Notes under the pieces: model-generated
What the model saw: the letters and a program-made list of their open reading frames with translations, nothing else
Databases searched by the model: none
What the model was told of the DNA's origin: nothing
Position numbers and translations under genes: made by a program
In this document: piece after piece, positions 1-38,986 of the stretch
How positions within the stretch are numbered: position 1 is the first letter of the stretch
How the letters are laid out: each line of letters opens with the position of its first letter
Origin: a virus
Direction: 5' to 3' (one strand)
Length of the DNA stretch: 38,986 bases
IMG/VR virus record: IMGVR_UViG_3300035698_023372
Location: 1-38,986 of that record

Positions 1-1
1 G

Positions 2-160
2 ATGGAACAAATAAAAAATATAGATTGTAATTTTTCACCTTGTTGGAAAGAAATGTCAGCGAAAAAATTAGTCAAATGGATTTTAGAAGACAAATTAAAT
101 GTTAGATTAAATCTTCAAATTCATAAAGTTATTTGGTCACCAACAAAAAGAGGAGTATGA
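2..160 (+). CDS. queE: 7-carboxy-7-deazaguanine synthase, C-terminal part
   Basis: This is the last 52 codons of a frame that enters from the left edge. The C-terminal stretch LNLQIHKVIW, followed by the final KRGV, matches the usual end of QueE, the radical SAM enzyme that converts 6-carboxytetrahydropterin to 7-carboxy-7-deazaguanine. The catalytic N-terminus with its iron-sulfur cysteines lies outside the window, so only the tail supports the call. It is strengthened by queC, folE and a dpdA-like gene following in the same operon. The stop TGA (158-160) overlaps the ATG (157) of the next gene. The ATG at position 2 is probably internal, because QueE is normally over 200 residues. Confidence 0.8.
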   Translation: MEQIKNIDCNFSPCWKEMSAKKLVKWILEDKLNVRLNLQIHKVIWSPTKRGV

Positions 161-999
161 AAGAAAAAATTTGTATAATTGGCCATACTGGGGTTGTCGG
201 TACTCAAGTTTATAGATATTTTAAAGAAAAAGCTCATCCCGTGATGGGATTATCTATTGATAGCCAAACTCACGATTGGGAACAAATTAATAATGATGCT
301 GATTATGTTTTTGTTTGTGTTCCTACACCTTATGTTTGGAAAAAACAACAATATGATTTATCAATTTTGGAAGAAATTTTATATAAATTAAACGAGAAAA
401 CAGTTATTATCAAATCAACTATCCTGCCTGGCACAACAGAAGAACTTCAGAAAAAATATCCCACCTTAACCCTTTTATTTAATCCTGAATTTTTAAGTGA
501 GACTACTGCTTGGGAGGATTTTGTTAATCCTGATAGGCAATTAATTGGTTACACCCAAAAGAGCTTAGTTCATTCTACGACAGTTCTCAATCTTCTTCCT
601 GAAAGTCATTATGGCATAATTATGAAAGCATCAGAAGCAGAAATAGCTAAATACATCAATAATTTTCATGGTGCTTTGATGATAATTTTTGCTAACTTCT
701 TTTATGATATATGTGAGAAAACAGGGGCAAATTTTGAAACAGTTAAGAAAGCAAGTCAAGCATCAAAATGGGTTGGTTCACCAATGGGTAGAATGTATTG
801 GGAAGTATTTCATAAAGGTAAAAGAGGTTATGGGGGTAGTTGTTTCCCAAAAGATGTTGATAGCTTAATTAAATGGTGTAAAAAAAATAAGATTAATACT
901 GAGATAATCGAAGCTACTAGAAAAGCTAATGTTCGTATATTAAAAAATCAAGGCTTAACTGAACAAGAAGCCGAGAAAGAGAAAAAACCAACAAAATGA
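157..999 (+). CDS. UDP-glucose/GDP-mannose dehydrogenase family protein, short form
   Basis: The protein has 280 residues from the ATG at 157, chosen because it overlaps the queE stop as ATGA; an in-frame ATG at 133 is less likely. A Rossmann start (KICIIGHTGVVG) is followed by STILPGTT near 87-94, NPEFLSE near 109-115, a KYINN segment near 165-169 and GGSCFPKD near 226-233 with the catalytic-type Cys229. These are signatures of NAD-dependent UDP-glucose or UDP-ManNAc dehydrogenases, which oxidise a sugar C6 to a carboxylate. The family usually has over 400 residues. Here the chain stops about 50 residues after the cysteine, so the C-terminal UDP-binding domain is missing. It overlaps queC by four bases. 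Fold assignment is firm; substrate and activity are uncertain. Confidence 0.85.
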   Translation: MKEKICIIGHTGVVGTQVYRYFKEKAHPVMGLSIDSQTHDWEQINNDADYVFVCVPTPYVWKKQQYDLSILEEILYKLNEKTVIIKSTILPGTTEELQKKYPTLTLLFNPEFLSETTAWEDFVNPDRQLIGYTQKSLVHSTTVLNLLPESHYGIIMKASEAEIAKYINNFHGALMIIFANFFYDICEKTGANFETVKKASQASKWVGSPMGRMYWEVFHKGKRGYGGSCFPKDVDSLIKWCKKNKINTEIIEATRKANVRILKNQGLTEQEAEKEKKPTK

Positions 1000-1661
1000 A
1001 GAAAACAGTAATTATTCTATCAGGGGGAATTGATTCTACTACCCTCGCTTATTACTTAAAAGATAAAGGGCATGAACTTTATGCTTTAACTTTTGATTAC
1101 GGGCAGAAGCATAGAAAAGAAATCTCAGCTGCTTTAACTATTACTCACCCGTTAAAAATACCACATAAAGTAATTGATATATCTTCAATTAAAAGTCTTC
1201 TTGAATCTTCTCTAACAAGATCAGATATCAAAGTTCCTCATGGGCATTATGCAGCAAAAAGCATGAAATCTACAGTTGTTCCTAATCGTAATATGATTAT
1301 GCTTTCAATCGCTGCAGGATATGCTAGTTCAATCAAGGCTCAATTTGTTGCTTTTGCTGCTCATAGTGGTGACCATTTTATCTATGCTGATTGTAGGCCC
1401 TTATTCGCTGATGCAATGAATGGAGTCTTAATGGCTTCTTTCTTTGATGATAAAATTGTACCTAAAATATTAGCTCCTTTTCTTGGTATGGATAAAACAG
1501 ATATTGTTAGAATGGGGCATATGTTAAGAGTACCTTTTGAATTAACGTGGTCGTGTTATAAAGGGTTAGAAAAACATTGTGGGCAATGTGGAACCTGTCA
1601 AGAAAGACGTGAGGCGTTTAAAGAAGCAGGGTTAATTGACTCAGTTAAATACAAAAAATGA
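996..1661 (+). CDS. queC: 7-cyano-7-deazaguanine (preQ0) synthase
   Basis: This 221-residue protein begins with the PP-loop ATPase motif SGGIDS (9-14). It ends with a zinc-binding cluster Cys187, Cys195, Cys198 and Cys201 in CYKGLEKHCGQCGTC, the hallmark of QueC. QueC uses ATP and ammonia to turn 7-carboxy-7-deazaguanine into preQ0. Length and motif order are normal and the enzyme looks intact. Its product is the base that DpdA/TGT-type enzymes insert. It is translationally coupled on both sides by four-base overlaps. Confidence 0.95.
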   Translation: MKKTVIILSGGIDSTTLAYYLKDKGHELYALTFDYGQKHRKEISAALTITHPLKIPHKVIDISSIKSLLESSLTRSDIKVPHGHYAAKSMKSTVVPNRNMIMLSIAAGYASSIKAQFVAFAAHSGDHFIYADCRPLFADAMNGVLMASFFDDKIVPKILAPFLGMDKTDIVRMGHMLRVPFELTWSCYKGLEKHCGQCGTCQERREAFKEAGLIDSVKYKK

Positions 1662-2107
1662 AAAAGATACATTATACCTACATCCAAGCAGAAAAAGACT
1701 GTAAAATGCTCGCTAAAGAGCTTTCCCATTATAAATTTGATTGGATTGTAACTATGGCACTTGGAGGATTAGTGCCATCTTGTATCTTAGGCAAACTTTT
1801 AAATATAAAAAAAGTTCAAGTAGTTCCTATTAGTTATTATGAAGAAACACAAAGAAAAGAGGGTAAACCAATAATACTTGCTAATTGGTTAATTCCAGAA
1901 AATGCGAAAGTTTTATTAATAGATGATATTGTCGATACTGGAGAAACAATGAAAAAAGTTCACAATCTGTTAATAGAGAAAAACAAGAAGGTTGTTTCTG
2001 TCGCTCTTCACTATAAACCAGATAAAGCATATGCTTTCAAACCTCATTATTGGATTAATAAAACTGATAAATGGATAATCTATCCTTGGGAGGTGAATGA
2101 CAAATGA
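1658..2107 (+). CDS. Gpt-like xanthine/guanine phosphoribosyltransferase
   Basis: This 149-residue type I phosphoribosyltransferase has the PRPP-binding loop VLLIDDIVDTGETM at 85-98. It resembles E. coli Gpt in layout: ALGGLVPS (34-41), PISYY (57-61), a lysine in HYKPD (Lys120) placed like the purine-contacting lysine of Gpt, and a C-terminal WIIYPWE (139-145) like the WIEQPWD of Gpt. The length equals Gpt (about 152). The expected reaction is guanine or xanthine plus PRPP giving the nucleoside monophosphate. It lies between queC and folE with four-base overlaps. That position suggests salvage of guanine released when a DNA transglycosylase exchanges bases, but this role is inference. Confidence 0.85.
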   Translation: MKKIHYTYIQAEKDCKMLAKELSHYKFDWIVTMALGGLVPSCILGKLLNIKKVQVVPISYYEETQRKEGKPIILANWLIPENAKVLLIDDIVDTGETMKKVHNLLIEKNKKVVSVALHYKPDKAYAFKPHYWINKTDKWIIYPWEVNDK

Positions 2108-2700
2108 CTTTACAAAGCGGATCAACAAAACCATCTAAAAACAAAATTGATAGTAAAAAACTCTATAAAGCGGCAGAGTTGTTATTAGACGCAATAGAAG
2201 GGGGCAAAAGAAGAGAAGGAACAGAAAGAACTCCAGAAAGAATAGCTCGTGATTGGCCAGAGATTTTTGAAGGCTATAATTATGAACCAAAAGACATTCT
2301 CAACAGAACTTTTGAGGCAGAAAAGTATGATGAGATGATAATAATAAGCACCGATTTTACAAGCACTTGTGAACATCATCTATTACCTTTTAGAGGTAAG
2401 GCTTGGATAGGATATATTCCCAAGAAAAAAATAATAGGTTTAGATAAATTAATTAAACTCGTTTGGATGTTTTCTAAAAGGCTTCAGAATCAAGAAAGAA
2501 TTACCCGTCAAGTAGCAGAATCAATCACGAAAGTCTTGAAACCCTTAGGTGTTATGGTTGTATTAAAGGCTAGTCACGACTGTGTTTCATTAAGAGGAAC
2601 AAAGTCAATTAATAGTATTACTACAACTTCTTCTTGTTTTGGTGTATTTAGAAAAAAAGCAGAAGTAAGACAGGAATTTCTAAATCTTATTGAAAAATGA
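2104..2700 (+). CDS. folE: GTP cyclohydrolase I
   Basis: FolE converts GTP to dihydroneopterin triphosphate, the first step of both folate and 7-deazaguanine synthesis. The 198-residue protein has the zinc ligands Cys89 and His92 in CEHHL and Cys160 in HDCVSLRG, plus the usual helix around QERITRQVAESI. Length and motifs are normal for type IA enzymes. In this operon it most likely feeds preQ0 synthesis for DNA modification. It starts by a four-base overlap with the phosphoribosyltransferase gene and ends by one with the dpdA-like gene. Confidence 0.95.
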   Translation: MTLQSGSTKPSKNKIDSKKLYKAAELLLDAIEGGKRREGTERTPERIARDWPEIFEGYNYEPKDILNRTFEAEKYDEMIIISTDFTSTCEHHLLPFRGKAWIGYIPKKKIIGLDKLIKLVWMFSKRLQNQERITRQVAESITKVLKPLGVMVVLKASHDCVSLRGTKSINSITTTSSCFGVFRKKAEVRQEFLNLIEK

Positions 2701-3512
2701 AATTATATTTTGCTGGATATAGTGCTTATCCAAATGAAGCCAAAAAAGCAGGTTTACAAAACATACTTGAATCTTATTTAAAATTTAAGAATAAAACAGG
2801 TAAAGGAGAGTTTATTCGATGGCATAAAAATAGAGATTTATTAGGAAAAAACATCTTTTTAGATTCAGGAGCCTTTTCTGCTTGGACGAGAAAAATTCCA
2901 ATTGATATTGATAATTATGCTACTTTTGTAAAGAAATATCTCCCTCATTTGGCGGTTTATGCCAACTTAGATGTCATTGGTGATTCTAAAAAAACTGCTA
3001 AAAATCAAGAATATTTAGAGAAATTAGGATTAAAACCTTTAGCAACTTTTCACATCGGTTCGCCTTACTCTGAATTAGAAAAAATGACTAAAAAATATGA
3101 TTATCTTGCTTTAGGAGGATTAGTGGGAGTTCCTTATGCAAGAAGAATAAAGCATCTAGATAAATGTTTTCGTATTATTAGATTAAAATCTAAGGTTCAT
3201 GGTTATGGAGTTGGCGATTTGAAATTAATGTTGCGTTACCCTTTTTATTCAGTTGATAATACTAACTGGATAATGGGAGGGCGAATAGGAGCAGTTTACC
3301 GTTTTGATAAAGAAACAGTTAAATTACAAAGTACATGGTATAAAGATAAGCGAATTTTTGATAGAATAAAGAAGATAGATATTTATAAATTTTTTGATAT
3401 GAAAAACACAGCACATAGAAACCGCACTTTAGAAAATGCTATTATATTCAAAGAAATAGAAACTTTTATAACCCATGTTTGGGAGAAAAGAGGTATTAAA
3501 TGGCAAAATTAA
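2697..3512 (+). CDS. dpdA: DpdA-like DNA-guanine transglycosylase (TGT paralogue)
   Basis: This 271-residue protein has the core pattern of tRNA-guanine transglycosylases in a shortened, diverged form. LDSGAFSAW (Asp56) matches the DSGGFQ substrate loop, ANLDVIGD follows at 89-96, GGLVG (140-144) matches GGLAVG, and HGYGVGD (168-174) precedes VDNTNW, where Asp187 sits at the position of the TGT nucleophile. The C-terminal zinc-binding CxCxxC region of true TGT is absent. That combination, next to folE, queC and queE in a phage, is typical of DpdA, which exchanges guanine in DNA for a 7-deazaguanine base. It overlaps folE by four bases and the ParB-like gene by thirteen. Assignment to a DpdA subgroup is not possible by eye. 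Confidence 0.85.
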   Translation: MKLYFAGYSAYPNEAKKAGLQNILESYLKFKNKTGKGEFIRWHKNRDLLGKNIFLDSGAFSAWTRKIPIDIDNYATFVKKYLPHLAVYANLDVIGDSKKTAKNQEYLEKLGLKPLATFHIGSPYSELEKMTKKYDYLALGGLVGVPYARRIKHLDKCFRIIRLKSKVHGYGVGDLKLMLRYPFYSVDNTNWIMGGRIGAVYRFDKETVKLQSTWYKDKRIFDRIKKIDIYKFFDMKNTAHRNRTLENAIIFKEIETFITHVWEKRGIKWQN

Positions 3513-4147
3513 AATATTCTCACGAAATAAAACTCATCAATGTAAATGAAATTAGATTGAATAAATACAATCCTAATATCATGGAACCTGAGTTAATGAC
3601 ACAATTGAGTGAAAGGATGAAAGAAGAAGGGATACTTCAACCTATTTTATTGCGTAATGTCAAACCAAAAGGGAAAACAAAATATGAAGTTGTTGACGGC
3701 GAACATCGTTATCTTGCTGCTAAAAAGATTGGTTATGAAGAAGTTCCCACTATAGTGCTTGATAAAAAACTTCCCGAAGCAATAATTTCTTCTATTAACA
3801 TGAACAAATTGAGAGGCGAATTTGACACCTTAAAATTAGCAGAAGTGATTCATACTCTTCACGAAACTTACTCAATGGAAGAATTAGAAGAAAAACTTGG
3901 TTATACATCTGAACAAATTGAAGGATTAGAAAATTTACTTAATTATGATTTTGATTCATTTAGCGATGAAGGAGTCGAACTTGAAAAAGGCACAGCTGAA
4001 GAATATGAATTTAAAATTATGTTAAATGCTAAACAAAATGGGATTATTGAAAAAGCAATTGAGACAACAGGGAAAGAAAATGTTGCTGATGCCTTAGTAG
4101 TTGTTTGTTTAGAATATCTATCAAAACATGGCGGAAAAAAATCTTAA
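3500..4147 (+). CDS. ParB-like nuclease domain protein
   Basis: The N-terminal half is a ParB/sulfiredoxin-type domain: a short strand with NKYNPN (21-26), GILQPILLR (44-52) and DGEHRYLAAKKIG (66-78). The rest has a helix-turn-helix-like stretch around YSMEELEEKLGYTSEQIEG. The total of 215 residues is shorter than chromosomal ParB, and no ParA gene is nearby. Proteins of this type are common just upstream of phage terminases, where they may bind DNA or assist modification; the function here is unknown. The start at 3500 has an AGAGG ribosome site and overlaps the end of the dpdA-like gene. Confidence 0.8.
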   Translation: MAKLKYSHEIKLINVNEIRLNKYNPNIMEPELMTQLSERMKEEGILQPILLRNVKPKGKTKYEVVDGEHRYLAAKKIGYEEVPTIVLDKKLPEAIISSINMNKLRGEFDTLKLAEVIHTLHETYSMEELEEKLGYTSEQIEGLENLLNYDFDSFSDEGVELEKGTAEEYEFKIMLNAKQNGIIEKAIETTGKENVADALVVVCLEYLSKHGGKKS

Positions 4148-4793
4148 AAGTATCTTACCAACAACTGGAGAGATAAGTTTAGAAGCTCAAAATGCTGATC
4201 CTGATGATATTCACAGAATAGCCTTTCGTAGAGGTAAGGTAAGAGAATTAACACGAATGGGGTATGAACCTCATCAAATTGTTGAGATTCTCAAAAAAGG
4301 TGTTAAAGTTGGCAAAAGCCAAAAAAAAGTTATTATCTCTATTAGTAAGCAAGTTATTCAAAATGATATAAATTATCTTAGACAAGAAGATTTATCACAG
4401 GATGTAGATTTTACTGAAAAGAGAGCAGAGATATTAGACAAACTTCGATTTCTATATAATCGGGCAATTAGTGAATACTTAAATGCAAAAGGGTCAATTA
4501 GAAACAGTTTCATGAACACAGCTCTAACAATTTTAGGTAAAATAGTAGAAATAGAAGGTATAAAATCACCTGAAGGATTAAATGTTAATTTAGGATCACA
4601 AGCAAAAATAAGTAAATATGCTACTGAAATTCATAAACTAAACGAAGATGACAAAATTACTATTATCAACGCCGTTCGAAAAGTTCTTAAGCAACGCCAA
4701 CCTGAAAGAATTGGCGACTCTGGAGTTTCTAGCAAGTCATCCCGAATATCAACACAAGCCAGTGACGATGAGGGAATTTCTAGAGAATCCTAA
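4128..4793 (+). CDS. Probable terminase small subunit
   Basis: The 221-residue protein is immediately upstream of, and overlaps by 146 bases, the terminase large subunit. Residues around 32-75 (RRGKVRELTRMGYEPHQIVE and what follows) look like a DNA-binding helix-turn-helix, with a long helical middle and a Ser-rich charged tail. Small terminase subunits recognise the packaging start site and load the large subunit. Sequence conservation in this family is low, so the call rests mainly on position, size and the helical DNA-binding start. Confidence 0.6.
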   Translation: MAEKNLKSILPTTGEISLEAQNADPDDIHRIAFRRGKVRELTRMGYEPHQIVEILKKGVKVGKSQKKVIISISKQVIQNDINYLRQEDLSQDVDFTEKRAEILDKLRFLYNRAISEYLNAKGSIRNSFMNTALTILGKIVEIEGIKSPEGLNVNLGSQAKISKYATEIHKLNEDDKITIINAVRKVLKQRQPERIGDSGVSSKSSRISTQASDDEGISRES

Positions 4794-7700
4794 TTTTGTT
4801 ACTGAACAAGATGCGGCCAGACCTTTCAACAAACAACTTTTAATTAAAATCTTCGATAGCGGTAAAGATTTTAAAGACTTCGAAAATCTTGGAGAATACG
4901 AAGAAGTTCTTTATATCGCTGGAATTGGCTCTGGTAAGTGTTTAGCCAAAGGAACTAAGGTTATTAAATATTCAGGGGAAATAGATACTGTCGAAAACAT
5001 AAAATCAGGCGACTTTCTGATGGGTAATGATAGTTCTCCAAGAAAAGTAATTTCTACAACTTCTGGAAAAGAAAAACTTTTTAAGATAACCCCTGTTAAA
5101 GGAGAGTCGTTTATTGTTAATGCTTCCCATGTTCTTTCATTAAAAAGAACCAATAAGGGGATTATTGCTAAAAATGGTAGGAGAGACCAACTTGCTGGTC
5201 AAATAGTGAATTTATCAGTTAAAGACTATCTTCATCTTAGTAAAAAGATGAAAGGGATTCTTAAGTTATGGAGAACAGGAATTAAATTTGATGAAAAGAA
5301 AGTTGATATTGACCCTTATTTTCTTGGGCTATGGTTAGGAGATGGAAATAAACATAATATAGGTATTACAACGCAAGACAAAGAAATTAAAAAAGAAGTC
5401 TACAACCAAGCAAAAAAATTAAATTTGTTTGTAACTGTTAACCAAAATAAAAATAAAACTTGCCCAACATATATTATTACGAGCGGGACTAGATATGGGG
5501 GGTATGGAAGAAATAAAGCATTGGAATCATTTAAGAAATATAATCTGCTTAATAATAAACATATACCATTAGAATATAAAACAAATTCAAGGAAAGCTAG
5601 ATTACAATTATTGGCAGGATTAATAGATAGTGATGGTTATCAAGGAAACAATTGTTTTGAATTTTCCAACAAAAATAAAATATTATGTGAAGATGTTTTA
5701 TATCTTTGTCGTTCATTAGGATTTGCTACTTATTTAAAACGAAGAACAACCAAATGTAGAAGTAAAAAGTTTACTTCCTATCGTATATCAATTAGTGGGG
5801 AGTTATCTAAAGTTCCCAATAGACTCAAAAGAAAACAATGTTCTAAAAGAAAGCAGAAAAAAAATATATTGTTAACTGGTTTCAAAATAGAATCAATTGG
5901 CGTGGGCACATACTATGGCTTTGAATTAGACAAAAACCATTTATATTTATTAGGAGATTTTACTGTTACTCACAATAGTTTTATTTCTTCACTAGCAATA
6001 ACTTATATTATCTATCGCCTTCTTTGTTTAGAAAATCCACAAGCATATTTTAAATTTGCCAAAGGCACTAAGATTGCTTTTGTCAATGTTTCTAAATCAT
6101 TTAGTCAAGCTAAAGACATAGTTTTTGGTGAGATTAAAAATAGAATTGATAATAATCAATGGTTTCAAAACTTTTATCCTCCTGACCCACGTATTAAATC
6201 AAAAATTAGACTGCCTAAAAATATTTTTATTATACCTATAGGCTCAAATGAAGAAGCTCCCCTTGGTTATAATATTTTTGGATCAGTTATTGATGAAGCT
6301 TCATTCCATACTTCAACTAAAGATAAAGACTATGCTGAAGAATCTTACAATCAAATTAAAAAACGTATTCGTTCTCGATTCTTTAGTAGAGGCAAAATGT
6401 TTATTATTACTTCTCCTAGATATGTTTATGATTTTGCTGAAAAGAAATGGCAAGAAGAAGAAAATAATTCTAAAGTGTTTAGACAAAGAACGCCTCTTTG
6501 GGAAGCAATGCCTGAAGAGATGTTTACTGGAGATAAATTTGATTTAGGCAATTATATTCCTAGATATCAAGGTAAAAAATTAATGGTGCCTACCGAATAT
6601 GAAGACGAATTTAAACAAAATCCTGAAAGAGCAATGCGAGATTATGGTGCCGAGCCTTCAATGGCTATTCAAGGCTTTTTTAATGACGCAAATACAATTC
6701 CTGCCAATGCTAATCCTAATAGAAAACACCCTATTAGCCCTAAAACTGGCGAATTTTCTGAATGGTTCTTTAACTTAAAAAGTAGTGAGAATTTTGATAC
6801 TGATAAGCGATTTATTCATATCGATTTAGGATTAAATAAAGAAGGGAAAGGTGACTGTGCTGGTTTTGCTATGGGGAAATTTAATGGTTGGGTAGAAGCA
6901 AAAAGCTCTGAGGGTAAGATTGAGAAACGCCCTAAAATCTTTATTGACTTTATGTTAAAAATAGAAGCAAAACCAAAAGACGAAATACAATTTGAGGATA
7001 TTAGAAAATTAGTTTATAAATTAAGAGACATTGGTTATAATATTCATAAGGTAACTTTTGATGGATTTCAATCGGTAGATAGCGTTCAAACTTTGAAATC
7101 AGCAGGATTTAATGCTGACTTTTTTTCAGTAGATAGAAAACCAGAACCATATTACACTCTTAAATCTGCCCTTTTAGACAAAAGATTAGATTATTATCAT
7201 TACCGCCCATTAATTGAAGAATTACAACAATTAGAAGAAGTTAGAGCTTTAAAGATTGACCATCCAAGAGGTGGTTGTTTTACAGGAGAAACCAGGGTAT
7301 CGCTTCTAAATGGAACACAACCTACCTTTAAAGAGTTATCTAAGAACTATTCCAAAAAACCATTCTGGGTTTATACTATTAGGAAAGACGGAAATATTGG
7401 AGCTGGCTTAGCAAAGAACCCAAGAATTACTTATAAGAATGTTGATATAATCGAAATAGAATTAGATAATTTCCAAATAGTTAGATGTACACCAGAACAT
7501 AAGTTTCTACTCTTAAATGGAAAGTATATCGAGGCACAGAACCTAACTACTAGCATGTCTTTGATGCCACTTTACAGAGTGGTGAGTAATAAGGGGGGGT
7601 GGAAAGATTACGAAAGATTTTGGAATCCAAAGACAAAAAAGAGATTGTTGACCCATCAAGTGATATTTAGACAATTTAACAAAGAACTAAATGAAATTAC

Positions 7701-8130
7701 CCATCATAAAGATGGCAATAAAAGAAACAATACACCACAAAATTTAAACGGATTATCCAGATATGAACATGGCAGTCACCATACCAAGAAACGTCACAAG
7801 GAAGATACAGAATATCATAGGAAGGTAGTTGGGGCTACAAGTAGGTATGTCAAGAGTAAATTGGGAAGGGAAAATTCACGGCTTAATATGATTAAAGTAA
7901 ATAAAAGACAATATCCACTCAGAGGAGCAAAGAGTAATCACCATATTCTATCTATTAGAAAAGGTGGCAAAATGGATGTATATGATTTAGAGGTAGAAAA
8001 AACTGGCAATTTTGCTTTATCGGCAGGGATATTCGTTCATAATTCAAAAGATGTCGCTGACGCAGTTGCTGGAGTTTGTTATCATTGTGCCCAAGGAGTA
8101 CCAGGGCGTGGTTTTAAAATTGTAGGTTAA
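4648..8130 (+). CDS. terL: Terminase large subunit carrying two inteins
   Basis: The 1160-residue precursor would splice to about 558 residues, a normal TerL length. The ATPase P-loop GIGSGK (92-97) is interrupted by intein 1 and resumes as SFISSLA at 444. Walker B is VIDEAS with Asp549 and Glu550. The RNase H-like nuclease shows IHIDLG (Asp726) and VTFDG (Asp805). Its last motif GGSKDVADAV is split by intein 2 between Gly876 and Ser1133, and the catalytic-type aspartates 1135 and 1138 follow. TerL packages DNA into proheads and cuts concatemers. Removal of both inteins would be needed to form the ATPase and nuclease sites. The ATG at 4648 is used; an in-frame ATG at 4768 is possible. Confidence 0.93.
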   Translation: MTKLLLSTPFEKFLSNANLKELATLEFLASHPEYQHKPVTMREFLENPNFVTEQDAARPFNKQLLIKIFDSGKDFKDFENLGEYEEVLYIAGIGSGKCLAKGTKVIKYSGEIDTVENIKSGDFLMGNDSSPRKVISTTSGKEKLFKITPVKGESFIVNASHVLSLKRTNKGIIAKNGRRDQLAGQIVNLSVKDYLHLSKKMKGILKLWRTGIKFDEKKVDIDPYFLGLWLGDGNKHNIGITTQDKEIKKEVYNQAKKLNLFVTVNQNKNKTCPTYIITSGTRYGGYGRNKALESFKKYNLLNNKHIPLEYKTNSRKARLQLLAGLIDSDGYQGNNCFEFSNKNKILCEDVLYLCRSLGFATYLKRRTTKCRSKKFTSYRISISGELSKVPNRLKRKQCSKRKQKKNILLTGFKIESIGVGTYYGFELDKNHLYLLGDFTVTHNSFISSLAITYIIYRLLCLENPQAYFKFAKGTKIAFVNVSKSFSQAKDIVFGEIKNRIDNNQWFQNFYPPDPRIKSKIRLPKNIFIIPIGSNEEAPLGYNIFGSVIDEASFHTSTKDKDYAEESYNQIKKRIRSRFFSRGKMFIITSPRYVYDFAEKKWQEEENNSKVFRQRTPLWEAMPEEMFTGDKFDLGNYIPRYQGKKLMVPTEYEDEFKQNPERAMRDYGAEPSMAIQGFFNDANTIPANANPNRKHPISPKTGEFSEWFFNLKSSENFDTDKRFIHIDLGLNKEGKGDCAGFAMGKFNGWVEAKSSEGKIEKRPKIFIDFMLKIEAKPKDEIQFEDIRKLVYKLRDIGYNIHKVTFDGFQSVDSVQTLKSAGFNADFFSVDRKPEPYYTLKSALLDKRLDYYHYRPLIEELQQLEEVRALKIDHPRGGCFTGETRVSLLNGTQPTFKELSKNYSKKPFWVYTIRKDGNIGAGLAKNPRITYKNVDIIEIELDNFQIVRCTPEHKFLLLNGKYIEAQNLTTSMSLMPLYRVVSNKGGWKDYERFWNPKTKKRLLTHQVIFRQFNKELNEITHHKDGNKRNNTPQNLNGLSRYEHGSHHTKKRHKEDTEYHRKVVGATSRYVKSKLGRENSRLNMIKVNKRQYPLRGAKSNHHILSIRKGGKMDVYDLEVEKTGNFALSAGIFVHNSKDVADAVAGVCYHCAQGVPGRGFKIVG
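4939..5976 (+). other. Intein 1 of TerL, with LAGLIDADG endonuclease
   Basis: Residues 98-443 of the precursor (346 residues). The element starts with Cys98 directly after the P-loop lysine. It has an N-terminal splicing block CLAKGTKVI, a block B-like VNASHVLSL, and ends with VTHN before Ser444, the canonical His-Asn/Ser junction. Two LAGLIDADG-type motifs, FLGLWLGDG (near 225) and LLAGLIDSDG (near 322), mark a homing endonuclease. The frame is open throughout and flanking residues rejoin as GSGKSF, a perfect Walker A. It looks splicing-competent. Confidence 0.93.
7276..8043 (+). other. Intein 2 of TerL, with HNH endonuclease
   Basis: Residues 877-1132 of the precursor (256 residues). It starts with Cys877 in CFTGETRVSLL, has the block B motif CTPEHKFLL with the usual Thr and His, and ends with IFVHN before Ser1133. 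The insert between the splicing halves contains THHKDGNKRNN and a following Asn/His region, typical of HNH homing endonucleases rather than LAGLIDADG. Removal rejoins PRGG to SKDVADAV, the conserved last nuclease motif of TerL. All recognised splicing residues are present. Confidence 0.92.
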
Positions 8131-8133
8131 AAC

Positions 8134-8162
8134 TTGTATTTTTTTGATAAATAATGTATTAT
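8134..8162 (+). promoter_or_regulatory. Candidate sigma70-like promoter upstream of portal
   Basis: A -35-like TTGTAT (8134-8139) and a -10-like TATTAT (8157-8162) are separated by 17 bases, in the short gap between terL and the portal gene. The portal ATG is 15 bases after the -10 box and lacks a strong ribosome site, so the leader would be very short. Seen by eye only; chance matches are frequent in AT-rich DNA. Confidence 0.4.
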
Positions 8163-8176
8163 TTCTATAGAAAGCT

Positions 8177-9721
8177 ATGAAATTCCCAAAGATTTTAGAA
8201 AAAACCATTTTAAATAGCCAAAACGTCAAGAAAAGATTTGATGAGATTAAAATTGAAGCCAAAAAAGAACTTCAACAAGATTTAAGGATAGAATATAATA
8301 AAGAAGTATCTAAAACAGTTGAGAAGGCTTTAAAGACAAGTAGAAAAGAATGGGCATTAGATACAGCGAAAGCTCTAGATAATAAATTTTCTAAGTCAAG
8401 AAAATATATTTCTACTTCAGGTCTTGGAGAAAAATTTCTTGCTAATGTTTACGGGTCAGGTAAAAACTACGATACATTAAACACTTTGTTCAGTGATTCG
8501 CCTGGTTCGATTCAATGTTCTTCAAGAATTAGAGATGCTGTTTTAGGAAGTGGGTATGTAATTAAAGCTCCAATTGACGGCGAAAAAGGCACTAAAAAAG
8601 ATTTCAATCGTTTAATTAAATTCTTCGATAACCCTAATCCTGATGATACAATCGAAACACTTCTTGGTGTCTGTGTTGAAAATTATCTTTGTTTTGGTAA
8701 TTTTTATTTAGAAAAAGTTCCAACAAAAAAAAGTAGCAATTGGAAAAAAAAGCCAATGGAAATCGCCGAACTTTATAATCTTGACCCAACTAAAATGACA
8801 ATCTTAGTTGATGCAGAACAAAAAAAGAAAGGTGTCTTAGTAAAAACAGGATATAAAAGAACGACAGATCAAAACAAAGCAGTTATTTATAGTTTAGATG
8901 AAATTTTCCATTGTAGGCGACCTAGCAGAAGAGCAAATTTGTATGGCAGGGCTGTTCTAGAAGATAATACAGCAACTCTCCAACTACTTTTAAGAGCGAT
9001 TACTTACAATATCAATATTTTAAAAAATGGTGGTCGCCCTCCAATTCAATTAATTCTTCCAGAAGATTCTACTGAAGCAGATGCAGATTCAGTTTCAGCA
9101 TGGTTTGAAAAGAATTATATGGGATCTTACAATGCTGGAAAAACACTGATTACATTCAAAGGGGCAAAAGCAGAGGCTTTAGGGTTAACATTGCAAGATA
9201 TGTCTTACTTAGAGCTTCTTAAATTTGGTTTAAGAGAAGTCGCAGGGCAATATGGTGTACCTCTACTACTTGTTGGTTTTCCAGAGGGAACAAATCGTGC
9301 TACAGCATCAGAGGCACGACGTTCTTTCTATTTGACTAATATCTACCCTTTAAGAAAATTAATCTCACAAAAGATTACTACAGAGATTATCGAAAAGGGT
9401 ATGGGAATTAAAGGCTGGCGATTAGATTTTAAAACTGCTGGTTTGGAAGAATCAGAAGCTTCGAGACGAGACTTTATGACTGCTCGAGATAAAGGATTAT
9501 ACTCATTTAATGAAGCAAGAATGGCAATGGGATTACTGCCAATTGATGAACCTTGGGCTAATAAATATTATTTATTGAGCACTAAGAATGATTCATTAAT
9601 TGAGGTTGAAGATGCAATAGGAGCAGTATCTGATACAGAAAATCCTACGGCAGAAACGGGAAAACCTAAAAGAGAACCAGGAGAAGAAAATCCTGAAGAA
9701 GATGAAACATCTCATGAATAG
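8177..9721 (+). CDS. Phage portal protein (HK97-like)
   Basis: The 514-residue protein directly follows the terminase. It contains portal-type features: RIRDAVLGSGYVIKAP, a conserved middle with EIFHCRRPS and LYGRAVLEDN, and a helical stem region LREVAGQYGVPLLLVG followed by NRATASEARRSFYL, typical of HK97/lambda-type portals. The C-terminus is acidic and disordered. Portals form the dodecameric ring at the head vertex through which DNA is packaged. The N-terminal 80 residues are a charged helical extension. The start at 8177 is the first ATG, with only a weak ribosome site. Confidence 0.88.
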   Translation: MKFPKILEKTILNSQNVKKRFDEIKIEAKKELQQDLRIEYNKEVSKTVEKALKTSRKEWALDTAKALDNKFSKSRKYISTSGLGEKFLANVYGSGKNYDTLNTLFSDSPGSIQCSSRIRDAVLGSGYVIKAPIDGEKGTKKDFNRLIKFFDNPNPDDTIETLLGVCVENYLCFGNFYLEKVPTKKSSNWKKKPMEIAELYNLDPTKMTILVDAEQKKKGVLVKTGYKRTTDQNKAVIYSLDEIFHCRRPSRRANLYGRAVLEDNTATLQLLLRAITYNINILKNGGRPPIQLILPEDSTEADADSVSAWFEKNYMGSYNAGKTLITFKGAKAEALGLTLQDMSYLELLKFGLREVAGQYGVPLLLVGFPEGTNRATASEARRSFYLTNIYPLRKLISQKITTEIIEKGMGIKGWRLDFKTAGLEESEASRRDFMTARDKGLYSFNEARMAMGLLPIDEPWANKYYLLSTKNDSLIEVEDAIGAVSDTENPTAETGKPKREPGEENPEEDETSHE

Positions 9722-9750
9722 TTGATTTTTAACTCAATTTGTAGTATAAT
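9722..9750 (+). promoter_or_regulatory. Candidate sigma70-like promoter after portal
   Basis: TTGATT (9722-9727) and a perfect TATAAT (9745-9750) with a 17-base spacer lie in the 70-base gap between the portal gene and the next gene. A strong ribosome site (AAAGGAGG, ending near 9785) and the ATG at 9792 follow. The placement in a true intergenic gap supports a real promoter. Confidence 0.55.
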
Positions 9751-9791
9751 TAGGAAAGTTATAAGTTTAAGGTATAGAAAGGAGGTAAAGT

Positions 9792-10136
9792 ATGCCAAAT
9801 GGTCAACCAAATATTCCAAATTCAAATCAAAAAACTGTTAGTGCTTTAATGAGAGTGAAATCCTTCGTTTCACCTGAAAACCCTGATAATAAACAATTAG
9901 AAACATTTGATAAAGAAGTCAACGATTTTCTTCAAACTATTGACAATCAAAAGAGATTTTTAAATGGTCGCAATGCTTATTCTATAGGTAATAAAACATA
10001 TGTTTTAGTTTGGTACCTTGATAAAATTCCAGAAGCTCCAGTTACTCAACCTTTTGGAGATAAAGTAAAACCAGCAGAACCAATAATGGAAAAAAATGAC
10101 AGAGATACTAATACCGAAGACAAAAAAGATAAATGA
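9792..10136 (+). CDS. Hypothetical protein in the portal-protease interval
   Basis: This 114-residue protein of unknown function has a strong Shine-Dalgarno (AAAGGAGG) and its own candidate promoter. It has a Pro/Asn/Gln-rich start, a central YSIGNKTYVLVWYLDKIP strand-like segment and a highly charged tail. There are no cysteines, signal peptide or membrane segment. The 3' end overlaps the next gene by 41 bases. A minor head or head-completion protein is possible from position, but nothing in the sequence shows it. Confidence 0.7.
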   Translation: MPNGQPNIPNSNQKTVSALMRVKSFVSPENPDNKQLETFDKEVNDFLQTIDNQKRFLNGRNAYSIGNKTYVLVWYLDKIPEAPVTQPFGDKVKPAEPIMEKNDRDTNTEDKKDK

Positions 10137-10362
10137 AACAGAAGAAGTAACTTTGCCTGTTGTTAGATGTAGTGTTTGCGGGAATCCAACAACACGAGGA
10201 TTACATCAGGTAAGGTTAAAACTGGTAAGGAGGGGGTTTCTAAAAAAGAATGATTTTGGTAAGTACGTTAAAGTACCACCAGTGATGAAAAGAGAAGACG
10301 TTTATATGTGTTTACATTGTGTAGAAGAACATAAAAAATGGCCAGGCAAAAAACCGACATAA
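10096..10362 (+). CDS. Small zinc-ribbon-like protein
   Basis: This 88-residue basic protein has two Cys-x2-Cys pairs, CSVC (near 25-28) and CLHC (near 72-75), about 45 residues apart, which suggests one zinc site. The region between is basic (LKLVRRGFLKK). It starts inside the previous gene in another frame and has no membrane segment. It belongs to a group of small CxxC proteins in this window (also at 11343, 15875 and 33704). Function unknown; nucleic acid or protein binding is plausible. Confidence 0.7.
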   Translation: MTEILIPKTKKINETEEVTLPVVRCSVCGNPTTRGLHQVRLKLVRRGFLKKNDFGKYVKVPPVMKREDVYMCLHCVEEHKKWPGKKPT

Positions 10363-10388
10363 TTAATAATTAAAATTCGAACCCACCT

Positions 10389-10709
10389 ATGGCAATAAAA
10401 CAGGTTAAAACACCTAAACCTAAAGAAGAACAACAAAAGCCTTTATTGCAAATTACTTTGCCGACGTCAGCTGATATGAACCCAAAGTCGCCATTGTCAA
10501 TTGGGCAACATAATTCTTGTGCTCAGAAAAACTTTAAACAAGTAGCCGATTTGATATTAGCAATTATTAATAATCAAAAATTAATGGGTTTAGCTATTAC
10601 TGATTTAGATAAGAAAATTAAAGAATTACAAAAAAACATGAAGATAGTAAGTAAAAATATAAGAGAATTTATAAAAGAAAATAAAAATGAACCAATTACC
10701 AAATCCTAA
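10389..10709 (+). CDS. Hypothetical helical protein
   Basis: This 106-residue protein has a Lys/Pro-rich first 25 residues and a C-terminal amphipathic, probably coiled-coil segment (DLDKKIKELQKNMKIV). No catalytic motif is recognised. The ATG at 10389 lacks a Shine-Dalgarno sequence, which is unusual in this window. The end overlaps the protease gene by 23 bases. It may be a small virion or scaffolding-associated factor, but that is a guess from location. Confidence 0.6.
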   Translation: MAIKQVKTPKPKEEQQKPLLQITLPTSADMNPKSPLSIGQHNSCAQKNFKQVADLILAIINNQKLMGLAITDLDKKIKELQKNMKIVSKNIREFIKENKNEPITKS

Positions 10710-11346
10710 TATTAAATTAAAAGAAGCCTTTGGGCTCGATGTTTTCAAAGAACGTCTAAGAAAAAGAGAAATTTGGATTAACGGAGTAATCGATGAATCT
10801 TTAGTTGAAAAGCTTTACGTTCATCTAATTAAACTTCAAGAAGAATCTCAACAACTTCCTATTATTGTAGTAATTAACTCTAATGGCGGTCATTTTTATG
10901 AGTCAATTGTCGGTACTGATGTCATGGGAACAATTGAACCTGTTGTTAAAACAATTGCTATGGCTAGTGCTGTTTCAGGAGGTTTTATTCTTTTTATGGG
11001 TGGTCAAGAAAGAATTTGCCATGATTATACTAACTTAATGATGCACTCAGTAGGTTTCGGTATAGCAGATAAAGTTCCTGATATTGAAGCTAGAGTTAAA
11101 TACATTAAAAACGTTCAAAAGAAAATGGCTAGATTTTTTTCTTATCAAACTGATGGCAAAACAACTCCAGAATATTGGGAAAAATTGTTTGAAAGTGGGA
11201 AAGATAAATGGTTTTCAGTAGAAGAAGCAGTAAAATTAGGAATTGTTCACAAAGTTATTAAACGTAAAGAGATGATTAATCCAAATTCTCAAACTCGACC
11301 TAGATATACTTGGGATTTAACAGATATAGCCAGGAGTCAACAATGA
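10687..11346 (+). CDS. ClpP/SppA-like serine protease
   Basis: This 219-residue member of the ClpP/crotonase fold has the INSNGG oxyanion-type turn at 63-68. A probable nucleophile Ser97 sits in AVSGGF (closer to SppA than to classic ClpP), a catalytic-type His120 in LMMHSVG, and the family signature WFSVEEAVKLGIV near 175-187. Many phages use such proteases next to the portal for prohead maturation. Here a separate S78-type prohead protease-scaffold gene also exists, 23 kb downstream, so the division of labour is unclear. It may cleave head proteins or have another role. Confidence 0.82.
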   Translation: MNQLPNPNIKLKEAFGLDVFKERLRKREIWINGVIDESLVEKLYVHLIKLQEESQQLPIIVVINSNGGHFYESIVGTDVMGTIEPVVKTIAMASAVSGGFILFMGGQERICHDYTNLMMHSVGFGIADKVPDIEARVKYIKNVQKKMARFFSYQTDGKTTPEYWEKLFESGKDKWFSVEEAVKLGIVHKVIKRKEMINPNSQTRPRYTWDLTDIARSQQ

Positions 11347-11633
11347 TGCCTAATGGAGAAGTCAAACACACAGATCATACTGCTGTAAGAGGTTTTGAAA
11401 AAGCAGCACAAAATGTAATACCAATTCAACCTTGGCAATGCCCTTATTGTCTAGAAAGATTCGGGCAAAAAGGAAGAAAGTCTGCTCAGGTAACGATAAT
11501 GACAGCAAAAGGGCAAGACAAATGGTGTCAAGAGTGTTACGAAAAAGGAGTAGAAAAAGGCATCTGTCTTAAGGTTAAAAAACTATCAAAAAAAGAAAGA
11601 AAAAAAATGAGGATAGATAAATGGCAAAATTAA
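11343..11633 (+). CDS. Small CxxC zinc-binding protein
   Basis: I take the start at ATG 11343, which forms an ATGA overlap with the protease stop and has an AGGAG site seven bases upstream; an ATG at 11310 is less likely. The 96-residue protein has CPYC and CQEC pairs about 35 residues apart, suggesting one zinc site, and a Lys-rich C-terminus. The LERFG spacing after the first pair is zinc-finger-like. Function unknown; it resembles the 10096 protein in plan. Confidence 0.7.
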   Translation: MMPNGEVKHTDHTAVRGFEKAAQNVIPIQPWQCPYCLERFGQKGRKSAQVTIMTAKGQDKWCQECYEKGVEKGICLKVKKLSKKERKKMRIDKWQN

Positions 11634-11800
11634 GATCGACAACTGTTTGGAAAACCATTAGAGAATTTCGGGATTTTCGACTTGAATACGAAAAAAATGA
11701 AAAAACTAAATTTACTAATTTATTTACTAAAATTGAGGGTTATTTACTAAAATTGGTTAATTTTAAAATAGAGGATATAGTAGATAAGGAGAAAAACTAA
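11621..11800 (+). CDS. Small hypothetical protein (59 aa)
   Basis: A 59-residue frame starts at ATG 11621, with a weak GAGGA site, overlapping the previous gene by 13 bases. It reads MAKLRSTTVWKTIREFRDF at the start and ends in a charged helical tail. A 15-base direct repeat inside it duplicates the peptide FTK or YLLK region in different frames. No homology is recognised. The overlap and ribosome-site arrangement suggest it is translated. Confidence 0.45.
   Translation: MAKLRSTTVWKTIREFRDFRLEYEKNEKTKFTNLFTKIEGYLLKLVNFKIEDIVDKEKN
11721..11755 (+). repeat. Direct repeat, two 15-base copies
   Basis: TATTTACTAAAATTG occurs at 11721-11735 and again at 11741-11755, a 20-base period. It lies inside the 59-codon small gene and just upstream of a candidate promoter for the first glycosyltransferase. 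It could be a regulator site or a replication slip. Confidence 0.8.
11753..11781 (+). promoter_or_regulatory. Candidate promoter for the glycosyltransferase island
   Basis: TTGGTT (11753-11758) and TATAGT (11776-11781) with a 17-base spacer lie 30 bases upstream of the first glycosyltransferase gene. The -35 box is weak and overlaps the second copy of a direct repeat. Position at the left edge of the island makes it attractive. Confidence 0.35.
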
Positions 11801-11810
11801 AAGGGAAAAT

Positions 11811-12986
11811 ATGAAAATACTTTTATACGGAGATTACACAAAATGGAAGAGCGGCTTTGCTCGAGAAATTCGAGATATCTTGCCTTATCTAAAAAAAGGT
11901 AATGATGTTAGACAAGTTGCTCTTGGCTACAATGGTTATCCAATTGACAAAGATATGGTTATTTACCACACCAAAACTCCTGAAGTCAAAAATCACTATG
12001 CCCAAGAAGTTTTACATTACGCTTTAGATGATTTCCAACCTGACATTGTTTTAACTGTTCAAGATTTTTGGATACTTCCTAAAATATCATTTACTTTGGC
12101 TCATCCAGGTAAGTTTAAATGGGTTCATTGGGGAACTTTAGATGCTGAACCATTAGATTTCTATTCAAGAGAATCTTTGAATTGGATGCATTATTGCTTC
12201 TGGCAATCTCATTTTGGAGCGATTGAATGTAAAATGGTTTGCCCAAAATTAATGGGAGAAGTTATTTATCCCTCAGTTGACCCAAAAATATTTCATAAAC
12301 TTGATAAAGAAAAGCTAAAGAGGAAATTTAAACTGAGCGAATTTAATGTTTTGATATGTAATGCTAGAGGGCAACAAAGAAAGAATGTTCCCGTCTTATT
12401 AGATGCTTTTAAAGAAGTTTTAAAAGAGATTCCTAATACTGTTTTAATCCTTTCTTCAGGAATAGAAAGAACCAAAACGGATTCAGGCGAATTTGATGGT
12501 TATGACTTAGAAAGATTTGTCAATGAATTAGGTCTAATTGATTATGTGCTTCTACCTAGAAACCACAATAGAGGGCCAATTGATGACAAAACTCTTAATA
12601 TTCAATACAATCTTGCCGATATAAATATTTTACCCTCATGGGGAGAAGGGTTCGGTTTGCCTTTTATTGAGGCAGGAATTTCTGATGTTCCCTCTATTGG
12701 TGTTGATTGTTCGGCAGTTCGTGAGATTGTTAAAGACAGGGGTTTGTTAGTTAAACCAAGAGCTTATGCTTATAATTTAGATGGTTCTAAATATCAAATT
12801 TGCCACCCTGATGATTTAAAAGATGCTATTGTAAAACTACTTAAAGATAAGAAATTGAGAACCAAATATGGCAAGTCGGCAGCAGAATTTGCTAAGAAAT
12901 TAACACCAGAAAGTCGTGCTAAATTGATGTTAGATAGATTTCAAAAATTAATTAAAGAAGATGCTCAACCAGCAGCAAGGAGGTAA
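11811..12986 (+). CDS. Glycosyltransferase, GT4-like (GT-B fold)
   Basis: This 391-residue retaining-type glycosyltransferase has an N-terminal Rossmann half starting MKILLYGDYTKWKSG. The C-terminal half has VLICNARGQQRKNVPVLLDA, the turn LPSWGEGFGLPFIEAG with the conserved E-x7-E pattern, and a final helix. Such enzymes transfer a sugar from an NDP-sugar to an acceptor. Sugar and acceptor are not predictable. No membrane segment is seen, so it is cytoplasmic. It opens the sugar island and is followed by a small Lys-rich gene with a strong ribosome site. Confidence 0.9.
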   Translation: MKILLYGDYTKWKSGFAREIRDILPYLKKGNDVRQVALGYNGYPIDKDMVIYHTKTPEVKNHYAQEVLHYALDDFQPDIVLTVQDFWILPKISFTLAHPGKFKWVHWGTLDAEPLDFYSRESLNWMHYCFWQSHFGAIECKMVCPKLMGEVIYPSVDPKIFHKLDKEKLKRKFKLSEFNVLICNARGQQRKNVPVLLDAFKEVLKEIPNTVLILSSGIERTKTDSGEFDGYDLERFVNELGLIDYVLLPRNHNRGPIDDKTLNIQYNLADINILPSWGEGFGLPFIEAGISDVPSIGVDCSAVREIVKDRGLLVKPRAYAYNLDGSKYQICHPDDLKDAIVKLLKDKKLRTKYGKSAAEFAKKLTPESRAKLMLDRFQKLIKEDAQPAARR

Positions 12987-12988
12987 AA

Positions 12989-13060
12989 ATGGCTAGAAAA
13001 TCAGGCAAAGGCGATAAGCCCAAGCGAGAAAAAAAGAAACCAAAGAAGAAAAAAAAATGA
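12989..13060 (+). CDS. Lysine-rich micro-protein (23 aa)
   Basis: A 23-codon frame has one of the strongest ribosome sites in the window (AAGGAGG, five bases before the ATG at 12989). Its TGA overlaps the ATG of the next gene as ATGA. The product starts MARKSGKGDKPKREK and ends in a near-continuous lysine run. Possible roles are DNA or RNA binding or charge neutralisation in the head. The coupling and ribosome site make translation likely. Confidence 0.6.
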   Translation: MARKSGKGDKPKREKKKPKKKKK

Positions 13061-13518
13061 GTTATCCAAGTTTTGACGAAGCTTATAAAAGCGGTAGTGA
13101 GGCAGAAGATGAGGTTTTGGAAATTATCCAAAAAAAATATCCTCGTGCTCATAGAACGAAAGGGTATTTCAAAGAATATGATATTTATGTACCAGAAACT
13201 GATGACAAAATTGAAGTTAAGAGAGATAAATGTGCCGTTGAAACGGGCAATTTTTTCGTTGAAACAATGTATGATGATAAACCATCGGGAATTGAAACAA
13301 CAGAATCAAGTTTTTGGGTTTGGGTTGATAACGAATTAACTATTTGGATTCGAACAGAAGCCTTGAGATACCTAATTCAAGACAAAAAAGGAATTACTTT
13401 TGAAGCAAATGGGAAAAAAAGTCGAGGCGGGAAAATAATAGGAAGAGAAGAATTAATATTTAGTCAATATGTGAATTGCTATGAAAGACCTAGTCAGCAT
13501 CATTTGCCCAACTTATAA
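13057..13518 (+). CDS. PD-(D/E)XK-like nuclease fold protein
   Basis: The 153-residue protein has the pattern of a restriction-endonuclease-like core: a Glu in GSEAEDEVLEII (near 13-24), an Asp in EYDIYVP and the EVK of KIEVKRD (near 51-57), followed by strand and helix. Family members cleave or bind DNA (phage endonucleases, resolvases). Residues ESSFWVWVDNELTIWI form later strands. It overlaps the intein-bearing glycosyltransferase gene by 38 bases. The exact substrate is unknown; a role in DNA processing or as a homing-associated nuclease is speculative. Confidence 0.6.
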   Translation: MSYPSFDEAYKSGSEAEDEVLEIIQKKYPRAHRTKGYFKEYDIYVPETDDKIEVKRDKCAVETGNFFVETMYDDKPSGIETTESSFWVWVDNELTIWIRTEALRYLIQDKKGITFEANGKKSRGGKIIGREELIFSQYVNCYERPSQHHLPNL

Positions 13519-15253
13519 TAAAATTGAGTTTCTAAAACAGATGATGAAATCTATTGAGAAAAATACTCAATGGCCATTTGAGCTTATTATTGTTGATAAT
13601 GCCTCTAACGACGGCACTCAAGAATATGTGCTTAATGCTGGCTTTAAAATGAAAGGGCAATATCTTAGAAATGAAGAAAACAAAGGCTTTGCTATTCCCA
13701 ATAATCAAGGAGTAGAAGTAGCTAAAGGCAATTTTCTCTGTTTTCTAAATAATGACACAATAGTAACTAAAGGATGGTTGACAGCAATGATGAATGTTTT
13801 CAGTGAAGAAAAAGCCTGTGGGATTATTGGAGCTCGTCTTGTTCACCCTGGTAAAGGAACTATTCAACATGCAGGTATTATTGAACATACCTCTTCTAAA
13901 TTGCCTGACCATATCTATTTTAAAAAGCCGATGGATTATTCTTTAGCGATGATTAGAAAGCAGTATTTCGCTGTTACTGGGGCTTGCATGGTTACCCCTA
14001 AAACTCTTTATGAGGAATTAGGAGGATTTGATGAGCAATTTTGGTGTGGATGGGAAGATATGGATTATTGTTACGATAAAGAAACTCAAATAATGACTAA
14101 GAATGGAATAAAGTATTTAAAAGATATTACCTTATTAGACGAAGTAATGACATATAACAATGATACAAATGAGATTGAATACCAGAATCCAATTAGAACA
14201 ATTAAGAAGAAAGAAAAAGAATTGCTTTCGTTTAAAAATAAACGAGTAGATATACAATGTTCAAGGGACCAAAAGTTATTAGTTGGTTATTTTAGGAAAG
14301 AAAAAACAAGAGGTTTAAATTTTAAAGAAGTTGATTTTATTAAAGCTGGTGATTTAGAAAAGAAACTATGGAATAGACAGTCTAGATATTTTATAAGAAC
14401 TGCCAATGGCAAATGGAATGGTAATAATAGAATAATTGAGATTAATGGAAAATCATATAATACAGATTTATTTGTTAAATTATTAGCATGGTATCTATCA
14501 GAAGGGTGTGTAAATCATTCTGATAAGATTAAATATAACTATGGAATAAAAATCTATCAAAACAAGAAAGAAAATTATACTGAAATAGTAAAACTTGTTT
14601 CTGATTTAGGATTTAAACCTAAATGTTATAAAAATGTAGTTGTTTTCTATGATAAAGATTTATATTCATATTTAAAATTATTTGGAAAATCTGATAAGAA
14701 ATATATACCTGATAATATAAAATCTCTGCCAATTGAATATCTTAATGAATTTATCAGGACATACATTAAAGGTGATGGTTCAATTAAAAAGAATGGCAAC
14801 TTTTCTTTATTTACATCATCAGAAAGAATGAGAAATGATTTAATTGAGCTTTTAATAAAAACTAATCAATCATTTACTTTTCATAAAAATATTGGAAAAG
14901 AAACAAAATTTAAGAATGGAATTTATAAAACAAAAGATTGTTGGGTAATTCAATGTTGTAATCAGAGAAAAAATAATATTGCATTTTTACCGAAACCAAA
15001 AGTAATTGACTATAACGATTATATTTATGATGTAGAGGTTCCAAACCATACAATTTATATTATTAGAAATGGAAAAGGTTGTTGGTCTTCTAATTGTCAG
15101 AGAGTAAGAAGAAAGGGATATCGAATCTATTACGAACCTACATCATTGGTTTATCACTATGAATCAAGAACTGAGGGAAGATATTCAAAAGAAGGTTCAA
15201 ACTTTAGTTTATATATGCAAAAATATGTATTGGGAGAAAATGAAAGTAGTTAA
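13481..15253 (+). CDS. GT2 glycosyltransferase interrupted by an intein
   Basis: The 590-residue precursor would splice to a 248-residue GT-A family 2 enzyme. The first extein has VSIICPTYNK, VDNASNDGTQEYV, the metal-site motif FLNNDT, GTIQHAGI and the acceptor-base motif WEDMDY (191-196). There the intein begins at Cys197. After it, the second extein resumes as CQRVRRKGYRIYYEP at 539, the usual sequence after the ED motif in this family. Inverting GT2 enzymes of this kind often add rhamnose or hexoses. Without splicing the acceptor site would be split, so activity depends on splicing. The start overlaps the nuclease gene, and the end overlaps the next small gene. Confidence 0.9.
   Translation: MKDLVSIICPTYNKIEFLKQMMKSIEKNTQWPFELIIVDNASNDGTQEYVLNAGFKMKGQYLRNEENKGFAIPNNQGVEVAKGNFLCFLNNDTIVTKGWLTAMMNVFSEEKACGIIGARLVHPGKGTIQHAGIIEHTSSKLPDHIYFKKPMDYSLAMIRKQYFAVTGACMVTPKTLYEELGGFDEQFWCGWEDMDYCYDKETQIMTKNGIKYLKDITLLDEVMTYNNDTNEIEYQNPIRTIKKKEKELLSFKNKRVDIQCSRDQKLLVGYFRKEKTRGLNFKEVDFIKAGDLEKKLWNRQSRYFIRTANGKWNGNNRIIEINGKSYNTDLFVKLLAWYLSEGCVNHSDKIKYNYGIKIYQNKKENYTEIVKLVSDLGFKPKCYKNVVVFYDKDLYSYLKLFGKSDKKYIPDNIKSLPIEYLNEFIRTYIKGDGSIKKNGNFSLFTSSERMRNDLIELLIKTNQSFTFHKNIGKETKFKNGIYKTKDCWVIQCCNQRKNNIAFLPKPKVIDYNDYIYDVEVPNHTIYIIRNGKGCWSSNCQRVRRKGYRIYYEPTSLVYHYESRTEGRYSKEGSNFSLYMQKYVLGENESS
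14069..15094 (+). other. Atypical intein in a glycosyltransferase, LAGLIDADG type
   Basis: Residues 197-538 of the precursor (342 residues). It starts CYDKETQIMTKNG and ends GCWSSN before Cys539. Motifs LLAWYLSEG and YIKGDGSIK look like the two LAGLIDADG helices, and block F is IYDVEVPNHTIYII. Two usual splicing residues differ: block B reads CSRDQKLLV, with Gln where His is expected, and the penultimate residue is Ser, not His. Cys1, the terminal Asn and Cys+1 are kept. The flanks rejoin exactly to a family consensus, so the boundaries are secure; efficiency of splicing is uncertain. Confidence 0.9.
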
Positions 15254-15536
15254 AAAAGGTATTAAAAAAGCGATTATCGTTTATGAAGACCCTGACTTAA
15301 AGGAAGGTCGTAGAGTTGTCTTTGGCGAAATTCCGTTTTTAATGGAATTCATGATGGAACAATTACCTTTAATTTGGGAACGATTACAAAAAATGTCGGG
15401 AAGGAAATTTAGTAGCCCTTTTGATATGATTAAATATTATAAAGAAATTAAAGAAGATGGGATAAAAATTCATGATGTTGAAGCAGCAGAGGATATGGAA
15501 ATGTCTTTAACTTATGAAGTAAAAAAGGTAAAATAA
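15240..15536 (+). CDS. Hypothetical protein
   Basis: Start chosen at ATG 15240, which has a GGGAGAAA site just upstream and overlaps the end of the glycosyltransferase gene; an earlier ATG at 15159 is inside that gene and less likely. The 98-residue product starts MKVVKKGIKKAIIVYEDPD, has a Met-rich helical middle (LMEFMMEQLPLIWERLQ) and a charged end. No known family is recognised, and there is no signal peptide or membrane segment. Confidence 0.65.
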   Translation: MKVVKKGIKKAIIVYEDPDLKEGRRVVFGEIPFLMEFMMEQLPLIWERLQKMSGRKFSSPFDMIKYYKEIKEDGIKIHDVEAAEDMEMSLTYEVKKVK

Positions 15537-15540
15537 AACT

Positions 15541-15840
15541 ATGAATATAATAATTAAAACACCAGTTCAGATATTTATAAATGATAAGTTCTTTTGTATT
15601 GCCAATGAAGTAGAAGTTAAAAGAGATGACCCTAAATTTAAAAAAAATCTTCTTCCTGACAATGTAAGATTAGATCCAGGGCAATTTACAGGCACAGTTA
15701 TTAATATCAAAAAACCAGCAATGACAAAAGCAGAGAAAAAAGAGGTTAAAAAAAGACTAAAAGTTGAACCTTACGATGAGTTTTTTAGAAGGATGGTAGA
15801 TGCTAAAGACGATCCAAATGCTCATTTACCGATCGAGTAA
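15541..15840 (+). CDS. Hypothetical protein
   Basis: A 99-residue protein with a beta-rich N-terminal half (MNIIIKTPVQIFINDKFF) and a Lys/Glu-rich helical segment (TKAEKKEVKKRLK) near residue 60-75. It follows the previous gene by four bases. No catalytic motif is seen. A small virion-associated or regulatory role is possible. Unrecognised. Confidence 0.65.
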   Translation: MNIIIKTPVQIFINDKFFCIANEVEVKRDDPKFKKNLLPDNVRLDPGQFTGTVINIKKPAMTKAEKKEVKKRLKVEPYDEFFRRMVDAKDDPNAHLPIE

Positions 15841-15853
15841 ATTATATTATAAT
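15825..15853 (+). promoter_or_regulatory. Candidate sigma70-like promoter
   Basis: TTTACC (15825-15830) and a perfect TATAAT (15848-15853) are 17 bases apart, at the end of one gene and in a 34-base gap. A clear ribosome site (AAAAGGAG) and the ATG at 15875 follow. Confidence 0.45.
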
Positions 15854-15874
15854 AAATAAATTAAAAGGAGAAGT

Positions 15875-16375
15875 ATGGCAAAAGAAAAACCAATAAAAAA
15901 AACATCAGTAAAAGAACCAGTAGTAAAAGAACAAAAGATAGTAACATTGAAAGAAAAAATTGATGGTGTTGTAGAAAAGTATGGAGATAAAGAAGAACTT
16001 AAAAAGCAAATTTTTGGATTAATTCAGAGAGTTTTATACCCAGATCAATTTTGCCCTGAATGTAATGATAGATTGTTTTTTAACCCTACTGGCTGGTCTT
16101 GTTCTAATTGTGGCTATCAACAACAAACAACCCCTAAAACTACTACTCAACCAACGACAAGACCTTCACAAGGAGGAAAAGTTCCGCCTCAAGTAGAAAA
16201 AATGATTCAATCTGCAGAAGAACCTCGTAGAGTTTCTGCTCCTACAAAAAAAGGTCAAAGTATTAGAAAATTAGTTGACCAATTAGATACTGGAGGGCCT
16301 GTTGCACCAACACAACAAGATGAAGCAATGGTTAGACGTGATAGAAATGTTGGTCGTGAGGTTAATTGGGTATAA
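15875..16375 (+). CDS. Zinc-ribbon protein with disordered tail
   Basis: This 166-residue protein has a Lys-rich start, a helical segment (EELKKQIFGLIQRVLYP) and a zinc ribbon with CPEC and CSNC pairs (near 60-80). A long Thr/Pro/Gln-rich, probably disordered region then ends in a basic tail. It has the AAAAGGAG site and its own candidate promoter. The ribbon could bind nucleic acid or a protein partner. The Thr/Pro-rich stretch, right before a run of glycosyltransferases, might be a glycan acceptor, but that is only a hypothesis. Confidence 0.7.
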   Translation: MAKEKPIKKTSVKEPVVKEQKIVTLKEKIDGVVEKYGDKEELKKQIFGLIQRVLYPDQFCPECNDRLFFNPTGWSCSNCGYQQQTTPKTTTQPTTRPSQGGKVPPQVEKMIQSAEEPRRVSAPTKKGQSIRKLVDQLDTGGPVAPTQQDEAMVRRDRNVGREVNWV

Positions 16376-16378
16376 AAT

Positions 16379-18706
16379 ATGGAAGAGTTTTTTAAAAAAT
16401 TAAAGATTGGGGCATTGACCGACCATTTCGATTTATTAGGAGGAGGTACAATTCATGCCTTTAAATTTTTAGAATATCTAAAAAGATATTATGACATTGA
16501 TGTCTATCTTCCCAAAGCTCCAAAAACACAAGAGTGGATGGATACCTTTCTTCATTTAGATACAGAAGGATTAGCTTTTTACAAATATACTAAAGGTATC
16601 GGTGAAAAATATAATTATATGTTTCTTAATATCTCTCATTGGAGAGCAGAAGAAACAAGAGCTCTTAAAAAATTTATGCTTGTTTTCTTCCCTCAATTTT
16701 TCTTTCCCCTCTACGATTATGAATTTCTAGCTAATTCAGAATATACCAAGAAAAATATTATCAAGAGATGGAAACAACCTGTTAAAAAAATTCATGTTGT
16801 TTACCCTCCAATGATGATTTCTCAGTTCAAACCTAGCAAGAAAAAGACTAATGTTATTATTCATGTTAGTAGGCTTACTCCTCCAGCACCAGAAGCAGAT
16901 AAAGGGCATAAACAAATGATTCAAGCCTTTAAAGAAATGTGTGATGAGGGCCTAAAGGGTTGGCAATTTCATATTGTCGGGCAAGTTCAAGACTTTAATT
17001 ATGTATCTGACTTAAAAAAACAGGCTGTTGGTTATCCAATTGTCTTTCATGAAGGAATCCCATTTGTTCGATTACAAAAACTTTATGGTGAAGCTAAGAT
17101 TTATTGGCATCTGACAGGAATAACTATGCCTAATCAACCAGGAGCACAAGAACATTTCGGCATGACAACTGTTGAAGCAATGAGTAGCGGATGTGTACCT
17201 GTAACTTTAGCTACTGGAGGGCAATTAGAAATCGTTAAAGATGGATCTAGTACAGTTGGAGGAAATGGTTATTTAATTAAAAATATAGAGGAATTAAAAA
17301 ACGAAACTGAACTTTTAATTGATAATCCATCTTTGTTAAACAAATTTTCAATAGCAGCACAAGCAAGAGCTAAAGATTTTGATGAAAAAATTACTAAAAA
17401 GAAATTTTACTCTACTGTGATTGGAACAAATAAAGTTTCAATTATTATTCTTTGTTGGAATAATTCAAGATATACTAAAGAATGTGTTGAGCAACTTTAC
17501 AAAGTTACCCCACCAGGCTTTGAATTAATCATTGTAGATAATGCTTCTACTGATAACACAAAAGCGGTTTTACAACAATTAAAAGAAGAGCATAAAGATA
17601 TTAAATTAATTTTTAATAAAAGTAACTTAGGCTTTGCTGGTGGCAATAATATTGGTCTTAAACAAGCAACTCGATCTTATATTTGTTATTTGAATAATGA
17701 TACTCTTCCACAATGGGGCTGGTTAGAAATGATGATGAAAGTTTTAGAAACAAAACCTAAAGCTGGAGTTGTAGGGGCAAGATTATATTTTCCTAAACAC
17801 AAAACAAGAAATTGGATAATTCAACACGCAGGTATTACTTTTCAAAGTGGTGAACCCAAACATATTGATGGTCGCAGAGAAGAAGTTAATCTTCAAAAAG
17901 TAGGAATTGAGGAAATAGAAGCAACAACTGGAGCTTGTATGCTTGTTAGAAAGCCTCTAGCAGGGTTTAACGAACTATTTATAAGGGGATACTATGAAGA
18001 TGGAGATTTATGTTTAAGAGCCAGAGAAAAGGGCTACAAAGTTTATATTAACCATGAAGCACAACTTGTTCATTACGAAGGAACAAGTCAAGATATTGTT
18101 AAAACAGCAAACAAGGCAGACTTTGCTAGAATTAGTCTGAAAAATAAGGTACTATTTCATAAACTTTGGGATAAAAAAATGACAAAATTACCAAAAATTA
18201 GTAAAGTATTAGATATGTCAAACACAAGTAAGAAGCAAAACATAGAAATAGGAGGAGGAGAGTACCCTCTACATTCTAATTATGCCCAATTAGACTTGAG
18301 AAAACTACCTCTAATTAAATATCAAAACGATGCTAGATTGCTACCTTTTGATTCCAATTCTTTATCAAACATCTGTTCTTGTTATATGCTTCAATGTCTA
18401 AATAAAAAAGATGCAATAGAAGCATTAAAAGAATGGTATCGTTGTTTAAGACCTGGAGGGAAACTAGAACTTCACGTTCCTAATTTAGATAAAGTAACAC
18501 GAATGTTTATTGCTACACAGGATGAAGATTTGCTAAAAGAGATTTATGGTGAACAAAAACATGAATTGGATTACTATCAATATGGCTGGACCTTCCAAAC
18601 AATAGATAGACTTTTATCAAAAGTTAATTTCGTAAGAGTGCTTCTCACAAAAAAACCTAAAAATAAACCTTATGCTTTATCAGTAATAGCATATAAACCA
18701 AAATGA
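16379..18706 (+). CDS. Three-domain GT4-GT2-methyltransferase fusion
   Basis: The 775-residue protein has three modules. Residues 1 to about 345 are a GT-B family 4 glycosyltransferase (IHVSRLTPPAPEADKGHKQM, EHFGMTTVEAMSSGCVPV). About 350-600 are a GT2 domain (VSIIILCWNNS, VDNASTDNTK, YLNNDT, IQHAGI, YYEDGDLCLRAREKGYKVY at 538-556). About 615-775 are a Rossmann methyltransferase (IEIGGGEYPL, WYRCLRPGGKLELHVPN). The arrangement suggests stepwise transfer of two sugars and methylation, possibly of the terminal sugar. The GT2 part is the intein-free counterpart of the intein-bearing gene at 13481. It overlaps the next gene by four bases. Confidence 0.9.
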   Translation: MEEFFKKLKIGALTDHFDLLGGGTIHAFKFLEYLKRYYDIDVYLPKAPKTQEWMDTFLHLDTEGLAFYKYTKGIGEKYNYMFLNISHWRAEETRALKKFMLVFFPQFFFPLYDYEFLANSEYTKKNIIKRWKQPVKKIHVVYPPMMISQFKPSKKKTNVIIHVSRLTPPAPEADKGHKQMIQAFKEMCDEGLKGWQFHIVGQVQDFNYVSDLKKQAVGYPIVFHEGIPFVRLQKLYGEAKIYWHLTGITMPNQPGAQEHFGMTTVEAMSSGCVPVTLATGGQLEIVKDGSSTVGGNGYLIKNIEELKNETELLIDNPSLLNKFSIAAQARAKDFDEKITKKKFYSTVIGTNKVSIIILCWNNSRYTKECVEQLYKVTPPGFELIIVDNASTDNTKAVLQQLKEEHKDIKLIFNKSNLGFAGGNNIGLKQATRSYICYLNNDTLPQWGWLEMMMKVLETKPKAGVVGARLYFPKHKTRNWIIQHAGITFQSGEPKHIDGRREEVNLQKVGIEEIEATTGACMLVRKPLAGFNELFIRGYYEDGDLCLRAREKGYKVYINHEAQLVHYEGTSQDIVKTANKADFARISLKNKVLFHKLWDKKMTKLPKISKVLDMSNTSKKQNIEIGGGEYPLHSNYAQLDLRKLPLIKYQNDARLLPFDSNSLSNICSCYMLQCLNKKDAIEALKEWYRCLRPGGKLELHVPNLDKVTRMFIATQDEDLLKEIYGEQKHELDYYQYGWTFQTIDRLLSKVNFVRVLLTKKPKNKPYALSVIAYKPK

Positions 18707-19527
18707 AAATAGCAATCGGTATAATCTCATGGAATAGACCAGAATACCTTAAGCAATTAATAAAAACGCTTGAAATTAATGATTGCTCTGAAGTAGATTT
18801 TCATCTTTTTCAAGATGGGGCAGTTTGTAAATTTACTGGTAATGAACTTACTGAATCAGACAAAATTATTGAAAGCATAAAATTATTTCATAAATCAAAG
18901 CTTCCTAATAAATATTATCACATTAGAGATAAAAATGTTTCAGTTGCCATTAGCCAATTTGAGGCAATGAAATTTCTTTGTGAGAATTATTCTCAATTTA
19001 TCTTTCTAGAAAATGATGTTATTGTTAGCCCCAATTTTATTGTAATAATGAAAAAACTACTTAATCAATTCGAACATGATGAAAGAATTGCTTGTATCTC
19101 TCCAGGATTAGGATTACTTTGTAAAGAAGATAAGGTAAAAGAAAATCTTGATAAATTAGTTTTTAAGAGAGGGCATTTTTGGGCTGAAGGATGTTGGGCT
19201 AAAAAATGGAAAATAATAGAAAAAGAATATATGGCCTATTATAATATAGTGAAAGATAAGCCCTACCGAAAAAGAGATGAGGGGGCAATTAAAACTTTAT
19301 TTGAGAATAATGGTATAAAAATGATAACTACTTCTCAAGACAATGGCAAGGATTGGGCAATTATCAAGACGGGAATGAAAAGAGCAAGGTTAGTAGTCAA
19401 TAGGGCAACGGGGATAGGCGACTGGGGAATACATAGCAATCCTGGAAAATTAAAAGCAACCAACGATGGGCATAATAAAATACATGCTTTTGAAGAAGAA
19501 TTAAAAATTAAAGAGTTTAAATTATGA
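18703..19527 (+). CDS. GT-A-like glycosyltransferase (paralogue A1)
   Basis: A 274-residue protein with a GT2-like N-terminus (MKIAIGIISWNRPEYLKQLI), then FQDGAV and HKSKLPNKYY. The metal-site region reads FLENDVIVSPN, a variant of DxD. It is clearly related to the protein at 27977, which shares FQDGAV, KSKLPNK and overall length. The C-terminal half has GHFWAEGCWAKKWKII. The family is somewhat like GnT-I-type GT-A enzymes. Donor and acceptor unknown. Four-base overlaps on both sides place it in a single operon. Confidence 0.8.
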   Translation: MKIAIGIISWNRPEYLKQLIKTLEINDCSEVDFHLFQDGAVCKFTGNELTESDKIIESIKLFHKSKLPNKYYHIRDKNVSVAISQFEAMKFLCENYSQFIFLENDVIVSPNFIVIMKKLLNQFEHDERIACISPGLGLLCKEDKVKENLDKLVFKRGHFWAEGCWAKKWKIIEKEYMAYYNIVKDKPYRKRDEGAIKTLFENNGIKMITTSQDNGKDWAIIKTGMKRARLVVNRATGIGDWGIHSNPGKLKATNDGHNKIHAFEEELKIKEFKL

Positions 19528-20207
19528 CTCTATCAATTCGGCCAAAAATTAGCGTTATTGTAACAACTTACGATAGACTCGTTATGCTTCAAAGAGCAGT
19601 TGATAGCATTTTAAATCAAACTTTCCAAGACTTTGAAATTATTGTAGTAGATGATTGTTCAAGCAAACCATTATTATTAAATATTCCAGAAAAAGATAAA
19701 AATAGAGTTACTGTAATACGAATGCCTTGGAATACTGGATTTCATACTAGACCCAAAAATGTAGGTATAATGTGTTCTAAAGCAAAAGTCATTGCCTATT
19801 TAGAAGATGATAATAGATTTCTTCCGAATCATCTTGAATCTCTTTATAAAGTCTTAATTCAAACAAATGCTGATGTAGTTTACGGTGATAGAACCTATAA
19901 ATCAACTATTCCTAACGAAAGAAGATTTATGGGCAAAATGAGCAAAGATTTTGATTTGAAACTACTTGAAAAAGGAAATTATATTGATACTTCAGATATT
20001 ATGCATACAATGACATCATTGATAGATGTTGGATATTGGGATATACGCTGGGAAAGAAAACCTGATTGGTTATTAATGCTGGCGTTTAGCAGAGCTAAAA
20101 AGAAAATTATTCATGTTCCAGAAGTAATTACTGAATATAATTGGCATGATTCTAATTTATCAGCGACTCCTATAAGGTTACAAAAAAGATTTATTGACGA
20201 CTTATGA
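19524..20207 (+). CDS. GT2 glycosyltransferase (paralogue B1)
   Basis: A 227-residue classic GT2 enzyme: PKISVIVTTYDRLVMLQRAV, DSILNQTFQDFEIIVVDD, the metal-site YLEDDNRFLPNHLE and a Trp-rich end WERKPDWLLM. It is a close paralogue of the gene at 30947, including YGDRTYKST and GNYIDTSDIMHT. It lacks a membrane anchor. Transfers a sugar from an NDP-donor, probably with inversion. The C-terminus after SNL differs from the paralogue, which has a GQQNPLGG tail. Operon member with four-base overlaps. Confidence 0.9.
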   Translation: MTLSIRPKISVIVTTYDRLVMLQRAVDSILNQTFQDFEIIVVDDCSSKPLLLNIPEKDKNRVTVIRMPWNTGFHTRPKNVGIMCSKAKVIAYLEDDNRFLPNHLESLYKVLIQTNADVVYGDRTYKSTIPNERRFMGKMSKDFDLKLLEKGNYIDTSDIMHTMTSLIDVGYWDIRWERKPDWLLMLAFSRAKKKIIHVPEVITEYNWHDSNLSATPIRLQKRFIDDL

Positions 20208-20974
20208 AATTAACAGCAATTATTCTACATTATTATCCCGAACGTACTGAGAATGTATCAAAAATCATAAAAGATTTAAAGAACAATTCTCATCCACCAG
20301 ATGAAATAATTGTTTTTAATAATAATCCTGATATGACCTATTCAAATAATGGTATGTCAACAGTAATAAATAGTGGTAAAAATTATGGAGGAAGGGCACG
20401 ATATTTAATCGCATTACTCGAGCCAAGCGATTATTATTATTTTTTGGATGATGACGTTACGGTTGAAAAAAATACAATAAAAAATTTCTTAAAATATGCC
20501 CATGATGGTTGTTGTTTCGGATATTGGGGTAAGATAATTAATCCAAAAGTTCCATTATGCTATCGAACAGGCAATGAATTTTATGGTCAACGCCTCGGAA
20601 CTCCACAAGAAGTTGATTTATTGGTTGGTAGAGGAACTTTCTTTGTGTCATTTTCAGCTTTTATGAACATGATTAAAACAGAAACAAAATTACTAAAAGA
20701 AGGATTTGTTTTTGGAAGAGAAGAAGATTTAATTTTAAGCATGAGTAATCGTTGTTTTGTTATTCCTGCAGGAGCAGGTGAATGTTTTATTGGATTACCT
20801 GAGGGAGATGTTGGTTATTGTAAACAACCTAGACATTGGGAATTAAGAAATGATATGGCTAAAAAACTGTATCCGATAAGAAGGCAAATGGATTCTATTC
20901 CTGTTTCTGATAAACTTAAACTTAAAGTAAAAATAAAAAAGGAAGAGAAAAAAAATGATTATAAACCCATGTAA
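20204..20974 (+). CDS. GT2-like glycosyltransferase
   Basis: A 256-residue GT-A protein: MKLTAIILHYYPERTENVSK, IIVFNNNPD, NYGGRARYLIAL and a strong metal-site FLDDDVTVEKN. A probable acceptor-base region GREEDLILSMS lies near 180-190. The C-terminus is Lys-rich. No membrane segment. Substrate unknown. It closes the first run of overlapping glycosyltransferase genes; a short gap with a small gene follows. Confidence 0.85.
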   Translation: MKLTAIILHYYPERTENVSKIIKDLKNNSHPPDEIIVFNNNPDMTYSNNGMSTVINSGKNYGGRARYLIALLEPSDYYYFLDDDVTVEKNTIKNFLKYAHDGCCFGYWGKIINPKVPLCYRTGNEFYGQRLGTPQEVDLLVGRGTFFVSFSAFMNMIKTETKLLKEGFVFGREEDLILSMSNRCFVIPAGAGECFIGLPEGDVGYCKQPRHWELRNDMAKKLYPIRRQMDSIPVSDKLKLKVKIKKEEKKNDYKPM

Positions 20975-21032
20975 TCTTAATATAAAAATTAAAGGAGAGG
21001 ATAAATAAATTATATTTAATAAGAAAGGATCT

Positions 21033-21146
21033 ATGAATAAAAACTTTTACCAAATTAAAGAACAAAGAGAAGATTGGGCTAAAGAAACTTTACTTACAGA
21101 TGAATCACTTGTTGCTAAAGGAATTGAAGAAAAAATGTTAAAATGA
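21033..21146 (+). CDS. Small hypothetical protein (37 aa)
   Basis: A 37-codon frame with a good ribosome site (AAGAAAGGAT, just before the ATG at 21033) lies in the gap between two glycosyltransferase genes. The product is charged and helical (begins MNKNFYQIKEQREDWAKET). A second purine-rich GGAGAGG stretch near 20994 has no start codon at a useful distance. Unrecognised; probably translated. Confidence 0.5.
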   Translation: MNKNFYQIKEQREDWAKETLLTDESLVAKGIEEKMLK

Positions 21147-21168
21147 CAGATTATAGAAAGGCAATATA

Positions 21169-22179
21169 ATGGCAAAAATATCCCTATACGATAATAACGA
21201 GAAATTAGCCTACAATCCCAACACTATGAAGAATGCTGGGGTTGGAGGAACACAGACAACCATTATTAATGTTGCTCAAGAATTGGCTAAAAAAGGGCAT
21301 GATGTTACTGTTTATATTAAATGTAACTTTCCTGATATTTATGATGGAGTTAAATATTATCAATATTATGATTACAAGCCTTTAAAAGAAGATGTTTTAA
21401 TTGGTTTTGAGAGTTTACCAAAAGAATATAATGCTAAAAAAGTTTTTAATTGGTCAACAAGAATTGCTGTTGAAGATGTAGTTAAATATCCAGATGTTGA
21501 TAAATTAATCGTATCAAGCGAATGGCATCGAGATAGATATGCTTCTGAGTTGCCTAATGAATTAGTGAAAAAGATGACTGTTATTGAATTGGGAGTAAGT
21601 GAAGAATTTTTTAAAGATACCAAAAAATGGGAGTTTAGTATTACTTATGCTGGGCATCCTTACAAAGATGGCATGGAATCCCTTATTGAAACAACAAGAC
21701 GATTAAAACCAAAAATGCCTGATTGTCAAATTCATGTCTATGGAAGTGGCAAATTATGGGGTTGGGATGATGAACAACATCGCTCTCTGTATGATAAATT
21801 GATTCATTCAAAAATTCTTTATCACGGGCAAGGTGGTAAAAGATGCATGATTAAACAATTCAATGGCTCTCAGATTTTCTTATATCCTACTGGAAAGAAA
21901 ATTCAAGAAGCATTTTGTTTGGTAATTTTAGAAGCTATGGCGGCAGGTTGTATAGTTATTGCTAGTGATAATGGAAATATTAAAAACCTGGTTGGTGATA
22001 CTGGATACATCATTCAGGGAGATATTAAAGATTATAAATGGCATTTGGAAGCAGTTGATAAAATAATGAAATTGTTTAGCAATCATTCTTTAATGAACAA
22101 GTTAAGCAAACTTGCAATTAAAAAAGCAAAAGAATACACTTGGGAAAAGACGGCAGAAAATTTAGAGAAACTGTTATAA
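21169..22179 (+). CDS. Glycosyltransferase, GT4-like
   Basis: A 336-residue GT-B enzyme: N-terminal half with GVGGTQTTIINVAQELAKKG (the glycine-rich acceptor-side loop) and a C-terminal half with ITYAGHPYKDGMESLIE, IHVYGSGKLWGW and EAFCLVILEAMAAGCIVIAS, the usual donor-binding E-x7-E region. Cytoplasmic, retaining-type. It has an AGAAAGG ribosome site and sits upstream of the nucleotide-sugar genes. Substrate unknown. Confidence 0.9.
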   Translation: MAKISLYDNNEKLAYNPNTMKNAGVGGTQTTIINVAQELAKKGHDVTVYIKCNFPDIYDGVKYYQYYDYKPLKEDVLIGFESLPKEYNAKKVFNWSTRIAVEDVVKYPDVDKLIVSSEWHRDRYASELPNELVKKMTVIELGVSEEFFKDTKKWEFSITYAGHPYKDGMESLIETTRRLKPKMPDCQIHVYGSGKLWGWDDEQHRSLYDKLIHSKILYHGQGGKRCMIKQFNGSQIFLYPTGKKIQEAFCLVILEAMAAGCIVIASDNGNIKNLVGDTGYIIQGDIKDYKWHLEAVDKIMKLFSNHSLMNKLSKLAIKKAKEYTWEKTAENLEKLL

Positions 22180-22204
22180 AAGTTAGAAAAGTCAAACTAT
22201 TGTT

Positions 22205-22675
22205 ATGAAAATAGGATATGCTTACGTTGTGGCTGACCTGATACACATTGGTCACCTTAAACACCTTCAAGCCTGCCGAGGCTTATGTGACAAACTTATA
22301 GTCGGCGTTCTCACAGATGGTGCAACCTTGGAAAGGAAAATCAAACCTATCATCTCTTTTGGTGAAAGGCTAGAAACTATTAAATCTCTTGCGTGTGTTG
22401 ACGTAGCCGTCAAACAAGAAACTTATTCCCCATTGCCAAATGTTGCCCAATTACAACCTGACATATTGTTTGAAAGTACAAGCCATAAGAAAGAAGATTT
22501 TTCTCATGCGAAAAAAGTGTTAAATAAGTATGGTGGCAGACTGATGGCCATGCCTTATTTCGCAGGGCAAAGTTCTACATCTATCAAAAATAAGATATTA
22601 AAAGTTTGGTCACACACTGAAGAGATACATCCTAAAGTTATAAATTTAAAAAGGAGTCAAAATGACAAGTCATAA
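22205..22675 (+). CDS. TagD-like cytidylyltransferase
   Basis: A 156-residue nucleotidyltransferase with the HxGH-type motif DLIHIGHLKHL (12-22), the LIVGVLTDGA strand and SSTSIKNKI near the end, which corresponds to the ISTTxxKxxI signature. Family members activate glycerol-3-phosphate, ribitol-phosphate, phosphocholine or phosphonates as CDP derivatives. Codon use in the first 100 codons is richer in G and C than in its neighbours (for example CTG, CTC, CGA and GCC), suggesting recent acquisition. It has no obvious Shine-Dalgarno. Its stop region overlaps the DUF2061-like gene by 14 bases. It may supply a CDP-linked group for the island's glycan. Confidence 0.82.
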   Translation: MKIGYAYVVADLIHIGHLKHLQACRGLCDKLIVGVLTDGATLERKIKPIISFGERLETIKSLACVDVAVKQETYSPLPNVAQLQPDILFESTSHKKEDFSHAKKVLNKYGGRLMAMPYFAGQSSTSIKNKILKVWSHTEEIHPKVINLKRSQNDKS

Positions 22676-23042
22676 ATTGTCGATGTTAAAATCATTTCTT
22701 TGGAGAGTAATGGGAGTGTTTATTTACGCCGCTGTATTTTACTTCTTTACTGGAAAATTACAACTTACTGTAAAAAGCACAATAGTACATCACACAACGT
22801 TCTTGTTCGTGTTTTATTTACATGAAAGATTTTGGATTTGGCTTAAAAAACCAAATAGCAAGGTTAAAGCTTTATCTTATGAAATTATCTTAGGTATGGG
22901 TTTAGGCGGATTGATAGTTTATTATTTCACAGGAACATGGAAAACGGTTACTCTAATAACTGGAACTTATACCGCTATTAAGATTATTACCTACTACATT
23001 AATGAAAAGGTTTGGGCTAAAATAGAAAATGAAAGGAGATAA
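22662..23042 (+). CDS. DUF2061-like membrane protein, two repeats
   Basis: A 126-residue protein with four hydrophobic segments arranged as two similar units. The first runs from KSFLWRVMGVFIYAAVFYFF to YLHERFWIWL. The second runs from KALSYEIILGMGLGGLIVYY to YYINEKVWAKI. The WR start, the FTG turn and the Y-x-HER/NEK-x-W end fit the DUF2061 family of small inner-membrane proteins. Their function is unknown. In an island for glycan building it might help transport or anchor an activated sugar or lipid carrier, which is inference. The ribosome site is AAAAAGGAG. Confidence 0.8.
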   Translation: MTSHKLSMLKSFLWRVMGVFIYAAVFYFFTGKLQLTVKSTIVHHTTFLFVFYLHERFWIWLKKPNSKVKALSYEIILGMGLGGLIVYYFTGTWKTVTLITGTYTAIKIITYYINEKVWAKIENERR

Positions 23043-23043
23043 T

Positions 23044-23868
23044 TTGTTTAAAAATAAAAGCATATTAATAACTGGCGGTTCTGGATTTGTAGGTAAAGCA
23101 TTACTTAAAAGAATTATTGAATTTAAAAAGTTAGTTGTGTTTTCAAGAAGCCCAATAGAGCAAATAAATCTTTGTGAAAAATATCCCAATGTAGAATTTG
23201 TATTAGGAGATTTAAGAGATTTAAAAGCTGTTAAAGATGCTGTTAAAGACATCGATATTGTTATTCATGTAGGAGCTATTAAATATGTTCACTTAGCTGA
23301 AATTCAACCAAGGGAATGTGTTTTGACAAATATTTTAGGAAGTTTAAATGTTTTAGAAGCAGTAGAAGAAGAAAAAAATGTTGAAGTTTGTATCGGTATC
23401 TCATCAGACAAGGCTGTTCATGCAAGTAATGTATATGGAGCGAGTAAATATATTATGGAAAAGCTTTTTGCTGAAGCAAATAGAAATTCAAGAATGACTA
23501 AGTATTGTTGTTTCAGGGGTGGAAATATCAAGGGAAGTACTGGTTCTGTTTATGATATCTGGGGGAAACAAAAAAAAGAAAAGAAGCCAATTACTGTAAC
23601 TAATCCGAATATGACACGTTACTTTTTTTCAGTTGATGAAGCCATCGATTTGATTTTTTATGCTATCAAAAACACAAAAGGTGGTGAAGTATTTACTAAA
23701 CAAATGCCAGCTTGTAAAATGGGTGATTTGGCAAAAGAATTTTCTGAAGGGAAAAAGATTAAGATAATTGGCTCAAGAAAAGGTGAAAAAATGCATGAAA
23801 AACTTGTTGCTAATTATGAAAAGATAGAAAAAGATGGCAATATAATTATTATTAAAGATCCTCTATGA
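23044..23868 (+). CDS. PseB/CapD-like NDP-sugar 4,6-dehydratase or epimerase
   Basis: An SDR-family NDP-sugar enzyme of 274 residues from the TTG at 23044. That start is chosen because AAAGGAG lies five bases before it; the ATG at 23029 would place the ribosome site inside the gene. Motifs: ITGGSGFVG (NAD binding), GDLRD, GAIKYVHLAE, SSDK near 120-123, the catalytic-type YGASK near 131-135, MTRYFF and GEKMHEKL. The last two are typical of UDP-GlcNAc 4,6-dehydratases (PseB) and CapD-like enzymes. It would make a deoxy-keto sugar precursor. Intact apart from slightly short length. Operon member. Confidence 0.88.
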   Translation: MFKNKSILITGGSGFVGKALLKRIIEFKKLVVFSRSPIEQINLCEKYPNVEFVLGDLRDLKAVKDAVKDIDIVIHVGAIKYVHLAEIQPRECVLTNILGSLNVLEAVEEEKNVEVCIGISSDKAVHASNVYGASKYIMEKLFAEANRNSRMTKYCCFRGGNIKGSTGSVYDIWGKQKKEKKPITVTNPNMTRYFFSVDEAIDLIFYAIKNTKGGEVFTKQMPACKMGDLAKEFSEGKKIKIIGSRKGEKMHEKLVANYEKIEKDGNIIIIKDPL

Positions 23869-24563
23869 AAACACCGTTAGTTAGCTTAATCCTTGTTTGT
23901 TATAACAAATTTGAAAACTTTGAAAATATTATAAAAGCATGGATTAGTCAACCAGAAATTGATGATATTATAATTCTAGATAATTCAGGTACATTCAAAA
24001 CAGAATTGCCTGTATTAGTTGTTAATGTAAATAGGAATTTAGGAGTACAAGGGAAATATCCTTTAGCGTTTTGGGCAAAACATGATTGTATTATGTTTTT
24101 TGATGACGATATTATGCCTAAACAAGGTCTTGTTGCCGACTACTTAAAACATTGGACAGGTGCTAGGTTATTATCATTACTTGGTAGAAATTTTACTGGC
24201 AAGGCTTACTATGGTTCTCCAGAAAAGAAAGGATCAAGAATGTTTTGGGCTAATAATGTAGACCATTTACAAAAAGTTGAATGGGTAGGAGCTGGTGCTT
24301 GTATGATTCACAGAAGATACTGTGCCCTTCCCGTTGCTAAAATTTCATCATTAGCTGCCTCAATAGCAGAAGATTTGTGGGTAGAAAAACAAATCAGAGA
24401 TAAAGTTGATTTTTATGTTGTTCCTACTGATAATTGGCAAAGTTTACCAGAGCAAAAAGATTCAAAGAGAGCCATGCATCTTGGTTCTTACATATCAGGA
24501 GGTGGAGAGAGATGGAAAAAATTAAGAGAAAAATATGCTAAAAAATGGGGATTTGTAAAATGA
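23865..24563 (+). CDS. GT2-like glycosyltransferase
   Basis: A 232-residue GT-A enzyme: PLVSLILVCYNKFENFENII, IIILDNSGTF, NRNLGVQGKYPLAF and the metal site MFFDDDIMPKQ. A later VEWVGAGACMIHRRY matches the middle motif of GT2 enzymes, and SIAEDLWVEKQ is a candidate acceptor-base helix. The C-terminus is basic. No membrane segment. It overlaps the dehydratase gene by four bases and the radical SAM gene by four bases. Confidence 0.85.
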   Translation: MKTPLVSLILVCYNKFENFENIIKAWISQPEIDDIIILDNSGTFKTELPVLVVNVNRNLGVQGKYPLAFWAKHDCIMFFDDDIMPKQGLVADYLKHWTGARLLSLLGRNFTGKAYYGSPEKKGSRMFWANNVDHLQKVEWVGAGACMIHRRYCALPVAKISSLAASIAEDLWVEKQIRDKVDFYVVPTDNWQSLPEQKDSKRAMHLGSYISGGGERWKKLREKYAKKWGFVK

Positions 24564-25678
24564 ATAAGAAAACTCGACCAAAAGGTTATCAATATCTACA
24601 AATTTTAAAGGATCATGTTGGTAGTTTGGATAAAATCTTCAATGGTGAATTAATTTATCCAAGACAAATAGAGATACATCTACCTGCCGATCATAAAAAC
24701 CCTTGTAATTTTAATTGTTTTTATTGTCAAGGCAAGTTATTAAAACAACCAGTGCCTCGATGGGAAATGAAAGCTTTAGATTTAATGGAAAAACTTTCAG
24801 GCAAAATCCCTTATTATATTTTCGGCGGAGCTTATTCAGAACCAATGATGAATGCTTATATGATGACTTTTCTAGCTATGACTAAGAAGTGTGGAGCTAA
24901 TTTTGGAATTCATACTAATGGATCAATGTTAAAGATTTTAGAAGAAAGCCAAGGATGGATAACAGAACTTTGTGAATTAGCCAAAGACCCACAAGACTAT
25001 CTAAGTATTAGTCTGGATGCAGGTTTTCCTAAAAGCCACAGTTTAACAAAAGGGCTAAAGAAAGATTACTTTACTGACATCATCAAGGGAATTGAGATGG
25101 CCGTTAAAATACGGGGGAATAAAAAGTATCCATCCATTAGGATTTGTTTCTTAATGAATAAAGTTAATTCATCATCAAAAGAAATAAAAAATATAATTAG
25201 CATTGCTAAGAAATTGAAAGTAGATTCCCTTCGATTTTCTATACCTTACGCTTTATATGGCCAAGACTTTGAAGTAGTCAGGAAGTATAAACAGAATGTT
25301 GAATTAAAACAGAACAAAGAATATGAAGTAAGACTTAAACCTTTAATGTCAAAAAATGTTGATGAAAAGCCATACATTTTTTATCTTTCACCCCAATATC
25401 AAGATGTTGATGAAATGAGTTTTAAGCAATGTATTTATTCTTATTACCAGATAACTTTAGCGGCTGATGGTTATGTTTATAGATGTTCTTGTACTGCATC
25501 TCCTTCATTTAGCAATCATAGATTAGGGAAAACAACAGATAATTTAGGCAAGTTCAATAAAATGGTTATGGCAAACCATAATCCAAATTGGAATGCAGGA
25601 AAAGAATGTTGGGCAAAAGGGGCGAGGTGCAATAGAATGTCTTTAGAAATAAACAAGGCATGGAGAGATAGAAAATGA
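24560..25678 (+). CDS. Radical SAM protein, probably with auxiliary cluster
   Basis: Start taken at ATG 24560, an ATGA overlap with the previous gene (an ATG 15 bases earlier lies inside it). The 372-residue protein has the radical SAM motif CNFNCFYC (Cys49, Cys53, Cys56), a GGAYSEPM glycine-rich stretch and a LSISLDAGFPKSH strand. A C-terminal cysteine set (CIYSYY, YRCSC, ECWAKGARC) resembles a SPASM or related auxiliary cluster domain. Such enzymes do radical chemistry on peptides, sugars or nucleosides. In this island it might remodel a sugar or a modified protein. Substrate unknown. Coupled to the HNH gene after it. Confidence 0.85.
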   Translation: MNKKTRPKGYQYLQILKDHVGSLDKIFNGELIYPRQIEIHLPADHKNPCNFNCFYCQGKLLKQPVPRWEMKALDLMEKLSGKIPYYIFGGAYSEPMMNAYMMTFLAMTKKCGANFGIHTNGSMLKILEESQGWITELCELAKDPQDYLSISLDAGFPKSHSLTKGLKKDYFTDIIKGIEMAVKIRGNKKYPSIRICFLMNKVNSSSKEIKNIISIAKKLKVDSLRFSIPYALYGQDFEVVRKYKQNVELKQNKEYEVRLKPLMSKNVDEKPYIFYLSPQYQDVDEMSFKQCIYSYYQITLAADGYVYRCSCTASPSFSNHRLGKTTDNLGKFNKMVMANHNPNWNAGKECWAKGARCNRMSLEINKAWRDRK

Positions 25679-26244
25679 GTTATCCAAAAAATAGAAAATC
25701 ATCACTTAAACATCTCAAAAAAAAGGCTCTTGATATGTATAAATCTGGATTATCTAGTATACAAGTTGGAAAAAAGCTTGGTATTAGTTCTACTACTATT
25801 TGTAGTTGGGTTAGAAAAGAAGGAGTTAATCGAACATTCTCAGAAGTAAATAAACTTAGAGGTGCTATCCCGCCATCTCAAAAAGGTAAAAAACGGTCTT
25901 TAAAAACAAGATTAAAAATAAGTGGTTCTAAAAATCATTTTTGGAAGGGTGGAATATCTTCTTTAGCTAAACGACTTCGTATGAGCCAGAAGATGATAAA
26001 CTGGCGTAATAAAGTATATAAGAGAGATAATTATACTTGTCAGATTTGTGACTGTGTAGGTAGAAATTATAAAGGTAAATCATTAAATGTTCATCATTTA
26101 TTAATAACTGTAAAGTATATGGTGAATAAATTTAAAACACTTAAAGATTGTTTTAATTACAAGCCATTTTGGAAATTAAGTAATGGAACTACATTATGTG
26201 AAAGTTGCCATAAAAATGTTCATCGTTATCAGGAGAAGATATGA
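25675..26244 (+). CDS. Free-standing HNH homing endonuclease (C), HTH and NUMOD3-like
   Basis: The 189-residue protein has an N-terminal helix-turn-helix (ALDMYKSGLSSIQVGKKLGI, then TTICSWVRKEG), a NUMOD3-like segment (GKKRSLKTRLKISGSKNHF, then WKGG) and a C-terminal HNH nuclease (RDNYTCQICDC, LNVHHLL, NGTTLCESCHKNVH). The last Cys-x2-Cys-His and the HH are intact. It is inserted in the sugar operon by four-base overlaps with both neighbours and uses the GGAGAGA site at the end of the radical SAM gene, so it needs no own promoter. It probably spreads by cutting related phage genomes at this site. Confidence 0.88.
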   Translation: MSYPKNRKSSLKHLKKKALDMYKSGLSSIQVGKKLGISSTTICSWVRKEGVNRTFSEVNKLRGAIPPSQKGKKRSLKTRLKISGSKNHFWKGGISSLAKRLRMSQKMINWRNKVYKRDNYTCQICDCVGRNYKGKSLNVHHLLITVKYMVNKFKTLKDCFNYKPFWKLSNGTTLCESCHKNVHRYQEKI

Positions 26245-26936
26245 TTAAAACAGCACTCTTAGGTCATGGCTATTGGGGTAGTAAGCTTGAGAGGTATATA
26301 AAAGAGAATAAGAATTTTGATTTAGTTCATATTTGTAATTCAAAAACAGATATGAGTAAAGTTTGGCCTAATGTTGAAGCAGTAGTTGTCGCCACTCCAA
26401 TTAACACTCATTATAAGGTTGTTAAAGAGGCTCTTTTAAATAATTGCCATGTCTTTTGTGAGAAACCATTAACTAAAAAGACAAAAGAATGTTTAGAACT
26501 TAAGAAACTAGCCGAAAAGAAAAAACTTACTCTTTGTGTAGATTATACCTGGACATTTTCTAAAAGCCTTAGAGAAGCCCAAAAAATTGATTTTGGCAAA
26601 ATAAAGTATATAGACATAATTATTAACAGGCCAAAAAGAAAAGGTACAAAAGAAAATGTCTATTGGCTTTTAGGAGTACATGCAATGTCTATTAGAGAGA
26701 TGTTTCCTCCTTCAAAGTATCCAAGTGCAATTACTACTGATTCTAATTCTCACATTAAAAGAACAACAGTAGTAATTTGGGGGGCCAAGAAAAATATTCT
26801 TCTTGATTTGGGAAAGGAAAAAGACAATCTTGAATATGCTGTCGGATACTTTTATAATGTTATTAAAGGTAAAGAAAAAACTAATTTAGATACTGCAATT
26901 TTAATAACTAAAACCATAGAATATGGAAACATCTAA
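26241..26936 (+). CDS. Gfo/Idh/MocA-family oxidoreductase, short form
   Basis: A 231-residue NAD(P)-dependent oxidoreductase: ALLGHGYWGSKLERYI (Rossmann), VVVATPINTHYKVVKEAL and CEKPLTKK, which carries the catalytic-type lysine of the family. The C-terminal substrate half is cut down relative to the usual 330 residues but includes VHAMSIREMFPP. Members oxidise or reduce sugar hydroxyls, for example in NDP-keto-sugar routes, which fits with the upstream dehydratase. The start overlaps the HNH gene by four bases and the stop lies two bases before the preferred next start. Confidence 0.82.
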   Translation: MIKTALLGHGYWGSKLERYIKENKNFDLVHICNSKTDMSKVWPNVEAVVVATPINTHYKVVKEALLNNCHVFCEKPLTKKTKECLELKKLAEKKKLTLCVDYTWTFSKSLREAQKIDFGKIKYIDIIINRPKRKGTKENVYWLLGVHAMSIREMFPPSKYPSAITTDSNSHIKRTTVVIWGAKKNILLDLGKEKDNLEYAVGYFYNVIKGKEKTNLDTAILITKTIEYGNI

Positions 26937-26937
26937 A

Positions 26938-27984
26938 ATGAAACTACATTTAGGTTGCGGCCCAAAAAAATACCAGTTAGAAGGTTGGAAAAATGTTGAC
27001 AAAGATCCACAATGTCAACCTGATGTTTGTTATGATTTCGGTGCGGGCATACAAGAACATGATAATTCTGTAGACGAAATATATTTTGCTCATTCTCTTA
27101 TGTATTTTACTCACGAAGAAGTTAAAGGTATTTTAGAAGATTGTCATCGTATATTGAAACCAGAGGGATTAATAAGAATTACAGAAGATAATAAACATCT
27201 AAGAATTAGAAATGAAGCTCAACAAAGACAATATGAGGCAGGTGAACTTGCTAATAGGATTGAAATGAGAGAATTTTTAAGAATAGCAGGATTTGTAGAA
27301 ATTGAAGATGCGGAAGAATTTCCAGAAGCCAAACATCACATTGAAACTCCACACGATTATCCGTTAGCAACTGGTAGACCTTCTGTTTATTTTTTGACAG
27401 CTAGAAAGATAAAAAGAGATAAATCTCCTGTATGTTATATGGGATTAGATGACTTCGGTGAAACTAATTCTAATTTAGATTTATTATGGAAACTAAGAAA
27501 TCATTTTGATAATTTTAAAGTGAATTTATTTGCTATTCCTAATGATAATCTAAGAGAAAGTTGGCTAAATTATATAAAGGATTTGGGATGGATTCAATTA
27601 TGTGTTCATGGCTACAATCACTTACACAATGAAAAAACACGGGCAGAAGGTAAACGTATTTTTGAAGATATAGGTGAAAAAACATTAAACCTATTAACAC
27701 AGAAACATTGGGCAAAAGTTTATAAAGCACCTAATTGGGATTTATCTGATGAGATGTACGACAGGTTAAAAAAATTAGGTTTCAAAATATTATTAAAACC
27801 ACAAGATAGTCGAGAGGGAATTAAACATAATTGGGAAATTAACACAACACCACCTGATTTATCAGAACTACATGTGTATGGTCATGTTTACCCTTTTAGT
27901 AAGAAAGTTGGTTCTTCATTGCATTTATATTTAGATAACATATTAAAATTACCCAAAGGGACAATATTTAAATTATATGAATAA
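26938..27984 (+). CDS. Methyltransferase fused to NodB-like polysaccharide deacetylase
   Basis: Start preferred at ATG 26938 (MKLHLGCG, with a GGAA site upstream) over ATG 26923. Residues 1 to about 155 are a class I methyltransferase (LHLGCGPKKYQ, CHRILKPEGLIRI). About 165-348 are a NodB-like deacetylase with GLDDFGETN (metal Asp), CVHGYNHLH (metal His pair) and YKAPNWD. The second half matches the stand-alone protein at 30180 over its whole length. The expected actions are methyl transfer and N- or O-deacetylation of a glycan. Both active regions look plausible. Confidence 0.82.
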   Translation: MKLHLGCGPKKYQLEGWKNVDKDPQCQPDVCYDFGAGIQEHDNSVDEIYFAHSLMYFTHEEVKGILEDCHRILKPEGLIRITEDNKHLRIRNEAQQRQYEAGELANRIEMREFLRIAGFVEIEDAEEFPEAKHHIETPHDYPLATGRPSVYFLTARKIKRDKSPVCYMGLDDFGETNSNLDLLWKLRNHFDNFKVNLFAIPNDNLRESWLNYIKDLGWIQLCVHGYNHLHNEKTRAEGKRIFEDIGEKTLNLLTQKHWAKVYKAPNWDLSDEMYDRLKKLGFKILLKPQDSREGIKHNWEINTTPPDLSELHVYGHVYPFSKKVGSSLHLYLDNILKLPKGTIFKLYE

Positions 27985-28825
27985 ACATTGTATTGCTATT
28001 CGATGCTTAGATAGGGCAGAGTATCTAAAACAATGCCTAGACTCTTTAGAGCAAAATATTGGTTTGGAAACTACTGATTTTTATTTGTTCCAAGACGGTG
28101 CTGTTAATGATTTTTCTAAAATAAGGTATGCAAAAAATGAAGATATAGAAGACTGTATAAATGTTTTTAGAAAATCAAAACTTCCCAACAAACATCTTTT
28201 CCGACAAAGACATAATGTTGGTAGTTCTATTCAAAAATATACCGCATTAAAATTACTCGCACCTCAATATAAATATATTTCTTTAACCGCTAACGATCAT
28301 GTTTTTAATAAATATTATCTCAAGACTTTAAAAGTTCTATTCGAACAATTCAAGAATGATGAAGACATAGGATTGATACAGACATCATTTAGATGGACAG
28401 GAGCAAATGTTCAATCAGAAGAAGATGCGATAAAAAATGAGAATAAAGTAGGATATGGTTTTTCACATCGAGGTGAATTAAATTTTTGGAGCGAAAAATG
28501 GTTTAAAAAAATTGAACCTCATGCTTACCCATTTTATTCACTAACAGAAAAATGTGATTATCGTGAATTTTTATATAATTCAAACATTTACAAAGATATT
28601 AGAGACAATATCCAGAAAACGTATGGAACACTTCATGATGATTTTATTTTAGAGAAATCAGTCATTAGAGCAGGGTATAAAGGAATACATACAAAAGCAT
28701 TACGATTTAAAATTATTGGGAAAAAAGGGCATTATTCTTTTAGTAAAGATTTATGGGACAGACTACATTTCGAAAAAGTACGTTTACATGATGTAGGAAA
28801 TGTAGAAAAATATATTTTAGAATGA
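27977..28825 (+). CDS. GT-A-like glycosyltransferase (paralogue A2)
   Basis: A 282-residue relative of the 18703 protein. Shared points include EYLKQCLDSLEQN near the start, FQDGAV, RKSKLPNK and similar length. The metal-site position reads ISLTANDHVFNKYY, more degenerate than in A1. The C-terminal half includes GFSHRGELNFWSEKWFKKI. It starts eight bases inside the previous gene and overlaps the next by four. Substrate unknown; altered metal-site residues may mean a metal-independent or inactive form. Confidence 0.72.
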   Translation: MNKHCIAIRCLDRAEYLKQCLDSLEQNIGLETTDFYLFQDGAVNDFSKIRYAKNEDIEDCINVFRKSKLPNKHLFRQRHNVGSSIQKYTALKLLAPQYKYISLTANDHVFNKYYLKTLKVLFEQFKNDEDIGLIQTSFRWTGANVQSEEDAIKNENKVGYGFSHRGELNFWSEKWFKKIEPHAYPFYSLTEKCDYREFLYNSNIYKDIRDNIQKTYGTLHDDFILEKSVIRAGYKGIHTKALRFKIIGKKGHYSFSKDLWDRLHFEKVRLHDVGNVEKYILE

Positions 28826-29610
28826 AAAAAATAACTAAATTACATAATAAACATAAAGGGCAGGAGATTTGGGTTGTAGGCTCAGACCCGACTCTTGAAG
28901 ACTATCCTGATAATTTTTTAGATGGCAAATTATCAATTACTGTTCACTTGGCTCATATGAAATTTCCAAATGCCACCTACAGGTATTTCAATGAAAAAGA
29001 TAGATTTCTTTTTCTAAAAGATAAGTATCCAGATTTCTTAGACAAAATAAGTATTTTTGGATTTCCTTTTTACAATAGAACGCCTCAAGAATCTGAAGAA
29101 GAAATCAAAAAAGTAAAAGAAAGTTATTTTCTTAATTCAAGACCCTATCCTCCTAAAGGAAACTTTAATGACATCTTTAGTGATGTTGGCACCAATGCTA
29201 TGGAAAAAATGGTCACAGAAGCCATTGAAGCCACTTCTAACATCTTTGGTGGGCATGGCACCTGTATACACAATGCGATGTATGTAGCTATTATGATGGG
29301 TGGCAATCCTATTAATGTTATTGGGGCTAATTTTAGAGCAGCAAAAGGTAAAGAGCATTTTGGAGAAGCACAGAATATTGACCATAAAATGAGACCTACC
29401 ACCGCCTCTTTTACTGGTTATCGAGGAACAAGAATGACGAGAGGATTAAATGCGATTATAGCTGGATGTAAAGCTCACAATATTAAAGTTAATTGGATTG
29501 AAAAATATGATACAAAAACAAAACAACTTGTGTATAAACATACGGAGCTTCAAACGGAAAAAGTATCGAAAACAGTATCTAAAACAGTATCTGAATTTAC
29601 TCCTCTCTAA
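28822..29610 (+). CDS. DUF115/Maf-like protein, possible glycosyltransferase
   Basis: A 262-residue protein starting with a short helix and then KGQEIWVVGSDPTLEDYPD, a nucleotide-binding-type glycine loop as in DUF115 and Maf proteins. It continues with TVHLAHMKFPNATY and a conserved later stretch HGTCIHNAMYVAIMMGGN, then VIGANFRA. Maf proteins add nonulosonic acids to flagellins and related DUF115 proteins act in glycan building. The tail has a short repeat of SKTVSKTVSE type. Function is tentative; it may be a sugar transferase acting on protein. Confidence 0.5.
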   Translation: MKKITKLHNKHKGQEIWVVGSDPTLEDYPDNFLDGKLSITVHLAHMKFPNATYRYFNEKDRFLFLKDKYPDFLDKISIFGFPFYNRTPQESEEEIKKVKESYFLNSRPYPPKGNFNDIFSDVGTNAMEKMVTEAIEATSNIFGGHGTCIHNAMYVAIMMGGNPINVIGANFRAAKGKEHFGEAQNIDHKMRPTTASFTGYRGTRMTRGLNAIIAGCKAHNIKVNWIEKYDTKTKQLVYKHTELQTEKVSKTVSKTVSEFTPL

Positions 29611-29673
29611 TAGTAAAATTTAATTATACGATGTTAGCAATGCCGATAGGTATAAGATTCAAATCAATATAAT

Positions 29674-30183
29674 ATGCCAAGTGAAGTAAGAAAAACTATT
29701 TTTAAGATAATGGAACATTATAGAAGGCTCATAAAGCCTGATAATAGGGATTGGAAGGTTTTGGAAGTAGGAATTGATGGCGACCCTCAACCAGGAGGAA
29801 ATTATAAATATTTTGGGATAGGGAATAATTACAAAACATTAGATATACTTAAAAGAGTTAATCCTGACATTGTTGCTGATATTTGTGATACCAAACTACC
29901 AAAAGAAGAATGGGATTTAATCATTCTCAGCCAAACATTAGAACATATTTTTGATTTTAAAGCAGCAATTAAAGAATGCTACCGATTACTAAAGTTAGGT
30001 GGGTTTCTAATTATTGATTGCCCATTCATTTACCCTTATCATGGGGCAGAAGGCTATGATGATTACTGGAGAATATCTCATACAGCAATGAAGATATTAT
30101 TAGAAGAAGTGGGTTTTGAATATGGAAAGACAGTTTCGGTTAACGAAATATTAACATCAGCAATGGTGAGAAAACCAAAATGA
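29674..30183 (+). CDS. SAM-dependent methyltransferase, class I
   Basis: A 169-residue Rossmann methyltransferase. KVLEVGIDGDPQPG is the SAM-loop region (poorer in glycine than usual), DIVADICDTKLP a middle strand, LSQTLEHIFDFKAAIKECYR the motif around a conserved H, and LLKLGGFLIIDCP the later strand. Related to methyltransferases of O-antigen and polysaccharide clusters. Preceded by a 63-base gap with no clear promoter, and overlaps the next gene by four bases. Substrate probably a sugar or glycan. Confidence 0.8.
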   Translation: MPSEVRKTIFKIMEHYRRLIKPDNRDWKVLEVGIDGDPQPGGNYKYFGIGNNYKTLDILKRVNPDIVADICDTKLPKEEWDLIILSQTLEHIFDFKAAIKECYRLLKLGGFLIIDCPFIYPYHGAEGYDDYWRISHTAMKILLEEVGFEYGKTVSVNEILTSAMVRKPK

Positions 30184-30692
30184 AAACTTGTTTCTTGGAT
30201 TTTGATGATTTTAGTGAAACCAATAATAGATTAGATTGGTTGTGGATGTTAAAAAATGAGTTTCCTTATTTCAAAGTAAACCTATTTACTATTCCAGGAG
30301 AGTGTAGTGTTCCTTTTTTGGATTACATTAAAGAAATTAAATGGATTCAATTGTGTGTTCATGGTTATAATCATGAACATGATGAAGATGTTTCAGAAAG
30401 AGCATTAAAAATGCTTAAAGATTTTGAATATAGCATGGTTTATAGAGCACCCTTTTGGCAATTATCAGATAAAATGTATAAGAGACTAAAGAAATTAGGA
30501 TACAAAATTATGCTTCATCCTGATGATCCAAGACAAGGTATCAAATATAACTGGAATATTAAAAACAGCCCCCCATCTCTGAATAATTTGCGAGGGCATG
30601 GTCATATACAAGACACCCAAGGGAATGGGTTAATTGAGGCATTTGGAAACATTCTTAAATTACCGAAAGATACAGAGTTTAAATTTATATGA
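30180..30692 (+). CDS. NodB-like deacetylase, stand-alone
   Basis: A 170-residue protein with a compact NodB layout: FLDFDDFSETN (metal Asp), CVHGYNHEH (metal His pair) and YRAPFWQLS (the RxPxW motif), then LKKLGYKIMLHPDDPRQG. It aligns along its length with the C-terminal half of the fusion at 26938. It probably removes acetyl groups from a sugar or polysaccharide; a hydrolase of another acyl group is possible. Gene overlaps its neighbours by four bases. Confidence 0.75.
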   Translation: MKTCFLDFDDFSETNNRLDWLWMLKNEFPYFKVNLFTIPGECSVPFLDYIKEIKWIQLCVHGYNHEHDEDVSERALKMLKDFEYSMVYRAPFWQLSDKMYKRLKKLGYKIMLHPDDPRQGIKYNWNIKNSPPSLNNLRGHGHIQDTQGNGLIEAFGNILKLPKDTEFKFI

Positions 30693-30913
30693 AAATTAAT
30701 ACAGAGGATAAATTAAAATATCGTGGTTTATTGGGTAGTATATTTAGTTTTTATCACAAAGGTACAAAGTATTCTAATCAAACAGTTCAAGATGTTTTAA
30801 ATGATTTTTTTAAAATTAAACAAAAAAAGGCGGAGGAATATAAAGAAATTATTGATAAATATAAACTAAATTTAATTCATGATTTAAAAAGAAAGATGAA
30901 AAGATATATATAG
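30689..30913 (+). CDS. Small hypothetical helical protein
   Basis: A 74-residue protein coupled by a four-base overlap. It has a globular first third (KYRGLLGSIFSFYHKGTKYS) and a Lys/Glu-rich helix (KIKQKKAEEYKEIIDKYK) likely forming a coiled coil. No known family; perhaps an adaptor. Downstream is a short gap before the B2 glycosyltransferase gene. Confidence 0.6.
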   Translation: MKINTEDKLKYRGLLGSIFSFYHKGTKYSNQTVQDVLNDFFKIKQKKAEEYKEIIDKYKLNLIHDLKRKMKRYI

Positions 30914-30946
30914 TTTTATAAGTAAGATAAATAAGGAGAAAAAAAT

Positions 30947-31663
30947 ATGAAACCCAAAATCTCAGTCATCATTGCTACCTACAACCGCCCTCAACTTTTA
31001 CAAAGGGCAATAGATAGTGTTTTAGCCCAAACTTTCAAGGATTTTGAATTAATTATTGTTGATGACCATTCAGATAAACCCCCAAATATTAAACTTCCAG
31101 ATGATGAAGATAGAGTTGTTGCTATGAGATTGCCCTACAATACTGGCTATTTTGTTAGACCAAGAAACATAGGCATTATGATAGCTAGAGGCGATTACAT
31201 CGCTTATTTAGATGATGATAATGTCTATCTGCCTAATCATTTAGAAGTGCTTTATGAAGCAATTATTAAGAACCAAGCCGATGTTGTTTATGGAGATAGG
31301 GTTTATAAAAGCACCAATCCCAATGAAACTAAATTTATGGGAAAGCAAAGTTACCCGTATGATTTAAAGCAAATTGAGCAAGGCAATTATATTGATACCT
31401 CTGACATTATGCATACTATTCAAGCAATAAACGATATAGGCTACTGGGATATCTTTTGGGAAAGAAAGGCTGATTGGTTGTTAATGGTAAGACTTGGCAA
31501 GGCAGGCATGAAAATAGTTCATGTTCCTGAAATAATTACTGAGTATCATTGGGGGGATTCGAACATAGGGCAGCAAAATCCACTCGGAGGTACTTATCCT
31601 CAAAGCACAAAAGAATCCAGACAACACATTCAAGGTCTAGCTAGAGATGTAAACAAAACATAA
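30947..31663 (+). CDS. GT2 glycosyltransferase (paralogue B2)
   Basis: A 238-residue GT2 enzyme: PKISVIIATYNRPQLLQRAI, ELIIVDDHSD, YLDDDNVYLPNHLE and WERKADWLLM. It is a paralogue of 19524 but ends with GQQNPLGGTYPQSTKESRQ, a tail absent in 19524. The same tail type is seen at the end of the neighbouring HNH gene. Good AAGGAG ribosome site. Probably active; sugar unknown. Confidence 0.9.
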   Translation: MKPKISVIIATYNRPQLLQRAIDSVLAQTFKDFELIIVDDHSDKPPNIKLPDDEDRVVAMRLPYNTGYFVRPRNIGIMIARGDYIAYLDDDNVYLPNHLEVLYEAIIKNQADVVYGDRVYKSTNPNETKFMGKQSYPYDLKQIEQGNYIDTSDIMHTIQAINDIGYWDIFWERKADWLLMVRLGKAGMKIVHVPEIITEYHWGDSNIGQQNPLGGTYPQSTKESRQHIQGLARDVNKT

Positions 31664-31668
31664 TGTTA

Positions 31669-31696
31669 TTGAAAAAGACAAGTATTATGTTATAAT
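31669..31696 (+). promoter_or_regulatory. Strong promoter giving a leaderless HNH transcript
   Basis: TTGAAA (31669-31674) and a perfect extended -10, TGT followed by TATAAT (31691-31696), spaced 16 bases. The ATG of the HNH gene is at 31703, seven bases after the -10 box, where transcription would normally start. No Shine-Dalgarno is present. The placement suggests leaderless translation. Confidence 0.65.
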
Positions 31697-31702
31697 ATAG
31701 TT

Positions 31703-32335
31703 ATGAAAACAAAAATATGCCCTCAATGCAAATTAGAAAAACCTTATTCAGAATTCTATAAAAATAGAAAGACAAAAAGTGGATTAACTTGTTATTGCAA
31801 AATATGTTCTAACAAAAATCTTTTAAAATATAAAGATAGAAAACCTCTTTATTCAAAACGAACATATCTTAAATATAGGCAGAAAAGGCTTAAACAAAAC
31901 AGGGAGGATACAAAACAAATAAGAAAAAGAAGTTTTGAAATTATTGCAAATGGCGGGAAAATTGAATGTGTTAAAAGTAATAAATGGGGTTGTTGTAAAA
32001 ATAGTTCAGACATAGATTTTCTCTCTTTTGACCATATTTATGGTAATGGATTTAGGCATAGACTTAAAACAGGAGATGGTTCTTCAAGACGATTATATCT
32101 TTGGATTATTAAAAATCCTGAAGAAGCGAGAAATCAATTACAAATTCTATGCATGAACGCACAAATAAAAAAAACAAGATTAAATAGGGAGCATAGAAGT
32201 GCTACTATTGAAAAACCAAAGTGGCATGATGATAATGTTGGGCAACAAAACCCACTTGGTGGAGAATTCTCTAAAATTACAAAGCCATCTAAAGAACATA
32301 TTAGAAATTTAGCTAAAGATGTTCATAAAAAATGA
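31703..32335 (+). CDS. Free-standing HNH endonuclease (A) with a glycosyltransferase-derived tail
   Basis: The 210-residue protein has an N-terminal zinc-ribbon (CPQCKLEKPYSEFYKNRKTK, then CKIC) and a nuclease region with FDHIYGNG and LCMNAQIKK. It matches homing HNH proteins except that the last usual Cys-x2-Cys reads CMNA, so one zinc ligand is lost. From about residue 170 the frame runs into WHDDNVGQQNPLGG and a 40-residue end similar to the C-terminus of the preceding GT2 gene. No ribosome site; see the leaderless promoter. It may be partly decayed. Confidence 0.75.
   Translation: MKTKICPQCKLEKPYSEFYKNRKTKSGLTCYCKICSNKNLLKYKDRKPLYSKRTYLKYRQKRLKQNREDTKQIRKRSFEIIANGGKIECVKSNKWGCCKNSSDIDFLSFDHIYGNGFRHRLKTGDGSSRRLYLWIIKNPEEARNQLQILCMNAQIKKTRLNREHRSATIEKPKWHDDNVGQQNPLGGEFSKITKPSKEHIRNLAKDVHKK
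32210..32335 (+). pseudogene. Remnant 3' end of a GT2 gene fused to HNH (A)
   Basis: Residues 170-210 of the HNH (A) frame align with the end of the GT2 at 30947: NVGQQNPLGG against NIGQQNPLGG, then HIRNLAKDVHKK against HIQGLARDVNKT. WHDDN also matches WHDSN in the GT2 at 19524. About half the residues are identical by eye. It reads as a displaced native end of a GT2 gene; HNH activity does not require it. Confidence 0.65.
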
Positions 32336-32390
32336 AAATAGCTCTATTTTCACTCTTTAAATCAGGCTTGTTTAGTGTAATCAAATCTAT
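32332..32390 (+). pseudogene. Possible 5' fragment of a GT2 gene before HNH (B)
   Basis: The frame starts with an ATGA overlap after HNH (A) and reads MKIALFSLFKSGLFSVIKS. It looks like the beginning of the GT2 at 33029, which starts MKVAIFTLTKDRFSYTKRTF. At the DNA level ATTTTCACT and TTTAGT recur in the same order with small gaps. It then runs into the promoter and coding region of HNH (B). Short and diverged, so only moderately supported. Confidence 0.4.
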
Positions 32391-32396
32391 TATAAT
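32368..32396 (+). promoter_or_regulatory. Promoter giving a second leaderless HNH transcript
   Basis: TTGTTT (32368-32373) and a perfect TATAAT (32391-32396) with a 17-base spacer. The HNH (B) ATG is at 32403, again exactly seven bases after the -10 box and without a Shine-Dalgarno. Same layout as the promoter at 31669-31696. Confidence 0.6.
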
Positions 32397-32402
32397 ATTA
32401 AT

Positions 32403-33032
32403 ATGCCTACAGGAGTTTATAAAAGAACTAAACCAGTATGGAATAAAGGTAAAAAACTATCTAAAAGTCATAGAGAAGCACTTAGTAAATCATGGAGCTA
32501 TGAAAAACATATAACAGATAAAGTAAGAGAATCAGCAAGAAAAGTAGCAATAAAATATTTACATACTAAAGCAGTAGCAAAAAAAATAAGTAAATCATTA
32601 ACAGGTAAAAAACTAAGCAAACAACATAGAGAAAATCTGCGAATATCTCACTTAGGTCAAAAGCAACCCTGGACAGGAAAGAAGCGTTCAGACAAACATA
32701 GATTAAAACTTAGTGGAAAAAATCATTACAATTGGAAAGGTGGAATAACAGAATTACATCACGCTATTAGAAATTCAGATAGATATAAACAATGGAGAAA
32801 GGCAGTTTTTGAAAAAGATAATTATATTTGTCAAAAATGTAATATAAAAGGAAGAACTTTAGAAGCTCATCATATTAAATCACTTACGAAGTTAATTAAA
32901 GAAAATAATATCAAAACGCTTGAACAAGCTATTAAATGTAAAGAATTGTGGGATGTAAAGAATGGAATTACATATTGTATAGAATGTCATATGATAATAG
33001 ATAAATATAGAAGAAGGAGAAAAACAAGATGA
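32403..33032 (+). CDS. Free-standing HNH endonuclease (B) with NUMOD3 repeats
   Basis: The 209-residue protein has three NUMOD3-like basic repeats (GKKLSKSHREALSKS, GKKLSKQHRENLRISHLG and GKKRSDKHRLKLSGKNH), then NWKGG, a linker and an HNH region (KDNYICQKCNIKGRTLEAHH, then NGITYCIECHMIID). The last usual histidine after the CxxCH is not obvious. NUMOD3 repeats bind DNA in homing endonucleases. It overlaps the following GT2 gene by four bases and is preceded by a promoter for leaderless expression. A fragment of a glycosyltransferase start lies upstream. Confidence 0.87.
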   Translation: MPTGVYKRTKPVWNKGKKLSKSHREALSKSWSYEKHITDKVRESARKVAIKYLHTKAVAKKISKSLTGKKLSKQHRENLRISHLGQKQPWTGKKRSDKHRLKLSGKNHYNWKGGITELHHAIRNSDRYKQWRKAVFEKDNYICQKCNIKGRTLEAHHIKSLTKLIKENNIKTLEQAIKCKELWDVKNGITYCIECHMIIDKYRRRRKTR

Positions 33033-33703
33033 AGGTTGCTATTTTCACTTTAACGAAAGACCGATTTAGTTATACTAAAAGAACTTTTCAAAGTCTTGCT
33101 AAAAAGACTCATATTCCCTATGACCATTTTGTCATTGACCAAGGAAGTGAAGATAAGACAGTAGAATGGCTTAATCAATTTCATAATCAATTAGGCAAAG
33201 TTTATGTTTATCCTCTTGCTATGAATATTGGCATTAATCGAGGTGTTAATTTTGCTATTGACAGAATTGGTGAAGAATATGATGTCATAATCAAATTAGA
33301 TAATGATTTAGAGATTGAAACAGATGGTTGGTTAGAAAAATGCTTGAAAGTTTTAAAACCCAGACTCTTACTTTCGCCTTATGTTAAGGGCTTAATAGAC
33401 AATCGAGGAGGAGTTAATAGAATAGGCTTTGATAATATAATTGGATATACTCCTTTTATTGGTGGTATTTGTATGATAGGATTAAAACAGGCATGGAAAG
33501 AAGATTCTGGCGGTTGGGAAGTGCCTAAACCCAAACATGCAGGAGGAGATTTATCTTTCTGTATGAAACTTCAATTAGCAGGATATAGGTTTGGGTATAG
33601 AGAAGATGTAATTATCAAACATATTGATACAACTGTGGGTCAACAAGAAAAATACAAAGATTATTTTGAGTTAAGAAAACAAGAAAGGAGTGTGATATTT
33701 TAA
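33029..33703 (+). CDS. GT2 glycosyltransferase
   Basis: A 224-residue GT2 enzyme: VAIFTLTKDRFSYTKRTF, FVIDQGSEDKTVEWL, NIGINRGVNFAID, the metal site IKLDNDLEIE and a later GGDLSFCMKLQLAGYRFGY acceptor-side region. Starts by ATGA overlap with the HNH (B) gene. Its first 20 residues are similar to the fragment at 32332. Likely active; sugar unknown. Last member of the island. Confidence 0.88.
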   Translation: MKVAIFTLTKDRFSYTKRTFQSLAKKTHIPYDHFVIDQGSEDKTVEWLNQFHNQLGKVYVYPLAMNIGINRGVNFAIDRIGEEYDVIIKLDNDLEIETDGWLEKCLKVLKPRLLLSPYVKGLIDNRGGVNRIGFDNIIGYTPFIGGICMIGLKQAWKEDSGGWEVPKPKHAGGDLSFCMKLQLAGYRFGYREDVIIKHIDTTVGQQEKYKDYFELRKQERSVIF

Positions 33704-33865
33704 ATGATATTGCCAATAAAGAAATATACATGTCAAAAATGTAACCATACATTTTCAGAAACATCTCCTCCTAATTTCGTAAAGAGTGTAATACCTCCAT
33801 GCCCTATTTGTGCATCTAATGACATTCAAAACATAAACTATGTTGAAAAGAAAAAGAAAAAGTAG
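33704..33865 (+). CDS. Small zinc-ribbon protein (53 aa)
   Basis: A 53-codon frame starts right after the stop of the GT2 gene with an AAAGGAG site about 15 bases upstream. It has CQKC (10-13) and CPIC (33-36), typical of FmdB-like or other zinc ribbons, and a Lys-rich end. It may bind nucleic acid. Position is just before the head module. Confidence 0.6.
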   Translation: MILPIKKYTCQKCNHTFSETSPPNFVKSVIPPCPICASNDIQNINYVEKKKKK

Positions 33866-33875
33866 TATTATGTAT

Positions 33876-33904
33876 TTGACAAACAGATTTAGAATTTATA
33901 TACT
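33876..33904 (+). promoter_or_regulatory. Strong promoter before the capsid module
   Basis: A perfect -35 TTGACA (33876-33881) and TATACT (33899-33904), 17 bases apart, lie in the intergenic gap. Expected start of RNA is near 33911. This is one of the best promoter matches in the window and would drive the head genes that follow. Confidence 0.65.
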
Positions 33905-33926
33905 TGTCTTAGTTTAAAGGTTTAGT

Positions 33927-33968
33927 AAAAAGTTCTAACAAGAGTTTATAGCTCATGGAACTTTTTTT
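33927..33968 (+). terminator. Hairpin with T-run in the leader (attenuator or terminator)
   Basis: AAAAAGTTC (33927-33935) and GAACTTTTT (33958-33966) form a nine-base-pair stem, with a possible inner GAG/CTC pairing, and seven T residues end at 33968. The stem is AT-rich, so it may be weak. It lies 16 bases after the expected transcription start and directly before the ATG at 33975, so it could attenuate the head operon or end a short RNA of about 58 bases. Confidence 0.45.
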
Positions 33969-33974
33969 AATAAA

Positions 33975-34265
33975 ATGTATATCATTTACAATTGCGGGCA
34001 TTACCCGACGCTTACAATAACAACGAAAAACGGAAAGAAATATAGTTTTAAGAAAAAATTTGTAACAAAAGTAGATGATAAAGATGCGGAATATTTTTTA
34101 GAGAAAACCTCAAGAGATATCTCTTGGTGTAATATAAATGATAGAAGTATCCCGCCTTTTATGAAACTTGAAGACTGGTGTGCGGGTAAAAAGGGAAGAT
34201 TTGATGGTCAACCTTTTAAGATATACGATCCAGAGAGATACAAAAATTTATTTCTTTTAAAATAA
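33975..34265 (+). CDS. Hypothetical protein
   Basis: A 96-residue protein with a beta-rich N-terminus (MYIIYNCGHYPTLTITTKNG), a charged middle and an aromatic-rich C-terminus. No family is recognised. There is no Shine-Dalgarno, as the T-rich hairpin comes immediately before the ATG. It sits next to the prohead protease gene and may be a small head protein. Possibly the ATG is used inefficiently. Confidence 0.55.
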   Translation: MYIIYNCGHYPTLTITTKNGKKYSFKKKFVTKVDDKDAEYFLEKTSRDISWCNINDRSIPPFMKLEDWCAGKKGRFDGQPFKIYDPERYKNLFLLK

Positions 34266-34276
34266 TAGAAACAATT

Positions 34277-35680
34277 ATGACAGATACTAAAGTTCAAAGA
34301 TTTAAATTCACTATTCCTATTATCAAAACAAGTATTAAGATTGTTAAAGATAAAAAGGGAAATGAAATTGAAGAAAAATATGTCGAAGGTATTGCTTCAG
34401 GAACAGAATTAGATTTACATGGCGATAGAATGGCACCATCTGCCATTAAGTCAATGGCAAAATCCCTCAAACAACACATTGTTGCCTTAAATGCTGAACA
34501 TGACACCTCTTGGTTAGGAGAATTGGGAGATATTGCCAAATTGGAGGTTTCCGAAAATAATGATTTGGAAATTAAGGCTAAATTAAATGAAATGAGTTCT
34601 TCTAAAGATTTATGGTATGCCTTAACAGAACAGGATAAAAAACTTGGATTATCAATTGGTGGCTATGTTAAAGATTATGAAATGGTTAAAGAAGGCGAAG
34701 GAGAGGATGCACAATGGGTTCGTCTTTATAAAGAGATTGATTTAGATCATATTGCTGTTACTTCACGACCAGCTTATCCTAAATCTTGGGTTTCAAATAT
34801 TGCAAAATCAATAAAAGATAGTGATGAAAAGTTGTTAAAAAAAATACAACCTAAAAAGACAAAAGAAAAAAGTAGACAAAGTCAGAAAGATAAAAGATTA
34901 AGAGAATTAGCAAAGAAAATATCAAGAAAGGTACAGGTAATGGAAGCAGAGTTGCTTCTAGAGTTAACTTACACAGGATTACAATTCTGTGATGAGGAAT
35001 TATTATTAACCATCGAAAGGAGCCTATCCGTGGCAAACAAAAATATCTCACTGGAAGCTGAGGAAGCCAAGAAAAAGGCTGATGCCCAAAAGTCTAAACC
35101 CGAAGACAAAAAGGATGAAATCTTAGCAACCCCAGAGAATGAGCAATCCGAAGAGAAGAAAGCCAAAGGCAAAGAAGGAAAAGAGGAAAAGTCTGATAAA
35201 AAAGATAAAGCCTCTAAGAAATCTAAGTCTAAGGAATCTAAATCTGAGGAAGCGGGTAAAAAGAAAGACGAAAAGGCAGTCGAAAAAGAAGGCAAAACTT
35301 CTGAGTCTGATGAAGAAATCAAGTCTAAAAAAGACGAGAAAAAATCTTCTGAAGAAAAATCAGAGAAAAAACCTGTCGACGCTGAGAAAACAGAACTTTT
35401 AAAAACTGTTAAGGAAATGTCTAACAGTATGAAAGCAGTTCTGAAAAGCAATGAAAAACTCATTGAACGAGTTGAAGAGCTTGAATCTCAACCAGCAAGT
35501 CGTAAGACTGTAGAAATTACAAAGGGAGTTGGCGACGAAGGAGGTAGTGATAAAACTGCCGAAGAACTTCTTAAAGAAAGCAAGAAAAAAATTGCAGAAG
35601 TAAGGAAGGAATATGCCAATGATCCAAACCTTTTCTCTAGGATTCAAAGAATCCGTTCTGATTACGCTGAACGAGCATAA
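34277..35680 (+). CDS. S78-type prohead protease fused to scaffold
   Basis: A 467-residue fusion. Residues 30 to about 175 form an HK97-like prohead protease: YVEGIASGTELDLHGD, a catalytic-type His75 in NAEHD, Ser126 in GLSIGGY and DLDHIAVTSRPAYP at 155-168. From about 185 on it is extremely rich in Lys, Glu and Ser, with helix and coiled coil near the C-terminus (EKLIERVEELE), as expected of a scaffold. The protein would direct prohead assembly and be cut out at maturation. Position directly upstream of the capsid gene supports this. Long reading frames on the other strand here are only a side effect of the codon bias. Confidence 0.87.
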   Translation: MTDTKVQRFKFTIPIIKTSIKIVKDKKGNEIEEKYVEGIASGTELDLHGDRMAPSAIKSMAKSLKQHIVALNAEHDTSWLGELGDIAKLEVSENNDLEIKAKLNEMSSSKDLWYALTEQDKKLGLSIGGYVKDYEMVKEGEGEDAQWVRLYKEIDLDHIAVTSRPAYPKSWVSNIAKSIKDSDEKLLKKIQPKKTKEKSRQSQKDKRLRELAKKISRKVQVMEAELLLELTYTGLQFCDEELLLTIERSLSVANKNISLEAEEAKKKADAQKSKPEDKKDEILATPENEQSEEKKAKGKEGKEEKSDKKDKASKKSKSKESKSEEAGKKKDEKAVEKEGKTSESDEEIKSKKDEKKSSEEKSEKKPVDAEKTELLKTVKEMSNSMKAVLKSNEKLIERVEELESQPASRKTVEITKGVGDEGGSDKTAEELLKESKKKIAEVRKEYANDPNLFSRIQRIRSDYAERA

Positions 35681-35739
35681 AAGCAAAAAGTAAAAGTGTT
35701 AGATTTATTAATTAATTTGACTAGAAAGAGCCTACAAGT

Positions 35740-36759
35740 ATGGAACAAACAAATAAACAGGATCTAAGAAAAGCCCTACTTGAAGCTGCTACACTCTTAG
35801 AAAAGTCAGCAAAAACATCTCGAGGTGTGGATGAAGCCGCATCCATGCTCATGAAAGATGCCATTGCCACTACAACTTCTGGAGCGTTTACTCAGCGAGA
35901 ACACCTCGATACACAAATTGGGGATATTACTCGCCGAAATACACCGTTCCTAGACAGAGTTGCTAGGGTAAAAGCAAATGGTAAAACTCATGAATGGGAC
36001 ATGGTTACTGCATTAGGCGATGAAGACACTTGTGTCTTAGAATGTGGTACACCTCCAGAGAATGACGCAACAATCACTCGCTATTCTGCTCAAATCAAGA
36101 CCTACGCCACAAGCGTAAAAGTCTGTGATTTAGCACAATGGGCAGCAAGTGATTACTTTGACTTGATGAACCTTCATCTGGAAAAAGGTATGCGAAAAAT
36201 TCTTCATGATGTAGAGGCAAAAATTTATTACGGTAACTACGATGGGGCAACCCCTTGTGACTTTACTGGTCTATATAAATTGATTGCTGATTATGCTGGA
36301 TCATCTAATACCGTCAACGCAACTGGGAATCCGATTTCCCAAACCTATATAGACAACGCCATTCAGGCAGTTGTTGACCAGGGCGGGATGGTTACCCATA
36401 TGTTTATGGGGGCAAAAGACCTAAGAGATTTCGCAGCTCTCTGGGCTAATAAAGTAGTCTATAACGACCCAGGTGCTGGAATGACTTTCGGCTATAATGT
36501 AGCTCGCTACATGTCTTGGGCGGGTGCAATTGAAATTGTTCTTGACCCGTTCTTGGTAGCAGCTAATTCGCCGAACACACCAAACACGGACGTTTTCATA
36601 GTAGATATGAATGAGATTGCTTTAGCCCAAACAGAGCCAATGTATCGGCTTCCTACTTACCGTGCTCTAGACTTAGCGGAAACGCAAACAGTAGTCTGGA
36701 ACATTGTTTTGGAAGTGCGAGTGCCTCAATGGCAAGCAGTTGTCAAGAATTTAGGATAA
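35740..36759 (+). CDS. Major capsid protein (HK97-fold)
   Basis: A 339-residue protein after the protease-scaffold gene. A helical, cleavable-looking N-terminus (about 1-45) is followed by a body with RRNTPFLDRVARVKANGKTH, WDMVTALGDED, TYATSVKVCDLAQWAASDYF and WNIVLEVRVPQWQAVVKNLG. These are typical of the SU10-like capsid family (DUF5309 type). Codon choice is less AT-biased than in most of its neighbours, as expected of a highly expressed gene. It forms the icosahedral shell. No dominant ribosome site is seen, only AAAGAG. Confidence 0.88.
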   Translation: MEQTNKQDLRKALLEAATLLEKSAKTSRGVDEAASMLMKDAIATTTSGAFTQREHLDTQIGDITRRNTPFLDRVARVKANGKTHEWDMVTALGDEDTCVLECGTPPENDATITRYSAQIKTYATSVKVCDLAQWAASDYFDLMNLHLEKGMRKILHDVEAKIYYGNYDGATPCDFTGLYKLIADYAGSSNTVNATGNPISQTYIDNAIQAVVDQGGMVTHMFMGAKDLRDFAALWANKVVYNDPGAGMTFGYNVARYMSWAGAIEIVLDPFLVAANSPNTPNTDVFIVDMNEIALAQTEPMYRLPTYRALDLAETQTVVWNIVLEVRVPQWQAVVKNLG

Positions 36760-36784
36760 ACTCAAAAATAGTAAAAGATGGCCA

Positions 36785-36818
36785 AGAGGGAAGAGCGATT
36801 AAGACTTGCCTTCCCTTT
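36785..36818 (+). terminator. Weak hairpin after the capsid gene
   Basis: GGGAAG (36788-36793) can pair with CTTCCC (36810-36815), extended by A-T and one G-T pair outward, with a 16-base loop. It sits in the 137-base gap after the capsid gene, where a partial terminator would make sense. No real T-run follows, so rho-independent action is doubtful. Confidence 0.3.
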
Positions 36819-36832
36819 CAACCAAATGTAAG

Positions 36833-36861
36833 TTGAGAATTAAGATAAAGTGTTATATAAT
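36833..36861 (+). promoter_or_regulatory. Promoter after the capsid gene
   Basis: TTGAGA (36833-36838) and perfect TATAAT (36856-36861), 17 bases apart, in the gap after the capsid gene. The ATG at 36897 is 36 bases past the -10 box. Confidence 0.6.
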
Positions 36862-36896
36862 TAGAATGTACGCTTAATATTTAGTAAAAAGTTAAT

Positions 36897-37292
36897 ATGA
36901 AAGATTTAGTTATAGTTAAAAGTAAAACAATCAATAATGAGTCAGTTCCTATTGTTTTTAACATCGTAAAAGTTTTAGATGGAGGAGTTGATGATGAAAG
37001 AGAAATTAGTCGATCTTATGTTTTCAAGAATTTCAAAGCAGAAATTCCTTTGAAACTAGCTAAGATTCTAGTAAAACAGAATCCTGATGAATTCTCAATC
37101 TTAGAGTTAAAAGACGAGAAACCAACCAAAGAGATTAAAAAAATGCTTAAGGTTTCAGAGGAAAAAAGAGAAGGGTTCATTTGTTCTCATTGTAAAGCCG
37201 AAGCTAAGAGTAAAGCAGGATTACTCTCTCATATTAGATACGTTCACCCTGAAAAATGGGAAGGTAAAAAGACAGTTAGAAAGGAAAAATAA
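36897..37292 (+). CDS. C2H2 zinc-finger protein in the head module
   Basis: A 131-residue protein with a beta-rich N-terminal domain (1-75) and a C-terminal C2H2-type finger: Cys96, Cys99, His112 and His117 in FICSHCKAEAK followed by LLSHIRYVH, with a Lys-rich tail. Classical C2H2 fingers are uncommon in bacterial phages and more frequent in archaeal viruses and eukaryotes. Position after the capsid gene suggests a head-completion or decoration protein whose finger binds DNA or a partner. Confidence 0.75.
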   Translation: MKDLVIVKSKTINNESVPIVFNIVKVLDGGVDDEREISRSYVFKNFKAEIPLKLAKILVKQNPDEFSILELKDEKPTKEIKKMLKVSEEKREGFICSHCKAEAKSKAGLLSHIRYVHPEKWEGKKTVRKEK

Positions 37293-37295
37293 AAA

Positions 37296-37589
37296 ATGGT
37301 TGCTGGAAACTTTATAGTATACAATTACACAATTGCTAATGGAGCAAATCAACAATTGGATTTAAATGCTGTTGTTGGCACAGAGATGTTAGTCAAAATT
37401 ACCCCTAGTGTCGCTGATGTAAGGGTTTTATTTACTCCCTCAAGTGGCACAACACTTGCTACCGTAGCAAACGCTTATGCTCTCCCAGCGGGAGAAACAG
37501 AATATCAAGTAGGTAGGGGGCTTTCTAGAATATCTCTACTTAATCCGACAGGAGCTGGAATTACAGTATCTATTGCAGTGTTCTTCTAA
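37296..37589 (+). CDS. Small beta-rich protein, possible head decoration
   Basis: A 97-residue protein rich in Ala, Thr, Val and Asn with alternating strands (VYNYTIANGANQQLDLNAVV and later ISLLNPTGAGITVSIAVFF). This composition is common in phage structural proteins such as decoration or head-fibre proteins. The start follows the zinc-finger gene by three bases. No cysteines and no charged tail. It could also be a tail component; identity not recognised. Confidence 0.55.
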   Translation: MVAGNFIVYNYTIANGANQQLDLNAVVGTEMLVKITPSVADVRVLFTPSSGTTLATVANAYALPAGETEYQVGRGLSRISLLNPTGAGITVSIAVFF

Positions 37590-37618
37590 GCAAAGTCTAA
37601 ATAGTAAAAGGTTTAGCT

Positions 37619-38647
37619 ATGAATAAAATAATATTTTTATTACCATCCCTAAATGTTAGTGGTGTTCCAATTCTTTTTGAACTAGCTAATAGGCTAATTG
37701 AAAGAAATCACGATGTTAGAATTACTTCTCTAGACGAATTAACCTCACCTCTTTACCCTCTTCAAGTACAACCTCAGAAAATACAAGATAGTTTAGAATT
37801 CCTTGAAAAAGCAGATGCGATAATTGCTTATCATCCTTCTTGTGCTTTTTATATTAATGATTTAGATGTTAAAGCTAAAAAATTCTACTTTTTAACTGAT
37901 GACATTAAGAGGTTTTATACCCGAAAAGTTATAAAAGCAAATTTCCCACAATTAGATGAAAATAGGATCGAGATTGAATACGAAGCTCAACAAAAATACT
38001 TAGAAGCATCCTATCAACTTCCATTCAAATTTATAACTACTAATAATGATTTAGCATCTATGATGGCAAAGAAAGCAAGCGTTGTTCCCATTGGGATTAA
38101 TCACAAATTATTTTATCCAGAATTAGCAATTCCCAAGAGTGATGTTCTTAGAATTCTTATCGAAGGAAATTTACTACCCTGGAAAGGAGTTGAAAGTGTT
38201 AATCGAGCCTTATCAGATTTAAGAGGTTTTGAACTTTGGACGATGAGCAATACTAAATTTACAATCAAAAGCGATAAACATTGGATGAATCCTACTGTTG
38301 ATGGTACTAGAAAAATATTATCTTCTTGCGATATATTAATAAGAACTTATTATGAAGATGGTTTAGCTGATTTATCAGCTCAAGCAATGGCTTGTGGTTG
38401 TGCTGTAATTACTAGAGAAACTTCTGGTTCTAAGATGTTTTGTAAACATAATGAAAACTCTTTAGTATTTCAAACAGGAATAAATCCTAAAGATGACGTA
38501 TCTAAAATTAAAACTTCTATTGAAAAATTAATGAAGAATAAAAAACTAAGAGAAAAAATAGTTAGAGGTGGATTAGAAACTGCTAAAAAATTGAATTGGA
38601 ATAATTCTGTGTTAAAATTAGAGGTTGCTTTAAAGGGGAAGAAATAA
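37619..38647 (+). CDS. Glycosyltransferase, GT4-like
   Basis: A 342-residue GT-B enzyme: IIFLLPSLNVSGVPILFELA, VPIGINHKLFYPE, ILIEGNLLPWKGVESVNRAL, and RTYYEDGLADLSAQAMACGC as the donor-side E-x7-E-like region (with Asp/Gln variation). It has an AAAAGG site. It lies outside the main island, after the capsid genes, indicating that sugar genes are mixed through the structural operon. Substrate unknown. Confidence 0.87.
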   Translation: MNKIIFLLPSLNVSGVPILFELANRLIERNHDVRITSLDELTSPLYPLQVQPQKIQDSLEFLEKADAIIAYHPSCAFYINDLDVKAKKFYFLTDDIKRFYTRKVIKANFPQLDENRIEIEYEAQQKYLEASYQLPFKFITTNNDLASMMAKKASVVPIGINHKLFYPELAIPKSDVLRILIEGNLLPWKGVESVNRALSDLRGFELWTMSNTKFTIKSDKHWMNPTVDGTRKILSSCDILIRTYYEDGLADLSAQAMACGCAVITRETSGSKMFCKHNENSLVFQTGINPKDDVSKIKTSIEKLMKNKKLREKIVRGGLETAKKLNWNNSVLKLEVALKGKK

Positions 38648-38986
38648 TGAGAAATTCTTATGTAATAATAAACTCAGAAGAATTAAGGAAAGTATATAAA
38701 ACAAAAAATATAAAAGAATGTGCTAAGTTTTTTGATTGTTCACCTGAAACTATTAAAAGAAAACTTATTAGACTTGGGATTAGAATTAAAACTAAATCAG
38801 AAGTTTTAAAAGCATATTATAAAACAGATAAAGCTATACCAGAAAGGAAAAGAAGAAGTAAAAGAGCAAAGAGAAACAAAATTTTTCAACATTATAAGGG
38901 AAGTGGAATCGGATTGCCAAAAAATGTAAAAGGAAAGAAAAATGGTAATTGGAAAGGTGGTAATTCTCCTAAATATTGGAGTCAAA
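38647..38986 (+). CDS. Truncated free-standing endonuclease (D), HTH-NUMOD type
   Basis: A frame that runs off the right edge after 113 codons. The start overlaps the previous stop as TAATG and has a GGGGAAG site. The N-terminal helix-turn-helix (NIKECAKFFDCSPETIKRKL) and a basic region ending in KKNGNWKGG resemble the NUMOD3-like part of endonucleases B and C, so an HNH domain probably follows outside the window. Confidence 0.75.
   Translation, partial: MRNSYVIINSEELRKVYKTKNIKECAKFFDCSPETIKRKLIRLGIRIKTKSEVLKAYYKTDKAIPERKRRSKRAKRNKIFQHYKGSGIGLPKNVKGKKNGNWKGGNSPKYWSQ

Follow-up and report, generated by a model that had tools for sequence, protein, structure and literature searches.

An intein with glutamine at the block B histidine position in a family 2 glycosyltransferase gene of a tailed phage

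According to the accessible parts of the intein literature, inteins concentrate in proteins of replication, recombination and repair. Sugar transferases are also among the described hosts: an intein lies in CHS2 of Podospora anserina (PMC1635734), four chitin synthase (CHS) inteins are reported as related to glutamate-synthase inteins (PMC5784728), both as given in the accessible text, and chitin synthases are filed as family 2 glycosyltransferases (GT2; table in PMC4632067). A sequence-only reading of the DNA examined here had called a GT2 host very rare or undescribed; the published chitin synthase inteins show that a GT2 host is in itself nothing new.

As to the chemistry, the accessible parts of the sources describe the block B His as the most conserved intein residue, whose mutation often blocks step 1 of splicing (PMC4031507, PMC7765530); it activates the N-terminal junction for the first acyl shift, and few natural inteins are without it (PMC4031507, PMC7765530, PMC7664689). 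Several inteins lacking this His are nonetheless reported to splice, and splicing without the penultimate His is also known (PMC7664689, accessible text). In a DnaB intein from which the block B His had been removed, furthermore, a large residue at position -1 (Leu, His or Phe) is reported to let the shift proceed, with trans-splicing of about 20-30% for the evolved M86 variant and marginal yields for the wild-type intein; that native inteins make use of a bulky -1 residue is, in the authors' words, tempting to speculate (PMC6333167, accessible text).

Insertion of the intein into the GT2 gene

The DNA examined (hereafter the window) is an IMG/VR virus record of 38,986 bases, the virus being a tailed phage. 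The gene of interest is laid out as follows.

13481-15253, + strand: GT2 open reading frame with the insert, 590 amino acids, no internal stop
13481-14068, + strand: N-extein, GT2 residues 1-196, ending in WEDMDY with Tyr at -1 (from Pfam PF00535 and uninterrupted orthologues)
14069-15094, + strand: intein of 342 amino acids, Cys1 to Asn342, a splicing domain with a nested LAGLIDADG endonuclease (from Pfam, a structure model and absence from orthologues)
15095-15250, + strand: C-extein, the last 52 GT2 residues, starting with the +1 nucleophile Cys and continuous with the N-extein in orthologues; stop codon at 15251-15253

The intein thus occupies residues 197-538 of the frame, and the GT2 residues 1-196 and 539-590. 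The boundaries 14069 and 15094 given by the sequence-only reading turned out to be exact, the open frame, Pfam, the predicted fold and the residues Cys1, Asn342 and Cys+1 all being in agreement, and its spliced length of 248 residues (196 + 52) is correct. The host frame matches Glycos_transf_2 (PF00535, E=2e-24), which confirms its assignment as a GT2 enzyme, while the insert matches LAGLIDADG_3 in two stretches (E=1.9e-9) and Intein_splicing with E=5e-4, the latter below Pfam's own cut-off.

When viral contigs were searched with the whole frame and then with an alignment of the N-extein, the same GT2 was met at loci on six distinct contigs of the collection. The order ParB, TerS, TerL, portal, ClpP, GT1, GT2 and the next genes agrees with the window wherever stretches are comparable, several contigs or stretches spanning only part of the region, and we take the six loci as orthologues of the window GT2 on their sequence and gene order. 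In five of them (L002/L108, L003/L111, L109, L110 and L112) nothing interrupts the junction; these are 87%, 84%, 80%, 80% and 70% identical to the N-extein in protein and 71-83% in DNA. With a slash marking the junction, L002 reads WEDMSY/CQEIRKKGYRIYYEP and L003 reads WEDMDY/CQKVRQKGYRIYYEP, neither having an insert, and in these two records the GT2 lies within single open frames of 249 and 251 amino acids; the query is correspondingly split against them into residues 1-198 and 537-587 or 539-587. As the uninterrupted orthologues run continuously across the junction, excision would indeed restore the GT2 sequence, as had been proposed. The insertion is therefore precise, in frame and absent from five alleles, as is asked of a class 1 intein, and the absence from the closest orthologues makes it probable that the intein was gained after these phages had diverged. 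Position -1 is Tyr in four of the five intein-free orthologues and Leu in L112; L110 has Ala instead of Cys at +1 and could for that reason not splice the window intein.

The NND (DxD-like) and ED motifs of a GT2 are present in the orthologues, and a profile of the five matches chondroitin synthase (E=2e-18), in which GGEDNEF is aligned with the insertion site. The intein hence lies just past the GT2 ED motif, so that the position "after WEDMDY" claimed by the sequence-only reading stands; the part of that claim that makes the motif the acceptor base is presumed here, as are the motif roles in this GT2 generally. The spliced product is predicted from sequence to be a sugar-transferring GT2. 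A structure model of the uninterrupted GT2 (L002) reached a pLDDT of 38.6 and was set aside.

The GC content of the intein is 24.1%, and none of the 35,910 stretches of equal length in the window that do not overlap it is as low; the next lowest value, 27.7%, belongs to a stretch within the first of the window's TerL inteins. Such a low GC content is compatible with arrival from elsewhere or with drift specific to the intein. Because the window is a single metagenomic record, and the Gln codon (CAA) discussed below is one base, at the third codon position, from a His codon, one might ask if an intein contig was misjoined into the GT2 gene or a base in block B was miscalled. This is very improbable in our judgement, given that both ends are in frame and exact to the residue, that the +1 Cys is kept, that no near-identical donor was found in the collections searched, and that the Thr of block B is replaced as well, by Ser. 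No close copy of the intein was seen in viral_contigs, where three pattern matches were all not related and records very near the window may have been excluded.

A model of the intein with six flanking residues on each side (AlphaFold2, 64 sequences) has a pLDDT of 92.7 and a pTM of 0.92. Its best fold matches in the PDB are the TliVMA intein (E=3e-18), PI-SceI and then I-DmoI, I-SceI also being among them; among viral folds, the highest-ranking match carries the name minor capsid protein (E=2e-33). The model thus has a predicted HINT fold of the VMA type, and the sequence carries the two motifs of a LAGLIDADG (DOD) homing endonuclease, whose cleavage activity is predicted. A domain of the Hedgehog-like or bacterial intein-like (BIL) kind, which cleaves rather than ligates, might be suggested by a faint resemblance to Pfam Hint_2 (E=0.26) and by BIL entries that appear as late as Foldseek ranks 41, 44 and 47; the nested LAGLIDADG, the C-terminal Asn with Cys+1 and the intact empty alleles, which make this a precise insertion, leave such a domain with hardly any likelihood.

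A small frame directly upstream of the GT2 (13057-13518) belongs to PHROG 13596, of unassigned function, and its L121 copy is 81% identical. From 11811 to 33703 there is a long run of genes resembling glycosyltransferases, methyltransferases and sugar-nucleotide enzymes, some of them checked with Pfam; this run is placed between packaging and capsid genes, and six related contigs share part of it. Within it, the neighbouring frames 30947-31663 (GT2-like) and 31703-32335 share similar tails (GQQNPLGG...), the latter being HNH-like by eye with no Pfam match. Candidates for the head protease are a ClpP-like gene (10687-11346, E=4e-28) and a Peptidase_S78 gene (34277-35680, E=1e-7). Among the frames 996-1661, 2104-2700 and 2697-3512, moreover, are QueC (E=5e-65) and GTP cyclohydrolase I (E=1e-58), which together suggest deazaguanine DNA modification; the third frame of the trio, with no Pfam match, may resemble DpdA.

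Other inteins of the gene lineage and relatives of the window intein

The sixth orthologue of the GT2, L113 (IMGVR_UViG_3300022818_000179), is 66% identical over the first 118 residues, with conserved gene order, and carries an intein of its own.

L113, 2852-3685: other intein in the orthologous GT2, 278 residues, junctions AVGAVG/C...VIMHN/CKLVHPGKG

The host of this intein is the same GT2 orthologue as that of the window intein, but the two sit at different sites and are not related, similarity being detected over the first 31 residues only (35%, E=0.01). The L113 intein, unlike that of the window, has a canonical TDEH block B and an HN end and scores 42.7 bits for Intein_splicing (cut-off 35.8); the segment inside it looks like a PD-(D/E)XK nuclease from its sequence, its Pfam matches to AHJR-like (E=0.009) and Hjc (E=0.09) both being weak. 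As L113 holds an unrelated intein at a different site, the GT2 gene lineage has been invaded twice, which is new for a phage GT2 gene as far as our literature searches go; in the published intein literature, surveyed largely by title and abstract, we found no phage GT2 intein.

The window contains two further inteins, both in TerL.

4939-5976: LAGLIDADG-type TerL intein (IGSGK/C...HN/S)
7276-8043: HNH-type TerL intein (HPRGG/C...HN/S)

Neither is in the TerL of L119, L121 or L122, while the L113 virus (G006) bears the first of them at the same site with 74% identity. Kinship of the GT2 intein with these two was considered and dropped (E>1). In G006 (L118, near 1422), TerL is accompanied on the opposite strand by a fragment that corresponds to TerL residues 774-876; either a rearrangement or an assembly error would account for it.

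Inteins at the same site of other GT2 genes were sought with two degenerate DNA patterns (ED-x-D-x-Cys plus a block A-like start), which demand Cys1 and fixed codons and so miss many variants, the window's own record being excluded. In viral_contigs these gave one and zero stretches, the one (L010) being a chance match in a frame read as portal; in genome_contigs, where the first pattern was used, one match (L011) was obtained with no GT gene visible there. A tblastn search of the phage collection matched 92 records, and 12 of them were inspected: in six, the GT2 match was broken or seemed to run into the intein and no intein was found in the reading frames, and the other six matched the intein and were used as relatives.

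The window intein belongs to a family of phage inteins, most members of which end like [RK]RNGKxxWx[GS]N. The family search matched 420 stretches, 306 of which encode relatives; the best 80 of the 306 were kept, and four loci from a second search and six from phage and plasmid records were added. Among these 90 loci, 86 had both ends and together with the window intein made 87, of which 77 are distinct. L059, L070, L073 and L096 were dropped for want of a clear Cys start or Asn end, and L017 (Aeromonas phage PS1) was compared once, outside the 77. Two of the dropped loci, L073 and L096, appear to be family inteins that end in Gln (WIGQ/T) rather than Asn.

Hosts were assigned for 80 proteins in two sets of 40 with Pfam (E 0.001; 25 of 29 and 25 of 37 families listed), many of the 80 receiving no assignment. 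Among the matches listed, at least four hosts are minor tail or tape measure proteins, at least four are ThyX, at least two NRDD and at least two sugar epimerases; five matches over three families are portal proteins, and MCM helicase, UDP-glucose dehydrogenase, RNA polymerase, ClpX, DNA ligase and others occur singly. Relatives in so many kinds of phage protein form the pattern expected of a mobile family. A glycosyltransferase family of PHROGs was found in two members of the first set of 40; furthermore, the L071 host is a GT-B glycosyltransferase (PF13692, E=3e-12), and the L035 host, similar to a GT1 encoded in the window (phmmer 1.7e-11) but with no match to a Pfam GT family at 0.001, is probably a glycosyltransferase. 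Sugar enzymes therefore recur as hosts of this intein family, and the rarity once attached to the GT2 host is weakened further by these two proteins and by the L113 intein.

A final search, for which the window intein and L061 served as queries, yielded 33 loci, the best six of which are 33-36% identical to the window intein, and its high scorers often sit at head-protein junctions such as PPxHPN/CR. When ten of the proteins were scanned, namely nine picked for such junctions and L050, MuF or minor-capsid domains were found in eight, L129 being just under the curated cut-off, and none in L127 and L050. A tree of 41 rows was then built from 11 new rows of the 33 loci and 30 hand-picked from the 77, leaving out copies, six distant loci and nine without a clear Cys start or Asn end (L125, L126 and L131 among them). 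These three high-scoring relatives have no Cys that we could find near the intein start and may begin with Ser. In the 41-row tree, a clade supported at 99/97 unites the window intein with the MuF-type inteins, and within it the window intein is sister to all other members (88/80); L045 (the UDP-glucose dehydrogenase intein) and L050 fall inside the group. The 77-row tree leaves the place of the window intein without resolution, and in neither tree had the bootstrap converged. MuF-type inteins would hence be the closest kin of the window intein with rough support, and these sequences make it plausible that the intein jumped into the GT2 from a head protein.

Catalytic residues of the intein and its predicted splicing

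The motifs of the window intein, all on the + strand, are the following.

14069-14107, + strand: block A, CYDKETQIMTKNG, with the nucleophile Cys1 (from alignments)
14249-14287, + strand: block B, DIQCSRDQKLLVG, in which Thr B7 is Ser65 and His B10 is Gln68 (from the 77-intein alignment)
14480-14506, + strand: first LAGLIDADG motif LLAWYLSEG with acidic Glu145 (from Pfam; Glu or Asp in this column in 74 of 77)
14750-14779, + strand: second LAGLIDADG motif FIRTYIKGDG with acidic Asp236 (from Pfam; Asp in 75 of 77)
15026-15061, + strand: block F, YDVEVPNHTIYI, with Asp F4 and the block F His present (from the 77-intein alignment)
15077-15094, + strand: block G, GCWSSN, with a penultimate Ser, not His (from the 77-intein alignment)

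Cys1, Asn342, Cys+1, Asp F4, the block F His, Glu145 and Asp236 are all kept, so the N-terminal nucleophile, terminal Asn and +1 residue of a class 1 intein are in place; a class 3 intein, with a Trp-Cys-Thr triad whose Cys is at F4 and no N-terminal nucleophile, was rejected, as Cys1 is present and F4 is Asp. The Thr B7 and His B10 of class 1, in contrast, are Ser65 and Gln68, and the penultimate His is Ser. Both missing His residues bear directly on excision and were overlooked in the sequence-only reading; the loss in block B lowers the certainty of splicing, not that of kinship.

Among the 77 distinct inteins, the block B His column has His in 75 and Gln in two, and the Thr column has Ser in five including the window intein. 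The penultimate residue is Gly in 68, Ser in eight, Lys in one and His in none, while three distant matches outside the 77 (L153, L154 and L157) end in HN. Without correction for kinship, a penultimate Ser goes with Cys at +1 (8 of 8 against 16 of the 69 others; Fisher p=3.5e-5), and so does Asp at F4 (12 of 14 against 12 of 63). Inteins ending in SN do not form one clade, as five changes are needed on the 77-row tree.

The only other Gln intein of the 77 is L061, whose host is probably a terminase large subunit as judged from sequence, with no terminase match in Pfam. It has an open frame, recurs as an identical copy in a second contig (L147), and is 36% identical to the GT2 intein in a pairwise comparison. 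Of the 33 later loci, 29 allowed block B to be read, several of these 29 duplicating rows counted before; they gave 27 His and two Gln, the latter (L139 and L147) being copies of the L061 intein. A single Gln lineage of the window intein and L061 was considered and dropped, the two lying in opposite halves of the 41-row tree, in which L061 is long-branched and the bootstrap unsettled; because of these positions, two separate losses of the His look likelier.

What might stand in for the missing His? A compensating Lys as in Tko CDC21-1 was considered, Lys92 lying in the corresponding region, yet 12 of the 76 other inteins also have Lys in this column and the candidate is not supported. The residue at -1 is Tyr for the window intein and His for L061, and Tyr, Phe, His or Trp occupies this position in 19 of the 77 rows. 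By analogy with the engineered DnaB intein, we tentatively propose that the block B His was traded for the host's active-site Tyr at -1, which would strain the scissile bond and drive step 1. L061 would be a second, apparently independent, Gln intein with a bulky -1 residue, its His being among the residues reported in the accessible text of PMC6333167; two cases make no correlation between Gln in block B and a bulky -1 residue. As far as our literature searches go, the combination of Gln in block B with Tyr at -1 is new for a natural intein, and it would make the open suggestion in the accessible text of PMC6333167 testable with two point changes. If the proposal is true, this would be a natural case of an extein-assisted mechanism for which the sources as accessible offer an engineered intein as the sole example; splicing would then be confined to hosts that supply a bulky -1 residue, and the window intein could exemplify splicing helped by the host protein.

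Alternatively, and this is the main rival, the intein may be in decay: loss of the His would have made it slow, prone to cleavage or dead, with the GT2 inactive or broken, which the phage would tolerate because it has many other glycosyltransferases. Gln at B10, Ser at B7 and the other GT genes nearby fit this idea; moreover, of the His-less inteins named in the accessible text of the reviews (PMC4031507, PMC7765530), one is a degraded pseudogene. A frame intact over 342 codons, however, with the nucleophiles and both acidic endonuclease residues kept and a confidently predicted fold, speaks against decay, as do the open frame of the L061 Gln intein and its identical recurrence in L147; we thus regard decay as unlikely, if a good deal less so than any other alternative. 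A weak N-terminal junction might also make excision slow or dependent on conditions, and the intein would then switch GT2 activity in the course of an infection; conditional splicing has been reported for other inteins in the accessible literature, a catalytic residue is missing in block B and the site is at the ED motif. Nothing points to a signal, though, five orthologues manage without the intein, and the pattern fits a selfish element, so that this role seems improbable.

Taken together, the insert is in our view quite likely a mobile, probably splicing class 1 intein of a large phage family, its splicing being predicted from sequence. The intein would be translated inside the GT2, whose fold would be split at the ED motif until the intein cuts itself out and links the two parts of the enzyme at Tyr-Cys; splicing would proceed without the block B His, perhaps with help from the bulky Tyr at -1. 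The LAGLIDADG endonuclease would cut intein-free alleles in co-infecting phages, into which the intein would then be copied, and the gain by this GT2 after the phages diverged would most likely have been from a MuF-type intein, that is, one of a phage minor-head protein. Splicing, endonuclease activity, homing and the direction of transfer are all put forward here as predictions, to be kept apart from the observed exactness of insertion, intein fold, motifs, empty sites, family kinship and, with rough support, membership in the MuF-type group.

Comparison with known inteins

A GT2 lineage invaded twice at two sites, together with kin of the window intein in capsid, tail, portal and sugar-nucleotide proteins, suggests that the choice of host resembles opportunity in conserved phage genes rather than a special tie to DNA enzymes. 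The closest relatives, the MuF or minor capsid inteins in IMG/VR (such as L125, L128, L132 and L105), are like the window intein of the LAGLIDADG type with Cys at +1 and no penultimate His, although the joint 99/97 clade excludes L125, which is not in that tree; they differ in having a head protein as host, often with a PPxHPN/CR junction, and the block B His in all rows read. The ThyX intein of Corynebacterium phage P1201, annotated as a hypothetical intein, is of the same family and shares the RRNGKxxWxGN end, the LAGLIDADG and the lack of a penultimate His, but is 23% identical and has a host in nucleotide metabolism, a TPNH block B and Cys at F4. The fungal CHS and CHS2 inteins are also in hosts of the GT2 family; they lie in fungal nuclear genes, however, and are likened to the window intein by host family, not by sequence or site. 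In the accessible text of the sources, finally, the Tko CDC21-1 group resembles the window intein in its natural loss of the block B His and its bulky -1 residue, Leu (PMC6333167), whereas Lys compensates there (PMC4031507, PMC7765530) and has no established equivalent in the window intein.
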